64,000 bases of DNA, taken from assembly GCF_000808535.1 (NCBI RefSeq), contig NZ_JWLV01000001.1, positions 124,001 to 188,000 on the forward strand, in the 5' to 3' direction. This document shows positions 1 to 64,000 of the stretch, piece by piece. The translations under genes were made by a program, and so were the position numbers. How positions within the stretch are numbered: the stretch's first letter is position 1; each line of letters begins with the position of its first letter. Below the pieces are notes generated by a model, which ran no database searches, was not told where the DNA came from, and was given only the letters and a program-made list of their open reading frames with translations. The stretch is from Vibrio sinaloensis. Lineage in GTDB: Bacteria; Pseudomonadota; Gammaproteobacteria; Enterobacterales; Vibrionaceae.

Positions 1-118
1 TGCTGCGACGGCTGAGCAAAACTTGGCAGCGACTTACTCAGTGAATGAGCATTCAAAAGCGCTCAACCTTCAAGTGCAAGAGTTCCATTTGCTCGCGAAG
101 CGTTTCGAAGAGAAGTAA
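1..118 (+). CDS. Methyl-accepting chemotaxis protein, C-terminal fragment
   Basis: The reading frame is open from the left edge to a TAA at 116-118 and gives about 38 residues rich in Ala, Gln and Asn, ending LLAKRFEEK. The pattern (AEQNLAAT, then VNEHSKALNLQ, then LAKRF) is the usual extreme C-terminus of Vibrio chemoreceptors: the last helix of the signalling domain followed by a short basic tail. The gene continues to the left of the window, so the ligand domain cannot be seen. A strong terminator follows directly. Without the conserved hairpin region in view, the family call rests on the tail alone. Confidence 0.6.
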   Translation, partial: AATAEQNLAATYSVNEHSKALNLQVQEFHLLAKRFEEK

Positions 119-130
119 ACGGTTGGCAGG

Positions 131-164
131 CTCCCTCTAATTGGTTAATTTAGAGGGAGTTTTA
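131..164 (+). terminator. Rho-independent terminator of the chemoreceptor gene
   Basis: A 10-bp perfect stem, CTCCCTCTAA (131-140) with TTAGAGGGAG (150-159), has a 9-nt loop and is followed by TTTT. It ends the upstream chemoreceptor transcript and argues against a TTG start at 141 for the next gene. Confidence 0.85.
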
Positions 165-185
165 CCTTTAAGAGCGCAAATACGA

Positions 186-1007
186 ATGCACGATCTTAAC
201 GCTTTGCATGTGTTGGTTACTCTACTTAACACACGCTCCACCCAGCGTGCGGCTAAAAAGCTTGGCCGTTCGCAATCCTACGTTTCTAAGGTGTTAGCCC
301 AACTAAGGGAAGAGCTCGATGATCCTCTGTTTGTTCGGGACTCTTCAGGGCTTATGCCTACCGATTACGCATTATCGATTGAACCAAGAATCAAAAACGC
401 CCTTGAGCAGCTTGATCTTGCATTGACTCCTGAAGAGTTCGATCCAAGTAAGTTGAGCAGAGTAACACTGCACATTGTTGAGCCTTACTTGGTCGAAATA
501 GGCAAGGATTTAATTCAGGCGATACGCGCTCAAACCAACGCTGTTATTGAGCTGCGTCAGTGGAGCGAGCATAGCGAATCACAAATTCTTGATGATCAGG
601 TCGATCTGGGTTTACATGTGCTTAATGATAAGCCGCAAAGTTTCTATCAAAAGAAAATCCACTCGGGAAGTGGCATCTTTGAGGGCAATCAAGAGGGCGA
701 GTACGTCAAATTTATCATTTCTGGTATCAATGAGCATCATGACCACTTTAAGGCGCTCGACCCTAATCTGGAAGCGAGTATCGTGGTCGACAGTGTCCAT
801 CTAATCAACCAATTGATGGACGATTGCTTCACGCTACGTTACGAGCCTTACTACGATGACAAGAATTTATCACCACTCAATTTGGATATGGCTTTGATAT
901 GCAAAGCGTCGTTAAGATCTGCGCCAAAACAACAGTGGTTGATGGATTTGATCATCCCCATTGTTGATACTCACGTTGCCGCACGGAAAAAGACAAGAAA
1001 CCAATAA
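186..1007 (+). CDS. LysR-family transcriptional regulator
   Basis: A 273-residue DNA-binding regulator. The first 60 residues hold the LysR winged helix-turn-helix: LHVLVTLLNTRSTQRAAKKL is helix 1 to the start of the recognition part, SQSYVSKVLAQLREEL is the recognition helix, and DDPLFVRDSSGLMPT is the wing signature. The rest is a periplasmic-binding-protein-like effector domain with low sequence identity to anything I recognise. The frame is open back to a TTG at 141, but that lies inside the upstream terminator, so ATG 186 is the likely start. It stands alone between two hairpins, so its target is not evident; the convergent HlyD pair is not divergently placed as a classic LysR target would be. 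Confidence 0.85.
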   Translation: MHDLNALHVLVTLLNTRSTQRAAKKLGRSQSYVSKVLAQLREELDDPLFVRDSSGLMPTDYALSIEPRIKNALEQLDLALTPEEFDPSKLSRVTLHIVEPYLVEIGKDLIQAIRAQTNAVIELRQWSEHSESQILDDQVDLGLHVLNDKPQSFYQKKIHSGSGIFEGNQEGEYVKFIISGINEHHDHFKALDPNLEASIVVDSVHLINQLMDDCFTLRYEPYYDDKNLSPLNLDMALICKASLRSAPKQQWLMDLIIPIVDTHVAARKKTRNQ

Positions 1008-1028
1008 GCACCCCGAAAGGTGCTTCTT
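1006..1028 (+). terminator. Hairpin at the end of the LysR gene
   Basis: AAGCACC (1006-1012) pairs with GGTGCTT (1019-1025) across CCGAAA. The T-tract after it is weak. It sits between convergent genes. Confidence 0.5.
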
Positions 1029-1042
1029 GAGATTTACGCTTC

Positions 1043-2074
1043 CTACAATGCCGATAGGTAGGACTTGTATGCTTTTAAGCGCACGGTTGCGGCACCAATA
1101 ATATCCATAAAGCCGAGCGCTTCATGCGGTTTTTTCGCCGATACCCATCCAGAGCCGGTCGCACCAATAGGCACGTTGTAGCCAGCAGGTTCTTCAAATT
1201 CAATCACAATCGTACGGCCGTGACTTCCTGCATTATTGCCGACATGTTGACGTACATGCTGTGAGCCATTAACCACTGATACTCTTGCTTCCCCCGTGCC
1301 TGCGGTTAAGCTGTGCACACGGCCGCGGAATATTTCCCCCGGATAGGCATCGACGTAGAACTCAGCAAACTGACCAACTTCGATATTACGGTAAGTTTGG
1401 TCGGCAATGCGCATCTCAACGAACTTCTTATTGGTGTTGTAGAGGTGCATGTTACCTAAGCGCGTACCTTCGACGATGTTAGCGATAGAGACTTGCCCAT
1501 CAAAAGGCGCTCGAATTTCACGACGTTCGTTCTGCCAATTCGCCGTTGCCATTTGCGCTTCGACACTTAGGATTTGAGCATTCACCGCAGCGATCTTTGC
1601 CTCAGTCGATTCGATGCGTGTTCTCAAGTCGTCTCGTTGTGACTCTTGTGCGAAATCGTTGAGCTTAGTCAGACGATCGAGTTGCTTTTTGTCATTGTTG
1701 ACTTGGTGCGTCAGCGCGAGAATCTCAGCTTGCGCTGCGTCTTTTTGTGCCTTTAATCCATCGAGCTGCGCTGCGGTGTCTTCAGTTCTAAGCGTGTATA
1801 TCAGATCGCCTTCTTTAACCATTTGGTTGTGCTCAACAAATACTTGTTCGACCTCTTGGCCAACCAGCGGGCTGAGTACCGCATGGGGCGCTTTCACGGT
1901 GGTGCTATCAGTTAAATCAGCAGGTGACCAAAAGCGATGAGCGGTAAACAGTGAAAATGCAATTAGGCCGCCTATACCAACGATGATGACAGCGTTCTTT
2001 AGTGTCCAACGAACGACGCCAGTTTTTACAAGCAACCAGCAGATAAATACATACGGTAACATGATCTCTTTCAT
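1043..2074 (-). CDS. HlyD/EmrA-type membrane fusion (adaptor) protein
   Basis: A 343-residue periplasmic adaptor anchored in the inner membrane. One transmembrane segment lies near residues 26-46 (AVIIVGIGGLIAFSLF). A first lipoyl half follows (VLSPLVGQEVEQVFVEHNQMVKEGD), then a long coiled-coil hairpin of about 90 residues (KAQKDAAQAEILALTHQ and following), a second lipoyl half (IRAPFDGQVSIANIVEGTRL) and a beta-barrel domain. Such adaptors join an inner-membrane pump to an outer-membrane channel. It starts three bases after the stop of the gene before it, with GAGGAA as ribosome site, so the two are co-translated. No pump or TolC-like gene is adjacent. The layout resembles the E. coli yiaW-yiaV pair, though the partner here is not clearly YiaW. 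Confidence 0.85.
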   Translation of the reverse strand: MKEIMLPYVFICWLLVKTGVVRWTLKNAVIIVGIGGLIAFSLFTAHRFWSPADLTDSTTVKAPHAVLSPLVGQEVEQVFVEHNQMVKEGDLIYTLRTEDTAAQLDGLKAQKDAAQAEILALTHQVNNDKKQLDRLTKLNDFAQESQRDDLRTRIESTEAKIAAVNAQILSVEAQMATANWQNERREIRAPFDGQVSIANIVEGTRLGNMHLYNTNKKFVEMRIADQTYRNIEVGQFAEFYVDAYPGEIFRGRVHSLTAGTGEARVSVVNGSQHVRQHVGNNAGSHGRTIVIEFEEPAGYNVPIGATGSGWVSAKKPHEALGFMDIIGAATVRLKAYKSYLSAL

Positions 2075-2077
2075 GAC

Positions 2078-2584
2078 TTATTCCTCTGTTGCTTTGTTTG
2101 ATTGGCGACCGTTGCGGATTATGTTCGACAGTTCGGCGGCGAGTACATCCCAACGAGCGAATGCAATGATGATGGCGAGTACCCACCATGTTTTATCAAT
2201 AAACAAGCCACATAGAGAAAGTGCGAATACGATTTGAGTGTGCGCGCTCGACATTTTTGCAGCGCGATGGACCGCGACTTCATGCAATTGCCACATCAAA
2301 TAAACCACGTAGACGAGAATGGCGACGGTGACAAAAAATATGAACCCCATAAACACTTCTGAATCGAGCAACGTCAGAATCGCGGGGTAGCCGTTTGAAA
2401 AGTACTCCTCTGGTAACTCTTTACCATGAATCGTGCCCAGTTTTGATAACAGTACAGAGGCACTCAAAAGAATGGCAATGGCGCCGATGAGCTTGATTGA
2501 ATAAGAGAAAACGGTTTTGGCTATCCTTGTCAGTTTACTATCTATTCCATTAGAGCGTAGGGTCTTAGAAGGTGTGGATGACAT
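2078..2584 (-). CDS. Small inner-membrane protein paired with the HlyD-type adaptor
   Basis: A 168-residue protein with three or four predicted membrane segments, around residues 33-50 (LIGAIAILLSASVLLSKL), 78-98 (MGFIFFVTVAILVYVVYLMW), and a pair near 118-146 (IVFALSLCGLFIDKTWWVLAIII). The N-terminus is short and basic and the tail is charged and cytosolic. I do not recognise a characterised family. It is the first gene of a two-gene unit with the HlyD adaptor and probably acts with it, perhaps as the inner-membrane part of a small export or envelope system. Function is inferred only from the pairing. Confidence 0.6.
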   Translation of the reverse strand: MSSTPSKTLRSNGIDSKLTRIAKTVFSYSIKLIGAIAILLSASVLLSKLGTIHGKELPEEYFSNGYPAILTLLDSEVFMGFIFFVTVAILVYVVYLMWQLHEVAVHRAAKMSSAHTQIVFALSLCGLFIDKTWWVLAIIIAFARWDVLAAELSNIIRNGRQSNKATEE

Positions 2585-2685
2585 AGTTTCGCCTTATTTA
2601 TTGCTATGCCATGAGAATAACGGATGAGCGGTGTAATTTTGGAATAATCGAAATTCCAGAGCGCAGATTATGGTTTGTGCCAAGA

Positions 2686-2719
2686 AACAAAAAGCCCCAC
2701 TCGCGTGGAGTGGGGCTTT
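2686..2719 (-). terminator. Terminator after tkt
   Basis: GCCCCACTC (2694-2702) pairs with GAGTGGGGC (2708-2716), extended by AAA/TTT. Read on the minus strand it is followed by a T-rich run (complement of 2685-2693). Confidence 0.85.
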
Positions 2720-2744
2720 ACAAGCTATATGAGCTTTGAAGCGA

Positions 2745-4736
2745 TTAAGCGAGAAGCTCTTTCGCTGTGTTCACTACGTTTTCAGTAGTGAAACCGAACA
2801 TCTTGAACAGTTCGCCTGCTGGAGCAGATTCACCGAACGTTGTCATACCGATGATCTTGCCGCCGAAGCCAACGTACTTGTACCAGAAGTCAGCAATACC
2901 CGCTTCGATAGCGATACGCGCCGTTACGTCTGATGGCAGTACTGCTTCACGGTAAGCCGCATCTTGCTTGTCGAATGCATCTGTTGATGGCATTGACACA
3001 ACGCGTACTTGTTTACCTTCAGCTGTTAGCTGTGCTGCTGCTTCTACCGCTAGCTCAACTTCAGAGCCTGTTGCGATAAGGATAAGCTCTGGCTTGCCTT
3101 CGCAATCTTTTAGGATGTACGCACCTTTAGCGATGTTTGCTAGTTGCTCTGCATCACGCTCTTGCTGCGCAAGGTTTTGACGAGAGAAGATTAGCGATGT
3201 TGGACCGTCTTTACGCTCGATAGCCAGTTTCCAAGCGACTGCAGATTCCACTTGGTCACATGGACGCCATGTGCTCATGTTTGGTGTTAGACGTAGCGAT
3301 GCCATTTGCTCTACTGGTTGGTGAGTTGGACCATCTTCGCCTAGACCGATAGAGTCATGCGTGTACACTTGGATATTCTGAACTTTCATCAGAGCAGCCA
3401 TGCGCATTGCGTTACGTGCGTATTCCATGAACATTAGGAAAGTTGCACCGTATGGTACGAAACCACCGTGTAGTGCAATACCGTTCATGATAGCTGTCAT
3501 ACCGAATTCACGTACACCGTAGTGGATGTAGTTACCCGCTGCATCTTCAGCAGAAACAGACTTAGAACCAGACCACATAGTTAGGTTAGAAGGTGCTAGG
3601 TCAGCAGAGCCGCCTAGGAATTCTGGTAGCATAGCACCGAATGCTTCTAGCGCGTTTTGAGACGCTTTACGTGATGCGATGTTTGCAGGATTTGCTTGAA
3701 GGTCAGCAATGATTGCGTTTGCTTTCTCTTCCCACTGCGCTGGTAGTTCACCGTTTACGCGGCGTTTGAACTCTGCTGCAAGCTCTGGATATGCTGCTTC
3801 ATAAGCTGCAAGTTTCTCGTTCCACGCTGCTTCCTTAGCTGCGCCTGCTTCTTTCGCGTCCCACTGCGCGTAGACATCTTGCGGAATTTCAAAAGGACCG
3901 TGCTCCCAACCTAGCTCTTTACGTGTTGCTGCGATTTCTTCAGCGCCTAGTGGTGCACCGTGACAGTCGTGTGAACCAGACTTGTTAGGTGAACCAAAAC
4001 CGATGATAGTTTTAGTACAGATTAGAGTAGGGCGAGGGTCTGCTTTAGCCGCGATGATAGCCGCGTTGATCGCTTCAGGATCGTGACCGTCTACCGCTGG
4101 GATTACATGCCAACCGTAAGCTTCAAAACGCTTAGGTGTATCGTCAGAGAACCAGCCTTCAACGTGACCATCGATAGAAATACCGTTGTCATCCCAGAAC
4201 GCGATCAGCTTACCAAGACCTAGCGTACCTGCTAGAGAGCATGCTTCGTGAGAGATACCTTCCATCAGACAGCCATCACCCATAAATGCATAAGTGAAGT
4301 GGTCAACGATGTCGTGACCAGGCTTGTTGAATTGTGCCGCTAGAGTTTTCTCAGCCAGCGCCATACCGACAGCGTTAGTGATACCTTGACCTAGTGGACC
4401 TGTAGTTGTCTCGATACCTGGTGCGTAACCGTACTCTGGGTGACCAGGAGTCTTAGAGTGTAGTTGACGGAAGTTTTTCAGATCGTCGATTGATAGCTCG
4501 TAACCAGCAAGGTGTAGCAAAGAGTAAATCAGCATAGAGCCGTGGCCGTTTGAAAGCACGAAACGGTCGCGGTCAGCCCACTCTGGGTTTGAAGGGTTGT
4601 GGTTTAGGTGAGAGCGCCAAAGAACTTCAGCGATGTCAGCCATACCCATAGGTGCACCAGGGTGACCAGAGTTAGCTTGTTGAACACCGTCCATGCTTAG
4701 AGCACGAATTGCATTTGCTAGATGTTTGCGATCCAT
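2745..4736 (-). CDS. tkt: Transketolase
   Basis: A 663-residue thiamine-diphosphate enzyme of the non-oxidative pentose phosphate pathway. It moves two-carbon units between ketoses and aldoses (for example xylulose 5-phosphate to ribose 5-phosphate). Seen in the sequence: SGHPGAPMG with His25, [11 protein letters not shown] around 63-73, the thiamine-binding GDGCLMEG at 153-160, and the central pyrimidine domain with a [20 protein letters not shown]-like stretch ([18 protein letters not shown]). Length is the family's usual one. It follows talB in the same direction with an 82-bp gap holding a hairpin, so the two are probably one operon with attenuated read-through. Codon use is strongly biased, as expected for a highly expressed gene. 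Confidence 0.97.
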
Positions 4737-4781
4737 AATAAATACCGATTATTAGATTGTTTCTTAGAAAGGATGTTAAGA

Positions 4782-4801
4782 GGGGAACGCAAACGTTCCC
4801 C
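4782..4801 (-). terminator. Intercistronic hairpin between talB and tkt
   Basis: GGGGAACG (4782-4789) and CGTTCCCC (4794-4801) form a perfect 8-bp stem with a 4-nt loop. On the minus strand only a weak T-run follows (TCTTAAC), so it is better read as a partial terminator or an mRNA-stabilising hairpin inside a talB-tkt operon. Confidence 0.6.
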
Positions 4802-4818
4802 TTTTTAAATTCTGCTGA

Positions 4819-5769
4819 TTAAAGTTTTGCTTCAATCATTGCTTCAAGTTTGCCTTGGTCAACTGCGAAGTTGCGGATACCTTCTGCAAGCTTCTCAACC
4901 GCCATTGGGTCTTGGTTGTGATCCCATAGGAACTCAGCGTGAGTCATTGGTGCTGGACGCTCTGCCGCACCTTTAGAGTCAACTAGCTTCTCTACGACTT
5001 CACCTTCAGCAGCTTCTAGCTCAGCAAGAAGTGCAGGCGCGATAGTGAGACGGTCACAACCAGCTAGCTCTAGGATTTCGCCGATGTTACGGAAGCTTGC
5101 GCCCATAACGACAGTGTTGTAGCCGTACTCTTTGTAGTAGTTGTAGATCTTAGTTACAGATAGAACACCTGGATCTTCTTGAGCTTCGAAGTCACGGCCT
5201 TCTTTCGCCTTGTACCAGTCCATGATACGACCAACGAATGGTGAGATTAGGAATACGCCAGCTTCAGCACAAGCACGAGCCTGAGCGAAAGAGAAGAGTA
5301 GAGTAAGGTTACAGTTGATGCCTTCTTTCTCTAGGATTTCTGCTGCGCGGATACCTTCCCAAGTAGAAGCCAGTTTGATCAGGATGCGATCGTTAGTGAT
5401 GCCCGCATCGTTGTACATTTTCACTAGTTGACGTGCTTTCGCTACGCTGCCTTCCATATCGTAAGATAGACGAGCGTCTACTTCAGTAGAGATACGGCCT
5501 GGGATAGTTTTTAGGATTTCTTTACCGATGTTTACCGCTAGCATGTCACAAGTGTCTTGTACTTGTTGCGCTTTATCAGAGCTTTGAGCTTTAGCGTATT
5601 CGATTGAAGCATCGATTAGAGGAGCATACTCTGCGATTTGAGCTGCTTTTAGAATCAGAGAAGGGTTAGTTGTTGCATCTTCTGGTTGGTACTTTTTGAT
5701 TGCGTCAATTTCACCAGTGTCTGCTACTACAGTCGTTAGTTTACGAAGTTGCTCTAATTTGTTGCTCAT
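4819..5769 (-). CDS. talB: Transaldolase
   Basis: A 316-residue class I aldolase-type enzyme that transfers a dihydroxyacetone unit from sedoheptulose 7-phosphate to glyceraldehyde 3-phosphate. The Schiff-base lysine is Lys132 in RILIKLAST, at the same position as in E. coli TalB. Other marks are [10 protein letters not shown] near 31-40 and [15 protein letters not shown] 5769 is chosen because AGGA lies 8 bases before it; the upstream in-frame ATG at 5778 sits directly against that AGG. It is the first gene of the talB-tkt unit. A 9-bp inverted repeat lies in its leader and a 12-bp inverted repeat farther upstream, before the divergent SorC gene, suggesting that SorC controls it. Confidence 0.96.
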
Positions 5770-5794
5770 TCCGATCATCCTATTTCATGGGTCT

Positions 5795-5816
5795 CATATA
5801 TAGATGGCTATATATG
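5795..5816 (-). promoter_or_regulatory. Palindrome in the talB leader
   Basis: CATATATAG (5795-5803) and CTATATATG (5808-5816) form a perfect 9-bp inverted repeat with a 4-base gap, 25 bases before the talB start codon. It could be an operator or a weak RNA hairpin in the leader. Confidence 0.5.
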
Positions 5817-6145
5817 GAGAGTGCATTTGCAAGCGAGTTAACCAATAGTATTGAACAAAAACCACCAGTTAACTTTAAACTTTTTCGCGTCAGAACAATT
5901 GTTGTGAACATTTGCTCTGTGCTTGAGTAAATGATGGGTTCATAATTATCTTAACCACGCAGAAAGTCAATCATCTAAACAGGGTTAAAGTGACATCCAT
6001 CAACTATTTTTTGCATTCGTTGATGCGCAAAATCGTGATAAACGTTTGCCCTTTATTTCCAGGGCTTGTGCGAGAAATGACGTGCCCATTTTGTGAGCTG
6101 AGAATATGTCACGTAGATGAGCAAATGTTGGCATTTTGATTGCTT

Positions 6146-6178
6146 ATGACATATGCTACAGCACTGAGCATATGTCAT
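6146..6178. promoter_or_regulatory. Candidate SorC-family operator
   Basis: ATGACATATGCT (6146-6157) and AGCATATGTCAT (6167-6178) form a perfect 12-bp inverted repeat with a 9-bp spacer, ending 28 bp before the SorC start. SorC/CggR-type regulators bind long imperfect palindromes, so autoregulation plus control of talB-tkt is the simplest reading. Confidence 0.55.
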
Positions 6179-6206
6179 GTAAAAATTGCGCTTTGGAATC
6201 GAATCT

Positions 6207-7187
6207 ATGAGTAAATCTGCCAACGAGTTGACTGACGACAACACAGACCTACTAACGGAAATCTCCGTTGCCTACTATCAAGATGGGGCAACGCAAGAGG
6301 AAATATCGAAAAAATTCTCAGTTTCCCGAGCCAAAGTCGGCCGGATGCTTAAGCAAGCACGCGATGAAGGCATTGTCGAGATCACCGTAAAATACCACCC
6401 AGTATTTAGCGCCAAAATTGAACAACGACTTATTGAACGCTTTGGTGTGAGGCGGGCGCTGATTGCTTTAGACCAACCTGTCGAAGATCAACAGCGCCAA
6501 CAAGTGGCTGGCTTGGTTTCGAAATACATGGCGAGCTCAATACAAAATGGGGCGGTAGTCACCGTTGGACAAGGAAGAAACGTGTCAGCGGTGGCGCATC
6601 ATGTTGGGGTTATTCCGCAACGCGATGTTAAGTTTGTTTGTGGGATTGGGGGGATTCACCCAAGAGGCGGTATGTTCAACGCAGACCACATTTGTCGCCA
6701 ATTTGCCAAAAGCTATGGAGGGTCATCAGAAACGCTTTATGCACCGGCTTACGCTGAAAATCGGGAGCAAAAAATGGCATTCATGCAAAATGCAACAGTA
6801 AAGCAGACTCTCGATCTTGCACGAAAGGCTGACGTGGCGCTTGTCGGCATTGGGGATATGAGCGAAAACAGCTACATGGTAGACCTAGGTTGGTTTACCG
6901 CTGATGAGGTCGTTCAGTCACGGATGCAACAAGGTGTTGTTGGTGATTTTGCCGGTTATGACTTTTTCGATATTCACGGACAATCTGCAAGAACAGTGAT
7001 GAGCGACCGCGTAATCGGCTTGAGTATTGATGAATTTCGACCGATCTCTGAAGTGATCGCCATCGCAGCGGAAAACAGTAAACCGCTCGCCCTGCTTGGC
7101 GCACTTAGAACGGGCGTGATTGATGTCATTGCCACAAGTGTAAGCAACGCATTGACAGTGCTCAACCTTGATGAACAGATGAAGTAG
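6207..7187 (+). CDS. SorC/DeoR-family sugar-responsive transcriptional regulator
   Basis: A 326-residue regulator. Residues about 15-55 form an HTH (ISVAYYQDGATQEEISKKFS, then VSRAKVGRMLKQARDEGIV). The remainder is the SorC sugar-phosphate-binding domain: VTVGQGRNVSAVAHHVG, VALVGIGDM and the C-terminal SKPLALLGALRTGVIDVIAT. Members sense phosphorylated sugars. A TTG at 6186 extends the frame by seven residues, but ATG 6207 has a GGA-rich upstream sequence and gives a more usual N-terminus. It is divergent from talB-tkt across a perfect inverted repeat, so a pentose or sedoheptulose phosphate is a reasonable guess for its effector. A strong terminator follows. Confidence 0.88.
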   Translation: MSKSANELTDDNTDLLTEISVAYYQDGATQEEISKKFSVSRAKVGRMLKQARDEGIVEITVKYHPVFSAKIEQRLIERFGVRRALIALDQPVEDQQRQQVAGLVSKYMASSIQNGAVVTVGQGRNVSAVAHHVGVIPQRDVKFVCGIGGIHPRGGMFNADHICRQFAKSYGGSSETLYAPAYAENREQKMAFMQNATVKQTLDLARKADVALVGIGDMSENSYMVDLGWFTADEVVQSRMQQGVVGDFAGYDFFDIHGQSARTVMSDRVIGLSIDEFRPISEVIAIAAENSKPLALLGALRTGVIDVIATSVSNALTVLNLDEQMK

Positions 7188-7220
7188 AGTGTAATTCAAT
7201 ACATTGCTCTGCAACTTGTG

Positions 7221-7264
7221 AAATAGGGATGCTAAAGACATTAAATCACTCGCATCCCTATTTT
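7221..7264 (+). terminator. Terminator of the SorC gene
   Basis: AAATAGGGATGC (7221-7232) and GCATCCCTATTT (7252-7263) are perfect complements with a 19-nt loop, followed by TTG. Confidence 0.75.
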
Positions 7265-7326
7265 GTTCAGACGCAAAAATAAATCTTCCTTGATTAATTG
7301 GTAATCAGATTAACAAGGAGAATACA

Positions 7327-8619
7327 ATGAAAAAGACAATCGCTGCTGCCGCCTTGGCAAGTGTGATGAGCTTATCAGCTTACGCACAAGATAAAGTTGT
7401 CGCGGGCTACTTTGCTGATTGGCAATACAGTAACCCCGATAATCCTTACCAAGTCAAAGATATCCCCGCAGATAACCTTACCCATGTCATTTACGCATTT
7501 CTGAGTATGTGTGGTCCTCACACTGGCGCGAGTGAAGCGATTCAAAAACAAGTCGAAGAACACTGTAAAGGCAAAGCACCATTTACCGCGATTGTTGTCG
7601 ATCAACAGGCCGCGTTAAAAGAAGACTTTGGTGCGGTGTCAGTAGAGGTTGACTACAAGGGCCACTTCGCCCAGCTCGCGCAATTAAAACAAACTCATCC
7701 AGATCTGGTAATTTTGCCTTCATTCGGTGGTTGGACAATGTCAGAACCGTTCCATGCCATGGCAAAAGATCCGAAAGCGATCGAACACTTTTCAAAAACT
7801 GCGGTCGAGCTTATTGCAAAGTATGACTTTTTTGACGGAATAGACTTGGATTGGGAATACCCTGGCGGCGGTGGTCTTACAACCTCACCGTGGAATCCGG
7901 CAACCAAGTTATCTGACGAGCAAAAAGCCAGTGAAAGAGAGGCGTTTAACCATCTTGTCAAAGCTTTGCGTGGTGAGTTAGACAAACTCGCGAGCCAAAC
8001 CAAGCGCGAATATGAGCTCTCAACCGCTGTGGGCGTTGGCGCTAAAGCGCAACAAATTGATTGGAAAGCCGCGAGCCCGTATTTGACCAATATGTTTGCC
8101 ATGACTTACGACTTCCTAGGTGGTTGGGGGCAGCAAACTGGCCACACGACCAATCTTCACGCCACTGAACGCAGTTGGTGGGGAATGGGCGCCGATGTTT
8201 TCATCAATCAAATGATTGAGCAGGGCATACCGAGTGAGAAACTGGTTATTGGCGCGGCTTTCTACGGTAGAGGCTGGCAAGGCACTCAAGCGTACAATGG
8301 TGAGTTGCCAAATGGAGAACTTGTTTCAGATAGCGGTGCGCAGTTCGGCACTGGAGAAAACGGCTACTTTATGTTTTGGGATCTGGTGAACAATTATGGT
8401 GCGAAGCAGGGCTACCAATACAAATACGATGAGCAAGCGCAAGCGCCGTATCTGTGGAATCCAGAAAAGAAAGTGTTTATTTCATTTGAAGACCAGCGCT
8501 CTATCAAGGCCAAAGCGAAGTGGGCGAAAGAGTCTAAACTAGGCGGTATATTTACTTGGGAGCTGTCTGGAGACCCTAGTGGTACCTTGGTCGAAGTGAT
8601 GAACAAAGAAATTCAGTAG
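7327..8619 (+). CDS. Secreted glycoside hydrolase family 18 chitinase
   Basis: A 430-residue protein with a signal peptide (KKTIAAAALASVMSLSAYA, cleavage near residue 20) and a single GH18 barrel. The catalytic motif DGIDLDWEYP occupies 170-179 with Glu177 as acid/base. Earlier strands are seen in VVAGYFADWQYS and VILPSFGGWTMS, later ones in FAMTYDFLGGWG and LVIGAAFYGRGW. No chitin-binding module is attached, so it may act on soluble oligomers or in the periplasm. AAGGAGAATACA gives an excellent ribosome site for ATG 7327. It is monocistronic, between two terminators. Chitin hydrolysis is a core Vibrio trait; the exact substrate length preference cannot be read from the sequence. Confidence 0.93.
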   Translation: MKKTIAAAALASVMSLSAYAQDKVVAGYFADWQYSNPDNPYQVKDIPADNLTHVIYAFLSMCGPHTGASEAIQKQVEEHCKGKAPFTAIVVDQQAALKEDFGAVSVEVDYKGHFAQLAQLKQTHPDLVILPSFGGWTMSEPFHAMAKDPKAIEHFSKTAVELIAKYDFFDGIDLDWEYPGGGGLTTSPWNPATKLSDEQKASEREAFNHLVKALRGELDKLASQTKREYELSTAVGVGAKAQQIDWKAASPYLTNMFAMTYDFLGGWGQQTGHTTNLHATERSWWGMGADVFINQMIEQGIPSEKLVIGAAFYGRGWQGTQAYNGELPNGELVSDSGAQFGTGENGYFMFWDLVNNYGAKQGYQYKYDEQAQAPYLWNPEKKVFISFEDQRSIKAKAKWAKESKLGGIFTWELSGDPSGTLVEVMNKEIQ

Positions 8620-8625
8620 AAACAC

Positions 8626-8653
8626 AAGCCCCAGCGAAATGCTGGGGCTTATT
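8626..8653. terminator. Bidirectional terminator, chitinase / sseA
   Basis: AAGCCCCAGC (8626-8635) and GCTGGGGCTT (8641-8650), loop GAAAT, followed by ATTCTTTT. It lies between convergent genes. Confidence 0.85.
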
Positions 8654-8656
8654 CTT

Positions 8657-9484
8657 TTATTCGATTGGCAACTCTTCTCTTTGTCCCCATTCAGTCCAAG
8701 AACCGTCATAAACGGATAATTTTTCATAACCGCACAAGTGCGCCGCCAGTAACACAATTGCAGCCGTCACGCCCGAACCACAGCTGAATATGGTGGCTTC
8801 TTTATCGTCGCTCAATGATAAAGAGAGTATTTCTCGCAACTCGTTAACTGGTTTTAGCTTGTGTCCGTCCATCAGTTCGGTAAAAGGTTGGCACACTGAA
8901 TTTGGAATGTGTCCACTACGAACGCCAGCACGAGGTTCGGGCACTTCTTTGTTGAAGCGCTGCCTTGAGCGTGCGTCGACGGTAAGGGATGCAGGGTTAT
9001 CGATTTGGTTAAGAACGTAAGTCGAATCGACAAAGTAATCCGGGTTAAGTGTTCCTGTGAAGTTACCGAGTTTATGCGGCTGGTCGTACTGCTGTACGGT
9101 GTCGAATCCTTGTTTCTTCCATTCTGTTAGGCCGCCATCAAGGACATAAACATGCTCATGCCCCATCGCTTTGAGCATCCACCATGCTCGAGGCGATGCG
9201 AACGTTCCGCTATTGTCATACACCACAATCACTGATTCGTTGTTTAGACCGAGCTCTTGAGCTAAGCCAATAAATCGTTCTTGAGATGGCATCATATGGG
9301 GAAGATCGCAGTCGATGTCGCAAAACTCTTTGTCATAATCAAACCTCAGCGTGTTTGGAATGAGGTTCTCGGTGTCTTTTTCGACTTCTCCGGGGATTTG
9401 AAAATTGATGCTGGCATCAAGAAGCACCAAGTTAGGATTGTCGAGTTGCTGAACAACCCATTGCGGTGTAACGAGTGGTGACAT
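8657..9484 (-). CDS. sseA: 3-mercaptopyruvate sulfurtransferase (two-domain rhodanese)
   Basis: A 275-residue cytosolic sulfurtransferase with tandem rhodanese domains. The N-terminal domain (about 1-135) is inactive; the C-terminal one carries the catalytic Cys235 in FSCGSGVTAA, the CGSGVT loop that marks mercaptopyruvate rather than thiosulfate specificity. Other marks are LVLLDAS near the start, PRAWWMLKAMGHEHVYVLDGG, and TVDARSRQRF with GHIPNS. It moves sulfur from 3-mercaptopyruvate to thiols or cyanide. The following small gene on the same strand is only 16 bases upstream, so they may be co-transcribed. Confidence 0.94.
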   Translation of the reverse strand: MSPLVTPQWVVQQLDNPNLVLLDASINFQIPGEVEKDTENLIPNTLRFDYDKEFCDIDCDLPHMMPSQERFIGLAQELGLNNESVIVVYDNSGTFASPRAWWMLKAMGHEHVYVLDGGLTEWKKQGFDTVQQYDQPHKLGNFTGTLNPDYFVDSTYVLNQIDNPASLTVDARSRQRFNKEVPEPRAGVRSGHIPNSVCQPFTELMDGHKLKPVNELREILSLSLSDDKEATIFSCGSGVTAAIVLLAAHLCGYEKLSVYDGSWTEWGQREELPIE

Positions 9485-9500
9485 AGAGATTCCTTTTCTA

Positions 9501-9806
9501 CTATTGCTTGCACTTTATAACGGCGTAGGAAACGACGTTGGAAAAGAGGCCCGTTTGTTGTTTCAGCGTAACAGTCGAACCTTCGGGGCAGTCGATTTTT
9601 GCGTCAGATTGGACAAGTAGGTTTTGAGCATCTTCCGTTTCCACGTTGAGGTAACGCCGATGCCCATCTAATGATTGGGTGAGAGTCTGTGAAATGACAG
9701 TTGCTTGAATGGTTTCGCTATTAAATTGGGGCTTTAGCCAGAGCGTGATCACAAGCACCAGCGAACAAAACAATAAGGCGACAAGATAGATTTTAGGGTT
9801 ATTCAT
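9501..9806 (-). CDS. Small membrane-anchored protein of unknown function
   Basis: A 101-residue protein with one N-terminal hydrophobic segment (about 6-24, IYLVALLFCSLVLVITLWL), likely an uncleaved anchor or signal, and an exported domain of mostly beta character. Two cysteines (in KIDCPEGS and near the end, VIKCKQ) could form a disulfide in the periplasm. ATG 9806 is used; the preceding TTG adds one residue. It lies between sseA and moeB on the same strand. No family is recognised. Confidence 0.6.
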   Translation of the reverse strand: MNNPKIYLVALLFCSLVLVITLWLKPQFNSETIQATVISQTLTQSLDGHRRYLNVETEDAQNLLVQSDAKIDCPEGSTVTLKQQTGLFSNVVSYAVIKCKQ

Positions 9807-9842
9807 CAATACATTACCGCCTTATCGTTAGCAAAACTGCGT

Positions 9843-10592
9843 TTAGTTACATACTGAACAAGTTGGCATTTTCATCAACTTCATTTCACGCCAAGACATG
9901 GTCATCGCATCAAGCATTAGTATCTTCCCTTGTTTAGGGGTACCGTAGTTTGCGATGACCTTGATGGCTTCCATTGCTTGCACCGCGCCAACAATGCCAA
10001 CAACCGGCGCCATGACTCCGGCTTCAACACAGCTTAACGCGCCATCACCAAACAACGCACTGAGACATTCATAACACGGCTGGCCCGCATCTTGATAAGT
10101 AAAGACGCTGATTTGACCTTCCATTCGAATGGCTGCGCCGGAAACAAGAGGCACTTTAGCCGCGTAGCAAAGTCGGTTGAGTTGGTTGCGTGTGTCGACA
10201 TTGTCTGAGGCATCGAGCACCAAGGTGTGTTGCTCGATCATCGTTTTCAGGTCAGTGTCGCTCAGCCGCTTATCAACCGTCGCAACGTTGAGGTGCGGGT
10301 TGAGTTCCTTTAGTGCATCGGCCGCGGAGTCAACCTTTTTTCTACCAATGTCTGAGTCATGGTGAAGTACTTGGCGCTGTAAATTAGACAGCTCTACCAC
10401 GTCATCATCCACTAGGGTCAATTTGCCAACGCCAGCGGTTGCAAGATATTGGCTTGACGCGCAGCCTAATCCGCCAGCGCCTAAAACCAACACAGAGCTT
10501 TGTTTGAGCGCCTCTTGCCCTTCAAAATCAAACTGCTTGAGTATGATCTGACGGTTGTATCGCAGCATCTCTTGGTCAGATAAAATCTCCAA
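9843..10592 (-). CDS. moeB: Molybdopterin-synthase adenylyltransferase MoeB
   Basis: A 249-residue E1-like enzyme. It adenylates the C-terminal glycine of MoaD so that it can be thiocarboxylated for molybdopterin synthesis. Seen: the nucleotide loop VLGAGGLGCASSQYLATAGV (about 36-55), the NLQRQ motif at 70-74, DASDNVDTRNQLN, and four zinc cysteines, Cys173/Cys176 and Cys245/Cys248 at the very end. The start is a TTG at 10592 with AGGAG six bases before it, and the protein then begins EILSDQEMLRYNRQI, matching the family. It follows moeA with a 9-base gap, forming a moeA-moeB operon. Confidence 0.96.
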   Translation of the reverse strand: MEILSDQEMLRYNRQIILKQFDFEGQEALKQSSVLVLGAGGLGCASSQYLATAGVGKLTLVDDDVVELSNLQRQVLHHDSDIGRKKVDSAADALKELNPHLNVATVDKRLSDTDLKTMIEQHTLVLDASDNVDTRNQLNRLCYAAKVPLVSGAAIRMEGQISVFTYQDAGQPCYECLSALFGDGALSCVEAGVMAPVVGIVGAVQAMEAIKVIANYGTPKQGKILMLDAMTMSWREMKLMKMPTCSVCN

Positions 10593-10601
10593 TGGATGCT
10601 C

Positions 10602-11837
10602 CTAGTATAAGGTTGAGTTAAACAGTTGAATGTTCACGGTTTCGCCCGCTTCGACACGAGCACGCTCGCGCTCCAATACGACAAAGCAATTGGCTAAGCT
10701 CATAGAGCGGAAGGCGCCCGAACTTTGGTTGCCTGTGGTTTCAACCACAAACTGACCATTTTCAATGCGATAGATACCGCGCTGATAATCTGTGCGGCCG
10801 GGTACTTTCTTGAACGCACTTTTGGTAATTGCAGGGATCGATTCCGGTGCTTTCCATTCAGTATGTCCGGCAAGTTTTGCAAGCATCGGTTGAACAAGAA
10901 CGTACATGGTTAACACCGCCGATACAGGGTTGCCAGGTAAGCCGCAGAACCAAGCGGTAGACAGTTTGCCAAACGCGAAAGGTTTACCAGGTTTAATGGC
11001 CAGTTTCCAAAAACCGATTTGGCCAAGCTCTTCGAGAATGTCTTTGGTGTAGTCGGCTTCTCCGACACTAACACCGCCAGAGGTCACGACAACGTCAGCG
11101 AGTGACTGCGCTTGCTCAAAGGTCGCTTTTAGTTTCTCAGGGCAATCGGGAATGATACCCAAGTCGATAGGTTCACAACCAAAATTCTCGATGAGTGGCT
11201 TAATGCCGTAACGGTTGCTGTCATAGATCTGACCTTCAGCCAAAGGTTCACCAAGAGGCTTAAGTTCGTCGCCCGTTGAGAAAAACGCAACGCGAGGTTT
11301 CCTAACGACGGTCACATGGCTAATACCCAGCGTCGCGATCATCGGAATGTCACGTGAGGTTAGGCGAGAACCAGCCGGCAATACGACGTCACCTTGTCTA
11401 ATATCGTCACCGGTAGGGCGAATATTGTTTTGCGGTTTCACATCGGTTTGATTGAACTGGATGCCTGAATCGGTTACTTCGGTGTTTTCTTGCATGATGA
11501 CCGCGTCACAGCCATCTGGGATTTTCGCACCCGTCATTATGCGAACGCAGTGTCCGTTTGGCCAGTCACCTTCAAAGGGCTGTCCGGCGAAGGATTTACC
11601 TGCAACAGGCATAACGTTGTTGGCTTGTAAATCGGCAATACGAATTGCGTAGCCGTCCATCGCTGAATTATCGAAAGGAGGAACGAATATCGGGGAAAGA
11701 ATGTCTTCTGCTAAAACGTAGCCGATAGCTTCGGCAAGCGGCAATTGTAGGGTAGTTTGGATTGGTTTGATTGGCGATAGCATTTGTTCCATCGCATCTT
11801 CAAGTGGCATCAAGCCAGGAGCGTCACAACAGCCCAT
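10602..11837 (-). CDS. moeA: Molybdopterin molybdenumtransferase MoeA
   Basis: A 411-residue enzyme that inserts molybdate into adenylated molybdopterin. Marks: the N-terminal [31 protein letters not shown], the central MoaB/Mog-like domain with [21 protein letters not shown] and [24 protein letters not shown], and the C-terminal beta domain. Length is typical. It is the first gene of moeA-moeB; the 294 bp upstream of it, shared with the divergent binding-protein gene, shows no clear operator. Other molybdenum cofactor genes are not in view. Confidence 0.96.
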
Positions 11838-12131
11838 ATCGAAATCCTAATCTTCTATTCTTATGAGTCGAATGTCGCACACTCTATCACAGAAAGAGGC
11901 GGGCGATCATGACCTTCAATAACAAACCCTGTGCTACCGAGCATGGATTGATCAGAACTTACTCACAATTGCTTAAAGACTCTACCAAAGTAGTAGCTAC
12001 CAACATGCGTCGGTAACGGTTCATGCTAACGAACCATAATATTCAACTATACTAAACCTAAATAATAAGAACTGACGTTGGCTGCTAATCGTTATCAAAC
12101 CATAGAAGTATGAAAGGCAAAGGAGAGCCAT

Positions 12132-12875
12132 ATGCTCGGCAAATGGATAAAACAAATAGCGTTAACTATATTTTTTTTCAGTTCTAGTACGGCTGTCGCT
12201 GAGGATAAGGTCGTTAATGTGGGTTTTGTTGTTGGTATTCCACCTTTTGTGATTGGTGATTCGGGGATTTTAGTCGATATCGTTGGTGAAGCTTTGAAGC
12301 GTTCTGGGTATACGATTTCAAATTATAAGTTTCCAAGTAAACAATTTGACCAAGACCCACTGAACGCATTTAAAGAGCTCGATATATTTGTCGGTACGCC
12401 ATTAACTTTTCGTGTTAACTACTCTTACGGCAAAGTGTATGAGTTCGATAATGTAGCAGTGTCTAAATCTAGCAATCAGCTAACTATTGATAGTGTTTCG
12501 GATCTGAAAGGTAAATACATCGTCGGTTTCAATAACGCGAGTCAGCATTTAAAAGAGCCATTTACGACTTTCTACAAGCAAGAACTTGCTAATTGGGAAG
12601 GGTACAAAGAGATCGAAAATCAACAAGCTCAGTTTGATATGTTGATGAAAGATCGTGCTCAGGTAATCTTACTCGACCGAAGCATGGCTTACTATTATGC
12701 GAGGCAAGCCGGTGTGGAAAACATGCAAGGTTTTACCTTCCATGAAATTTTTCCTCTGAAAAATACCATCTACGTTGTTGGTCGAGATCAAAAATTCATC
12801 AAGATAATCACTTCTAATCTCGAACAAATGCACAAGGATGGGTCACTCGATGCTCTAATTGACGAGTACCGATAG
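12132..12875 (+). CDS. Periplasmic solute-binding protein (amino-acid-type, family 3 fold)
   Basis: A 247-residue exported protein. The signal peptide covers about residues 1-23 (LTIFFFSSSTAVAEDK). The mature part begins VVNVGFVVGIPPFVI and follows the bilobed family-3 pattern: GILVDIVGEALKRSGY, a hinge strand LKGKYIVGFNNASQ, the second lobe with DRAQVILLDRSMAYYYA, and NLEQMHKDGSLDALIDEY at the end. There is no ABC permease or ATPase nearby. Its stop is four bases before the start of a membrane histidine kinase, so the pair is co-translated. The likely role is to present a ligand to that kinase rather than to a transporter; the ligand is unknown. Confidence 0.85.
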   Translation: MLGKWIKQIALTIFFFSSSTAVAEDKVVNVGFVVGIPPFVIGDSGILVDIVGEALKRSGYTISNYKFPSKQFDQDPLNAFKELDIFVGTPLTFRVNYSYGKVYEFDNVAVSKSSNQLTIDSVSDLKGKYIVGFNNASQHLKEPFTTFYKQELANWEGYKEIENQQAQFDMLMKDRAQVILLDRSMAYYYARQAGVENMQGFTFHEIFPLKNTIYVVGRDQKFIKIITSNLEQMHKDGSLDALIDEYR

Positions 12876-12879
12876 CACT

Positions 12880-14496
12880 ATGAATATCGGCCAATCGATC
12901 AATAAAAAGCTAACATTACAGATAATCATGTTTAGTACGCTGGTTACGCTGTTTGTAACTGCGTTTCAGCTCTATTCAGACTTTTTGGTCGCTAGAGAAA
13001 GCATCGAGGTGAGTCAAAAGTACATATTTACTTCCTATAAAGACGCAATGGAAGAGAGTATATGGGTTCTAAACTCTGAACTTATTGAGTCCCAGATTAA
13101 TGGTATTATCAGTATACCCGACATCAGTTATGTGCGAATCGAAATAGAAGGCGGTAAGCACTGGGAGCGGGGGGAACCTAAAGATGAGCATATTCTAGAG
13201 CAAACCCTAAATCTTGAGTATTCCTACATTAACCAAAAAGCGATTTATCTTGGTAGATTAATTGTTCAATCCGATTTGTGGGTTATCTACAACAGCCTTA
13301 TTGATAAAGCGTTAATTATATTGTTATCAAACGGGTTCAAAACATTCATAGTAGCAGCGTTTATTATTTACCTAGTCAACACGCTGGTGACTAAGCCGTT
13401 AAATCAAATGAGTGCGTATTTCAAACAATACCGCTTTAAACATGATAACCCACCGATGGTGATTGACCGTAAAGCTGCCAACGACGACGAGATTGATTTT
13501 ATGATTAATATCGTCAACCGAATGTGTAGTGAGTTGAGCCAATCTTACGGGACGGTTATTGAATCTCAGCGACAACTCGCGCAGGCATTAACGGACAAGC
13601 AACTGTTGCTTGAACAAGAGATTAAATTCAAAGAAGACCTAGAATTGATGGTTCAAGAAAGAACCAAAGAGCTAGAAGCCACCTTATTGGAATTGCAAGA
13701 TACCCAAGCAACGATGATTGAAAGCGAAAAAATGGCTTCGTTAGGGAATCTAGTGGCGGGTATCGCGCATGAGATTAACACTCCTTTGGGTATCAGTATT
13801 ACGTCCAGTAGTTTTGCATCGACTGAAATCAACCAGATAATGAAAGATTTTGAAGAGGGAAAACTAGAATCCTCTACATTTTCTGAATCAATGAAGAGTA
13901 TCTCTCAATCCTTTGACATTCTGAATACCAATTTGCAGCGAGCGGCAATCTTGGTATCGAGTTTTAAGCAGATCGCTGTTGATCAAACTGACGAGTCATC
14001 ATGTCAGTTTTTTATCAAGGAGCATGTTGATAAGTTGGTGGTATCTCTATCTCATGAATTACGAAAGTACGGAGTCAGTGTCAAGGTTAACTGCTGTGAA
14101 GGGTTACAGATAGAGAGTTATTCCGGCGCATATATCCAAGTATTTACTAACCTAATCACAAATAGCCTCAAGCACGGTTTTGAAGATTGGCAGCATGAAA
14201 AGACCATCACAATTTCAATCGTTCAACAGCAAAATGATCTTGTTATTGATTATCAAGACACAGGGCGGGGAGTGCCAGAGTCGGTTCGAGGGAAAGTGTT
14301 TGAACCATTTGTAACCACGAAGCGGGGTACAGGAGGCACTGGTTTAGGTGCAAATATTATCTACAACATCGTGTCACAAAAGCTTCAAGGCAAGATTGAG
14401 TGCCTTTATGATTTAGAGCAGGGCGCCCATTTTTTGCTGACAATTCCTTTAAACCCCCTTAGTGTCAGTCATACACCTCACGAAATTCATGGGTAA
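12880..14496 (+). CDS. Membrane sensor histidine kinase linked to a solute-binding protein
   Basis: A 538-residue kinase. Transmembrane helices lie near residues 9-31 (LTLQIIMFSTLVTLFVTAF) and 145-168 (ALIILLSNGFKTFIVAAFII) with a periplasmic domain of about 110 residues between. Then come a HAMP-like stretch, a coiled coil around 225-275, and a HisKA-type box ESEKMASLGNLVAGIAHEIN with the phospho-accepting His297. The ATPase domain shows NLITNSLKHGF, DTGRGVPE, KRGTGGTGLGANIIYNI. The TTG at 12859 in the same frame overlaps the previous gene; ATG 12880 fits better. No response regulator is adjacent on either side, and the protein has no receiver domain, so its partner must be elsewhere. Confidence 0.88.
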   Translation: MNIGQSINKKLTLQIIMFSTLVTLFVTAFQLYSDFLVARESIEVSQKYIFTSYKDAMEESIWVLNSELIESQINGIISIPDISYVRIEIEGGKHWERGEPKDEHILEQTLNLEYSYINQKAIYLGRLIVQSDLWVIYNSLIDKALIILLSNGFKTFIVAAFIIYLVNTLVTKPLNQMSAYFKQYRFKHDNPPMVIDRKAANDDEIDFMINIVNRMCSELSQSYGTVIESQRQLAQALTDKQLLLEQEIKFKEDLELMVQERTKELEATLLELQDTQATMIESEKMASLGNLVAGIAHEINTPLGISITSSSFASTEINQIMKDFEEGKLESSTFSESMKSISQSFDILNTNLQRAAILVSSFKQIAVDQTDESSCQFFIKEHVDKLVVSLSHELRKYGVSVKVNCCEGLQIESYSGAYIQVFTNLITNSLKHGFEDWQHEKTITISIVQQQNDLVIDYQDTGRGVPESVRGKVFEPFVTTKRGTGGTGLGANIIYNIVSQKLQGKIECLYDLEQGAHFLLTIPLNPLSVSHTPHEIHG

Positions 14497-14570
14497 AATA
14501 TGGGTGTAATTATTCAAAAATCCGAGTATCCTTGTCTGCCATCCTAAAGGGGTAAATAAGAGGAATTGGA

Positions 14571-15224
14571 ATGTCTGGTCTTAGCGAATCCGCGAAGTTG
14601 GTAAAAGATGCGCTAGAAAGCCGAGGATTAGAGACACCGATGGTGCCTAATCAGTTCACTCGTGAAGAGAAGAAACAGAAAATTGAGCATCACATGCACG
14701 AGATTCTCTCTTTGCTTGAGCTTGACCTTACGGATGACAGTTTAGAAGAAACGCCACGCCGTATTGCCAAGATGTACGTTGATGAAATCTTCTCTGGTTT
14801 AGATTATTCCAATTTCCCGAAAATCACCGTCATTGAAAACAAAATGAACGTCAGTGAAATGGTGCGTGTAAAAGACATTACGGTCACGAGTACGTGTGAG
14901 CACCATTTAGTGACCATTGATGGGCGTGCAGCTGTCGCGTACATTCCGCGTGGCAAGATTATCGGCTTATCTAAGATTAATCGTATTGTCCGTTTCTTCG
15001 CTCAACGCCCACAAGTGCAAGAGCGAATGACTCAGCAAATTTTGGTTGCGCTGCAAACATTACTCGAGTCTGATGATGTTGCTGTTACGATCGATGCAAC
15101 GCATTACTGCGTGAAGTCTCGTGGAGTGATGGATGCAACTAGCGAGACAACTACGACGGCTTTAGGTGGTATTTTTAAATCGAATCCAGCCACACGCCAC
15201 GAGTTTTTACACGGCATTCGCTAA
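14571..15224 (+). CDS. folE: GTP cyclohydrolase I
   Basis: A 217-residue enzyme that turns GTP into 7,8-dihydroneopterin triphosphate, the first step of folate (and pterin) synthesis. Zinc ligands are Cys109 and His112 in STCEHHLV and Cys180 in [11 protein letters not shown]. Other marks are [19 protein letters not shown] and [35 protein letters not shown] precedes ATG 14571. It is followed by a strong terminator and appears to be transcribed alone, although the kinase gene ends only 74 bp upstream. It lies near moeAB, another pterin-related pair. Confidence 0.97.
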
Positions 15225-15248
15225 GCAAGATTCGGTAAACTGATTTCC

Positions 15249-15278
15249 AAAAACCGCTTCCATTATGAGGCGGTTTTT
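15249..15278 (+). terminator. Terminator of folE
   Basis: AAACCGC (15251-15257) with GCGGTTT (15270-15276) and a 12-nt loop, followed by TT and a T-rich tract. Confidence 0.8.
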
Positions 15279-15335
15279 ACTTTTTAAATCGCGTTATTCA
15301 CACTGTAAATTACGCGTAGTAAACAAGGTAAATTT

Positions 15336-16712
15336 GTGACAACTTCATTTAAAACACTCAACTTAAGACCAGAACTGACTGAAACTTTGGATAGTCTAGG
15401 CTACACCGAGATGACACCCATTCAGCAACAGGCATTGCCTTTGGTTCTCGCGGGGAAAGATGTGATCGGGCAGGGTAAAACTGGCTCGGGTAAAACCGCG
15501 ACATTCTCGCTGGGTTTGTTGAGCAACCTAAACGTTAGCCGCTTTAGAGTGCAAACTTTGGTTTTGTGTCCAACACGAGAGCTTGCCGACCAAGTGGCGA
15601 AAGAAATCCGAACCCTAGCGCGCGGTATTCATAACATCAAAGTACTTACCCTTTGTGGTGGTATGCCAATGGGGCCACAGATTGGCTCTTTGGAGCATGG
15701 CGCGCATATCTTAGTGGGGACGCCAGGTCGTATTCTTGATCATATGTCAAAAGGGCGTATCAGTCTCAAAGAGCTTAACACGTTGGTGTTAGATGAAGCC
15801 GATAGAATGCTGGATATGGGCTTTGAAGAAGCCATTGATACCATTATTGAAGCGGCGCCTAGTAAGCGTCAAACTCTGCTGTTTAGTGCGACATTCCCAG
15901 ACAACATCGAGTCGTTGTCGGCAAAAGTGATGGTCGCGCCTGAAATGGTTAAAGTGGAATCCACGCACCAGAAAAGCACCATCGAGCAACGATTCTTCAA
16001 GCTAAATAGCACTGAGGAGCGCGATGATGCCCTCGAAGCGCTACTCCTAACGCATAAACCTGAATCTTCAGTCGTGTTCTGTAACACCAAAAAAGAGGTC
16101 CAAAACGTGACCGATGAACTGAGCCACCGAGGCTTTAGTGTGGTTGAGTTGCATGGTGATATGGAACAGCGCGAGCGCGAACAGGCATTGACCATGTTTG
16201 CCAATAAAAGTATCTCGATTCTCGTGGCAACAGATGTCGCTGCTCGAGGCTTAGATGTCGACAACTTAGATGCGGTGTTTAACTTCGAGCTCTCAAGAGA
16301 TCCAGAAGTTCACGTGCACCGCATTGGTCGTACAGGTCGTGCTGGTTCGAAAGGTGTAGCATTTAGCTTCTACAGTGAAAAAGAAGAGTACCGCGTTGCT
16401 CGTATTGATGAGTACATGGATATCGCAGTTTCACCATCAGAATTGCCTGAGAAACCAATCGAGCGTCCTTTCTATCCTAAGATGCAAACGATCCAAATTC
16501 TGGGCGGGAAAAAACAGAAAGTGCGTGCGGGTGACATCCTTGGCGCTTTAACCAAACAAGCTGGCCTTGATGGTAAGAAGATTGGCAAGATCAACATTTT
16601 ACCAATGGTTTCTTATGTTGCGGTGGAGCACGACATCGTAAAACCAGCGTTGAAGCAGCTACAAACTGGAAAAATGAAAGGGCGCAATTTTAAAGCGCGC
16701 ATCATGAAGTAA
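15336..16712 (+). CDS. dbpA: ATP-dependent RNA helicase DbpA
   Basis: A 458-residue DEAD-box helicase of large-subunit ribosome assembly, known to recognise 23S rRNA hairpin 92. Motifs: Q motif MTPIQQQALP, motif I GQGKTGSGKTATF, PTRELADQ, TPGRILD, DEAD in VLDEADRMLDMGF, SAT in FSATFP, ATDVAARGLDV and HRIGRTGR. The C-terminal RNA-binding domain specific to DbpA starts near residue 390: IQILGGKKQKVRAGDILGAL, ending MKGRNFKARIMK. This tail and the total length separate it from RhlE-type helicases such as the one at 22636. The start is GTG 15336 with AAGG upstream. Confidence 0.95.
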   Translation: MTTSFKTLNLRPELTETLDSLGYTEMTPIQQQALPLVLAGKDVIGQGKTGSGKTATFSLGLLSNLNVSRFRVQTLVLCPTRELADQVAKEIRTLARGIHNIKVLTLCGGMPMGPQIGSLEHGAHILVGTPGRILDHMSKGRISLKELNTLVLDEADRMLDMGFEEAIDTIIEAAPSKRQTLLFSATFPDNIESLSAKVMVAPEMVKVESTHQKSTIEQRFFKLNSTEERDDALEALLLTHKPESSVVFCNTKKEVQNVTDELSHRGFSVVELHGDMEQREREQALTMFANKSISILVATDVAARGLDVDNLDAVFNFELSRDPEVHVHRIGRTGRAGSKGVAFSFYSEKEEYRVARIDEYMDIAVSPSELPEKPIERPFYPKMQTIQILGGKKQKVRAGDILGALTKQAGLDGKKIGKINILPMVSYVAVEHDIVKPALKQLQTGKMKGRNFKARIMK

Positions 16713-16729
16713 TCGAGTGACATGATAAG

Positions 16730-16753
16730 AAGGAGCCGTTTGGCTCCTTTTTA
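16730..16753. terminator. Terminator, dbpA / MipA-family gene
   Basis: AAGGAGCC (16730-16737), loop GTTT, GGCTCCTT (16742-16749), followed by TTTT. Its tail overlaps the end of the convergent gene. Confidence 0.85.
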
Positions 16754-17488
16754 GTAGGTGAACTTGTAGGTGACGCCAAGACTGGCAGACCAACCGAGAT
16801 CGCGTTGAACTAAGGGGGAGTCGCTATCATGGTGTTCAAGTTCTAACTTGGCTAAGCCCAACCAGTTTTCAGACAGATTATAAATACTGATAAGCCCAGC
16901 TTGATAAACCCAACTGCTGCCTGAGCTATACTCGTCTAACCCTGACAAGCGAGATTCATCGGCGGAAATCGAGTAGAGGTGGCGAGAAAGCTTTTTGTCT
17001 CGATAATCGACCTCGATGTAAGGCGTAAACGTGATGTCGTTGAAGGGCAAATCCAAAGTTCGACCTAAATGTAATTGCACCTCGTAACCATTATGTTCGC
17101 TCGTGACATCGTGTAAGTATGTCAAGCGTGCCCCAACGGTACCGACAGTAAAACCAAGCTCACCATTGCCATCTCGATTGTCGATACCTGATGGAATATC
17201 ATCGAAATCATCGGAGACTTGTGCAAAGCGCCAGTTTCCACTGAGGCCAAAATAGGGCAGAACCGATACATTGATTAAACTGCCATCAATAAATCCATAC
17301 TGGCCATTGTAAAAGACATTGGGTTCGGCAGAGATGCCAGCTTCGTCTTTGTCAGAAAACACAGTTTGACCATAATTGACGCTGCCGCCGATAAAGCCGA
17401 AATCGTAATATTGCTCTTGCGCGTGGGTAGTAAAGCTTAACCAAAAAGCGGTTGAGGCGAGCAGCAAGCCCGGTTTTGTGATAGTCAT
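16751..17488 (-). CDS. MipA/OmpV-family outer membrane protein
   Basis: A 245-residue beta-barrel protein. A signal peptide covers about 1-22 (ITKPGLLLASTAFWLSFTTHA). The mature part has alternating strands such as YYDFGFIGGSVNYGQTVFSD, EVQLHLGRTLDLPFN and ITFTPYIEVDYRDKKL, and ends in an aromatic residue (GVTYKFTY), the outer-membrane assembly signature. MipA/OmpV proteins include a scaffold for murein hydrolase/synthase complexes and osmo-responsive porin-like proteins; which applies is unclear. ATG 17488 has a perfect AAGGAG ribosome site; the frame's upstream extension of 27 residues is not used. Monocistronic. Confidence 0.85.
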   Translation of the reverse strand: MTITKPGLLLASTAFWLSFTTHAQEQYYDFGFIGGSVNYGQTVFSDKDEAGISAEPNVFYNGQYGFIDGSLINVSVLPYFGLSGNWRFAQVSDDFDDIPSGIDNRDGNGELGFTVGTVGARLTYLHDVTSEHNGYEVQLHLGRTLDLPFNDITFTPYIEVDYRDKKLSRHLYSISADESRLSGLDEYSSGSSWVYQAGLISIYNLSENWLGLAKLELEHHDSDSPLVQRDLGWSASLGVTYKFTY

Positions 17489-17574
17489 AGATTTCTCCTT
17501 TAATCTACAAATATCAGAACGGTCAATAACAAAATTAATTGCATCGAAGCTGAAAATTCTTCTGGGCAACGCAT

Positions 17575-17605
17575 AAAAACAAAAAGGCCAACTCGAGAGT
17601 TGGCC
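17575..17605 (-). terminator. Terminator of msrAB
   Basis: GGCCAACT (17586-17593), loop CGAG, AGTTGGCC (17598-17605). Read leftward it is followed by TTTTTGTTTTT. Confidence 0.9.
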
Positions 17606-17627
17606 AAATCATCGACGTTTGGATGGA

Positions 17628-18758
17628 TTAACTGTCGAATAAGTAAAGGTACTCAGCGTAGCCTTCTTTCTCGAGATCTTCTTTAGCGATAAAACGCATT
17701 GCAGCAGAGTTCATGCAGTAACGCAGCCCTGTTGGAGCAGGTCCGTCTTTAAAGACATGACCTAAGTGGGAGTCCCCAAATCGGCTACGAACTTCCGTTC
17801 TTGGATAGACTAGGTGATAGTCAGTTTTAGTGACAATGTAACCTGCGTTGATCGGTTTCGTAAAGCTCGGCCAACCTGTGCCCGATTTGTATTTGTCGGT
17901 GGAGCTAAATAAGGGCTCGCCGGAGACAATATCGACATAGATGCCGTCACGCTTATTATCCCAATATTCGTTACGGAACGCTCGTTCGGTGCCTTCCTCT
18001 TGAGTGACGTAGTATTGCAGTTCAGACAGCTTGGACTTGATTTCGTCGTCCGAAGGTTTTGCGTACGGCTTAATGCTTGAAACGGCTTTTTTCTCATCGA
18101 TTAATTGGCGTAACGTTTTTGGATCATCTTTACGAGATTCACCAAAGATACCATCCAAATATTGGTCACGACCGGATGCGTAGCGATAGTAGTTGTAACG
18201 GATTTTATTACGCTTGTAGTAGTCTTGATGATACTCTTCTGCTGGCCAAAACTTCTCAAACTCAATCAGTTCTGTTTTAAGCGGTTTTTTGAAGACACCG
18301 AGTTCATCTATCTCGGTCATAAAGCGCTGAGCAATTTGTTTTTGAACATCATTGTGATAGAAGATAGCTGGTCGATAATGTCGACCTCGATCCACAAACG
18401 AACCTTGATCGTCGGTCGGATCGATGTGACGAAAAAACTGGTCAAGGACTTGCTCATAGCTGACGGCTTTTGGGTCATACTTCACTTCAATGACCTCGAT
18501 GTGACCCGTTTTACCCGATGAGACTTGTTTGTATGTTGGGTTTTCCAACTCACCACCAGAGTACCCGGATACAACGTCTAAAACGCCTGGGAGTTTTTCT
18601 AAATCCGACTCAGTGCACCAAAAGCAGCCTCCCGCTAGCGTAGCGACCTCGTAGCCTTTTAACGGTTGCCCCGAGCCATCCTTAGCGCTGCCCCAAAATG
18701 ATGCCATAAGTGCCAGCAAGGCAACGGATGGAAGGGCAAATTTCAACTTCACTTTCAT
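17628..18758 (-). CDS. msrAB: Periplasmic fused peptide methionine sulfoxide reductase MsrA/MsrB
   Basis: A 376-residue fusion that repairs both S- and R-epimers of oxidised methionine. The N-terminus is an export signal ([20 protein letters not shown]). The MsrA domain covers about 36-195 with the catalytic Cys45 in GGCFWCTE and [15 protein letters not shown]. The MsrB domain covers about 228-372: [23 protein letters not shown] and catalytic Cys348 in [12 protein letters not shown]. The zinc-binding CxxC pairs of many MsrB proteins are absent, as in exported PilB-type enzymes. Unlike Neisseria PilB there is no thioredoxin-like domain, so electrons must come from another periplasmic donor. 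Monocistronic. Confidence 0.94.
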
Positions 18759-19026
18759 ATCAACCTCATCGATTGTTTTTGTTATCGCTAGATAAGAACG
18801 AGTTATCTTGGAAAAAATTTCACTTTCTCATTTGTAGTCATATTAGCGTGCCCAGATCACTGACAAAGGGAGAGCACTGAGAAATTGTTGGCGAATGAAA
18901 AACCGTCTCAGCGTGAAACCAGTATGTAAGCATATGTATGGGATTGTCGTCGAGCGCGATGAATCACAATAAACTCCAAGTCAATGGATTATAAATAATT
19001 TTGATTGGGTTTATTTGAGGGCCGTG

Positions 19027-20205
19027 ATGAAAACAATAACCACAACGCTACTGTTCGCCGCTATGCTAACCGCAGGGTGCAATAGTACAGACAATACGTC
19101 CAAGACAAAGATTGAACCCCATGCTGTTCACGGGGTAAACATCGAGCCAGTTCCAGCGCAGTTTTCTGATTACTCGCGAGCGGGTTACGACCGTTATGTC
19201 GGCGTCAAAGCGCCAAACGGAAAGTCTATTCATATTTTGATCATGGATCGTTTAACTGAGCACCAAATTGTAAAAGCAGTGAATGTACTTAAACACTATC
19301 TGGAGCCTGTGTCTGGGACTGAATTTGGTCGAGCTGTTCAAAAAGCCAAGATAGCCAACACGATGGCTAACAACCACGCCGTGTTAAAGCTGATGAATTA
19401 TCATGATGCGCCCAAGTACAACGATGATCTTGAAGGGCAGCCCTTATTTGAGGAGGAAATTCAGGTAGAGGGGGGTAAGTGGTACGTAAACCAAGATTAC
19501 AACGAACATCGAGATGCGTCATACGAGGAAATTTTGCATCTTGTTCATGATTACGGAATTGGTGTTCACAACTCACCAGAAGAAAACGAAATGGCCTTGC
19601 CTAACTTTGCAAAAAGGTTCAATACGATTCAGCAGAATTCTTTGCACAGTGCCTATAATCCACCAGCCGATATATTAAAAGAGTGGCAAGATGAAGTGAG
19701 TGTTGATCAAGAGTACTTTGCTGCTGTTATCGACAGTTACTATGGTCTTTGGGGGGCTTTCCGAGGGGAAGGTATGTGGGGGATGTATAAAGTGAAAACT
19801 CGACAAGACTTCGATACCTTAGACCCAAATGCAAAGGCTATCACTGAGCAAATATTTGCCAAAACACTCACCTACGATGCCTACATTGACGATTCCTTTA
19901 CAGGCACCTTCAAAATGCGATTTGATGAAAAAGTGCCGTACACTCACCATTCTCAGTACCTAACAAAACTGACGTTGTCTGGAAGTAATGACAGCGACGT
20001 TCAACTTAATCAGTATGACAATATTATTAAAGGTAATTCTGGTGAAAACACGGTTGTCGCTCGTGGGGCGAGGGCTGACTACACCATAGAGCGTGATAGT
20101 GGCGGACAAGTGCGCTTAACAGATACGATTTCTGATCGTGATGGCGCAAACACGCTATCGAATATTGAGAAAATTCAATTCACAGATCAAACCGTGACTT
20201 TGTAG
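19027..20205 (+). CDS. Lipoprotein of unknown function with RTX-like C-terminal tail
   Basis: A 392-residue exported protein with a lipobox at about residues 14-18 (LTAGC), so it is probably membrane-anchored. The central part has no family I can name. It holds EEILHLVHDYGIG (Glu167 to Gly179), which looks like a zincin HExxH helix whose first His is Glu, followed by an aromatic cluster DSYYGLWGAFRGEGMWGMY. The last 80 residues (GSNDSDVQLNQYDNIIKGN, then RADYTIERDSGG and IEKIQFTDQTVTL) resemble the degenerate end of RTX/haemolysin-type calcium-binding repeats, which are usual in secreted rather than lipidated proteins. ATG 19027 has GAGG six bases upstream. Monocistronic. A metallopeptidase-like or pseudo-enzyme role is only a suggestion. 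Confidence 0.7.
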   Translation: MKTITTTLLFAAMLTAGCNSTDNTSKTKIEPHAVHGVNIEPVPAQFSDYSRAGYDRYVGVKAPNGKSIHILIMDRLTEHQIVKAVNVLKHYLEPVSGTEFGRAVQKAKIANTMANNHAVLKLMNYHDAPKYNDDLEGQPLFEEEIQVEGGKWYVNQDYNEHRDASYEEILHLVHDYGIGVHNSPEENEMALPNFAKRFNTIQQNSLHSAYNPPADILKEWQDEVSVDQEYFAAVIDSYYGLWGAFRGEGMWGMYKVKTRQDFDTLDPNAKAITEQIFAKTLTYDAYIDDSFTGTFKMRFDEKVPYTHHSQYLTKLTLSGSNDSDVQLNQYDNIIKGNSGENTVVARGARADYTIERDSGGQVRLTDTISDRDGANTLSNIEKIQFTDQTVTL

Positions 20206-20213
20206 ACTAAATT

Positions 20214-20252
20214 GCAAAAAAAAAGAGCCCTCGATTTATTGAGGGCTCTTTA
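20214..20252. terminator. Bidirectional terminator, lipoprotein / tyrP
   Basis: GAGCCCTC (20225-20232) and GAGGGCTC (20241-20248) with an 8-nt loop, flanked by an A-run on the left and TTTA on the right. Confidence 0.85.
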
Positions 20253-20266
20253 GTGTATAACGAGGT

Positions 20267-21469
20267 TTAGCCAAGTGATGGCAAAAGACCTACAGTGATC
20301 AGCACCTGCGCAAACACGATGACGACACCGATCGCGCTCGTCGCGACAAGCCCCGCATTGCCGCCTCTAACTTGGTAAAGATGTTTAGGCGCGTCAACAC
20401 GAGCTTTTCGCACCATCAAAATTGGTAGGAAAATGGCTAATACAACCAAGGCAATCGCTGCATAGCCAAGTGCCATAATGAATCCTTGTGGGTAAAACAG
20501 CGCAAATCCCATGGGTGGCAGGAAGGTGATTAACCCGGTCATCACGCGAGAGCCGCCATTTGTTTTCTTCTTCAAGGTGTCCCCTAAAAACTCAAACAAA
20601 CCCAAGCTTACGCCAAGAAAAGAGGTCAGCAGCGCAAGATCCGCGAAGATCCCGATGGTTTGGCTGAGGTTAGACTGATGAACGGTTTGAGAGAGTGTTC
20701 CGATCAATGCGCTTAAGCCTTGATTCTCAAGTAACGTTTGTTGGTTTACGACTCCAAGTGTAACCACTTGCCAAAACACGTAAATGATGAGAGGAATGGC
20801 AGAGCCAATGACAATGGCTTTGCGAAGCGATGGAGTGTGTCCGTCTAAGTAGTTTACGATAGCAGGAATACTGCCGTGAAAGCCAAACGAAGTGAAAATG
20901 ACAGGGATTGCAGCGATCACAATGCCTTGCTCGACAGGCATACTTAACAGGTATGACTCAGTCACATTTGGCGCCAAAAACGTCAGCACGAGTGCCATTG
21001 CCACCACTTTTACCAAGAACAAAACACGGTTTACCTTGTCAACGGTTGCTGTGCCAATCGTGACAACGCTTGCCACGATTAGGGTAAAGAGGAGTGTAGA
21101 AGTCGTTGAAGAAACCTCTAGCCCAACAAGCGCTTGAATACGCTCACCAAACTGTGAACCGCCTCCAGCGATGTAAGCAGCACATAGGGCGTAAAACAGG
21201 AACATCATAGCAAAGCTTGCTACCCACTTTCCTTTTTTGCCGAGAAACTGGTTTGCTAACGTATGTAAAGTCGCATCTTGTTCAGCATGCTGGTGGACCT
21301 CAACCATCAATAGCGCGGTATACGCCATCAACGCCCATAGACCTAGCATGATAACGAGTGATGTGGTGAAACCGATGCCTGCCGAAGCAAGAGGAAGGGC
21401 GAGCATGCCTGCGCCAATGGTGGTGCCTGCGATGATCAAAGTACTACCGAAAACCTTTGATTTAGTCAT
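20267..21469 (-). CDS. tyrP: Tyrosine-specific transport protein (HAAAP family)
   Basis: A 400-residue inner-membrane symporter for an aromatic amino acid, closest in motif order to E. coli TyrP. It has about eleven helices. Marks: GSTLIIAGTTIGAGMLALPL near 8-27, LWALMAYTALLMVEV, AIPVIFTSFGFHGSIPAIVN, the loop LRKAIVIGSAIPLIIYVFWQ, and SFLGVSLGLFEFLGDTLKKK. Members import aromatic amino acids with a proton. Upstream lie two or three TyrR-box-like sequences, which supports control by TyrR as in E. coli tyrP. Tryptophan transporters (Mtr, TnaB) are the main alternative. Confidence 0.9.
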   Translation of the reverse strand: MTKSKVFGSTLIIAGTTIGAGMLALPLASAGIGFTTSLVIMLGLWALMAYTALLMVEVHQHAEQDATLHTLANQFLGKKGKWVASFAMMFLFYALCAAYIAGGGSQFGERIQALVGLEVSSTTSTLLFTLIVASVVTIGTATVDKVNRVLFLVKVVAMALVLTFLAPNVTESYLLSMPVEQGIVIAAIPVIFTSFGFHGSIPAIVNYLDGHTPSLRKAIVIGSAIPLIIYVFWQVVTLGVVNQQTLLENQGLSALIGTLSQTVHQSNLSQTIGIFADLALLTSFLGVSLGLFEFLGDTLKKKTNGGSRVMTGLITFLPPMGFALFYPQGFIMALGYAAIALVVLAIFLPILMVRKARVDAPKHLYQVRGGNAGLVATSAIGVVIVFAQVLITVGLLPSLG

Positions 21470-21562
21470 GTATAAAATTCTTTACATTGATGGTTGTGTA
21501 TTTAGCTGTTATGGCTAGTGAATAGGCTAAAACTAGCCATAAATCCTTAGTTTCGTGCATTG

Positions 21563-21599
21563 TGTAAAAATATAAGAACACTTTCAAGTAAAATGTACA
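21563..21599 (-). promoter_or_regulatory. Two adjacent TyrR-box-like sequences
   Basis: Against the consensus TGTAAA-N6-TTTACA, 21563-21580 matches 9 of 12 (left half perfect) and 21582-21599 matches 9 of 12. They are one base apart, as in E. coli tyrP, where paired boxes mediate regulation. They lie 94-130 bp before the tyrP start. Confidence 0.5.
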
Positions 21600-21615
21600 G
21601 ATTAATTGCTGTTAG

Positions 21616-21633
21616 TGTAAGATTTAATATACA
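21616..21633 (-). promoter_or_regulatory. Strongest TyrR-box-like sequence
   Basis: TGTAAG-ATTTAA-TATACA matches the TyrR consensus at 10 of 12 fixed positions with the exact 6-base spacing. Confidence 0.55.
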
Positions 21634-21705
21634 GTGGCTTGTGGTGCTTGATTGCAAACGGTTTCATGGGATTGCAGTCAAAGCGTGATAAAAAATTACT
21701 TTGCA

Positions 21706-21723
21706 CTTTCACGAAACTGTCAT
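21706..21723 (+). promoter_or_regulatory. Pho-box-like direct repeat (candidate PhoB site)
   Basis: CTTTCAC-GAAA-CTGTCAT: two 7-mers 11 bp apart, matching CTGTCA(T/C) at 6 of 7 and 7 of 7, with an AT-rich spacer and ATAA after. It points rightward, about 90 bp before the 40-codon gene. Confidence 0.45.
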
Positions 21724-21746
21724 ATAAGAGGTTTAAAAAGGAACAA

Positions 21747-21785
21747 TAGACCACATATACAAGGTGAGACTTGTAAGCAGGTCTA
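21747..21785 (+). promoter_or_regulatory. Foldable leader of the 40-codon gene
   Basis: TAGACC (21747-21752) pairs with GGTCTA (21780-21785), enclosing ACAAG (21759-21763) with CTTGT (21770-21774). The nested stem lies before the ribosome site at 21800-21807 and could affect translation or mRNA stability. Confidence 0.4.
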
Positions 21786-21812
21786 TAAAGTTGTTTATCA
21801 AAGGAGGTCAGA

Positions 21813-21935
21813 ATGAGTGACCAAACACAAAATGAAGAATGCCTAGAACTGCTAGATGCAATGGAAATTGGCTTCGAGCTTTCAGACTACGAACAGTCAA
21901 TCGAAGCATTAGCAGAAGAAATCTTCAATAAATAA
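21813..21935 (+). CDS. 40-residue acidic small protein
   Basis: An ATG at 21813 with an ideal AAAGGAGGTC ribosome site opens a 40-codon frame ending TAA 21933-21935. The product starts MSDQTQNEECLELLDAMEI and ends LAEEIFNK. It has about eleven acidic residues and only one lysine, no arginine, and looks like one or two amphipathic helices with no membrane segment. Two hairpins follow, the second a likely terminator. A Pho-box-like repeat and a nested stem lie upstream. I do not recognise the family. It could be a small regulator that binds a basic partner, or a translated leader, though no downstream gene in the same transcript depends on it before the terminator. Because the ribosome site is so strong, it is probably made. 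Confidence 0.65.
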   Translation: MSDQTQNEECLELLDAMEIGFELSDYEQSIEALAEEIFNK

Positions 21936-21937
21936 GC

Positions 21938-21996
21938 CTAGGCTCGTGCCTAGCTACCAGAATGAGCCAGTGCAATCGCGCTGGCTTTGTGCTTTT
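21938..21996 (+). terminator. Hairpins after the 40-codon gene
   Basis: First stem CTAGGC (21938-21943), loop TCGT, GCCTAG (21948-21953). Second stem AGCCAGTGC (21965-21973) with GCGCTGGCT (21978-21986, one G-T pair), followed by TTGTGCTTTT, which serves as the terminator. Confidence 0.65.
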
Positions 21997-22027
21997 ATAA
22001 GCCAAGCGATAACAATCTGGGAATCAT

Positions 22028-22600
22028 GTGAACTATCTTGCCCATTTACACATTGCGGATTATTGTCAGTCGAGCCTGTTAGGGAACTTGCTGGGTGATT
22101 TTGTTAAAGGCGATCCGCAAGGGAAATATCAACCGTCCATTGTACAAGGTGTTCGCCTGCATCGCTTCGTAGATGGGTACACTGACAGTCACCCCCTAGT
22201 CAAACAAGCAAAAGGGTTGTTTCCCCAAGGCCCACGCCGATTCTCTGGCATTGCACTCGACATGTTTTGGGACCATTGTCTTGCCCGTGATTGGGACGCT
22301 TTTCACCACCTATCTCTTGAGCTATTTTGTACTCATGCCGAACGCCAAGTTAACGCTACGCAAACCAACTTACCTGAACGATTTGAACGAATTAACGGTT
22401 TGATGTGGGAAGGGCGTTGGTTAGAGTCTTATCAAAGCCTAGACAATATTGGCTACGCATTAGAAAGAATGTCACGTCGTTCGCCACGAATGGGACAATT
22501 AACAGAATGTACTCCCTATTTGGAACAGAATTATAAGCAGCTAAGCCAACTATTTGCCCGCCTATATCCCGATGTACTAACTGCGAGCAAGAGATTCTGA
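22028..22600 (+). CDS. acpH: Acyl carrier protein phosphodiesterase
   Basis: A 190-residue HD-like hydrolase that removes the 4'-phosphopantetheine arm from holo-ACP. Marks: MNYLAHLHIADY, LLGNLLGDFVKGD, VRLHRFVDGYTDSHP with the metal-site HRFVD, and FSGIALDMFWDHCLARDW. Length equals that of E. coli AcpH. The start is GTG 22028 preceded by no strong ribosome site. It ends 35 bases before the RhlE-type helicase gene, so read-through is likely. Confidence 0.92.
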   Translation: MNYLAHLHIADYCQSSLLGNLLGDFVKGDPQGKYQPSIVQGVRLHRFVDGYTDSHPLVKQAKGLFPQGPRRFSGIALDMFWDHCLARDWDAFHHLSLELFCTHAERQVNATQTNLPERFERINGLMWEGRWLESYQSLDNIGYALERMSRRSPRMGQLTECTPYLEQNYKQLSQLFARLYPDVLTASKRF

Positions 22601-22635
22601 TAGAATCGTCGACCTTGCATTTATAGGTAACACGC

Positions 22636-23895
22636 ATGTCGACGCAATTTGAATCACTTGGGCTATGTCCAACCTTACTTTCCACATTATCTTCACTCGG
22701 CTTTGAGCAACCCACAGAGGTTCAAACGCAAGCTATTCCTCACGTATTGGAGGGGAAAGACGTTTTAGCCGGCGCTCAAACGGGGACGGGAAAAACGGCG
22801 GCATTTGGTTTACCGATCATCCAAAAATTAATCGAGTCTGAGGCAAAACGCGATCCACAAAGTAATGACGTTCGCGCCTTGGTTCTGGTTCCGACTCGCG
22901 AGCTTGCTCAGCAGGTATTCGACAATCTCGTTCAATACGCACAAGTAACTGAACTTAAAATTGTTACTGCTTACGGCGGTACCAGTATGAATGTTCAAAC
23001 TCGTAATTTGGAACAAGGTTGTGACATTCTGATCGCCACGCCAGGACGTTTAATCGATCATATGTTTTGTAAAAATGTGAGCCTTCTTAAGTCAGAGTTT
23101 TTGGTGCTCGACGAAGCGGATCGAATGTTAGATATGGGATTCATGCCTGACATCCAACGTATTCTTAAGCGTTTTAATGCCGTTAGACAGACACTGTTCT
23201 TTTCCGCGACGTTTGATAAGCGAATAAAGAGCATCGCTTACAAACTTCAGTCTGAACCGGTTGAGGTACAAGTCTCTGCTTCAAACAGCACCGCTGAAAC
23301 CGTAAAACAGATGGTGTATCCCGTTGACAAAAAACGTAAAGCGGAGCTTCTTGCGTATTTGATTGGCTCTCGAAACTGGCAGCAAGTCTTGGTTTTTACC
23401 AAAACCAAGCAAGGCAGTGATGCGCTGGTTAAAGAGCTAAAACTGGATGGCATTAAAGCGGCATCAATCAATGGTGACAAAAGCCAAGGTGCGCGTCAAA
23501 AAGCGCTCGATGATTTCAAAGCAGGTAAAATTAGAGCTCTGATCGCAACTGACGTCGCCGCACGAGGTCTTGATATACAAGAGCTAGAGCAAGTGGTTAA
23601 CTTCGATATGCCGTATAAAGCAGAAGACTACGTTCATCGTATCGGCCGCACTGGGCGAGCTGGCAAAGAGGGCTTCGCGGTCTCCTTTATGAGTCGCGAC
23701 GAACACTACTTACTTGAAGCGATTGAACGTCTTTTGGACACGCGTTTACCGCAAGAATGGCTACAAGGTTTTGAGCCAAGTTTAGTAGAAGAAGTCGAGC
23801 TAGAACGTTCACCGCGTAGAAAGAGCCGCTCGTCTGACAAGCGTAAAATGAAGGCAAAATTGAAAATTCACGCGAATCGAGGCAAGAAACGCTAA
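22636..23895 (+). CDS. rhlE: DEAD-box RNA helicase, RhlE type
   Basis: A 419-residue helicase core with a short basic tail. Motifs: Q motif FEQPTEVQTQAIPHVLEGKD, GAQTGTGKTAAFGLP, PTRELAQQVFDN, TPGRLIDHM, VLDEADRMLDMGFMPDI, FSATFDKRIK, TDVAARGLDIQ and HRIGRTGRAG. The last 30 residues are rich in Lys and Arg (SPRRKSRSSDKRKMKAKLK), typical of RhlE-like proteins acting on ribosomal RNA or in mRNA decay. It lacks the DbpA C-terminal domain. Subfamily assignment is less certain than the helicase call. A GNAT gene follows 17 bases later. Confidence 0.9.
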   Translation: MSTQFESLGLCPTLLSTLSSLGFEQPTEVQTQAIPHVLEGKDVLAGAQTGTGKTAAFGLPIIQKLIESEAKRDPQSNDVRALVLVPTRELAQQVFDNLVQYAQVTELKIVTAYGGTSMNVQTRNLEQGCDILIATPGRLIDHMFCKNVSLLKSEFLVLDEADRMLDMGFMPDIQRILKRFNAVRQTLFFSATFDKRIKSIAYKLQSEPVEVQVSASNSTAETVKQMVYPVDKKRKAELLAYLIGSRNWQQVLVFTKTKQGSDALVKELKLDGIKAASINGDKSQGARQKALDDFKAGKIRALIATDVAARGLDIQELEQVVNFDMPYKAEDYVHRIGRTGRAGKEGFAVSFMSRDEHYLLEAIERLLDTRLPQEWLQGFEPSLVEEVELERSPRRKSRSSDKRKMKAKLKIHANRGKKR

Positions 23896-23912
23896 TCATC
23901 AAGGTAATGGCT

Positions 23913-24452
23913 ATGACCAGCAAAAGAGAGTTGGCGGACATCAAACTCACATTGCTTAATTTGAGTGATGCAGGACAACTGCTTGCGTTTGAGATCGAAA
24001 ACCAAACTTGGTTCGAGCAGTTTATCCCCCCGAGAGAGCAAGACTTTTACTCGTTAGAGGGGGTTACTCAGCATATTCAAGAGTTCTTACTTGAGTTCAA
24101 GTGTCACCGTTTGCTCCCATTGCTGATAAAAGATAATAGCGGGCAGATCATCGGGCGCCTCAATTTTACCAACGTTGATTTAAAAAAAGGCACCGCTCAT
24201 GTTGGTTACCGTGTTGGCCAACAATCGGTTTCCAAAGGAGTTGCGACGACCGCGCTGAGCAAGGGAATAACAGAACTGAGCAGTAAAGGGATCAAGCGGT
24301 TATTTGCTTATGCCGATGAAAACAACATGGCGTCACGAAAAGTTCTTACTACCAATGGGTTTGTCAAAGTTCGTATCGTGGAAAACTACGCGCAGTTGCA
24401 TAGTAAGCCGATAAATTGTATAGAGTTTACTTGTCTAATAAATAAACGATAA
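23913..24452 (+). CDS. GNAT acetyltransferase, RimJ/RimL type
   Basis: A 179-residue acetyltransferase. An aromatic N-terminal part (ENQTWFEQFIPPREQDFY) precedes the acetyl-CoA-binding core: LINDN-like strand LPLLIKDNSGQIIGRLNFTN, then GTAHVGYRVGQQSVSKGVAT with the Q/RxxGxG-like loop reduced to VGQQSVSKGVA, and KRLFAYADENNMASRKVLTT before the final strand. This order is that of RimJ-like N-acetyltransferases of ribosomal proteins or amino groups; the substrate is unknown. ATG 23913 is preferred to ATG 23907 because AAGG is then eight bases away. It overlaps no neighbour and is probably co-transcribed with the helicase. Confidence 0.85.
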   Translation: MTSKRELADIKLTLLNLSDAGQLLAFEIENQTWFEQFIPPREQDFYSLEGVTQHIQEFLLEFKCHRLLPLLIKDNSGQIIGRLNFTNVDLKKGTAHVGYRVGQQSVSKGVATTALSKGITELSSKGIKRLFAYADENNMASRKVLTTNGFVKVRIVENYAQLHSKPINCIEFTCLINKR

Positions 24453-24463
24453 GGAAGCACTCA

Positions 24464-24877
24464 ATGGAATTTCCAGTCTCAGCAGCATGTCAGTGTGGTC
24501 AAGTCAGTTACACACTTAAACGCGCTCCAATGAAGGTCTTTGCCTGCCATTGCCAAGAATGCCAAAAGCTCTCAACGAGCCCTTATAGCGTTACGGCTGT
24601 GTGCAATACCGAAGACGTAGAATTTCGTGGCGAAATGTCACAATGGGAGCGCTTAGCCGAAAGTGGTAACAAGAATTATGCGAAATTTTGTCCTCAATGT
24701 GGTAATCGCATCTACCACTACAACCCAGATGCACCAGAAACAGTAAAACTCAAACTAAAACCTGTGGGCAGTGAAGTCTCCGAGGAGTTTGCTCCTCAAG
24801 CACATGTCTGGGTGAGTGAAAAGCAAGCCTGGCTTACCCTAGAGGAAGGGACGGTGTGCTTTGATAAGCAGCCTTAA
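24464..24877 (+). CDS. GFA-family zinc protein (Mss4-like fold)
   Basis: A 137-residue protein with the seven-cysteine pattern of the GFA family: CQCGQVSYTL near residue 10, FACHCQECQKLSTSPYSV near 32-49, and FCPQCGNRIYHYNPD near 78-92. The fold binds two zinc ions. Family members have been called glutathione-dependent formaldehyde-activating enzymes, but that activity is doubtful for most of them. It is the last gene of a four-gene run ending in a bidirectional terminator. Substrate unknown. Confidence 0.85.
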   Translation: MEFPVSAACQCGQVSYTLKRAPMKVFACHCQECQKLSTSPYSVTAVCNTEDVEFRGEMSQWERLAESGNKNYAKFCPQCGNRIYHYNPDAPETVKLKLKPVGSEVSEEFAPQAHVWVSEKQAWLTLEEGTVCFDKQP

Positions 24878-24896
24878 AAAAATAACCTTAGAAAAC

Positions 24897-24925
24897 AAAA
24901 TGGGGAGCAATTGGCTCCCCATTTT
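24897..24925. terminator. Bidirectional terminator, GFA gene / desaturase
   Basis: AAAATGGGGAGC (24897-24908) and GCTCCCCATTTT (24914-24925), loop AATTG. Confidence 0.9.
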
Positions 24926-24936
24926 AATGTTTGGTG

Positions 24937-26064
24937 TTATGCGTATTGGGCTAACTGCATTTCCCAGCGTTTACGTTGTGAGCTGAGCTCTTGTTTAAGT
25001 TGTTGATAGCGCAGTTTAAGTAATGAGCATTCGTACTTTTCAGTCAGGCTACTCTTTTGCGCTTCAAGAACTTGTTTCTTGATCTCATAGTAGTCACTCA
25101 TTTTAGTGATCAGTTGTTCAAACTCTCGATTTAATGCCTCTTTAAGCTGTGAAGCATTGGGTAGGTTTTCGATTTTTCTTTGTGCGATTTCACGACACAT
25201 CTTAGCGCGCGCTTTTTCAATTTTGAGCTTGGGCGTCACTCGTAGTTTACGAGTCAAACCTAGCCATGAACAACTCTTAATTAGCCATTTCGTTGGGTCA
25301 TACTGCCACCAATAAATGCCATTTCGGTAATCGTTCTCGAAGATGTGGTGATAGTTGTGGTATCCCTCGCCAAAGGTAAAGAATGCTAACACGCCATTAT
25401 CACGAGCGGTATTTTTGTCTGTGTAGGGTTGGCTGCCCCAAATATGAGCCAGTGAGTTAATAAAGAAGGTGGAATGGTGGCTAAGAACCAATCGAAGAAC
25501 ACCCACAATCAACAGCATGCCAAGGATATCACCATAAACAATGCCTAAAGCGAGCGGGATTCCAACGTTGGTTAAGATCGCGAGTGGAATGTAGTACTTG
25601 TGCTGCCACATCACGATTTTATCTTTCTGTAAGTCGCGGCAGTTGCTGTAATCGGAATAGGTATTTGCGTTGTACTCACGCAGCATCCAACCAATGTGTG
25701 AAAACCAAAAGCCGCGTTTAGCCGAATAGGGGTCTTTGTCGTTGTGGTCTACATGTTTGTGGTGGATTCGATGGTCTGAACTCCAGTGAAGCGCGCTATT
25801 TTGTAGAGCAAAAGCCCCGCCAAGAGCAAAAATAAATCGCAGCAGTCCGTGTGCTTCATAGGTTTTGTGTGACCAGAGACGATGGTAACCCGCGGTGATC
25901 GACAAGTTACAGAATGAAAATGCGACGATAAACCAAATCAAGTGCTCAACACCATATCCTGTCGTAAAACCATACCAAGGAACGACGACGAGAGCGACGA
26001 GAAATGATAAGAGAAAAATAGCGATATTGAGCCATATCAGTGGCGGTTTACGCTCGGTGGACAT
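24937..26064 (-). CDS. Membrane fatty acid desaturase (delta-9, acyl-CoA type)
   Basis: A 375-residue di-iron membrane enzyme that introduces a cis double bond into acyl chains. Three histidine boxes are present: HRLWSH near residue 62, HRIHHKHVDHNDKDP near 99-113, and GYHNYHHIFENDYRNG near 235-250. Four hydrophobic helices lie near 9-30, 35-55 and 155-200. After the catalytic part there is an unusual 100-residue helical, charged C-terminal extension (KIEKARAKMCREIAQRKIEN to the end) predicted as coiled coil. AAAGGAAATCT before ATG 26064 is a good ribosome site. Two FabR-like palindromes lie directly upstream, fitting control by the unsaturated fatty acid regulator. Monocistronic. Confidence 0.92.
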   Translation of the reverse strand: MSTERKPPLIWLNIAIFLLSFLVALVVVPWYGFTTGYGVEHLIWFIVAFSFCNLSITAGYHRLWSHKTYEAHGLLRFIFALGGAFALQNSALHWSSDHRIHHKHVDHNDKDPYSAKRGFWFSHIGWMLREYNANTYSDYSNCRDLQKDKIVMWQHKYYIPLAILTNVGIPLALGIVYGDILGMLLIVGVLRLVLSHHSTFFINSLAHIWGSQPYTDKNTARDNGVLAFFTFGEGYHNYHHIFENDYRNGIYWWQYDPTKWLIKSCSWLGLTRKLRVTPKLKIEKARAKMCREIAQRKIENLPNASQLKEALNREFEQLITKMSDYYEIKKQVLEAQKSSLTEKYECSLLKLRYQQLKQELSSQRKRWEMQLAQYA

Positions 26065-26080
26065 GGATAGATTTCCTTTC

Positions 26081-26124
26081 AGCTAACAATTGTACGCTAG
26101 AATATCAGCGTACACGTGTAAGTC
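26081..26124 (-). promoter_or_regulatory. Two FabR-like operators before the desaturase gene
   Basis: AGCTAACA-AT-TGTACGCT (26081-26098) has a perfect right half and 6 of 8 in the left half of the FabR palindrome AGCGTACA-N2-TGTACGCT. AGCGTACA-CG-TGTAAGTC (26107-26124) has a perfect left half and 5 of 8 in the right. Centres are 26 bp apart, the first starting 17 bp from the start codon. FabR is the TetR-family repressor of fabA and fabB; control of a desaturase is an inference. Confidence 0.55.
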
Positions 26125-26149
26125 AAACGAAAGAAAATCAAAAAGTGAC

Positions 26150-26447
26150 TAGGGTCTGTTAACCTTTCGCGGTTAAATTTTGTTCGGATGGGGACGCCTA
26201 GTCAAAATCGTTTTAGGCGCGGCAAGGGTTGTGTAGCCTAGTCATTCTAAGTAAATACCCCTTAACAAAGCATAAAACGATTTTAGCCGAACCCTTCTGG
26301 CAGCGCTTGTGGTTCATTTCTACTGCGTTATCGGCTTTTCATGTAGGCTAGCTACACTTCAAAGCCTCTGTCTGCTCTTGTTTGTAAAGAAATAGAAATT
26401 TCCCACAAACTGCTGCAAAAATCAGCTCGAAAGATCAACAGACCCTA
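26150..26447. repeat. 298-bp element with terminal inverted repeats (MITE-like)
   Basis: The ends TAGGGTCTGTTAACCTTTCG (26150-26169) and CGAAAGATCAACAGACCCTA (26428-26447) are inverted repeats with 18 of 20 matches. Both ends carry TA, which could be the two-base target duplication of IS630/Tc1-type elements. Inside, AAAATCGTTTTA and TAAAACGATTTT form another inverted pair. No open frame of useful length is present, so any movement would need a transposase elsewhere. No second copy was seen in this window. Confidence 0.65.
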
Positions 26448-26465
26448 AATCATCGTTAAAAGTCG

Positions 26466-26495
26466 AGCGCGTTGCGACGGCTGCAACACGCTTTT
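26466..26495. terminator. Terminator-like hairpin with no adjoining gene
   Basis: AGCG-C-GTTGC (26466-26475) pairs with GCAAC-A-CGCT (26483-26492), one internal mismatch, 7-nt loop, followed by TTTG and preceded by AAAAG. It ends no visible gene on either strand. Confidence 0.45.
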
Positions 26496-26579
26496 GTTCC
26501 AGAGTTATTGGCTTTTTGTTAAATGTTTAATAGTATGAAGAGGTATACAATCCTTAACAGGACGTAATAAGGACTACAA

Positions 26580-27140
26580 ATGGAATTAAAAGTAGCTGAA
26601 TATAGCGATTACGAACGTATCGCTACGCTGCACGCACAAAGCTGGAAGCAGTTTTACCAAGGTATTCTTGGTAAAGAGTATCTAGAAAATGAAGTATTAG
26701 AAGAACGTTTAGCCGTTTGGCAAACTCGCCTTATCAACCCTCCCTTTAATCAACATGTGATTTTAATTGAAGAGGGGGGACTGCTGTGCGGATTCATTTG
26801 CGCTTTTGGCAATCATGATTTTGAAAAAGGCACCATTATTGATGCTTTGCATATTGACGATGCCTATCGAGGGAAAGGGCTAGGTTCTATCCTGATTGAA
26901 GAAATGGCGAAGTGGATTCATCAATATTTTCCGGATAATGGCGTTTACTTGGAAGTGATGAAAGATAACCTCCAGGCTATAGAGTTTTATGACTATATTG
27001 GCGGAAAAAATGCGCAAGAAAGACTCTGGAACGCCCCTTGCGGTAATCAAGTGACTGAACTTGTCTATTGCTGGAAATCACCCGAGATTATGCTGGAAAA
27101 CATCATGGCTCACGCCAAATCCAGTTTAGTAACAAATTGA
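26580..27140 (+). CDS. GNAT-family N-acetyltransferase
   Basis: A 186-residue acetyltransferase. The N-terminal strand-helix is MELKVAEYSDYERIATLHAQ; HVILIEEGGLLCGFICAFGN is the strand pair before the acetyl-CoA loop, and DALHIDDAYRGKGLGSILIE carries the classic RGKGLG pyrophosphate loop near residues 99-104. GVYLEVMKDNLQAIEFYDYI follows with the conserved Asn and Tyr. The substrate is not evident. It has its own promoter region and is followed after 99 bp by the RND operon, without a clear terminator between. Confidence 0.88.
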   Translation: MELKVAEYSDYERIATLHAQSWKQFYQGILGKEYLENEVLEERLAVWQTRLINPPFNQHVILIEEGGLLCGFICAFGNHDFEKGTIIDALHIDDAYRGKGLGSILIEEMAKWIHQYFPDNGVYLEVMKDNLQAIEFYDYIGGKNAQERLWNAPCGNQVTELVYCWKSPEIMLENIMAHAKSSLVTN

Positions 27141-27188
27141 AACACTTAACTTCCTTCCTCTGATATTCTTCGGACACAACATAGTAGC

Positions 27189-27232
27189 CCGTTAGGTAAT
27201 TTGGCCAAGCCTCTTTAAATCTTACCTAACGG
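27189..27232 (+). promoter_or_regulatory. Perfect inverted repeat before the RND efflux operon
   Basis: CCGTTAGGTAA (27189-27199) and TTACCTAACGG (27222-27232) are perfect 11-bp complements, 22 bases apart, ending 7 bp before the start codon. The right arm covers the position where a ribosome site would be, and no other such site is visible. It may act as an operator or as an RNA stem that limits translation. Confidence 0.55.
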
Positions 27233-27239
27233 TCTATTC

Positions 27240-28352
27240 ATGAAAAAAACACTGCTATTGTCTGCACTAACCAGTGCAATTTTACTATCAGGATGTGGTG
27301 AACAAAACCAAGGGAACAATCAAGCGCCAGCACCACTTGTTGTTGCGGAACAAGTGAAAACTATTGAGCATCAAGCGAGCAAATCCTACATTGGCCGCGT
27401 AGAAGCGGTTGAAGACACCAACATTACTGCTCAGGTCACTGGCTATTTGAAACAACGTCATTTTGACGAAGGCCAAATGGTCGAGCAGGGCCAATTGCTC
27501 TATTCGATTGAACCTTCCTCTTTCCAAGCTCAGGTCGCGACTGCAAAAGCGACGCTTGCACAAGCCAATGCGGCACTTAAAAAAGCAGAACTGGACTTTC
27601 AGCGCGGTAAAAACTTACTCCCTAAAGGCAGTATTTCGCAATCAGAATTCGATAACCTTAACGCCACCTTATTAGGTGCAACAGCCCAGGTTGAAGCGGC
27701 CAAAGCGCAGCTTCATCTTGCAGAGGTGAATCTGTCATACACTGAAATTCGTGCTCCATTTTCTGGTCGAATTGCACAAAGTAAAGTTAGCACGGGCGAT
27801 CTGTTGTCACCACAGTCGGGCATCTTAACCACCTTAGTTAGTCTTGACCCGATCCATACAAGTTTTAGCATAAGCGAACGAGAGCGTTTACAAATGGGGA
27901 TGGACAAGGTGACCACTCGTACTGCCAACGAAGCCGACTCCGTTGAAGTTAAAGTGGTGTTGGAAAATGGGGAATACTTCCCACATGCAGGCCAACTTGA
28001 CTACTTAGGCAATCGAATCGACTTAGATACAGGCACTATATCAATGCGTGCAGTGGTGTCTAATCCAGAGCTGCGATTATTGCCCGGTCAACATGTTCGT
28101 GTTGAACTCAAAGAAAAGCAGGCGAGAGATGCGTTGGTGATTCCGCGCCGCGCAGTGCAAACCGATCTCGAAGGTAACTTTGTAATGGTGGTAACAGAGG
28201 GGAACGTTGCGGAGCGCCGCAATGTTGAACTTGGCCATCAAGTTGAAGGAGGAATCATTATCCGTAGTGGAATTGCCGACACGGATAAGGTGATAACCCA
28301 AGGCCTTCAACGAGTGCGCAACGGTGTTCCTGTGCGAACAGACGCAGAATAA
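27240..28352 (+). CDS. RND efflux periplasmic adaptor (AcrA/MexE type lipoprotein)
   Basis: A 370-residue adaptor with a lipoprotein signal ending LLSGCGEQ, so it is anchored to the inner membrane by lipid. Domains in order: beta-strand and lipoyl half (SYIGRVEAVEDTNITAQVTG, FDEGQMVEQGQLLYSIEP), an alpha hairpin about 88-155 (VATAKATLAQANAALKKAEL), second lipoyl half (YTEIRAPFSGRIAQSKVSTG) and the beta-barrel and membrane-proximal domains. It bridges the RND pump and an outer-membrane TolC-type channel, absent here. Its stop is ten bases before the pump gene. A perfect inverted repeat lies at its start. Confidence 0.94.
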   Translation: MKKTLLLSALTSAILLSGCGEQNQGNNQAPAPLVVAEQVKTIEHQASKSYIGRVEAVEDTNITAQVTGYLKQRHFDEGQMVEQGQLLYSIEPSSFQAQVATAKATLAQANAALKKAELDFQRGKNLLPKGSISQSEFDNLNATLLGATAQVEAAKAQLHLAEVNLSYTEIRAPFSGRIAQSKVSTGDLLSPQSGILTTLVSLDPIHTSFSISERERLQMGMDKVTTRTANEADSVEVKVVLENGEYFPHAGQLDYLGNRIDLDTGTISMRAVVSNPELRLLPGQHVRVELKEKQARDALVIPRRAVQTDLEGNFVMVVTEGNVAERRNVELGHQVEGGIIIRSGIADTDKVITQGLQRVRNGVPVRTDAE

Positions 28353-28362
28353 AGGAGCTTAA

Positions 28363-31300
28363 ATGTTAAGTCGATTCTTTATCCAGCGTCCAAAGTTTGC
28401 GCTGGTTATCTCCATCATACTAACCTTAGCTGGTGCCATCGCATTGGCGATCCTTCCTGTAGCTGAATACCCCAAGATAAGCCCTCCGTCAGTAAGCGTC
28501 ACGGCGTACTACACGGGTGCCAGTGCAGAGGTGGTTGAGCAAGCTATCGCAGATCCAATAGAAACATCGGTCAATGGTGTTGAGGACATGATTTACATGT
28601 CTTCGAAAAGTGCCAACGATGGCTCTTATAACCTCAACGTCACGTTTGATGTTGGGACCGATCCTGATATGGCGCAAGTCAACGTTCAAAACCGCGTTTC
28701 TCAGATTGAGTCGAAGCTTCCTCAAGAAGTGAGGATGGTCGGTGTAACGGTTAAGAAGCGATCTCCTGACCTGTTAATGGTGCTTAACTTCTATTCACCA
28801 GACGGAAAATACGACGATCAATTCTTGATTAACTACATTAACTTGAATGTAAAAGATCAGCTTGCTCGAGTGAAGGGCATCAGTGAAGTAAGCGTCATCG
28901 GTGGCGGCGAATACGCCATGCGTGTTTGGCTAGATCCTGAGAAGATGGCGAACCTAAAGCTGACTACGTCAGACATACACGCAGCGCTCGCTGAGCAGAA
29001 CGTGCAAGTTGCCGCAGGTCGTGTTGGTGCGGCGCCTTACAATGATGTTCAAGAAGTCCAGTTTAACTTGGTGACGAAAGGGCGTCTTGAAAGCGTTGGC
29101 GAGTTCGAAAACGTCGTCTTGCGAGCAAATAGCGACGGCTCAACGGTATACCTCAAAGATGTGGCCCGTGTAGAGCTAGGTAAAAAGTTTTACGACGGCA
29201 GCGGCAAGTATCGTGGTCAAGATGCGTCAATTGTAACGTTATCGCTTCAATCTGATGCTAACGCACTGGAAAGTGGCCAAGCTGTTGTGGAAATGCTTGA
29301 TAAACTGAGTGTTAACTTTCCTGAAGGGATGGAATACGAAGCAAGTTATGACACAACGCTATTCGTTGCTGAATCTATCAAAGGCGTTGTTAAAACACTT
29401 ATTGAAGCGATTTTGCTGGTTATTGCGGTGACCTACTTGTTCTTAGGCAGTGCTCGAGCAACCTTGATTCCAGTTGTTGCAATCCCTGTGTCATTAATTG
29501 GTACGTTTGCTGTGATGCAAGCGACTGGTTTTACCATCAACACGGTGACCTTGTTTGGTTTGATTTTGGCGATCGGTATCGTGGTGGATGATGCAATCCT
29601 CGTGATTGAGAATGTCGATACTACCATGGCAAAAGACCCAAGTATCAGTCCACGTAAAGCGACGTTGATTGCAATGAAAGAGGTGACGGGGCCGATCATT
29701 ACTTCGACCTTGGTGCTGCTTGCGGTGTTCTTGCCAGTGGCGATGTTGCCGGGTATTACAGGGATTATGTACCGTCAGTTCGCTTTGACGATCTGTATTT
29801 CTGTGGTCATTTCATCAATTAACGCGCTAACCTTGTCTCCGGCTTTGTGCTCATTGGTGCTGAAACAAGGGGGTGGAAACACCTCGCGTTGGTTCGCTGT
29901 ATTCAATCAAGGGTTAGAAAAAATCACTCACCGTTACGGTCAGGTAGCGGGTTTCTTGGTCAAAAAAGCCATTTTGCTTGGGGCGTTTTTCCTTGTCGCA
30001 ATTGCGGCGGTGACCTTCTTCGCGAAAACGACATCAACGGCGTTTGTCCCTCAAGAAGACAAAGGAATCCTGCTGGTTAATGTCCAACTCCCAGATGCGG
30101 CGTCCTTGTCGAGAACGCAAGAAGTGACCGAGCAGTTAGTCGATATGGTTGAACAAGAGCCAGGTGTCGATGGTGTCACTGTAGCAAATGGCTTTGCCTT
30201 TATGACAGGTGCTGCTGCGTCAAACGGTGCGTCACTGTTTATCAAACTGGAAGATTGGGATACGCGCAATGCGTTGGAAGGCGATCACTCTTCAACTGCG
30301 ATAGCACAACGCATCAATGGCCGTGCCGCGATGGAATTGCCACAAGCGGTTGTATTTGCGATGGGACCTCCTGCGGTACCTGGTATGGGGGCAGCCTCTG
30401 GTTTCGAGTTTGTTCTTGAAGATACCCTAGGTCGCAGTCGAACCGACCTTGCAATGGTCATGGGGCAGGTGATTGAAGCGGCAAATAAGCAACCGGAAAT
30501 CGCCTATACATTTAGTACCTTCCGCGCCAATGTTCCCCATTACTATGTCGACATTGACCGAGAGAAAGCGCAGCAATTGGGCGTGCCACTTTCAAGCATC
30601 TTCCAAACGCTACAGGGTAACTTAGGTTCGCTCTATGTGAATGATTTTACGATGTTTGGTAAGAACTTCCGCGTCACGATGCAAGCCGACAGTGAACATC
30701 GTAGCAGCATGGATGATTTAGAGCGCTTCCACGTTCGAACATCACAAGGCGTGATGGTGCCACTTAGTACCTTGGTAAGTTATGAGCAAATCTTCGAGCC
30801 AGATGTCGCTTGGCGTTACAACATGTACCGCAGTGCCATTATCCAAGGTCAACCAGCACCGGGTTATTCAAGTGGTGATGCCATTGCTGCAATGGAGCGA
30901 GTGGCAGCAGAAGTTCTCCCTCATGGCTATCAATATGAGTGGACTGGATTGGCCTATCAAGAAGTGCTTGCTGGAAACCAAGCGATCTTTGCGTTCGCAC
31001 TTGCACTGATATTTATCTATCTGTTCATGGTTGCTCAATATGAGAGTTGGAGTATTCCATTGGCGATAATCTTGGTGGTGCCTATCGCCACGCTAGGTTC
31101 GTTCTTAGCACTTAATTTGACGGGAACGCCGCTCAACTTATATGCGCAAATTGGCTTAGTGTTGTTGATTGCGCTCGCCGCAAAGAATGCCATTCTGATT
31201 GTGGAATTCGCCAAAGTTGAGCGAGAAGAGAAAGATGTGCCAATTGATGAAGCTGCGGTACACGGTGGTAAGCTGCGTTTCCGAGCGGTGAATATGACAT

Positions 31301-31515
31301 CCTGGTCATTCATCTTAGGTATTTTCCCGCTGATTTTTGCCTCAGGGGCTGGGCACGTGAGTCAAAACTCGTTGGGTATCTCATTGATTGGTGGTCTACT
31401 CTGCGTGTTGTTGGCGGGTACCTTCTTGATCCCTGGTTTCTACGCTGTCGTTCAGCGCCAGCGAGAGAAGATACACGGTGGCAATACCAAAATGGTTCCA
31501 TTGGACGATGAGTAA
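28363..31515 (+). CDS. RND multidrug efflux transporter (HAE1 family)
   Basis: A 1050-residue proton-driven pump, full length for the AcrB/MexF type. N-terminal [20 protein letters not shown] is helix 1. Twelve helices are arranged as 1+5+1+5 with two large periplasmic loops. Motifs: [14 protein letters not shown] in helix 4 with the paired aspartates of proton relay, [18 protein letters not shown], a second-half [20 protein letters not shown] with the relay Lys, and [19 protein letters not shown]. Substrates cannot be told; drugs, bile salts or fatty acids are usual in Vibrio. Ribosome site AAAGGAG precedes ATG 28363. It ends in a strong terminator. No local repressor gene accompanies the operon. 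Confidence 0.96.
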
Positions 31516-31526
31516 CAACTAAAACG

Positions 31527-31555
31527 AAAAGCCCGCAATTAAGCGGGCTTTTTTA
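31527..31555. terminator. Bidirectional terminator, RND pump / chemoreceptor
   Basis: AAAAGCCCGC (31527-31536), loop AATTAA, GCGGGCTTTT (31543-31552) plus TT. Confidence 0.9.
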
Positions 31556-31570
31556 CACGTTAAGAATCAG

Positions 31571-33331
31571 CTATGACGTTTTAAACTCCGCGACTGCGTG
31601 ATCCATTTCAGTGGCTTGCGCCGATACGCGATCGACTTCAGTCAGACATTGCTGAGCAGAGCGCATGTTGCCATCAGAGATGACATTAAGTTCAGTGATG
31701 GACTCACTGACTTGATTCATCACAATACCTTGCTCCTCAATGGCAGAAGCTATGCGCTCTGAATTCGCTTGGATGTTAGTCATATCATCGATAATCTGAG
31801 TCAGACTGAGGTCCAGAGAGTCTGATGCTTTGAGCGTCGCTTGCCCTTGTTCATTACACTGGTCAATATCCGTCACCACTTGAGACATCTGAGATTGAAT
31901 GTCCGTCACCACTTTAGTGATTTCTTCCGTAGATTGGTGTGTACGGCTTGCCAATGCGCGAACTTCGTCCGCAACGACGGCGAAGCCACGACCTTGTTCA
32001 CCCGCACGTGCGGCCTCGATAGCGGCGTTAAGTGCCAATAAGTTAGTTTGCTCCGCGATTTCTTGGATAATGTTCACGGCATCACCAATCTTATCCACGT
32101 GATTGTTCAATGAGCCTATAGATTGCTGACTATTACCCAAAATTGACGATAATTGATCGATATTCCTAACCGTTGTTTTCACCACTTTACGGCCGTTTTC
32201 AGCATTAACTGCCGCCTGTTGCACGCCCTCTACCGCGATTGCAGTACTCTCTGAGATTTCATTGATCGTGGACACCATTTCTTGAACAGACGTTGCCATC
32301 GTGGTGGTGTGGTCTGCTTGAACGTTAAACTGTTCGATAACATTTTGCAGTTCGTCATGCATATTAGAAGTGCTTTGTGACAGCTCAGCAGACTTGCTCT
32401 GAGTCCCCGCGATTAGCTGTTCAAGTTTATCTAACAAGCGGTTGAAGTAGTTGGATATCGCAACCAACTCATTGTTACCACCTAAATTGGCTCTCAAAGA
32501 GACATTGTTTGAGCGCGCAATTTCTTGAATGATGGAGAGCAAGCTCGCAACCTGCGTATTGATAGAACGTGAGATTTGCCAAATGATTAATAGGATCAGA
32601 ATGATAACAAAGCCAGTTACTATCATCTTAAAGTTAGCCAAACGTTCCTGAGTCTCTTGCGCTTGTGATGTCAGTGCCTGAGAGAAGGATTTAAACTGTT
32701 CTTCAACTGTGTGTGAGAGCGCACGAGTATCGCCAAGTAAGCCAACATTGTATTTAAGACCTATCGTCGTCTTTTGCGCTATCAAGGCTTTGGCGGCAGC
32801 CAATAGTGCAGTAGCATCACTCGGGATAAGAGATGTATCTAATGAACCTGCTTGAACATTGTTGTTAAATTCGAAAAGGTTCACCAGTTGGTCACTGTTT
32901 AATTTAGGTCGAACACTTTCAAGCTCAGCATTGTATCGACCCAGCAATTTATCTTCTGGGTTCAATCCGTGCTGATTGTAGGCATTAACCAATGAGGTAA
33001 AACCGTTTTGATAATCAATGATGTCTGTTCGGAGTTGAGCACTAGAGGGGAGGTCATGCTCGGTAAGAATTTTGGCTAGCTGCGACTGCGTATCCAAAAA
33101 CTTGTCCATGTTGTCATTAAATCTATCTAGGTACTTAACATCTTTACGGAGCAAAAAGTCTTTTTCATTGCGCCGTAAATTTAGCAGGCGTATTTCCAAC
33201 TTAGCGACTAATAAGTTCGCTTGGTTGAGTTGTTCAGTCGTTTGGGCAAAGTGAGAAGTGGACAAAAGAACGGAAACCACTCCTAAAACGGCTACTGCAC
33301 CCAATGAATATAGTTTATTCTTGATATTCAT
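31571..33331 (-). CDS. Methyl-accepting chemotaxis protein
   Basis: A 586-residue chemoreceptor. Helix 1 lies at about 7-26 ([20 protein letters not shown]), then a helical periplasmic ligand domain of about 210 residues, helix 2 near 237-257 ([19 protein letters not shown]), a HAMP linker, and the cytoplasmic signalling domain. The conserved hairpin tip is [20 protein letters not shown], then [20 protein letters not shown]. It ends without the CheR-binding pentapeptide. The N-terminal [16 protein letters not shown] matches the four-helix (HBM-like) sensing modules of Vibrio and Pseudomonas receptors, which bind small acids; the ligand is unknown. ATG 33331 is chosen over an upstream ATG because AGG lies seven bases before it. 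Confidence 0.93.
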
Positions 33332-33474
33332 GAGATTACCTAAATAAGTCAAAGTTATAACATTATGAGTATTTAAGCTGATGTTAGTCTGTAATTACAA
33401 TTATATCAATTTAACTTATTGCAAAAGTGTTAACCTATTTATCGCTATAGGTTAGCTCAAGGATTGAATACAAG

Positions 33475-34083
33475 ATGCTGAATCTAATACAAAAGTATGA
33501 AGGATTAATTTTCGACATGGACGGAACGTTAATCGATACCATGCCCGCCCACCTAGAAGCGTGGCAACAAACATCAGATTACTTTAATTTCCCATTTACT
33601 AAAGCGTGGTTACATAGTTTAGGCGGAATGCCGAGTTATAAAATTGCGATAGAAATCAATAAAGAGCATCATCTTTCTCTCGACCCAACTGAAGTCTCGA
33701 AATTTAAAATGCGCTGTTTTTCAGAAATCGAAAATAAAGGAGAGGTGATCGCTTGTACCAAGGTAGTACTAGAACACTTTCATGGAAAGAAAAAACTTGC
33801 GGTCGGTACGGGAAGCCAACGCAAAAGTGCACTTGCACTGCTGAAACAAACCGAGTTACTGCCTAAGCTCGATGCTGTCGTTACCGCTACCGATGTTGCA
33901 AATCACAAACCAAACCCTGATACATTTCTCGAGGCAGCGAGACAACTGGGTGTTAGCGCAAACTCATGTATCGTTTTTGAGGATACTGAACTTGGCAAGC
34001 GCGCTGCACATTCAGGAGGGATGGACTGCATTATGGTCGAAGGTGATCAACTGGTTTTCTATCCGTGTCCCAGTTCAAAGTAA
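33475..34083 (+). CDS. yqaB: HAD-family sugar-phosphate phosphatase, YqaB type
   Basis: A 202-residue haloacid-dehalogenase-type phosphatase. Motif I is FDMDGTLIDT at about 13-22 (nucleophile Asp14), motif II GTGSQRKSA near 104, and motifs III/IV appear in NHKPNPDTFLEAA and CIVFEDTELGKRAA. The cap is helical, between motifs I and II. Order and length fit E. coli YqaB, which hydrolyses fructose 1-phosphate and 6-phosphogluconate. Close relatives act on other sugar phosphates, so specificity is inferred. It may link with the fru genes in the same window. Convergent with gsk. Confidence 0.85.
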   Translation: MLNLIQKYEGLIFDMDGTLIDTMPAHLEAWQQTSDYFNFPFTKAWLHSLGGMPSYKIAIEINKEHHLSLDPTEVSKFKMRCFSEIENKGEVIACTKVVLEHFHGKKKLAVGTGSQRKSALALLKQTELLPKLDAVVTATDVANHKPNPDTFLEAARQLGVSANSCIVFEDTELGKRAAHSGGMDCIMVEGDQLVFYPCPSSK

Positions 34084-34092
34084 GTGCGATCA

Positions 34093-34118
34093 AAAAAGCC
34101 GCATAACGCGGCTTTAAT
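34093..34118. terminator. Terminator, yqaB / gsk
   Basis: AAAGCCGC (34095-34102), loop ATAAC, GCGGCTTT (34108-34115); A-run on the left gives a T-run on the minus strand. Confidence 0.85.
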
Positions 34119-34122
34119 ATGA

Positions 34123-35427
34123 TTAACGATCCCAGTACGCTTCTTCTAAGCTATCTTCACGCTCAGGCAATGCGCGCCCTAATCGAGGAGAGTGCTGCGT
34201 GAGAACTTCGTAGCTAACACGGTTTGCGTACTTACAAATCTGTGAAAGAGAAGAGTAGGTTAAGTACGGCTGATCGTGTTTAGATGAATTAGGGACATTC
34301 ATCAAGTGATGGCTGTTTGCCGCCATATCATGCAGAAGTGCAGAAAGCGCTGCGTCACCCGCACCATTTGTGTTTTTAATTTCAAGTGGGCCACCCAAAT
34401 AAGGACCGATATGAGAATAAACTTTCAATGGTGTTTGGCAGTCGGTTTTGCGCATTGCTCGGCTAAACTCATACTTGTTAAATTCAGGTATGTTACCCGG
34501 TAATAAAGGGAGCTCTGTGTCGCGCTTAACGCTGTCTTCCGTGTAACCCGCCATATAAAGGCCTGAAGGACCTGCTGTGCAGAGCACCAAGTCAACCCAA
34601 TCTAACGCTTTGTCAGCGGCCAATAGTGGATCGGACTCACCAGTCAGAGCTTCACCTTCCTCTTCGTTCATCGCAACGATGGAAATGTTCTCTTTGATGT
34701 ACTCTTGCCACCATTTAGCGTTACCTTCAATGACCCATTTTGTACCCAGTGTTAGAACCACAGGCACATTCTTGCTTTTAGCGATTTCAATTGCGCGCGC
34801 TACGGCTTTTGGCATTGGGTCTTCAGGCTTACCGCGCATAAGGTAAGACGAGACAACAAGCGCAGATGCTTTGTCAAACACATCATCAGGAATGCTTTCA
34901 GGGCGTAGGTTGTTCATTTCGCCTTCGTTGATGGCAAACGTACGCTCACCGTCATCTGAAATCAGCGTGTAACAACGGCCAATCGAACCTTCTACCATTT
35001 GTAGGTGGTTTAAGTTCATGCGAGAAGAAGTACGGCACAAGTAACGATAAGCAAACGAACCGACTTCGATATTGCGTGACATAACGCCTAACAACACTGA
35101 TTTGCTATCTGCTAGTACAGAGTAGTTGTGTAGGGTGTTACCTATGGTGTCACCAGGGTATTGATGAGTGATTAAGCCACGCTCAACCAGTTCGTCATAG
35201 AGTGCATCAGCTTTACTCTCTTCCAAAACGAGAGAGTGCCCTTTACTCAAGTCATATTTCGCTAGGAACTCATCGTTTACACGAGCTTCGATATCAACGA
35301 TGGTTTGACCCACACCAACAATAATCGGGCGATAAAGCTTAGGGGTTTGCTTCATCTGATTTATTAATGGATCACGAGCGTGTGTAGGAAAGTAGTGCTT
35401 TGATTTGCGCTGTCCAGGAAATTTCAT
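34123..35427 (-). CDS. gsk: Inosine-guanosine kinase
   Basis: A 434-residue PfkB-family nucleoside kinase that phosphorylates inosine and guanosine in purine salvage. N-terminal MKFPGQRKSKHYFPTHARDP and PIIVGVGQTIVDIEARVNDEF are those of E. coli Gsk. The anion-hole and catalytic loop is NTNGAGDAALSALLHDMA, with the base Asp within GAGD, near residues 355-372. Length is that of the family. It stands alone, with a terminator at its end and about 70 bp of AT-rich sequence before its start. I see no PurR box there. Confidence 0.95.
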   Translation of the reverse strand: MKFPGQRKSKHYFPTHARDPLINQMKQTPKLYRPIIVGVGQTIVDIEARVNDEFLAKYDLSKGHSLVLEESKADALYDELVERGLITHQYPGDTIGNTLHNYSVLADSKSVLLGVMSRNIEVGSFAYRYLCRTSSRMNLNHLQMVEGSIGRCYTLISDDGERTFAINEGEMNNLRPESIPDDVFDKASALVVSSYLMRGKPEDPMPKAVARAIEIAKSKNVPVVLTLGTKWVIEGNAKWWQEYIKENISIVAMNEEEGEALTGESDPLLAADKALDWVDLVLCTAGPSGLYMAGYTEDSVKRDTELPLLPGNIPEFNKYEFSRAMRKTDCQTPLKVYSHIGPYLGGPLEIKNTNGAGDAALSALLHDMAANSHHLMNVPNSSKHDQPYLTYSSLSQICKYANRVSYEVLTQHSPRLGRALPEREDSLEEAYWDR

Positions 35428-35504
35428 TTTGAGGTATGAGTTGGAAATTTTGCCGCATCATATCACAAAGGTTAAGGATTGCTTTCACTTTTATTACATA
35501 GAAG

Positions 35505-35530
35505 AGTGCCAAACTTTAGAGTTTGGCACT
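35505..35530 (-). terminator. Hairpin after creA
   Basis: AGTGCCAAACT (35505-35515), loop TTAG, AGTTTGGCACT (35520-35530): perfect 11-bp stem. The T-tract on the minus strand is poor. Confidence 0.6.
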
Positions 35531-35538
35531 TGATTGTT

Positions 35539-36009
35539 CTATTTATCAGCAGTGAATGTACCGAACGCTTTTGTTCCCCAAAGTGGAACCGTAGACAAGC
35601 TATGTTTGAAGCTACCAGAGGTTTCTTTTGTAGAATAAGACAGGTACATAATTGTCTGGTTTTCGACGTCTAAAATTCGGCGAATCTTCATGCTTTTGAA
35701 GAAGATACTTTTTGATTTTTTGAAGACAACTTCCCCTGAATCCGATTTGTCGATCTGAGCGATCATCTCTGGCGTAATTTCACCAGTTTGACGGCAGGAG
35801 ATAGAGCTGTCACTTGGGTCAGCTAGGCTGAAATCCGCTTCAATCGACGCAACGTGACAGGTCACACCCGTTACAATGGGATCTTGCATGTGATTGAGTT
35901 TGATATCTTTCATTGTAAAAAGGCCAAGACTAACATCACCAACTTCACCGCTATCACAAGCTGAAAGGGAAAGAGCAAGAATTGAAGCCACTGTAATCTT
36001 TTTTATCAT
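35539..36009 (-). CDS. creA: CreA-family exported protein
   Basis: A 156-residue protein. From ATG 36009 the N-terminus is a lipoprotein signal (MIKKITVASILALSLSAC), with the lipidated Cys at about residue 18. The mature part follows CreA: VGDVSLGLFTMKDIKLNHMQ, DPIVTGVTCHVAS, SISCRQTGEI, EVVFKKSKSIFFKSMKIRRI and MYLSYSTKETSGSFKHS. CreA is conserved in proteobacteria, periplasmic, and has no settled function; E. coli CreA lacks the lipobox seen here. An upstream ATG at 36021 has AGG directly against it and is less likely. It is monocistronic; neither creB nor creC is near. Confidence 0.88.
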   Translation of the reverse strand: MIKKITVASILALSLSACDSGEVGDVSLGLFTMKDIKLNHMQDPIVTGVTCHVASIEADFSLADPSDSSISCRQTGEITPEMIAQIDKSDSGEVVFKKSKSIFFKSMKIRRILDVENQTIMYLSYSTKETSGSFKHSLSTVPLWGTKAFGTFTADK

Positions 36010-36180
36010 AACGAAGTTCATCCTAAACAAAGGGTTGATTTCTGAGTGACGACTCTATCATGTGCCGTCTATGCTCTTAGCATATCAGCTTTCGATGTGA
36101 TACCGAATAGCCAAGAAAACACTTGTTTACACGTGTGCTTACCGATAAGCTGACGCAAAATATCGACACAAGTTATTCAA

Positions 36181-36693
36181 ATGAAAGTATCCGGCATAGA
36201 AATCGCTAAAACGAAAAATAATTGGTTGTCAGAACAGATAGATGTCCAATATCCAACCAAAGAGAGTTTAGCAGGTCGTTCGTTATACTTGTCTACAGCC
36301 GCTCAATCGTCAGTCGTCCCATTAGATACCGCAGTGAGTGCTGATATTGGTTTGACTAGCGATGACCTATTTCTTGTCGATTTTCATCGCCTAACAGTCA
36401 TGTTTGCGTTGTTGCAATCTAAACGTTGGGAGCAGCAAAGCGAACAAGAACTGATTGTCGAGTTTCTTACTCAAATCATCTACTCTGATCCCTGTACTTT
36501 GTACCTCGCTTTTAAAGAAGGGGAGCCAGTTGGAGCGGCAATCCTAACCCAAGTGGATAATCAGTTACTGGTGTCGGACGTCGTGTTAACACAAAATCAA
36601 ACTTTGGCTAATAAGCACGCGTTTTCTTTATTGTTGGTCAACAAGTTGAATGTTAACTCAAGTGAATATAGTGACGTCTATCTAGAAATCTAA
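36181..36693 (+). CDS. Protein of unknown function with GNAT-like strand
   Basis: A 170-residue soluble protein. The N-terminal half (ending LVDFHRLTVMFALLQSKRW) matches nothing I know. The second half has TLYLAFKEGEPVGAAILTQV followed by LLVSDVVLTQNQTLANKHAF, similar to the central strands and loop of GNAT folds, but without a clear acetyl-CoA loop (no R/QxxGxG/A). Many acidic residues. No strong ribosome site is seen before ATG 36181. The gene for the HD-GYP sensor starts 71 bp downstream in the same direction. Confidence 0.55.
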   Translation: MKVSGIEIAKTKNNWLSEQIDVQYPTKESLAGRSLYLSTAAQSSVVPLDTAVSADIGLTSDDLFLVDFHRLTVMFALLQSKRWEQQSEQELIVEFLTQIIYSDPCTLYLAFKEGEPVGAAILTQVDNQLLVSDVVLTQNQTLANKHAFSLLLVNKLNVNSSEYSDVYLEI

Positions 36694-36764
36694 TGATTAC
36701 TAAATGCGACGTGCATTCAATATGTTAGTCTGTGGCATCTCCATCGTTATAAGAATCTTTCATC

Positions 36765-38540
36765 TTGCTGTTGCGTCGGTTTGTCTATTTACTCATTGCG
36801 GTCTGCACTCCTTCCGCTTTTGCTCACGTTGAGCATTGGCAACCTAAACATGTACTCATCATCCACTCTTATGAGCCCTCATACCAATGGACAACTCAGT
36901 TCCAACAAGGTATTGAGCGGATTACCAATCAGTATCCAGAACCCGTTAAACTCTCAATAGAGTACTTAGACACCAAGCGCATTACTTCTCAAACTTATCT
37001 TGATGCATTTAAGCAGTACTTTGCGATTAAATACGATAACTACCATTTTGATGCGGTTCTTCTTACCGACGACAATGCTCAGAGACTCGTTAGTCGCTGG
37101 TCCCCCAATCCATTTGCTGGCCTTCCTATCATTGCCGGTGGCGTCAACGATTTCTCTGCATCTCTCGATCATGTTACCGACAAGGCTAAGATTCTCTATG
37201 AACGCGATGACATTCAAGGAACGTTAAACTTCCTCGACTCGTTAAATCAAAACTGGGAAAACCTTTATTTGTTGACTGACTCGAGTCACACGGCGAGCTT
37301 GATCAAAACCGCGTTTGAGCAGGAACTCGAGACCAGTCGTCTAGCTGATATTCCGTTTACGATTGTGGAGGGGAAAAGCCTTGAAAACACGGCGCAATGG
37401 CTGACGACATTGGGTAAAACAGATGCGGTGATACTTTCACACTACAATACAGAGGTCGACAAAGGTCACTACTACAGTTACGAACAAATCGCGCATACCC
37501 TCGCGGAAAAAAGTGCTGCACCTATTTTTGTTTTCTGGGAGTTCTACATCAATCACGGTGTGGTTGGGGGCGTGGTCAACCGACCAGAGGATATCGGTGA
37601 GCAAATGGCTGTAGAGTTGGCTCGCTCTCTTTCGATTGATATGTCTGGCCTTGATATCGCACATTCCGGATCTCGGCCTGTGGTCGAATATCAAGCATTC
37701 ATAAAACATAACCTTGATCAAGAACTCCTACCAGATGACGTGATACTACTAAACCCGCCAAAAAGCTATGTTAGAGATAACATCGAAACGATTGGGTATT
37801 CATTAGTCTCGTTCTTCTGTTTACTCGCGGTCATCATTAACCAATCTCGAACGATCAATCAAAAGAGAGAGCTCAATTTAAAGAGTCGTAAGATCGTTGA
37901 GTTGCAAAAGAAAACCATGCAAGTGCAGAAAGAAATGATACATGTTCTCGGAGAGGCAATAGAAACGCGCTCTGGGGAGACAGGAAACCACGTAAAGCGA
38001 GTTGCAAAGCTATCCGCACACTTGGGGAAACTTGCTGGGTTGACTCATCGCGAAATTGAAATGCTTGAAGTTGTCAGTCCGATGCATGACGTCGGCAAGA
38101 TCTCTATCCCGGAGGCGATTCTCGATAAACCGGGCAAGTTGACTGCTGACGAATGGGAAGTAATGAAAACGCATACTCATGCCGGTTACAACTTACTTAG
38201 CAGCTCCAAAGGGGAGATGTTTAAGATGGCGGCAATCATTGCGTATCAGCATCATGAAAAGTGGGATGGTACTGGTTATCCGAATGGCCTATCTGACCAA
38301 CAAATTCATATTTTTGCACGAATCACAGCCATTGCCGATGTCTTCGATGCCCTCCTGAGTGTGCGCTGTTACAAACGCGCTTGGACAAACGAAGAAGTCA
38401 AAGCACACTTTATTCATCAGGCGGGTAAAGAGTTTGACCCAGAGTTAACGTCTCTTTTAATCGAGCACTATTCAGAATTTACTGCGATACGACATTGCTA
38501 TCCAGACGCCGTAAAAGAGCAATTATCTATCGCGGTGTAA
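36765..38540 (+). CDS. HD-GYP cyclic-di-GMP phosphodiesterase with periplasmic ABC-substrate-like sensor
   Basis: A 591-residue membrane sensor-phosphodiesterase. A signal peptide (residues 1-20) is followed by a periplasmic domain of about 300 residues beginning KHVLIIHSYEPSYQWTTQFQ, of the kind seen in uncharacterised sugar-type binding proteins. One transmembrane segment lies near 343-360 (YSLVSFFCLLAVIINQ), then a short coiled coil, and an HD-GYP domain: ETRSGETGNHVKRV, MHDVGKISIPEAILDKPGKL with metal ligands His441 and Asp442, and HHEKWDGTGYPNGL with the GYP triad. All catalytic residues appear intact, so it should hydrolyse cyclic-di-GMP. The start is a TTG, either 36765 or 36771; no ATG is available, and ribosome signal is weak. 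Confidence 0.88.
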   Translation: MLLRRFVYLLIAVCTPSAFAHVEHWQPKHVLIIHSYEPSYQWTTQFQQGIERITNQYPEPVKLSIEYLDTKRITSQTYLDAFKQYFAIKYDNYHFDAVLLTDDNAQRLVSRWSPNPFAGLPIIAGGVNDFSASLDHVTDKAKILYERDDIQGTLNFLDSLNQNWENLYLLTDSSHTASLIKTAFEQELETSRLADIPFTIVEGKSLENTAQWLTTLGKTDAVILSHYNTEVDKGHYYSYEQIAHTLAEKSAAPIFVFWEFYINHGVVGGVVNRPEDIGEQMAVELARSLSIDMSGLDIAHSGSRPVVEYQAFIKHNLDQELLPDDVILLNPPKSYVRDNIETIGYSLVSFFCLLAVIINQSRTINQKRELNLKSRKIVELQKKTMQVQKEMIHVLGEAIETRSGETGNHVKRVAKLSAHLGKLAGLTHREIEMLEVVSPMHDVGKISIPEAILDKPGKLTADEWEVMKTHTHAGYNLLSSSKGEMFKMAAIIAYQHHEKWDGTGYPNGLSDQQIHIFARITAIADVFDALLSVRCYKRAWTNEEVKAHFIHQAGKEFDPELTSLLIEHYSEFTAIRHCYPDAVKEQLSIAV

Positions 38541-38569
38541 CTTTGTTCAATTAACCCCAAACAGTGACT

Positions 38570-38597
38570 CACCATTGAATTTTTATATTCAATGGTG
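38570..38597 (+). terminator. Hairpin after the HD-GYP gene
   Basis: CACCATTGAAT (38570-38580) and ATTCAATGGTG (38587-38597) form a perfect 11-bp stem with a 6-nt T-rich loop. No T-tract follows, so it may slow rather than end transcription. Confidence 0.5.
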
Positions 38598-38684
38598 CGC
38601 TTATTCAGATTCTGTTAAGCCAATCATGCGAACTTACCTCTTCTCGCTTATTATTTCTCATGGCGAATTAAGAAGGTAATAATA

Positions 38685-39332
38685 ATGACAAAACCTCAAA
38701 TTAAATGTGTAATTTTCGATTGTGACGGCACGCTTGTCGACAGTGAGCGTTTGTGCTGTGAAGCGTTGTGCCAAGCGTTCAACCATTTTGGCGCAAAGTT
38801 ATCGATGGAGGATGCCATCCGTCACTTTGAAGGGGGAAAGCTGGCCGACATTTTATCAATGACGAAGCAACGTCTCGGTGTAAAAGTGTCTATTGATAAG
38901 CTCGAGCCCGTCTATAGAGATTACTTAGATGGACTATTTGATGCGCAGTTAGAGCCAATGGAAGGTGTGTTTGATGTGCTCGACTACTTCGATACGAGAG
39001 GGATAGAGTATTGTGTTGCCTCGAATGGACCAAGAGTCAAAATCGAACGAGCACTTGAGCTGACGGGGTTGTTGCCTCAATTCAAGGGTAAAATATTCTC
39101 AGCGTTTGATACTAACAGTTGGAAACCCGAGCCCGATTTGGTGATGTACAGCGCGATGAATATGGGCTTTCGACTTGAAGAGTGTATGTATGTTGACGAT
39201 ACACCAAAAGGCCTAGAAGCAGGGGTTAGAGCGGGCGTTAAAACGGTCCATTTAATTGGTATCAATGAACGCGCTCATGAACTGAACATTGAAAAAATTC
39301 GCCATTTAAAAGAGTTAGAACAGTGTGTTTAA
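38685..39332 (+). CDS. yieH: HAD-family phosphatase, YieH type
   Basis: A 215-residue haloacid-dehalogenase-type phosphatase. Motif I is FDCDGTLVDSERLCCEA at about 10-26, with Asp11 as nucleophile. Motif II is VASNGPRVKIERAL near 112-125, the lysine loop is TNSWKPEPDLVMYSA and motif IV MYVDDTPKGLEAGVRAGVK. It matches E. coli YieH (6-phosphogluconate phosphatase) in order and in the SNGP and WKP segments. Specificity remains inferred. ATG 38685 follows AGAAGG. Single gene, ended by a strong terminator. Confidence 0.85.
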   Translation: MTKPQIKCVIFDCDGTLVDSERLCCEALCQAFNHFGAKLSMEDAIRHFEGGKLADILSMTKQRLGVKVSIDKLEPVYRDYLDGLFDAQLEPMEGVFDVLDYFDTRGIEYCVASNGPRVKIERALELTGLLPQFKGKIFSAFDTNSWKPEPDLVMYSAMNMGFRLEECMYVDDTPKGLEAGVRAGVKTVHLIGINERAHELNIEKIRHLKELEQCV

Positions 39333-39334
39333 AA

Positions 39335-39363
39335 TTAAAGGCCACGTAAATTGTGGCCTTTAA
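39335..39363. terminator. Terminator, yieH / zinc ribbon gene
   Basis: TTAAAGGCCAC (39335-39345), 7-nt loop, GTGGCCTTTAA (39353-39363). Confidence 0.8.
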
Positions 39364-39370
39364 ACAAAAA

Positions 39371-39577
39371 TTAGTGATAAGCGTGATGGGTGGCGACTCG
39401 ATTTAACCGTTGATGGATCAACAGCTGCACATGAGGTTGATGAACTACTATTTTATCGACGTCTTCGAAAAAAGAGCCACATTCAGCACAGAGAAATTTG
39501 TTCGTATTAGATAGTAAATATTCATCACTGCCGCAAAGTGGGCAGCAAAGCGTCTCTTCATTATTAGGTTTGGTCAT
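39371..39577 (-). CDS. Small zinc ribbon protein
   Basis: A 68-residue protein with two Cys pairs of ribbon type, CPLCGSDEYLLS near 12-23 and FLCAECGSFFEDV near 28-40. The tail is His-rich (HQPHVQLLIHQRLN, ending HHAYH), which might add metal binding. Ribosome site AGGAG before the ATG (complement of CTCCT at 39586-39590). It may bind RNA, DNA or protein; function unknown. It is monocistronic and convergent with yieH. Confidence 0.7.
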   Translation of the reverse strand: MTKPNNEETLCCPLCGSDEYLLSNTNKFLCAECGSFFEDVDKIVVHQPHVQLLIHQRLNRVATHHAYH

Positions 39578-39795
39578 TGTGAGTTACTCCTGCAGCAAAA
39601 GAGCAAACTAAGGTTGCTAGTTATTCTTTCTATTATGGTTATCTAAACTACTAGTCTTAAAACTTACTAGCTATTCTATTTTAGTCTAACGTACAGTTTG
39701 GTATTTCTGACGGGTAGTGGTTTGTCCAAATAATGGGAAGCAATTCACTATTAAACGGTAAAATCCTATAAATCGAATCAATAGGAATTTCATTA

Positions 39796-41232
39796 TTAAG
39801 CTTCAACATGCTGTGCTACTAACTTGACCAACAATTCAACACCCTCTTTCCAGTTCCGATATAAACTAAGGTTGGCAACACTAATACGAAAGTAGTGCTG
39901 GTATTGCCCCGAAGTGCCAAATACTGAGCCAGGCAAAATACTCACTTTATTGGCTTTGCATTCTCGATATAAAGCAAAGCAATCAGTTTGCTCAGGAAGC
40001 TGAATCCATAAAAGAAATGAACCAGAAACAGGAACGACTCGATAACGGCCTTTCAGTTTTGGATATTGACTCGCGCTTTGATGGAACTCATTCAAAAACT
40101 GCTTAACATTGCTCTGATAAAGGCGAGTCATCCTTGTAAGGTGCGCCTTGTACTTTCCCGAACTTAGAAACGTTCCGACGGCGGACTGCATCAAATTTAA
40201 GCTCCCCATGTTGTCGCAAAGCAGGAGTTTTTCGATCGTTTGTCGATACTGACCAGCGAGCATCCAACCAATTCTCAGTCGCGAATCTAGGTTTTTGGAC
40301 AATGAATTCACGTAGATGACACGTTGCTCTGTGTCTAGTGAGCGAATGCTGGGCAACTGAGGTTGGTAGCTCAAACAGCCAAACACGTCATCTTCAATGA
40401 TTGGAATCGTAGAAGGGGTCGTAAGTATGTCGCGCCGGGCATTGAGAGGCATCAAGGAGCCGGTGGGATTAGCAAAATTGGGTGTCACAATAATGGCTCG
40501 AATGTCCCAACGGGCAATGGCCTCTTTTAATGCGTTAATTTTAATACCATCACGTGGGCAACTCGGAATCTCAACCGCTTGCAAGCCCAGAGACTCAAGG
40601 AGCAATAAAGTGCCGAAGTAGCAAGGGGATTCAACGGCGATGATATCTCCGGGTTGGGTCGTTGCTCGTAACGCTAAACTGATCGCTTGTTGTGCACCAT
40701 GGGTGACTAGCAACTCGTTGATTGGCGCGGGTGTACCTAGTTCTTGAGTTAACTTCGCCAGTTGTTTTACGAGCAATGGTTCACCGGGAGGCAACTGATA
40801 ATGACTGACAATGTTTGCTTGTTGACGACTCTGTCTGCCAATTTCAGCATATAGTGACCGAATGGCGGGTGCCTCAATACAAGGGTGAGCTGAGCCTGTC
40901 GGCAAGAGCTCCTTGTAATCAGGATACGATAGAATTTCTTTGCATACACCCAACAAATCTACCTCAGACGGCGCGACCGTTTCTATCTTCTCTTCTATTG
41001 ATGCAAGCACTCGGTAGCCCGACTTAGAGACAGCCTCAAGGACGCCAATCGCTTCAAGCTCTTGATAGGCACGTATCACAGTGTTTTTGCTCACAGACAG
41101 TCGTTCACTAAGCCGCCTGATCGAAGGGAGCTTGTCTCCACTTTGGAATACGCCTGATTCGATGGCATTTCGCAGATAGTCAATAACACTCTGATATTTG
41201 CTTTGCTTCGCTCCGTATAAATCTGTACCCAT
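39796..41232 (-). CDS. MocR-type regulator (GntR HTH fused to aminotransferase fold)
   Basis: A 478-residue protein. The N-terminus is a GntR winged helix: SVIDYLRNAIESGVFQSGDK, LPSIRRLSERLSVSKNTVIR, AYQELEAIGVLEA. From about residue 110 it is a fold-type I PLP enzyme: ELLVTHGAQQAISLALRA, VESPCYFGTLLLLES, VTPNFANPTGSLMP, IIEDDVFGCL and the Schiff-base lysine in YVNSLSKNLDSRLRIGW. MocR proteins are regulators, normally without turnover, often controlling a divergent transporter. Here the divergent gene is an EamA exporter. A GTG start at 41253 is possible; ATG 41232 fits the family's N-terminus. Two copies of a 9-mer flank its start. Confidence 0.9.
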   Translation of the reverse strand: MGTDLYGAKQSKYQSVIDYLRNAIESGVFQSGDKLPSIRRLSERLSVSKNTVIRAYQELEAIGVLEAVSKSGYRVLASIEEKIETVAPSEVDLLGVCKEILSYPDYKELLPTGSAHPCIEAPAIRSLYAEIGRQSRQQANIVSHYQLPPGEPLLVKQLAKLTQELGTPAPINELLVTHGAQQAISLALRATTQPGDIIAVESPCYFGTLLLLESLGLQAVEIPSCPRDGIKINALKEAIARWDIRAIIVTPNFANPTGSLMPLNARRDILTTPSTIPIIEDDVFGCLSYQPQLPSIRSLDTEQRVIYVNSLSKNLDSRLRIGWMLAGQYRQTIEKLLLCDNMGSLNLMQSAVGTFLSSGKYKAHLTRMTRLYQSNVKQFLNEFHQSASQYPKLKGRYRVVPVSGSFLLWIQLPEQTDCFALYRECKANKVSILPGSVFGTSGQYQHYFRISVANLSLYRNWKEGVELLVKLVAQHVEA

Positions 41233-41275
41233 AAAACTCAACCAAACTGTCACTATTAAAAGAATGTGTACCCAT
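41224..41275. promoter_or_regulatory. Direct 9-mer repeats, candidate MocR operator
   Basis: TGTACCCAT occurs at 41224-41232 and 41267-41275, 43 bp apart, about four helical turns and in the same orientation. The left copy overlaps the regulator's start codon. MocR regulators such as GabR bind spaced direct repeats. Confidence 0.55.
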
Positions 41276-41321
41276 TACATTAGCAACTTCAGTCAATAAA
41301 AAACAATGTTAGTGTGAGTTT

Positions 41322-42227
41322 ATGTTTATCAGGATGGTTCCCTTTGTATTCGTTGTGTTGTGGGCTTCAGGATTTGTCGGCGCTCGGTTAGGGCTGCAAT
41401 ATGCAGAACCGGCGACGTTACTTACGATAAGGATGCTCGCCAATGTCGCGCTATTTGCCTTGATTGTTATTTTTCTCCGCCGCCGCGTGCCAACAGGGGC
41501 AGGTTTTTGGCATGCTTTCGTTGTTGGCGTGCTGATCCACGGTTTCTACCTAGGAGGGAGTTATGTGGCTATAGGGCTCGGAATGCCTTCAGGTTTGTGT
41601 TCTTTGCTCGTTGGTACACAACCTATCGTGACGGCTGTATTGTTAGTTAGCTTTGCCAATCAACACTTTTCAAAAGCTCAGTGGTTTGGATTGGCGCTCG
41701 GGTTTCTTGGAATTTCACTGGTCTTACTCGGCAAAATGGAGTGGCAATCTGACACAGATAAAGTTCTAGCGGTTGGGGTGAGTGTATTTGCTTTAATTGG
41801 CATTACATTGGGTACGTTATATCAGAAACGGTACTGTCACGACCTTGATATGGTGGGGAGTGCGCTGGTTCAGTACTTTGCCGCGTTGCTTCTATTTTTG
41901 CCTTATGCCCTGATGTTCGAGACCATGACGGTTCAATGGGAAGTTGAATTTGTGCTGACACTCGGATGGCTAGTTATAGTCTTGTCTTGTGCCGCAGTGT
42001 TGCTGCTCTTATATATGGTAAAACATGGCGCGGCGTCGAGTGTTGCATCTGTTTTCTACCTAGTGCCACCAGTGACCGCAATTCAAGCTTGGTTGATGTT
42101 TGGTGAGTCGTTGGATGCGATGGGAATACTTGGATTTATACTAGCAGCGTTTGCGGTCTATTTGGTTACTCAGCGTGGTCATAAACCGAGCGAGCAGCCA
42201 GTTCTAAGAGAGTGCGGCACCAAATAG
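41322..42227 (+). CDS. EamA-family (DMT) metabolite exporter
   Basis: A 301-residue inner-membrane transporter with ten predicted helices in two EamA halves. The first runs from FVFVVLWASGFVGARLGL to FAKAQWFGLALGFLGISLVL-like sequence (KAQWFGLALGFLGISLVLLG); the second starts near VGVSVFALIGITLGTLYQKR and ends with GILGFILAAFAVYLVTQ. FLVGTQPIVTAV carries the typical proline. These proteins move amino acids or related metabolites. The divergent MocR regulator suggests a PLP-recognised amino compound as inducer. A bidirectional terminator follows. Confidence 0.9.
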   Translation: MFIRMVPFVFVVLWASGFVGARLGLQYAEPATLLTIRMLANVALFALIVIFLRRRVPTGAGFWHAFVVGVLIHGFYLGGSYVAIGLGMPSGLCSLLVGTQPIVTAVLLVSFANQHFSKAQWFGLALGFLGISLVLLGKMEWQSDTDKVLAVGVSVFALIGITLGTLYQKRYCHDLDMVGSALVQYFAALLLFLPYALMFETMTVQWEVEFVLTLGWLVIVLSCAAVLLLLYMVKHGAASSVASVFYLVPPVTAIQAWLMFGESLDAMGILGFILAAFAVYLVTQRGHKPSEQPVLRECGTK

Positions 42228-42235
42228 CGAATGAA

Positions 42236-42260
42236 AAACGCCTGCTGTGAGCAGGCGTTT
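42236..42260. terminator. Bidirectional terminator, EamA exporter / mgsA
   Basis: AAACGCCTGCT (42236-42246), loop GTG, AGCAGGCGTTT (42250-42260). Confidence 0.88.
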
Positions 42261-42264
42261 GGTA

Positions 42265-42720
42265 TTAAGTGCGTTTTGCTAGGTAGGCTTCGTAATCTGG
42301 CACTTCGATATCGACTTCTTTTTCCATCAGCTCAGAGGAAAACAAGAACTTCGCCGAAGCTCTGTTTGTCGCAACGGGGATGTTCCACACGCTGGCGATA
42401 CGAAGTAGGGCTTTTACATCTGGATCGTGAGGTACGGCGTTTAGTGGATCCCAGAAGAAAATCAGCACGTCGATTTTCCCTTCGGAGATTAGCGCACCGA
42501 GTTGTTGGTCGCCGCCCATGGGACCGCTAATCATCGATTTAATAGCCAAGCCCGTTTCTTTGCTTAACATAGAGCCAGTCGTGCCGGTCGCGTACAAAAA
42601 GTGGCGTTGTAACTTTTCTTTGTTTTCGTTAACCCAGCGCAATAGTTCCGACTTGCAGTTGTCATGGGCAACCAGAGCGACATGTTTGTGTGCAGGGATG
42701 GTACGAATTGTCTTTTTCAT
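42265..42720 (-). CDS. mgsA: Methylglyoxal synthase
   Basis: A 151-residue enzyme that turns dihydroxyacetone phosphate into methylglyoxal and phosphate, a bypass of lower glycolysis under sugar-phosphate stress. Marks: [17 protein letters not shown] with His19/Asp20-type residues, [16 protein letters not shown] for phosphate binding, [17 protein letters not shown] with the catalytic Asp, and [20 protein letters not shown]. Length is normal. The neighbouring torT ends nine bases before its start in the same direction. The aldehyde reductase YqhD, 5 kb away, can reduce its product. Confidence 0.96.
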
Positions 42721-42729
42721 TCAGACTTC

Positions 42730-43752
42730 CTAATTGTTCTCGTTATAGACATAAAATGTAGGGCGATATTCTGAAGGTGACAGCGATTGTGCAATCACCT
42801 GGCGATTAAGTTTGTTTGGTGTTAATGCTTCAATGATTGGCGCTTCGTTGTGTTTGTATGGTTCGCCATTGAGATAAGCAATAGCCTGACGGACGGAAAG
42901 GCGTCCTTGTTCGACCATTTTATCAGTTGGAGCGAATTCGACGCGTGATCGCAGCAAACCACGGTAAACACCATGACTTAAATAAGTCGAGACCAAACCA
43001 ATTTGATCCGATTTGTTTACGCTACGTAGTTCACTGATGGCGGCCTCGATCGCTACCGCACTGCCAACAATATAGTCCAGGTCGTCGTGCTCGATCGCTT
43101 GTTGTACTAGGTTACGCTGTAACTCTTTGTCGTTATCTGCCCATAGCGTATCCACGATCTGCAAATCGCTGTCCTTAATCGCTGAGTAAAAACCTCTGAT
43201 GACTGGCTTGGTACCACCGCTAGATTTAGGGCCGGGAAGCAAAACGATGTTTGTTTCTCCTGAGCCCTTCGGGTGCTTTTGACTGAGGTATTCGCCAGTG
43301 TAAAACCCCATCCAATACCAATCAACACCGACCTCACCTTTTAGCACAGTACGATTAAAATCGTCGAGTACTAACTGGTTTACGGTAGCAAAAACCGGAA
43401 TTGAGCCAGTGTATTGGCGCAAAGAGTCATAGTATAGGTCCGGCGCAACCGTTCCTAGAATAATGGCATCCGCATCCCAGCGTACGCACAGTTGCAAATG
43501 TTCTTTTTGCTTCTCCAAGTTCAAATATCCGCCCGCCTCAAGGACACGCAAATCGACATTGTTGATTCTTGATTCATCGACCATCCCGTAATTAACGGAC
43601 AGCCAATAAGAATCTTTAAGGTGAGGGTAGATTGCGCAGATTTTTAGCTGATCTTCCGCTTGAGCGCCAACGCTAAATAAACCGCTGATCAACAGGCCGG
43701 TTGGAAAAAGGAGCTTAGTCACGGAGGAGATCAAAGACATAGTGCATTTCAT
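42730..43752 (-). CDS. torT: TMAO-binding periplasmic protein TorT
   Basis: A 340-residue periplasmic binding protein. Signal peptide to about residue 33 (TKLLFPTGLLISGLFSVGAQA). The mature part begins DQLKICAIYPHLKDSYWLSV and continues with sugar-binding-protein motifs: AGGYLNLEKQKEHLQLCVRW, DADAIILGTVAPDLYYDS, NIVLLPGPKSSGGTKPVIRG and IVGSAVAIEAAISELR. TorT binds trimethylamine N-oxide and contacts the periplasmic domain of TorS. It is divergent from torS with 68 bp between. No ribosome site is clear; ATG 43752 or 43740 may be the start. No torR or torCAD is in the window. Confidence 0.88.
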   Translation of the reverse strand: MKCTMSLISSVTKLLFPTGLLISGLFSVGAQAEDQLKICAIYPHLKDSYWLSVNYGMVDESRINNVDLRVLEAGGYLNLEKQKEHLQLCVRWDADAIILGTVAPDLYYDSLRQYTGSIPVFATVNQLVLDDFNRTVLKGEVGVDWYWMGFYTGEYLSQKHPKGSGETNIVLLPGPKSSGGTKPVIRGFYSAIKDSDLQIVDTLWADNDKELQRNLVQQAIEHDDLDYIVGSAVAIEAAISELRSVNKSDQIGLVSTYLSHGVYRGLLRSRVEFAPTDKMVEQGRLSVRQAIAYLNGEPYKHNEAPIIEALTPNKLNRQVIAQSLSPSEYRPTFYVYNENN

Positions 43753-43820
43753 TGGAAAATGGAGGTTAAACACTGCAGAATATAGCGCATTCTATCAGAC
43801 TTAAAAAGTGAAGTATCTCG

Positions 43821-46694
43821 ATGTTATTAGCAAAGGCCAGTATCGGACGTAAGCTGCTGTTTGCGTTTTTGGCTATGGCATTGCTGGTTCTGATATCAGC
43901 GTTGATCGGTGTGTTTGGCTTTAGCTCAGTCGCGAAAACAGAACGTAACGTCGTCAATACTGCCATTCCTTCAATGCTTGAAGCTCGGCAAGTTTCGGAG
44001 TTGAGCTCACGCATTATCTCTTCAGTGCAAGGGCTAGCCAATGCAAAGACAGAGCAGCAAAGGCAAGCATCGGGAAAAGAGTTGTTTTCGCAACTGGAAA
44101 CGCTATTAAGCCACATCAAACAGCTCGGGTCTGACTCTTTTGATTCCAAATTACTCACCAAACTCGAAAGCGACGTTCAACATGTTATCGATACACTTGC
44201 CCAACTCGGCATTGTGGTGGAAAAGCGTCTGTTTATTGCAGACGATCTGCTCGTCCGAACGGAAGAGCTTCGTCAACTTGCATCAGAGCTCGAACAACTG
44301 ACTCGCACTCAAGTCGCGAATACGTCAACCATCGCAGTTGCCAACGTTACTCACATCTATGACCTATTGGAGCAGCAACAAATCGATACTGCGTATCAAG
44401 CGTTAGATACGCTAGTTGAAGTCGATTTGGATTTGGCAGAACGCCTGCATGAGCTTCATCTGTTGGCGTTTAAGATGCTGAATCATATTGAAGAAGTTCG
44501 CACAATTTCTGATTTAGCGCGTATTCACACGATCCGAGAAGAATTTACCAATAACTTACAGATCATGAAACGACGTGTCAGGGCGGTAGAAGATCCGACT
44601 CGTTCTATTCAAATGTCGGATCTACTGAGCAAATTAGAGCAGCGTGAAGTTGTGTTTGATGTACTTCAGCAGCGCAACAGCAACGAAAAAGCCGCTCAAC
44701 AGCTCATGCAAGATACTTTAAACCAGTTTTCTGAGCTTAACGCAACGGTAAGCCGTTTAGTTGATGAATCCAACGTTGCGACCACAAGAGCCGTCGATGA
44801 ATTAAAAACCACTCTCGACTACGCACAATTTACACTGACCATTATTACTGTGTTGGGCATGCTGATTGTGGTGCTGATCGTCTGGCGAGTGGTGTATGTT
44901 CAAGTAGTCAAACGTTTAGCGGAATACTCATCAGCGCTTTCTTCTATCGCACAAGGACAACTCAAAGTTGACGTTACGGTGAAGGGAAATGACGAGCTCG
45001 CTCATATGGGGCAAGCGATCATCACCGCTAGAAACACCGCTCAAGCGCTGAAAGTCGTTGCCGAGAGTGAAGTAAAAGCCAAGCGCGAGTTAGAAGAGCA
45101 CAAAGAGCACCTCGAAGAGCTGGTCACAGAGCGTACCCATCAGTTACAAAAAGCCAATGCTCGACTCAATGAAGAGGTGCTCAATCACGCTCAAGCACGA
45201 CTTCAGGCAGAACAAGCAAGCAGAGCGAAATCGGCATTTCTTGCGACCATGAGTCACGAAATTCGTACCCCGATGAATGGGGTACTCGGCACGGCACGGT
45301 TACTTAAAGACGAAGGGCTAAACAGCCAGCAAAGCCGTTATGTCGACGTCATCAACCGTAGCGGTTCCACTTTGTTAGCCATTTTGAACGATGTTCTCGA
45401 CTACTCGAAAATCGAAGCGGGACATTTAGAAATTCGAACCAAGGACTTTAACCTCAAAGCGATGGTGGAAGACGTTGAACAACTGCTCAGTGGGCGAGCG
45501 GCAGAAAAACAACTCGAATTGAGCGCTTTGATTGAATCTGACGTCACGACGTTTTGGAAAGGGGATGTGACTCGTATCAGTCAGGTGCTTAATAATTTGG
45601 TCGGCAACTCCATTAAATTCACAGATTCGGGTCACGTCGATATATACGTCGCCAATGATCCAGAGCGTGCGGGGCACGTTTTATTTGAAGTTTCAGATTC
45701 AGGGATTGGTATTTCCCCTGAAGAGCAAAAAAACTTGTTTGATGCGTTTACGCAAGCTTCGGGTGGTTTGTCATCTAAAGGCGGAACAGGGCTCGGTTTG
45801 GCCATCAGCAAAAAGATAGTCGAAGCGATGGGCGGAGAGTTGCAAGTCGAGTCTGATTTGGGGAAAGGCAGCCGTTTTTGGTTTAGTATCCCTTTGGAAG
45901 TGGGCAACGAAGTCGAAGCCATTGATGCAACAACTCATTGCGACCTTATCGCTAAAGTACTGCTTGTTGAAGATAACCCTGTGAACTGCCTAGTGGCGGA
46001 AGGCTTTTTGGCAAGCCTTGGCCACGAAGTTGAAACAGCAATTGATGGGAAATCAGCGAAACAGTGTTTCGAGCAGCAACAGTACGACATTGTCTTGCTC
46101 GATATTAATTTACCTGATTGCAACGGTGTCGAGTTGATGAATGAGTTGCGAGTACTTGACGATACATCGACGCCAATGGTTGCGGTGTCAGCACACGTAT
46201 TCAATGAGGAAGTAGAAAGCTATCTTGCTGCGGGGTTTGATGGTTATTTGCCAAAACCTCTCGATAAAGATGAGTTGTGTGCACTGATCCAGAATTGTCT
46301 TGAGGGTAAGTCGTTAATTCTTCCCCAAGACAAAAAAGACAAGGAGAAAAACGTGACAAGCACAACCATCATTGAACGTAAGGTGTTTGAGTCAGATTTA
46401 GCGGTGTTGGGTGAAACTAAGATGGCAGAGATTGTCGACCTTTTTGCCGTTGGTAGCGACGAGATTTTGCAAGCTATTCGCACAGCAGCTGACCTTGACG
46501 ATGAGTATCAGGTAAAACAATTGGCTCACAAGCTGAAGGGATCTGCGGGCAGTTTAGGACTCATTGCATTGTTTGAGCTTTGCCAATCTATAGAGAAAGA
46601 CAATCAACCACTAACTTGCTATCTTGAACATCGCGTCCGCTTGGAAGAGCTCACACAGCAGTCGAGACAGGCACTAGAATCGCTAATTAACTAA
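43821..46694 (+). CDS. torS: Hybrid sensor histidine kinase TorS
   Basis: A 957-residue hybrid kinase. Helix 1 is near 12-34, the periplasmic helical sensor extends to about 332, and helix 2 is near 333-352 (LTIITVLGMLIVVLIVWRVV), followed by HAMP. The kinase carries His479 in ATMSHEIRTPMNGV and the ATPase motifs NLVGNSIKFTDSG, DSGIGISPEEQ, GGTGLGLAISK. A receiver domain has Asp761 in VLLDINLPDCNG, and the C-terminal Hpt has His903 in AHKLKGSAGSLG. This full relay matches TorS, which signals TMAO to TorR. E. coli TorS is slightly shorter (914). The response regulator is not adjacent. Confidence 0.93.
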   Translation: MLLAKASIGRKLLFAFLAMALLVLISALIGVFGFSSVAKTERNVVNTAIPSMLEARQVSELSSRIISSVQGLANAKTEQQRQASGKELFSQLETLLSHIKQLGSDSFDSKLLTKLESDVQHVIDTLAQLGIVVEKRLFIADDLLVRTEELRQLASELEQLTRTQVANTSTIAVANVTHIYDLLEQQQIDTAYQALDTLVEVDLDLAERLHELHLLAFKMLNHIEEVRTISDLARIHTIREEFTNNLQIMKRRVRAVEDPTRSIQMSDLLSKLEQREVVFDVLQQRNSNEKAAQQLMQDTLNQFSELNATVSRLVDESNVATTRAVDELKTTLDYAQFTLTIITVLGMLIVVLIVWRVVYVQVVKRLAEYSSALSSIAQGQLKVDVTVKGNDELAHMGQAIITARNTAQALKVVAESEVKAKRELEEHKEHLEELVTERTHQLQKANARLNEEVLNHAQARLQAEQASRAKSAFLATMSHEIRTPMNGVLGTARLLKDEGLNSQQSRYVDVINRSGSTLLAILNDVLDYSKIEAGHLEIRTKDFNLKAMVEDVEQLLSGRAAEKQLELSALIESDVTTFWKGDVTRISQVLNNLVGNSIKFTDSGHVDIYVANDPERAGHVLFEVSDSGIGISPEEQKNLFDAFTQASGGLSSKGGTGLGLAISKKIVEAMGGELQVESDLGKGSRFWFSIPLEVGNEVEAIDATTHCDLIAKVLLVEDNPVNCLVAEGFLASLGHEVETAIDGKSAKQCFEQQQYDIVLLDINLPDCNGVELMNELRVLDDTSTPMVAVSAHVFNEEVESYLAAGFDGYLPKPLDKDELCALIQNCLEGKSLILPQDKKDKEKNVTSTTIIERKVFESDLAVLGETKMAEIVDLFAVGSDEILQAIRTAADLDDEYQVKQLAHKLKGSAGSLGLIALFELCQSIEKDNQPLTCYLEHRVRLEELTQQSRQALESLIN

Positions 46695-46703
46695 GGAAAC
46701 CTC

Positions 46704-47225
46704 ATGCTACTCATTGAATCCTCTAATCTCATAATGCGCTCAATTCAGGAGTCTGATTGGAGTTTGTTTGAGCGCCTACACCAAGATGAAGAGGTGATTA
46801 AGTACGCATTTGATAAGCCGTCAAAAGAGGAAATCCGCGCGCGTTTTAACAGCCGACTCCCATTATGGCGTTGGGGTAGCCAGCATTGGCTTTGTTTGGT
46901 GATTAAAGACAAAGTATCGGGTAATACTGTCGGAGTAACTGGGCTATGTCACTCTGAGACCAAAACTGAATGCGTTGAAGTTGGATACCTGCTTCTGCCT
47001 GAGTTTCATGGGAAAGGTATGGGGACGGAATCTTTATTTGCTTTAGTGAAATACGCGAAACAGCATTTCCCGATAGAAACCTTCAATGCGATCGTGACAG
47101 ATGGCAATATTGCGTCTTGCAAAGTACTTGAGAAAGTCGGTTTTCAACTTAAAGAACGAGAGCCAAATGCCTATACCATCGGCGGCATTGAATACGATGA
47201 CCTAATTTATCGCTATGAGGTGTAG
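46704..47225 (+). CDS. GNAT acetyltransferase, RimL type
   Basis: A 173-residue acetyltransferase with the RimL/RimJ order: LIESSNLIMRSIQESDWSLF, the middle LPLWRWGSQHWLCLVIKDKV, then GVTGLCHSETKTECVEVGYL and the acetyl-CoA loop FHGKGMGTESLFAL near 113-126, and IVTDGNIASCKVLEKVGFQL. Substrate unknown. It starts nine bases after the torS stop with AAGGAAACCTC as ribosome site, so it is translated from the same transcript. A functional link with TMAO sensing is not evident. Confidence 0.86.
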   Translation: MLLIESSNLIMRSIQESDWSLFERLHQDEEVIKYAFDKPSKEEIRARFNSRLPLWRWGSQHWLCLVIKDKVSGNTVGVTGLCHSETKTECVEVGYLLLPEFHGKGMGTESLFALVKYAKQHFPIETFNAIVTDGNIASCKVLEKVGFQLKEREPNAYTIGGIEYDDLIYRYEV

Positions 47226-47228
47226 AGA

Positions 47229-47861
47229 TTATCGATAGCTTTCAGCCAGAGCTGACAGCGTGAGTAATATCTGAGCCGTATAGTAGGTCACCATGATTAC
47301 GTGACGAGAAAACGCCGAGCTGCTGCGAAATCTATCAACCGCCAGCACCACATCAGAGATAATAAACACTAACGCGCCCATCGCGGCGTATCCTGCAAAC
47401 GGGTTACGTACATCAATCCACACTTCAATGGCGCCCCAAGCCATCAAAAGAATGGCAACCGAGTAGACAGCGACCGGCGCTCGCATCTTATCAAGGGTTG
47501 GTAATAACAGCAGGTAGATAATTAAACCAAGGCTAAACAGTATCGCTGGCACCCAATGTGTTAAATGCTCATCTGCTTGGCTAAAAAACGCGTAACCATA
47601 CACAAGGTGCGCGACAAAAAAGCTCACTAAGCCGGGCAAAAACTTGTCTTTGGGGTGCATTAGGAACAAGTCGCCAATTGCGCTAACGAGCAGACCTAAG
47701 GCAATAAGAAATGAGTAATCTGAGTAGGAATCACTACTTTGATAGGCTAGCGCTGACATTAAAACAACGGGCATTGCCTTCGAAACGTAAAACAGCCAAC
47801 GATTTTTGTGCTCAATACTCCAAATGTGTATCACACATAAACTGACAATCACAAACCACAT
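47229..47861 (-). CDS. yhhN: YhhN/TMEM86-family membrane protein (lysoplasmalogenase family)
   Basis: A 210-residue integral membrane protein with seven or eight helices. Family marks: SKAMPVVLMSALAYQ near 27-41, LIALGLLVSAIGDLFLMHPK with the conserved GDxxL, FLPGLVSFFVAHLVYGYAFF, and GALVFIISDVVLAVDRF with the SD pair. Eukaryotic relatives (TMEM86B) hydrolyse lysoplasmalogens; the bacterial role is unsettled. It is convergent with the GNAT gene, only three bases apart, so any terminator must lie within coding sequence. Confidence 0.85.
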   Translation of the reverse strand: MWFVIVSLCVIHIWSIEHKNRWLFYVSKAMPVVLMSALAYQSSDSYSDYSFLIALGLLVSAIGDLFLMHPKDKFLPGLVSFFVAHLVYGYAFFSQADEHLTHWVPAILFSLGLIIYLLLLPTLDKMRAPVAVYSVAILLMAWGAIEVWIDVRNPFAGYAAMGALVFIISDVVLAVDRFRSSSAFSRHVIMVTYYTAQILLTLSALAESYR

Positions 47862-47877
47862 AAGACCAACTCAAAAA

Positions 47878-47904
47878 GAAAAGCAGCATATTGATGCTGC
47901 TTTT
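47878..47904 (-). terminator. Terminator of yqhD
   Basis: AAGCAGCAT (47881-47889), loop ATTG, ATGCTGCTT (47894-47902). Leftward it is followed by TTTTCTTTTTG. Confidence 0.85.
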
Positions 47905-47925
47905 AGGGTAAGTGGAGTGACCGCT

Positions 47926-49074
47926 CTAAGCAATAGCTTGCTCTAAGATTTGTCGACTTTCTTCTAGGCCAATCTGCTGGTGCTCGCCAAGTTTGGTCAT
48001 GCCATGTTCAGATAATTGAGTAACAACAGCGTCAACAGCTTGAGCTTTGGTGGACTCATAATCACTAAACTGCGTATCCACGTTCATTGATGCGTAGAAT
48101 TGCTCAATCGCGTCAATGGTTTTCTCGGCAAGATCTTCGCTGTGCTGCAAACCAAAGACATTGATTCCCATTTGCTCTAGTTTGGCGCGTTTTGTTTCGA
48201 TTTGGTGCCTTAGTAGCGAAGGTTGAACAATCGCCAATGAACGCGCATGGTCAACGCCCCACAGCGCTGTCATTTCGTGGCCGATCATGTGTGTTGCCCA
48301 ATCTTGAGGTACACCAGAACCAATCAGACCGTTTAACGCTTGGTTCGCTGACCACATTAGATTGGCACGCCATTGGTCATTGTCACGCTGATCAAATGAA
48401 TCACCCAGTGACTTGAGCGTTTTCAATAATGTTTCTGCGTAGCCATCTTGAACCATCGCATCATGTTGACTTGTCAGGTATTGCTCACAAACGTGGACCC
48501 ACGCGTCGACAATGCCGTTTAAGAGCTGTTTTTCTGGCAGCGTTTTCATCACATCCGGATCCAACACCGCAAACTTTGGCTGTACAAACGGTGACAGGAA
48601 GGCAAGTTTCGTGTGTGTTTCCGCTTTGGTGATGACAGCGCCCATATTTGACTCAGAACCTGTCGCTGGCAACGTCAGGATAGCGCCCAAGGAAACTGCA
48701 CTCGATACTTGATATTGGCCAGTTAAGATATCCCAGCCGTCACCATCATAGTGAGACGCTGCCGCAACGTATTTAGAACCATCAATCACGGAGCCACCAC
48801 CGACTGCGAGAATGAAATCAATACGCTTTTCTTTTACGATTGCGACCGCTTTATCTAGCGTTTCTTTCGTCGGGTTCGGTTCAACGCCCGAGAACTCATA
48901 CCATTCGTAGTCAGCAAGTGTTTTCGTCACTTGGTCGTAAACGCCATTACGTTTGATTGAACCACCGCCATAAATCACTAAAACTTTGGCGTCATTTGGA
49001 AGAGGTTGGGTAATTGAAGAGATTTGACCTTGACCAAAAAAGATCTGTGTTGGATTCGCATAAGAAAATTGCAT
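47926..49074 (-). CDS. yqhD: NADPH-dependent aldehyde reductase YqhD
   Basis: A 382-residue iron-containing-type alcohol dehydrogenase. Marks: FSYANPTQIFFGQGQI at the N-terminus, VLVIYGGGSIKRNGVYDQV for cofactor binding, VGGGSVIDGSKYVAA, LTLPATGSESNMGAVI, and metal ligands in GIVDAWVHVCEQYL and MIGHEMTALWGVDHARSLA. YqhD reduces short aldehydes such as methylglyoxal-derived and lipid-peroxidation products with NADPH. It is divergent from its activator YqhC, with an inverted motif between. The pairing with mgsA in the same window may reflect aldehyde detoxification. Confidence 0.94.
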   Translation of the reverse strand: MQFSYANPTQIFFGQGQISSITQPLPNDAKVLVIYGGGSIKRNGVYDQVTKTLADYEWYEFSGVEPNPTKETLDKAVAIVKEKRIDFILAVGGGSVIDGSKYVAAASHYDGDGWDILTGQYQVSSAVSLGAILTLPATGSESNMGAVITKAETHTKLAFLSPFVQPKFAVLDPDVMKTLPEKQLLNGIVDAWVHVCEQYLTSQHDAMVQDGYAETLLKTLKSLGDSFDQRDNDQWRANLMWSANQALNGLIGSGVPQDWATHMIGHEMTALWGVDHARSLAIVQPSLLRHQIETKRAKLEQMGINVFGLQHSEDLAEKTIDAIEQFYASMNVDTQFSDYESTKAQAVDAVVTQLSEHGMTKLGEHQQIGLEESRQILEQAIA

Positions 49075-49150
49075 ATCAGTGCCTCTTGTCTAGGAGTTAT
49101 CTTTATTTGTTTTGCCTGTCTATGCATATTAGTGTGAAAGGGGGCATTGC

Positions 49151-49183
49151 AATAGGTGAAATTCTCTAGATTTATTGCCTATT
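49151..49183. promoter_or_regulatory. Candidate YqhC site
   Basis: AATAGGTGAA (49151-49160) and TTATTGCCTATT (49172-49183) give two inverted copies of ATAGG(T/C)(G/A)A in the yqhD/yqhC gap, about 43-75 bp before the yqhC start. AraC-type activators often bind such half-sites. Confidence 0.35.
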
Positions 49184-49226
49184 TCTATAAATCTGTTACC
49201 TTGGCGTTCTACACGAGGGCGGAATA

Positions 49227-50114
49227 ATGAAATTAGCGACGTTGATGCAAACTTACGTTGACCTTCACGATTTGAACAATCTTGAGGGGATTCATCACAC
49301 TGACATTGAAGGCGTGTGGTTCTATCGCAGTAGTAAAGGCAACGCACGTCAGCCATTTGTCTATCAGTCTGGCGTAATCGTGCTGGGGCAAGGGCACAAG
49401 AATATCTACATTGGTAATCAGCCCGTTGCTTATGGTCCTGAAGATTATCTGGTTGTCGGCGTTCCCATGCCATTAGAGTGTGAAGCACTAGCGACAGATG
49501 GAGAGCCACTTCTCGGACTTTCCATCGACATCGATTTGCAGATGCTGCACCGTCAAGTTGCACGGTTAGAGAAACTGGGATTTAGACCTTCGCAATCCCA
49601 ACAAACCGATAACTTGGGTTTGAAGTCAGTGTCGATGGACAAAGGTATGCTCGACACTTGTATTCGCGTCATGAGCGCACTTTGCGATCCGTATGAATCG
49701 AAAATACTGGGTGACTGCCTCAAAGAAGAGTTGGTTTATCGGGCATTACAAAGTGCAGAAGGACATGTGCTGTTCAACTTGGCAGGCTACGACGGTCACT
49801 ATGCCAGAGTGGCGAGGGCGTTAGAAAAAGTCCACGAGGAATACGCGGAAAACTTAACTGTGCAGTCGTTGGCAGAAGTGGCAAACATGAGCACATCAGC
49901 TTTCCATCATGCTTTTAGGGAGGTCACGCTCGAGACACCCATTCAGTACATTAAAAAAGTACGCTTAAACAAAGCAAAAGAGTTGATTCAGTTAGAAGGA
50001 AAAAAGGTCAACGATGCGGCAAGACTAGTGGGTTACAACAGCAGTTCCCAATTTTCGCGTGAGTACAAACGCCACTTTAACCAAACACCAAAAGGTTTAA
50101 AACTCGCAAGTTAA
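49227..50114 (+). CDS. yqhC: AraC-family regulator YqhC
   Basis: A 295-residue regulator. The N-terminal cupin-like domain (about 1-170) has SGVIVLGQGHKNIYIGNQPV and DYLVVGVPMPLECEALATDG. The C-terminal double HTH covers about 195-293: VHEEYAENLTVQSLAEVANM, STSAFHHAFREVTLETPIQY, and VGYNSSSQFSREYKRHFNQT. This is the AraC_N/HTH layout of YqhC, which activates yqhD on exposure to aldehydes. The start ATG 49227 has GGGCGGAATA upstream. Its stop is 143 bp before a terminator hairpin, a space long enough for a small RNA. Confidence 0.92.
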   Translation: MKLATLMQTYVDLHDLNNLEGIHHTDIEGVWFYRSSKGNARQPFVYQSGVIVLGQGHKNIYIGNQPVAYGPEDYLVVGVPMPLECEALATDGEPLLGLSIDIDLQMLHRQVARLEKLGFRPSQSQQTDNLGLKSVSMDKGMLDTCIRVMSALCDPYESKILGDCLKEELVYRALQSAEGHVLFNLAGYDGHYARVARALEKVHEEYAENLTVQSLAEVANMSTSAFHHAFREVTLETPIQYIKKVRLNKAKELIQLEGKKVNDAARLVGYNSSSQFSREYKRHFNQTPKGLKLAS

Positions 50115-50257
50115 AAGGGGAAAGATGTCTTTACATAATTACTGTTTTTATATGAATAAGAATTATTCATAATAGCTTGCAGTAAATCAAAAGGATTAAC
50201 AGATCTCATTGATAATTACTACATACCCCTATAGGAGATCTAGTCACTCTCCTCGAT
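50115..50257. other. Downstream region of yqhC with palindrome
   Basis: TATGAATAA (50151-50159) and TTATTCATA (50163-50171) form a perfect 9-bp palindrome with a GAA centre. AGATCTC (50201-50207) and GAGATCT (50235-50241) are further inverted arms. No open frame is present. Confidence 0.5.
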
Positions 50258-50299
50258 AAATAAGCCTCTTTGCGAGCCAGCTCAGAGGCTTATTTTTTT
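50180..50299 (+). ncRNA. Possible small RNA ending in a strong terminator
   Basis: A gene-free segment with a hairpin AGGAGA (50233-50238) with TCTCCT (50248-50253), followed by a terminator with seven T's. The arrangement resembles Hfq-dependent small RNAs. No promoter can be stated with confidence, and the same terminator could simply end a long yqhC transcript. Confidence 0.25.
50258..50299 (+). terminator. Strong terminator downstream of yqhC
   Basis: AAATAAGCCTCT (50258-50269) and AGAGGCTTATTT (50284-50295) are perfect 12-bp arms; the loop contains a small GAGC/GCTC stem, and TTTT follows. Confidence 0.85.
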
Positions 50300-50516
50300 G
50301 TTTATAAAATAAATCAAAATTTGGTTATTGATGCAAAATAAGTAACAAATCGTTGCAACAAATGTACATCCATTTGCGAGACAATTGGGAATATAACCTT
50401 TTTCTAGGTGTGATTTTCGCAGTGTTATCTATGGTTATTTCGGAAAGAGTTTTAAGTTCCTGCTCGATATGCAGAGAATTTAATACGTTGAAACAATAAC
50501 TTAAGGATACAACTTT
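50300..50516. other. Upstream region of the chitodextrinase gene
   Basis: 217 bp, AT-rich, no frame and no operator I can name. It must hold the promoter of the chitodextrinase gene; TTAAGGATACAAC at its end is the likely ribosome region. Confidence 0.5.
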
Positions 50517-53500
50517 ATGCACCTGTCAAAAGGAAATGCGAGTAGACGTGTGTTCACATTGAGCACGTTAAGCGCGTCTTGCCTGATTGCGTTCAATAGC
50601 TATGCGGCGGTGGATTGTAGTGCGTTACCCAACTGGGATAGCACTTCAGTTTATAATGGCGGCGACCAAGTACAACACGTAAACGAAGCGTACCAAGCGA
50701 ACTATTGGACACAAGGCAATAACCCTTCTGAAACCGCAGGACCTTGGGGTTTCTGGAAATCACTAGGAAGTTGTGACGGCGGTGTAGTTGTCAATGAACC
50801 TCCTGTTGTTTCACTAACCGCACCATTAGCGACAGACTCCATTACAGAAGGCGCCGTGATCTCACTGGCTGCATCTGCAAGTGATAGTGATGGTTCTGTT
50901 GCTCGTGTTGAGTTTCAAGTTGATGGCGTTGTCGTAGGTAACGCAACTAGTGCACCATACACCGTTGATTGGACGGCAACGGCAGGCAACCACAGCGTAA
51001 GCGCTACCGCTTTTGATGATCAAGGTGAAGCAAGCGTGGTAAGCACAACAGCAATTACTGTAGATGCTTCGCAGCCTGGTAACCTTGCCCCAACCGTTGA
51101 TGTGACACTTTCATCCGCTAACGTAGAAGTTGGTAGTGTGGTCACTCTGACAGCGAACGCAGCAGATAGCGATGGCTCAGTGGATAAAGTAGATTTCTAC
51201 GTTGCAGGTCAATTGGTTGGCACAACAGTAACACCGCCTTATACGCTAGACTACACGACAACGGCTGCGGGTACTCTATCCGTTTATGCGAAAGCGACGG
51301 ATAACCTTGGTAAATCAACAAACTCGACAGCGGTTGCCCTCAAAGTAACTGGTTTACCAACGGCTGCAAATTGTCGTCCAGACGGCTTGTATCAAACTGA
51401 AGGCGTTAACGTCCCTTACTGTACGATCTACGATGAAGAAGGACGCGAGCAAATGGGCGCAGATCACCCTCGCCGCGTAATTGGTTACTTCACGAGTTGG
51501 CGTGCGGGCGATGACCCTCAAGCGGCCTACCTAGTTAAAGATATTCCTTGGGAGCAGTTGACTCATATTAACTACGCCTTCGTCGGTGTTGGGCCAGATG
51601 GCAAAGTTAATCTAGGTGATGTGAGCGATCCGAACAACGCCGCTACGGGCAAAGAGTGGGCAGGGGTAGATATTGACCCAACACTAGGCTTTAAAGGCCA
51701 CTTCGGTGCACTTGCGACTTACAAAGAGCGCTATGGCGTTAAGACACTCATTTCAATCGGTGGATGGGCTGAAACAGGTGGCCACTTTGGCGCAGATGGT
51801 AACCGCGTAGCTGATGGCGGATTCTACACCATGACAACCAACGCGGATGGCTCGATCAACCACGCGGGGATTGAAAAGTTTGCAGCGTCTGCAGTAGAGA
51901 TGATGCGTACATACAAGTTTGACGGTTTGGATATTGATTACGAATACCCAACTTCAATGGCTGGCGCGGGCAACCCTTATGACAAAGCATTCATGGAACC
52001 TCGTCGTCCATATTTGTGGGCATCTTATCAGGAACTGATGAAAGTACTTCGTGAGAAGCTCGATGCCGCATCGGCTCAAGACGGCGTTCACTACATGCTA
52101 ACGATTGCTGCACCTTCTTCTGGTTACCTGCTACGCGGAATGGAAACGTTTGATGTAACCAAATACTTGGATTACGTCAACATCATGTCTTATGACCTGC
52201 ACGGTGCGTGGAATGATCACGTAGGCCACAACGCCGCGTTGTTCGATACAGGTGAAGACTCTGAGTTGGCGCAATGGAATGTATATAACACCGCTGCATA
52301 CGGAGGTATAGGTTATCTAAACACTGACTGGGCTTACCACTACTTTAGAGGCTCTATGCCTGCTGGGCGTATCAACATTGGTGTCCCATATTATACTCGT
52401 GGTTGGCAAGGTGTAACTGGCGGAACCAATGGTTTGTGGGGCAGAGCAGCGCTACCGAATCAATCTCAATGTCCTGAAGGTACAGGTGAAGGCGAGAAGA
52501 ACAACTGCGGTAACGGCGCAATTGGTATCGATAACATGTGGCACGACACTGACCCTAAAGGAAATGAAATGGGGGCAGGTTCAGGACCAATGTGGCATGC
52601 GAAAAACCTAGAGCATGGCATTTGGGGTACATACACTGATGCTTACAAACTTGATCCGGTCAATGATCCTAGCGATCGCTTAGTTGGCACATATGTACGT
52701 AACTACGACAGTGTTGCTGTCGCTCCTTGGCTTTGGAATGCTGAGAAGTCTGTGTTCCTCTCTACGGAAGACGAAGCATCAGTTAACGTAAAAGCAGACT
52801 ATGTCATCGACAAAGAAATCGGCGGCATCATGTTCTGGGAGCTGGCGGGCGACTATAACTGTTACGTGCTAGATGCAAATGGCCAGCGCACGTCAGTCGA
52901 TGTGACTGAACAGGCTTGTGCGACCGGTAATGGTGAATACCATATGGGTAACACCATGACAAAAGCCATCTACGACAAGTTCAAGTCAGCGACTCCATAT
53001 GGTAATAAGATTGCGACGGGCGCAGTTCCGACCGAAGCGGTTGATATTTCAGTATCAGTTGGTGGCTTTAAAGTCGGAGATCAAAACTATCCGATTAACC
53101 CGAAAGTGACGTTTACTAACAACACAGGGCAAGCGATTCCTGGTGGTACTGAATTCCAGTTTGATATTCCAGTATCGGCACCAGACAATGCTAAAGATCA
53201 GTCGGGCGGTGGCTTAACGGTTATTGCATCAGGTCATACACGTGCAAACAATATTGGTGGCCTTGATGGAACAATGCACAGAGTCGCGTTTAGCTTACCT
53301 TCATGGAAAGAGCTACCTGCGGGCGGCACTTACGAGCTCGATATGGTTTACTACTTACCAATTTCAGGTCCTGCAAACTATACCGTCAATATTAACGGTG
53401 TGGATTACGCCTTTAAGTTCGAGCAACCAGACCTTCCACTAGCTGACTTAGGCTCAGGTAATGGCGGTAACACGGGTGGCGATACCGGGGGTGATAACGG

Positions 53501-53675
53501 CGGTAACACTGGCTCGGGCACAGTGACGGCATGGGAACCAGGTACAACCAAAGCGGTTAACGGCGAAACCTACAGCTATAACGGTAAGTGCTTTGTAGCC
53601 AAAAACAGCCCGGGAAGCTGGGAGTCTCCAACTCAATCAAATTGGTTCTGGGACGAGGTACCGTGTCCACAATAA
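50517..53675 (+). CDS. Chitodextrinase (multidomain GH18 endo-enzyme)
   Basis: A 1052-residue exported enzyme. Signal peptide to about 31. A chitin-binding CBM5/12 module follows ([20 protein letters not shown], about 38-85), two Ig-like repeats (about 93-180 and 188-277, both with ASDSDGSV-type loops), then a GH18 barrel about 315-825 with [24 protein letters not shown] and the catalytic [10 protein letters not shown] holding Glu476. A beta-domain like that of ChiA-type enzymes ([20 protein letters not shown]) covers about 840-975. A Gly/Asn/Asp linker and a C-terminal CBM5/12 ([20 protein letters not shown]) end the protein. This architecture and size match the Vibrio chitodextrinase (V. 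furnissii EndoI type), which cuts soluble chitin oligomers. It faces glgC across a terminator. Confidence 0.93.
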
Positions 53676-53693
53676 CCAACATTAACTAAACGA

Positions 53694-53721
53694 AAGCCTT
53701 GGCGTAAACCAAGGCTTTTTT
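53694..53721. terminator. Terminator, chitodextrinase / glgC
   Basis: AAGCCTTGG (53694-53702), loop CGTAAA, CCAAGGCTT (53709-53717), then TTTT. Confidence 0.9.
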
Positions 53722-53734
53722 CGTTTTCGTTGTC

Positions 53735-54949
53735 CTAGAATTGATAGCTTTCTGGCACAACGACTACACCGGATTCAGAAACATGAAAACGCTTCGCGTC
53801 CTCGACTTGATTGAGTCCTATTTCAGTATTGGGCGGAATCTTTACGTGTTTATCGATGATACAGTTGACGAGTTTGCACCCTTCACCAACCTCCACATCA
53901 TCAAACAAAATGCTGTCTACAATGGTCGCACTATCGTGGATCTTCACATTGGAGGAGATAACGCTATGTTGCACCGAGCCGCCTGAGTTAACAACGCCGT
54001 TTGCGATCATTGAATTGATGAAAATCCCTTCATTTCCGGTAGCCGAAGAGACAGTACGAGCTGGTGGAAATTGAGGTTCATACGTACGAATGCCCCAATT
54101 CGATTGATAGAGGTTCATCGGTGGAATCGGCTCTAATAGATCCATATTCGCTTGATAAAAAGAGTCGATTGTTCCCACATCGCGCCAGTAACAGTCTTTT
54201 GCAACACGCCCTCTGTCTTGGCAGAAGTTATAACCGTAAACGCACTGTTTATCGATAAGTGTTGGAATGATGTCTTTACCAAAATCGTGCGATGACGCTT
54301 CATTCTGAGCATCTTCTAATAGCGCTTCTTGCAGCGTCTCGCGCTCAAAAATATAGATGCCCATCGAAACTAAGCTGCGACTGTCGTTAGTCGGCATCGA
54401 AGGCGGATCAACGGGCTTTTCAATAAATGAGTCGACTTGATGGTTTGAATCACACGACAGAACGCCAAACGCAGACGCTTCTTCTCTGGGAACATCCATA
54501 CACGCAATGGTCAGTTTTGCTTCGTTGGCAATGTGATCTTTGAGCATCTCTGCATAATCCATGCGATAAATATGGTCACCCGATAACACAATCACATGCT
54601 TGGCGTCGCTGCGCTCTAACAGCCATAAATTGTGATAGATGGCGTCAGCTGTTCCTTCATACCATTTGCCGCCACCACGCATTTGCGGAGGGACGACAGT
54701 GACAAATTCCCCTAACTCAGGATTGAAAATAGACCAACCGTCACGGAGATGTTTTTGTAGTGAATGAGATTTGTACTGGGTGAGGACAAGTATCTGACGA
54801 AGCCCAGAGTGCAGACAATTGGTTAATGTAAAATCGATGATTCGATACTTACCGCCAAACGGTACAGCAGGTTTTGCGCGATGATCAGTGAGAGGGCTAA
54901 GCCTTGAGCCCATTCCACCGGCTAAGATAATTGTGAGCGTGTCTTGCAT
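53735..54949 (-). CDS. glgC: Glucose-1-phosphate adenylyltransferase
   Basis: A 404-residue enzyme making ADP-glucose, the committed step of glycogen synthesis. Marks: ILAGGMGSRLSPLTDHRAKP near the N-terminus for ATP and activator binding, KYRIIDFTLTNCLHSGLRQI, the substrate loop VVPPQMRGGGKWYEGTADAI, VLSGDHIYRMDYAEM with the catalytic Asp, and FIEKPVDPP. The last 120 residues form a left-handed beta-helix (VVNSGGSVQHSVISSNVKIH). ATG 54949 with GGAG six bases upstream is preferred; the frame is open 20 codons further. No other glg gene is in view, so this is an isolated glgC, as is known on the second chromosome of V. cholerae. Confidence 0.95.
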   Translation of the reverse strand: MQDTLTIILAGGMGSRLSPLTDHRAKPAVPFGGKYRIIDFTLTNCLHSGLRQILVLTQYKSHSLQKHLRDGWSIFNPELGEFVTVVPPQMRGGGKWYEGTADAIYHNLWLLERSDAKHVIVLSGDHIYRMDYAEMLKDHIANEAKLTIACMDVPREEASAFGVLSCDSNHQVDSFIEKPVDPPSMPTNDSRSLVSMGIYIFERETLQEALLEDAQNEASSHDFGKDIIPTLIDKQCVYGYNFCQDRGRVAKDCYWRDVGTIDSFYQANMDLLEPIPPMNLYQSNWGIRTYEPQFPPARTVSSATGNEGIFINSMIANGVVNSGGSVQHSVISSNVKIHDSATIVDSILFDDVEVGEGCKLVNCIIDKHVKIPPNTEIGLNQVEDAKRFHVSESGVVVVPESYQF

Positions 54950-55101
54950 TCTGTTCTCCATAACGGTGCAAAGTGATCCATATGGATATGAGTACAAGAA
55001 ACACGCCAAATTTTAAGCTGATGATTTAAATGAGATAAGTACGAAAGCAACGACAAGCCTGAGTTAAATTGGTGCAGGCATTTTTCTAATGTGCACCAAA
55101 A

Positions 55102-57003
55102 TTAAGCAATGGAGTCGGACTCGACCACTGACAAAATGTTCACTTGATTGCGCCCAAGCGTTTTCGATTCGTAGAGAGCAATATCGGCACGTTTGTAACT
55201 GTTGCCTGCTGTCGGACCAATTTCTGTAATACCGCCGCTGATTGTGATGTTGAGAGAGGTTTCAATATGAATCGCAGTTCGAACGCGGTTAATCACGATT
55301 TCTGCTTCATTGAGTGGGGTATGAGGCATGATAATCGCAAATTCTTCACCGCCGATCCGGGCAACGACATCCGTCTCTCGCAGGTGGTTAGTTAAGATGC
55401 GCGCAACTTCTTTGATGGTCACATCGCCTTTGTCATGTCCGTATGTGTCGTTGATGCGTTTAAAGTGGTCAATATCGAGCAGAGCCAGTGTCGCCGTTTC
55501 GCTGTTTGGATACCGTTTCGTTTTTAATGACAGCGATGACATCTCAGCATCAAACTTACGACGATTCCACAGCCCCGTCAGCGGGTCTCGCTCACTGAGC
55601 TCTCTTAATCGGTTTTCCAGTTCTTTACGGTGGGTAATATCAATAAATGACGCCACGTAAAACTGAATCACATTGTGTTTATCTTTGACCGTTTGAATGC
55701 GTAGAATTTCCGTAATTTTTGAACCATCACGACGCTTATTGACCACTTCACCTTCCCAGATTCCATGGAGCTCAAGCTCTTTCCACATCTCCATATAAAA
55801 TTCTTGATTGTGTTTGCCTGAAGCAAATGTCGAAGGCTGTTTGCCGATAACGTCTTCTAACTCATAACCACTGACTCGGGTAAATTCTTCATTAACTTGG
55901 ATAATGCGGTTGTTGTGGTCAGTTATGACCATCGCCGACATACCATTCATTGCAGCTCGGGCAATTTTACTCGCCATGCTGTTTTTCTCATGGTTGTAGT
56001 TCCAAGTGACGAAACCAAGGGTTATCAAAAAAATAATGACAAAAAGGAAAGTTGCTTGAATCGCTAAGTTGATCTCCGCATTTCTGGTGATATCTGACAT
56101 GGCATTGGCATCCGAACGAATAACAAAGATCACCTTGTTTACGGTATTGCCATGAGAGAGCTCTGCTTTTGAGTATGAAATCCAAGTATCGCCCTCTCTA
56201 TCAGTCCCAGAATTCGTGGTTTTAATTTTGGACCAGATAGTAGGGTATTGGTTGGCCAGATTCGATTCTCGATGCTCTTTAATCACGTTACCGAAGATAG
56301 GGTCGCCAGTGTTGGTCAGCAAATAGAAACCATCTTGATCAAGAATGCTTGGTAAGTTAGCGCTGTTTCTTTTGTAAGACAGTGCTTTATAAATGCGCGG
56401 TAAATCCAAATTGGCAATGAAATACCCCTGAACGGCGCCATTCAGCGCGACAGGAATGATGATCCGATATGCGGGTTTCAAAGGCATTACGTATTTTCCA
56501 TGCTCCTGCTGTAAATCGATGCCATAAACGCCCAGCTCACCGGGACGCAGCGTTTGAGCATAATGGAAGTAATCGCGATCGCCTTTGTATTGGAGACGCT
56601 CTTCATTAACGATTTCAGACACTCGCTCACTGCTGTTTATCCTTATCAGCTCTTGACCTTGGGTGTCGAGAAAACGCAGGTGCGCGTATACGCCCTGAGT
56701 TTGAGTGACTAACAGCCAAAACTCTTTAAGTGCATTGAGGTTAGACTCCGTTGGTGAAACGATCGCTTGATTGAATAGACCATTTGAAGCGAGTGAACGC
56801 AAAGACGTATTTATCTTGGTTAAAGTCACTTGCAACTCAGCTTTCGAGTATTCGAGTTTATTTCGATTACTCTGCTCAACGGCGACTGCTGCGGTATCAT
56901 GGATTTTTTGACTTTCGCTGTAGAAATAGAGCGAGGGGACGATGGCAAGTGCGCAAAAAGTAACGAAAAACTGAAGTACTAACTTATAGCGAGAAGATAA
57001 CAT
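55102..57003 (-). CDS. Membrane diguanylate cyclase with PAS domain
   Basis: A 633-residue sensor cyclase. Helix 1 lies about 7-25; a periplasmic Cache-like double-PAS sensor (HLRFLDTQGQELIRINSSER, GYFIANLDLPRIYKAL) extends to about 300; helix 2 is near 309-331. A cytosolic PAS domain follows (GMSAMVITDHNNRIIQVNEE, FTRVSGYELEDVIGKQPSTF) with its C-terminal PAC part, then GGDEF: LTGLWNRRKFDAEM, DIDHFKRINDTYGHDKGD, and the active site RIGGEEFAIIMP. The inhibitory RxxD site is present in LRETDVVAR, five residues before the active loop. It should therefore make cyclic-di-GMP under feedback inhibition. Single gene; the window's HD-GYP protein is its functional opposite. Confidence 0.92.
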   Translation of the reverse strand: MLSSRYKLVLQFFVTFCALAIVPSLYFYSESQKIHDTAAVAVEQSNRNKLEYSKAELQVTLTKINTSLRSLASNGLFNQAIVSPTESNLNALKEFWLLVTQTQGVYAHLRFLDTQGQELIRINSSERVSEIVNEERLQYKGDRDYFHYAQTLRPGELGVYGIDLQQEHGKYVMPLKPAYRIIIPVALNGAVQGYFIANLDLPRIYKALSYKRNSANLPSILDQDGFYLLTNTGDPIFGNVIKEHRESNLANQYPTIWSKIKTTNSGTDREGDTWISYSKAELSHGNTVNKVIFVIRSDANAMSDITRNAEINLAIQATFLFVIIFLITLGFVTWNYNHEKNSMASKIARAAMNGMSAMVITDHNNRIIQVNEEFTRVSGYELEDVIGKQPSTFASGKHNQEFYMEMWKELELHGIWEGEVVNKRRDGSKITEILRIQTVKDKHNVIQFYVASFIDITHRKELENRLRELSERDPLTGLWNRRKFDAEMSSLSLKTKRYPNSETATLALLDIDHFKRINDTYGHDKGDVTIKEVARILTNHLRETDVVARIGGEEFAIIMPHTPLNEAEIVINRVRTAIHIETSLNITISGGITEIGPTAGNSYKRADIALYESKTLGRNQVNILSVVESDSIA

Positions 57004-57154
57004 TGCCGATTATATAGTCCGAAAGTTGTATAAGGGATGAATAATATACGACTCATCAATCAATTACTGTGAGCATCCGTGCATAATAGGACACACTGCC
57101 TGCTGCCTTAGAGGGAGTATAGCGTGAGTGAGCAAAACGTACACGCCACCCCAA

Positions 57155-57187
57155 ACAAACGAAAAAAGCACCTCGATTGAGGTGCTT
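57155..57187 (-). terminator. Terminator of the fruBKA operon
   Basis: AAGCACCTC (57166-57174), loop GATT, GAGGTGCTT (57179-57187). Read leftward it runs into TTTTTTCGTTTG. Confidence 0.88.
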
Positions 57188-57216
57188 GTAATGTTCAGGA
57201 GCATGTTCTTTGGGGG

Positions 57217-58950
57217 TTACGCCTGAGCTTGAACCTGTTTTGTTTGTTCGCGAGACTTTAAGAACGCATAACCAAAGCCAGTTACTGCAGTACCCGCAGC
57301 AATAGCGACCAAATACATCAACACTGGGGTAATAGCGTTTGGAATCAAGAGAACAAACAGACCGCCATGTGGTGCCATCAGCTTCGCACCGAACAGCATT
57401 GATAGGGCACCAGTTAAGGCTCCGCCTGCCATACATGCTGGAATAACACGCATTGGGTCTTTTGCAGCAAATGGGATGGCACCTTCAGAGATGAAACACA
57501 AGCCAAGTACAAATGACGCTTTGCCCGCTTCTCGTTCACTCTGCTCAAATTTGTTTTTGGCGATAAAGGTCGCAAGACCCATACCAAGGGCAGGGACCAT
57601 ACCTGCTGCCATAATTGCTGCCATAGGCGCGTATGTTTGAGAAGCTAGCAAACCAACACCAAATGCGTAAGCCGCTTTGTTCACTGGACCACCTAAGTCA
57701 AAACACATCATCGCGCCAAGGATAATGCCAAGTAGAACAGCGCTGTCTGATCCCATGTTGTTTAGGAAATCAGTTAAGCCATTCATAATGCCTGACACCG
57801 GACCGCCAACAATGTAGATCATGACTAAGCCAGTAAACAGTGTCGCGACAAACGGAATGATCAAAATGGGTTTAAGTGCTTCCATAGATTGTGGCAGCGA
57901 CACTTTATCGGCAAGAAACTTCGCAGCATAACCCGCGATAAAACCGGCGGCGATACCACCAAGGAAACCCGCACCGGTAGAACTAGCAAGCATGCCTCCC
58001 ACTAGACCAGGCGCTAGGCCAGGGCGGTCTGCGATAGAGAAGGCGATAAAGCCTGCTAGGACAGGAATCATCAACGCAAATGCAGAGCCACCACCGATAG
58101 TCATCAGTGCAGCAGCCAGTGTGCCTTCTTCTTTAAACGCTTCAATACCGAAAACAAAGGAGAGAGCGATGATCAAACCGCCAGCAACAACCACTGGTAG
58201 CATATGTGAAACACCAGTCATTAGATGTTTGTAAGCACCTTTCTTTTCATCACTAGGGGTCGCATTAGAATTGCCAGAGTGCTGATAAACAGTGGCAAGT
58301 TCAAAAGCCTTATCCATCTCTTCGGCTGTTTTCTTAAGTGCTGGCCCCGTTTTGGTGCGGTACATCGGCTTGCCATTGAAGCGATCCAACGGCACTTCAA
58401 TATCGGCAGCAATGATGACTAAATCCGCTTCTGCGATATCTTGATCTGTCAGTTGGTTTTTCGCGCCCACGGAACCACGTGTTTCAACCTTAATTTGGTG
58501 TCCACGACGTTTACCTTCCTCTTCTAAAGCTTCGGCCGCCATAAAGGTGTGAGCCACACCTGTTGGGCAAGCAGTAATAGCAACAATCTTTTTCACGCTG
58601 CTTTCACTGGCCACTGAGTTTGTCACTTTAGTCGCGTATTCGAGCGTGCGAGCTTGTTGGGCCGCTGATTGAAGAAAATCTGCTGGATTCTTAGCAACAC
58701 TCGCAATATCTCCCTGATACACTTTTTTACCAACAAAGCGTTCTGTGTTTACAGGAGTGCTTGCCGCAATGATGACCGCATCAGCATGTTCTATCTGTTC
58801 TGCGGTTAGTAAAGTTGGCTCTATAACACTGGATTGACACTCGATGTTTGCGGTCCATCCTAGCTGTTGTGCAGCTTGTTCAAGTAGGCCAGCAGCTAGG
58901 ATGCTATTGGCAACCCCGCTAGGGCAAGCCGTAATAATTGCAATGTTCAT
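57217..58950 (-). CDS. fruA: PTS fructose transporter subunit IIBC
   Basis: A 577-residue permease that imports fructose as fructose 1-phosphate. It begins with a duplicated IIB: the first copy (about 1-100, NIAIITACPSGVANSILAAG) and the second (about 118-215, VAITACPTGVAHTFMAAEAL) with the phospho-accepting Cys in ACPTG. The IIC part follows with about nine helices: LMTGVSHMLPVVVAGGLIIA, GFLGGIAAGFIAGYAAKFLA, GAMMCFDLGGPVNKAAYAFG and CFISEGAIPFAAKDP, which are IIC-Fru hallmarks. It is the last gene of fruB-fruK-fruA, 19 bases after fruK. Confidence 0.97.
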   Translation of the reverse strand: MNIAIITACPSGVANSILAAGLLEQAAQQLGWTANIECQSSVIEPTLLTAEQIEHADAVIIAASTPVNTERFVGKKVYQGDIASVAKNPADFLQSAAQQARTLEYATKVTNSVASESSVKKIVAITACPTGVAHTFMAAEALEEEGKRRGHQIKVETRGSVGAKNQLTDQDIAEADLVIIAADIEVPLDRFNGKPMYRTKTGPALKKTAEEMDKAFELATVYQHSGNSNATPSDEKKGAYKHLMTGVSHMLPVVVAGGLIIALSFVFGIEAFKEEGTLAAALMTIGGGSAFALMIPVLAGFIAFSIADRPGLAPGLVGGMLASSTGAGFLGGIAAGFIAGYAAKFLADKVSLPQSMEALKPILIIPFVATLFTGLVMIYIVGGPVSGIMNGLTDFLNNMGSDSAVLLGIILGAMMCFDLGGPVNKAAYAFGVGLLASQTYAPMAAIMAAGMVPALGMGLATFIAKNKFEQSEREAGKASFVLGLCFISEGAIPFAAKDPMRVIPACMAGGALTGALSMLFGAKLMAPHGGLFVLLIPNAITPVLMYLVAIAAGTAVTGFGYAFLKSREQTKQVQAQA

Positions 58951-58969
58951 AACAATAACCTTCTGTTCC

Positions 58970-59944
58970 TTAGTTTTTGTCTAAGCGTGTAATAGGGTGA
59001 AGCTCCGCTACCTGGGTGCGTTGCTTGAGGTTTTCCAGTTCTGCTTGACTGGTTAATCCAACGCCAACTTGACTGACAGCCATAGCTGACAGGGCAGTGG
59101 CGAAGCGTAGTAATTCCGTTTTTGGCATCTTTTGCATGTGGCCCCAACAAAGACCTGCGACTAATGTATCTCCCGCACCCACTGTACTGACGACACGCAT
59201 AAGTGGTGGCTCTGCATGTAACCAATCGCCTTGGTTGAGCCACATCACGCCTTTTGCGCCCATGGAAACCACAATGTTTTCAATGCCCTTATTGCTTAGG
59301 CTTTCCGCCGCGGCTTGGCATTCGCTTGGCGAGGTTAGGTGGGTTTGAGTCAGCTCACTTAACTCTTCGTCGTTTGGCTTAATCAGCCACGGTGCCGAGT
59401 TAATTCCGGCACGCAATGCCGACTTACTGCTATCGAATAAGACTTTTTTGCCTTGATTGCGCAATTGTTCAATCCAACTCGCGCATTGCTCCTCTGATAC
59501 GCCACGAGGTAAGCTACCTGCAAGTACGAAATAGTCGTGCGTTTTTGCTAAGCGAAATAGGGTGGCTTCGAACTGAGAGATTTCTTCAGCGGTTACTGCA
59601 ACACCAGGGAAATTGATGTCACTGACTCGTCCGCTTGATTCAACCAACTTAACGTTGATACGCGTTGCGCCTTCAACCTCAATGAACTCATCACACACAT
59701 TGAGGTTGGCAAACAGTTGGTGGAACAGTTCAGGGTTTTCTTTTCCCAAAAATCCGGTCACTGTAACCTCAGCGCCTAAATCACAAAGGACTTTGGCAAC
59801 ATTCACGCCTTTGCCTGCAGCATGAAAGTTGCTCTTTTCAACAAGACTCACTGCACCAATGTTAAGCGTGTCCAGAGAACCCGTGAGGTCAAGAGCTGGG
59901 TTGAGCGTTATTGTTACGACTTTTTTTGTTTTCAACTCGATCAT
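58970..59944 (-). CDS. fruK: 1-phosphofructokinase
   Basis: A 324-residue PfkB-family kinase that phosphorylates fructose 1-phosphate to the 1,6-bisphosphate. Marks: TITLNPALDLTGSLDTLNIG at the N-terminus, FHAAGKGVNVAKVLCDLGAE (the family's first signature), GFLGKENPELFHQLF, FVLAGSLPRGVSEEQ, and VSTVGAGDTLVAGLCWGHM with the catalytic Asp in GAGDT near 256. It lies between fruB and fruA with gaps of 11 and 19 bases. Its substrate and product are effectors of Cra in enteric bacteria, which links the operon to its regulator. Confidence 0.96.
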   Translation of the reverse strand: MIELKTKKVVTITLNPALDLTGSLDTLNIGAVSLVEKSNFHAAGKGVNVAKVLCDLGAEVTVTGFLGKENPELFHQLFANLNVCDEFIEVEGATRINVKLVESSGRVSDINFPGVAVTAEEISQFEATLFRLAKTHDYFVLAGSLPRGVSEEQCASWIEQLRNQGKKVLFDSSKSALRAGINSAPWLIKPNDEELSELTQTHLTSPSECQAAAESLSNKGIENIVVSMGAKGVMWLNQGDWLHAEPPLMRVVSTVGAGDTLVAGLCWGHMQKMPKTELLRFATALSAMAVSQVGVGLTSQAELENLKQRTQVAELHPITRLDKN

Positions 59945-59955
59945 ATTGCTGCCCC

Positions 59956-61089
59956 TTAACCTTCACCAAGGCCAGAAGCAATGGCTTTGCCAATCGACTC
60001 TAGGGCGAGTGACGCATCCGGGCCTTCTGCAGAAAATTGCAACTGATGACCATGCTTAACGCCAAGGGCGATGACCTTCATGAGACTCTTGGCGTTCACC
60101 TCTTTGCTGTCACCATCAAGGTTAGAAACGCGAATGTTGGACTCAAACTTTTTCGCTTCAGCAACCAGCATGGCGCCTGGGCGAGCATGCAAACCATGCG
60201 CATTCTTAATTTTGAACACCGCGCTATGACCGCCGATCTCAGATTTAGGCAGACTATCTTCCCCTGTCAATAGGGCGAGGATCTGCTCGGTAGTTGCATT
60301 AAGTAGCGCCTGTTGTTCGTTATTGAATACAAGACCGCTTAACGTATTCAGAATGGGTTGATGTGCGTTATTGCAAGCCGCAAAAGCAATCAATGCACGA
60401 ACGTCTTGACCTTCATATTGGCAAGCATTTGCGGTAGAGACCATCGAAACGGCAGTTCGTGAAACGTGCTTGTTGCTGCCGACTAGCCATAAACCTTGAC
60501 CAAGGTGGGTTGGGGCTTTTGTGACTAGATCAGCGACAAATTCAGGACCTGCGCTTCCGGTGTTTTTAATCAAACCACCCGCGACAGCGCTCATTTGCAC
60601 CATATCGCTTGCGGGGAAGTTAAGTTGGATAAGTGAGGCGTCAAAATCGGCGCTAAGTTGTACATCGCCGTTAAGCAGAGCGATAATTTCTTGCTCATTT
60701 TTAGCGTCACGCAAGCGCTGCTCAACGCCATCTGCGCCCAAAACTTTCGTCAGTTGCTTTAAAATACCTAAGTGTTCATCTGACTTTGCAGCAATACCAA
60801 TCGCAACGAAAACTGTGTTTCCATCTCCCCAGTCGACACCTTGGGGAAAGTGGTGAACGGCGACTCCGGTCGTTTTGACCATATCACGCGTCGTTGTTGT
60901 TCCGTGGGGAATCGCAATACCATTGCCTAGAAAGGTTGAGTTTTGCTCTTCACGCGCCAGCATCCCGTCAACATAACCTTGCTCAACTAGACCCGACGAA
61001 GTGAGGCTTTGCGCGATGTTTCTAATGGCATCCAATTTGTTGGATGCGTGTTGCGATAATGAAATGTTGTTTGTATCCAGCTTAAGCAT
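59956..61089 (-). CDS. fruB: Fructose PTS diphosphoryl-transfer protein (EIIA-FPr)
   Basis: A 377-residue fusion that carries phosphate from enzyme I to FruA. The N-terminal EIIA domain (about 1-145) has LAREEQNSTFLGNGIAIPHG with the active His in IPHGT near 63. A middle receiver-like domain of unclear role follows (about 155-275, with MVSTANACQYEGQDVRALIA). The C-terminal HPr-like domain (about 290-377) has the phospho-accepting His in KNAHGLHARPGAMLV and the helix KEVNAKSLMKVIALGVKHG. It opens the operon. A Cra-type operator lies 75 bp before its start. Confidence 0.95.
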   Translation of the reverse strand: MLKLDTNNISLSQHASNKLDAIRNIAQSLTSSGLVEQGYVDGMLAREEQNSTFLGNGIAIPHGTTTTRDMVKTTGVAVHHFPQGVDWGDGNTVFVAIGIAAKSDEHLGILKQLTKVLGADGVEQRLRDAKNEQEIIALLNGDVQLSADFDASLIQLNFPASDMVQMSAVAGGLIKNTGSAGPEFVADLVTKAPTHLGQGLWLVGSNKHVSRTAVSMVSTANACQYEGQDVRALIAFAACNNAHQPILNTLSGLVFNNEQQALLNATTEQILALLTGEDSLPKSEIGGHSAVFKIKNAHGLHARPGAMLVAEAKKFESNIRVSNLDGDSKEVNAKSLMKVIALGVKHGHQLQFSAEGPDASLALESIGKAIASGLGEG

Positions 61090-61163
61090 GGGGCTTCTCC
61101 AGCTTTACATTGGCTAACTTGTTTAAGTCTACAAGCACCGGTTATACATAGTGCTGATATCAA

Positions 61164-61178
61164 CTGAATCGATTCAGC
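61164..61178 (-). promoter_or_regulatory. Cra operator before fruB
   Basis: CTGAATCGATTCAG (61164-61177) is a perfect 14-bp palindrome and matches the Cra/FruR consensus core TGAATCG-N-TTCA. Confidence 0.8.
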
Positions 61179-61253
61179 AAAAATCTAAATTTAAAAGAAC
61201 TCAGGAGAATTAGTTATTCGAGCGATACTCGAGGGAAACAATTCATAACAAAC

Positions 61254-61269
61254 AGTGATGTTCATCAAT
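61254..61269. promoter_or_regulatory. Weak CRP-like sequence in the fru/cra region
   Basis: AGTGA-TGTTCA-TCAAT matches the CRP half-sites TGTGA and TCACA at 7 of 10 positions with the correct 6-base spacing. It lies between the Cra sites. Confidence 0.25.
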
Positions 61270-61280
61270 TTTCTAATTCT

Positions 61281-61318
61281 GCTGAATCCTTTCAGCTTTT
61301 ATACTGAATCGGTTCAGC
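61281..61318 (+). promoter_or_regulatory. Two Cra operators before cra
   Basis: GCTGAATCCTTTCAGC (61281-61296) and CTGAATCGGTTCAG (61304-61317) both fit the Cra consensus with one central departure each. Their centres are 22 bp apart, two helical turns, allowing cooperative binding. They lie about 70-110 bp before the cra start, suggesting autoregulation. Confidence 0.75.
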
Positions 61319-61388
61319 ATATACTTCAACCAAACTCTGGATCTTTGATGTAGTATTATGATCCCGCGCACAGAACAAGGTTGAGTAT

Positions 61389-62369
61389 ATGACACTGGAT
61401 GAAGTCGCCAAATTAGCAGGCGTTTCCAAGACTACGGCAAGTTACGTTATTAACGGGAAAGCCCAAAAATATCGCATTAGTGAAAAAACACAGCGCAAAG
61501 TAATGGATGTCGTAAATGAGCACAACTACCGTCCTGATCTCGCAGCATCGACACTTAGAGCAGGGCACAGCCGTTCTTTTGGCTTGATCATCCCAGACCT
61601 TGAAAATACCAGTTACGCCCGTCTTGCCAAGCTGCTCGAACAAAATTCTCGATCGGCAGGCTACCAAATTCTTATTGGCTGTTCGGATGATGACGCGGCG
61701 ACGGAAAAAAATGTTGTCCAAGCGCTGGTAAGCCGCAAAGTGGATGCGTTGTTTGTAGCGAGTGTTATTCCAGAAGCGAGTGAGTTCTACCTTGAACTTC
61801 AGAACAAAGGCACACCAGTGATAGCGCTTGACCGCCCATTAGATGACGAACACTTTTCTTGTGTGATCAGTGAAGATTTTGGTGCGTCCTTTGAACTCAC
61901 TCAGTCCGTTCTTAGTGACGGTGTAACCAAAGTGGGTTTGATCGGTGCTCTACCTGAGCTAAACGTATCGCGAGAGCGCGAACTGGGATTTTTATCGGCA
62001 GCAAAACGACAGGGTATTAGCACTACGGTTGGCTATGGAGAGCACTTCAATCGTGACAGCGGTAAACGCGTCCTTGAACAATGGATAGCTAATGATGATC
62101 TGCCAGATGCGTTGATTACAACGTCATACACGCTTTTAGAAGGCGTACTTGATGTCCTATTAGAATGCCCAGAGCTGGTTGGAAAACTAAAAATTGCCAC
62201 ATTTGGTGACAACCGACTGCTGGATTTCCTGCCCGTGAAAATCAATTCGTTGCCGCAACAGTTTGAATTAATCGCGGACAGCGCAATGGCATTGGCCTTG
62301 AACGCGGCATCAAAACGCTACCAATCAGGCATAGAGTTGATACCGAGAAAGATTGTTGTCAGAGGGTAA
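61389..62369 (+). CDS. cra: Catabolite repressor-activator Cra (FruR)
   Basis: A 326-residue LacI-family regulator. The HTH and hinge are MTLDEVAKLAGVSKTTASYV then INGKAQKYRISEKTQRKVMD, with HNYRPDLAASTLRAG. The effector domain carries LIIPDLENTSYARLAKLLEQ, VIALDRPLDDEHFSCVISED, VGLIGALPELNVSRERE and IATFGDNRLLDFLPV, in the order of E. coli Cra. It responds to fructose 1-phosphate (and weakly to the bisphosphate). It is divergent from fruBKA with three operator-like palindromes between, the standard Vibrio arrangement. In some Vibrio the local FruR acts mainly as a regulator of this operon rather than as a global one. Confidence 0.95.
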   Translation: MTLDEVAKLAGVSKTTASYVINGKAQKYRISEKTQRKVMDVVNEHNYRPDLAASTLRAGHSRSFGLIIPDLENTSYARLAKLLEQNSRSAGYQILIGCSDDDAATEKNVVQALVSRKVDALFVASVIPEASEFYLELQNKGTPVIALDRPLDDEHFSCVISEDFGASFELTQSVLSDGVTKVGLIGALPELNVSRERELGFLSAAKRQGISTTVGYGEHFNRDSGKRVLEQWIANDDLPDALITTSYTLLEGVLDVLLECPELVGKLKIATFGDNRLLDFLPVKINSLPQQFELIADSAMALALNAASKRYQSGIELIPRKIVVRG

Positions 62370-62378
62370 AATAGTAAA

Positions 62379-62396
62379 ACCCAGCCGAGGCTGGGT
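62379..62396. terminator. Hairpin after cra
   Basis: ACCCAGCC (62379-62386) with GGCTGGGT and a short loop, preceded by AAAA. On the minus strand the A-run gives a T-tail, so it suits the convergent gene too. Confidence 0.6.
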
Positions 62397-62414
62397 GCAT
62401 TCAAAATTGAGTGC

Positions 62415-62933
62415 TTACAGTTGGAAGCGGACCGACATGGTCACTTGCGGTCCGTACAAGCCGTTGTTGCGAGTTTCCGCTGATAGTGAAAGCTGTTCTG
62501 TAGAATGGAAACGAACCCCCGCGTGAAAAACTGAAGCGCTGCCGTTACGACCCAGTCTCGCAGTCGCTTCAATTTGATCGGTTAACCAGATTCGCGTACC
62601 GATATTCATTTCTGTTTGTGAGCGGTTATCTCGACTTGAATCATCAGGAAAATCGACATAGTGAATCAAGAGTTGACCGTAAATATCAGCAAACTGAGAG
62701 ATAGGACCATTAAAGCCAACGCCGCCTGCGACGTCGTAATCGCCCTCAAACTGTGAATCAACGCGAGCGATTAAGTGAGAGTTCTCAGTAAGAAACGTAC
62801 TGACTTCCAGACCAGTGCTCTCTGGTCCAATTGACGTACGTAACTCTCCGTAGGTGTAATTAAAGTTATTGGCTTGTGCCACTCCGGTTAGGCCAGCACA
62901 TGCAATAGCGCTCGCGATGATAAACTTTTTCAA
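62415..62933 (-). CDS. Small outer-membrane beta-barrel protein of unknown function
   Basis: A 172-residue exported protein. Signal peptide to about residue 21 (FIIASAIACAGLTGVAQA). The mature part alternates polar and hydrophobic residues in at least eight strands: NFNYTYGELRTSIG, LIARVDSQFEGDYDVAGGVG, EMNIGTRIWLTDQIEATARL, SVFHAGVRFHST, ending VTMSVRFQL with a terminal hydrophobic residue rather than the usual aromatic. It looks like an eight-stranded barrel of the OmpX/porin-like class. I do not recognise a named family. It is a single gene before the BOF-type gene. Confidence 0.7.
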   Translation of the reverse strand: MKKFIIASAIACAGLTGVAQANNFNYTYGELRTSIGPESTGLEVSTFLTENSHLIARVDSQFEGDYDVAGGVGFNGPISQFADIYGQLLIHYVDFPDDSSRDNRSQTEMNIGTRIWLTDQIEATARLGRNGSASVFHAGVRFHSTEQLSLSAETRNNGLYGPQVTMSVRFQL

Positions 62934-63027
62934 AGCAGTCTCCGACTTACATCAATTTTTTGACTCTGCAATTTGCAAGCAATATACACGCCAAATACTA
63001 ACGTAATTGTCGGATAATGAAACACTT

Positions 63028-63399
63028 TTACAAAATTTGAATGTGTTCTACTTCAATTTCTGGGTGTTTACCGCCTTCGTATTCACCAAATAAACGGACC
63101 TTAGTCGTTTCATTGATTGATTCATTCAACCGAACGTCGTCATCGAGCTCGATCGTCATCTCTGATTGACCATCACTGAACACAAACTCATCTTTACTTA
63201 CCTGACGAATAAGAAAACCTTCGACCACAACTTCTTTGTCTCTGAACGATTTCTGTGCCAATAGAGTATCCAAAGAAACCGTCTCTACAGGCCCTGCGTA
63301 GTTGATAGATGTTTGATCTTTGTCGCCATGAGCAAATGCCATGCTCGGAACAATGAAGGCAACAGCGGTAAGTGCAATTAGGGGTGATTTAATTTTCAT
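63028..63399 (-). CDS. Periplasmic BOF-family (YgiW/YdeI-type) stress protein
   Basis: A 123-residue protein with a cleavable signal (PLIALTAVAFIVPSMAFA, to about residue 23) and a small OB-fold domain: PVETVSLDTLLAQKSFRDKE, VVVEGFLIRQVSKDEFVFSD, QSEMTIELDDDVRLNESINE, KVRLFGEYEGGKHPEIEVEH. This is the order of the YgiW/YdeI/NirD-like BOF family, linked in enteric bacteria to envelope and antimicrobial-peptide stress. ATG 63399 has GAGGATTAAGC upstream; 26 further in-frame residues are not used. No two-component genes are adjacent, in contrast to E. coli ygiW-qseBC. Confidence 0.82.
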   Translation of the reverse strand: MKIKSPLIALTAVAFIVPSMAFAHGDKDQTSINYAGPVETVSLDTLLAQKSFRDKEVVVEGFLIRQVSKDEFVFSDGQSEMTIELDDDVRLNESINETTKVRLFGEYEGGKHPEIEVEHIQIL

Positions 63400-63507
63400 G
63401 CTTAATCCTCGATATGGTTGGTGCATAGCGTAATTAAACACAAACTCGGTTGAACTGATGCTGAGTACAGCATTCATATTCGATTCATTATTGAGTATTA
63501 GGTTCTA

Positions 63508-63528
63508 AAACCGCTATTATCACGGTTT
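63508..63528. promoter_or_regulatory. Short palindrome before cobQ
   Basis: AAACCG (63508-63513) and CGGTTT (63523-63528), 9 bp apart, in the cobQ/BOF intergenic space. A weak Fur-like GATAATTATC follows at 63535-63544. Either could be regulatory. Confidence 0.3.
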
Positions 63529-63556
63529 AAATCAGATAATTATCATCAACAACATT

Positions 63557-64000
63557 ATGCAGTCGACCAACAGAGCACTTATGGTGCAGGGCACAACCTC
63601 CGATGCAGGCAAAAGTGTACTAGTGGCAGCTTTATGCCGCGTACTGGCACGACGTGGAGTGAAGGTCGCCCCGTTCAAGCCTCAGAATATGGCCTTAAAC
63701 AGTGCTGTTACGGCAGACGGCGGCGAAATAGGGCGAGCTCAGTATGTTCAAGCCATTGCTGCAGGCATCTCACCTCATGTTGATATGAACCCTGTATTAT
63801 TAAAACCTTGTACCGATACTGGCGCTCAAGTCATCATTCAAGGCAAAGCTGTCGCAGATATGAATGCCATAGGCTATCAAAGCTACAAGCAGTTCGCGCT
63901 TCCCTATGTGCTTGAGTCTTTTGAACGATTGCAATCTCACTTTGAAACCGTAGTTATTGAAGGTGCGGGTAGCCCAGCTGAAGTGAACCTCAGAGAGAAT
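63557..64000 (+). CDS. cobQ: Cobyric acid synthase, N-terminal part
   Basis: The first 148 codons of an enzyme that amidates four side chains of the corrin ring, using glutamine and ATP; the gene runs off the right edge. The visible part is the ATP-dependent N-terminal domain: [20 protein letters not shown] with the P-loop-like [69 protein letters not shown] and [17 protein letters not shown]. These segments are diagnostic. The glutaminase domain is not in view. No B12 riboswitch is apparent in the 157 bp before it. Confidence 0.95.

Follow-up and report, generated by a model that had tools for sequence, protein, structure and literature searches.

In a 64-kb stretch of the Vibrio sinaloensis genome (hereafter the window) we identified a 40-codon gene, conserved in much of the genus Vibrio and preceded by a repeat with the sequence and geometry of a Pho box. 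We consider it likely that this is an independent PhoB-induced gene and that its product is a helical-hairpin protein docking on a larger partner protein. The original prediction had read the segment 21706-21996 as a direct repeat close to the Pho box (7, 4 and 7 bp), a nested leader stem, a Shine-Dalgarno site, an acidic frame of 40 codons and two hairpins, together making one small gene under phosphate control. Each of these elements is present (Table 1), in the order Pho-box-like repeat, -10-like hexamer, leader stem, Shine-Dalgarno site, 40-codon frame and two hairpins, and the reading as one phosphate-controlled gene is supported by comparison with relatives, through selection on the frame, promoter geometry and compensatory changes in the leader. 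The small gene lies between divergent tyrP (tyrosine permease; 20267-21469, - strand) and acpH, and a gene for an RhlE-like DEAD-box helicase comes after acpH. On the + strand at 19015-20205 the window also carries a 396-codon frame with a lipoprotein-like start and no Pfam match.

Table 1. Features of the small-gene locus (positions in the window).
Feature	Position	Strand	Basis
Pho box CTTTCAC - GAAA - CTGTCAT, 7-bp repeats 11 bp apart	21706-21723	+	12/14 to CTGTCAT-N4-CTGTCAT; with the -10, unique in the window
-10-like hexamer TAAAAA, exactly 10 bp past the Pho box	21734-21739	+	Position common to 40/74 loci
5' leader hairpin ATAGACC...GGTCTAT with inner stem	21746-21786	+	Folding; harveyi-group stem at the equivalent place covaries
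Shine-Dalgarno site AAGGAGGT	21801-21808	+	Sequence; GGAGGTC ahead of ATG recurs in relatives
Possible small hairpin GGUCA/UGACC over the start codon	21806-21822	+	RNAfold; Asp3 codon GAC in 61/61 MSD starts
Small protein gene, 40 codons plus stop, ATG at 21813	21813-21935	+	Homology, pN/pS, AlphaFold2
First post-stop hairpin, 6 bp, 4-nt loop	21938-21953		Folding
Intrinsic-terminator-like hairpin (21964-21987, 10 bp) with U-rich tail	21964-21997	+	Folding; motif CTGGCTTTGTG in relatives
acpH, ACP phosphodiesterase, GTG start	22028-22600	+	PF04336, E 3e-64; near the small gene in 62/74 loci

A peptide search of 61 genomes returned matches in 26 of the 37 genomes of the window's own genus (its own included; E ≤ 0.0013) and, at the E 0.0013 level, none outside that genus. 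When 329 Vibrionaceae genomes were searched with a profile built from 23 homologues, 170 gave a match, and all of these except one belong to the same genus (169); one of the 170 matches (G026, inside a 348-residue frame) is probably due to chance. The 73 named loci are all from Vibrio except one Vibrionales record and one Vibrionaceae record. The gene occurs in a record of V. campbellii, of the harveyi/campbellii group. Of the 26 matches obtained when 394 genomes from across the order were sampled, 25 fell in the genus, the remaining one being weak and containing a stop. A family genome of a different genus (L235) carries a 45-residue frame with the core LEWLDAMEIG, which is probably a true distant relative and suggests that the family extends beyond Vibrio. 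Candidate second copies of the gene in two genomes were rejected as short weak matches only. As far as these samples reach, the gene appears to be essentially confined to Vibrio.

The fate of the frame among relatives, and the balance of synonymous and non-synonymous changes within it, had been named among the checks of the original prediction. The frame is conserved across Vibrio and purifying selection is evident: the 18-codon core gives a pN/pS of 0.13 (860 pairs from 67 distinct DNA cores, limited to pairs with at most 14 differing bases of 54), as against 0.87 and 4.0 when the core is read in the alternative frames, and variation (entropy) is highest at codon position 3 and lowest at position 2. 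The homologues are mutually related rather than independent, so that such counts overstate the evidence. Judged by this comparison, the 40-codon frame is a conserved protein-coding gene under purifying selection in frame. Records of relatives from the plasmid collection were of no help on the gene, the two examined being annotated with 2-3 features each. A literature search of partial coverage turned up nothing on this gene or its core peptide, and no small protein or sRNA linked to PhoB in Vibrio.

Turning to the promoter, two sites in the window (64 kb, both strands) reach 12/14 to the consensus, and only that at 21706 forms a strict promoter, defined as a box of at least 11/14 with a -10-like hexamer starting with TA exactly 10 bp downstream. 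This distance is that of E. coli PhoB promoters. The repeat alone is not rare, the 14-base pattern having 39 matches genome-wide with at most two mismatches versus 15 for the reversed pattern, and the weight therefore rests on spacing and conservation. Within the 220 nt upstream of the gene a box of at least 12/14 occurs in 35 of 74 loci. Dinucleotide shuffling gave no such box in 1480 sequences, and the reversed motif scored as high in 1 of the 74 upstream stretches; the reversed motif reaches 10-11/14 in 28 of the 74, and therefore only higher box scores count. The strict promoter is found in 40 of the 74 loci of relatives. It is lacking in the other 34, with a degraded version in the splendidus group and no such pattern in V. 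mimicus, V. metoecus and several deep branches, and phosphate control is therefore not universal for the small gene. No ordinary sigma-70 promoter was found on the + strand at the small-gene promoter.

The genome encodes one clear PhoB (TIGR02154, above cut-off at 373 bits) and carries two pstB genes. Upstream of the first gene of its own pst operon (pstB on contig 9) stands a box of 11/14 with TATTAT at 10 bp, and upstream of its phoB a box of 10/14, again with a hexamer at 10 bp (AATAAT). At the second pst cluster there are 10/14 sites only, none with a -10 at 10 bp. The likeness to the PhoB promoters of E. coli (pst, phoA and others) lies in CTGTCAT-like 7-bp repeats, 4 bp between them and 11 bp apart, that replace the -35 element, as set out in a passage of PMC3511308, and in the strict, fixed spacing of the Pho box to the core promoter expected from a passage of PMC10294691; the 10-bp distance recurs at the genome's own pst. 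The difference is that the controlled gene here encodes an uncharacterised small protein that is essentially Vibrio-only. Sequence and geometry identify the 21706 repeat as a Pho box, and PhoB would be the activator of the small gene.

For the stretch 21747-21835 the predicted folding energy is -20 kcal/mol (z -2.7), a value matched by 1 of 200 shuffled sequences. Across 60 distinct leaders, each running from the expected start to the ribosome site, the mean folding z was -2.1 with 39 below -1.5, compared with -0.15 and 6 for equal-length stretches upstream of the box; leaders with a box below 10/14, shorter than 25 nt or identical to another were dropped from the 74. Among 11 harveyi-group leaders a 7-bp 5' stem and a 5-bp second hairpin are paired in 129 of 129 cells, a structure derived from the same sequences on which it was tested, which favours pairing. 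In these stems 16 cells changed on both sides versus 5.3 in shuffles, and pairing falls to 21-53% when one arm is slid. Two weaker measures gave less extreme values, with 4 pairs showing a two-sided change (77 of 500 shuffles as high) and 14 further pair types (38 of 500 as high). The covariation counts are those of the harveyi group, the window-clade leaders being poorly aligned by MAFFT; in the latter, stems can be followed by reading as ATAGACC/GGTCTAT, ATAGACT/AGTCTAT and TAGACCC/GGGTCTA. On the strength of the folding scores and of these compensatory changes we regard the 5' leader hairpin as real. In the harveyi leaders (alignment A4, columns 80-95) a GAAGC/GCTTC hairpin before the ribosome site is nearly invariant and the first stem is not; this hairpin may mark a binding site.

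RNAfold also draws a small hairpin over the ATG of the small gene. The Asp3 codon is GAC in all 61 MSD starts, versus 9 of 73 for the conserved D15 and 37% of the Asp codons in the long frames of these loci, and in 46 of 73 cases the ATG is flanked by GGTC on its 5' side and GACC on its 3' side. The start codon is enclosed by at least 4 predicted pairs in 47 of 56 small genes, 26 of 46 acpH genes and 3 of 37 tyrP genes. Taken together, these patterns are no more than suggestive of an RNA constraint near the start codon. A C repeatedly follows the GGAGGT of the ribosome site in relatives.

The stretch 21933-22010, which holds the two hairpins after the gene, folds with z -3.7, which none of 200 shuffled sequences matched. 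On the + strand a terminator-like tail follows the second hairpin, and the first has a terminator score on the - strand only. Moreover, in 29 of 74 loci the motif CTGGCTTTGTG is found past the stop codon. Such an arrangement fits a monocistronic Pho-regulon unit, at least in the window's clade, and in the window acpH is probably a separate unit.

These structures raise the question of whether the unit is mainly a regulatory or dual-function RNA of ~240 nt that also carries the small frame. The covarying 5' stem, the second hairpin, the window-clade terminator, the compact size and the hint of RNA constraint in the Asp3 codon would all suit such an RNA. However, the leader outside the stems is poorly conserved between clades and the protein core is almost invariant, the 64-kb window holds no Rfam match at gathering score, and a start codon within a predicted hairpin is frequent for acpH as well. 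We therefore give this reading little credence. The known Vibrio sRNA srvg23535 was rejected as a candidate, the start printed in a passage of PMC6186989 giving 2 hits in 237 loci, each a long way from the small gene.

The 40-residue product contains 12 Asp/Glu versus 1 Lys/Arg and has no obvious membrane segment by eye. Its conserved core reads ExLExLDA(M/L)EIGxxLSxY, and ten residues are invariant in 64 distinct homologues (M1, L11, E12, L14, D15, A16, E18, I19, G20 and L23); one locus with an ambiguous start (L097) was excluded from this count and from those of start motifs and start hairpins. Homologues differ in both the length and the sequence of the C-terminal third. AlphaFold2 places helices at 4-18 and 23-38 (mean pLDDT 84.7, pTM 0.33), and the protein is thus predicted to be a helical hairpin, two helices joined at the conserved EIG turn, with helix 2 truncated in the harveyi-group homologues. 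The original reader had recognised nothing known in the peptide, and in line with this no convincing family was found in Pfam, NCBIfam, PHROGs or PDB sequences, nor any match to the model by fold comparison with the PDB. Weak matches were obtained to phrog_2623, a phrog of unknown function (19 of 64 members, best E 0.005), and to DUF7364 (13 of 64, best E 0.03).

As to the neighbouring gene, an acpH start lies within ~330 nt downstream in 62 of 74 loci (one acpH-linked locus carrying a variant start motif), with 24-230 nt between the two genes. Together with the wide occurrence of both proteins in the genus, and a resemblance by eye between the core and the acidic recognition helix of ACP, this could point to a small protein acting on AcpH or on its substrate ACP, and so tuning phosphopantetheine removal under phosphate starvation. 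However, 14 of the 170 small-gene genomes are without a PF04336 match, 12 after removal of two doubtful cases, and three more have weak acpH matches only. In V. anguillarum, V. ordalii, V. aestuarianus and others the helicase gene directly follows the small gene, in Vibrio sp. AND4 acpH is reduced to a decayed remnant, and in the mediterranei group acpH is located elsewhere with the small gene still by tyrP. Moreover, seven named loci keep an intact small gene with its strict Pho promoter alongside a missing or decayed acpH. The likeness to ACP helix II is confined to a similar Leu/acidic spacing seen by eye: an ACP mimic was rejected on profile comparison, in which hhalign against 15 distinct ACPs (drawn from 30 loci) scored 9.4, at chance level (null 8.8 ± 2.3, maximum 19.6, from 100 column shuffles). 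We therefore consider an action on AcpH or ACP improbable.

The small gene is probably not an accessory of acpH, given the approximately 12 genomes that retain it without detected acpH; conversely, acpH is present and the small gene undetected in many genomes, both of the genus and of other genera in the family. Each gene thus occurs without the other and the two are not mutually dependent; their shared position looks inherited. Several losses or decays of acpH with the small gene retained can be seen in Vibrio (L060, L074, L092, L093, L096, L097, L100 and L108). That the frame is a leader peptide whose translation, with the hairpins, governs read-through into acpH would agree with its place upstream of acpH, the structured leader and the intergenic hairpins, but is the least credible reading and very improbable, because the conserved part comprises N-terminal and central residues with free synonymous change and no regulatory codon run, tail and spacer lengths vary, and the gene is retained where acpH is absent.

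We therefore return to the independent PhoB-induced gene. At low phosphate, phosphorylated PhoB would bind the box at 21706, which substitutes for a -35 element, and transcription by RNA polymerase would start at approximately 21746, giving a transcript of ~240 nt that comprises the 5' hairpin, a strong ribosome-binding site, the 40-codon frame and the terminator. The 5' hairpin would likely stabilise this transcript. Translation of the frame would yield the short acidic protein, whose N-terminal core (E9 to Y26) may then dock on a larger cellular protein as a starvation regulator. Docking is the most likely mode of action in view of the size, the charge and the block of invariant residues, although conservation of a short frame does not indicate what the protein binds.

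Two known systems, neither of them claimed as homologous, illustrate that proteins of this kind can act by docking when phosphate is short. YtfK of E. coli is described in PMC6917717 as a small SpoT-binding protein needed in phosphate starvation; the analogy is functional only, that of a small starvation protein binding a larger enzyme. The Vibrio protein is shorter and fits no Pfam family. DUF1127 proteins, often below 50 residues, bind PhoR and tune phosphate metabolism by protein contact according to PMC12501420, and are similar in size and proposed contact mode, whereas none of the 64 Vibrio homologues matches the DUF1127 Pfam model at E up to 1.

In summary, ten invariant residues, presence in a large part of the genus and retention despite acpH decay argue for a selected function. 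The unit also illustrates how comparative tests can raise an unassigned 40-codon frame to a well-supported gene. Vibrio live in phosphate-poor water, and the genus includes marine, coral and fish species. The small-protein side of the Vibrio Pho response is little charted in the literature found, and a compact unit whose predicted trigger is clear and for which a bait region is also predicted makes the role quickly testable. A bolder extension, which we hold to be unlikely, is that layered control by the PhoB promoter, the covarying 5' hairpin and the start-codon hairpin meters a docking protein, and that this protein readjusts an enzyme central to phosphate-rich metabolism. Candidate targets would be the turnover of CoA/phosphopantetheine on ACP, the synthesis of (p)ppGpp or the PhoR sensor. 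If this were true, the small protein would be a Vibrio phosphate-starvation effector without counterpart in other bacteria.
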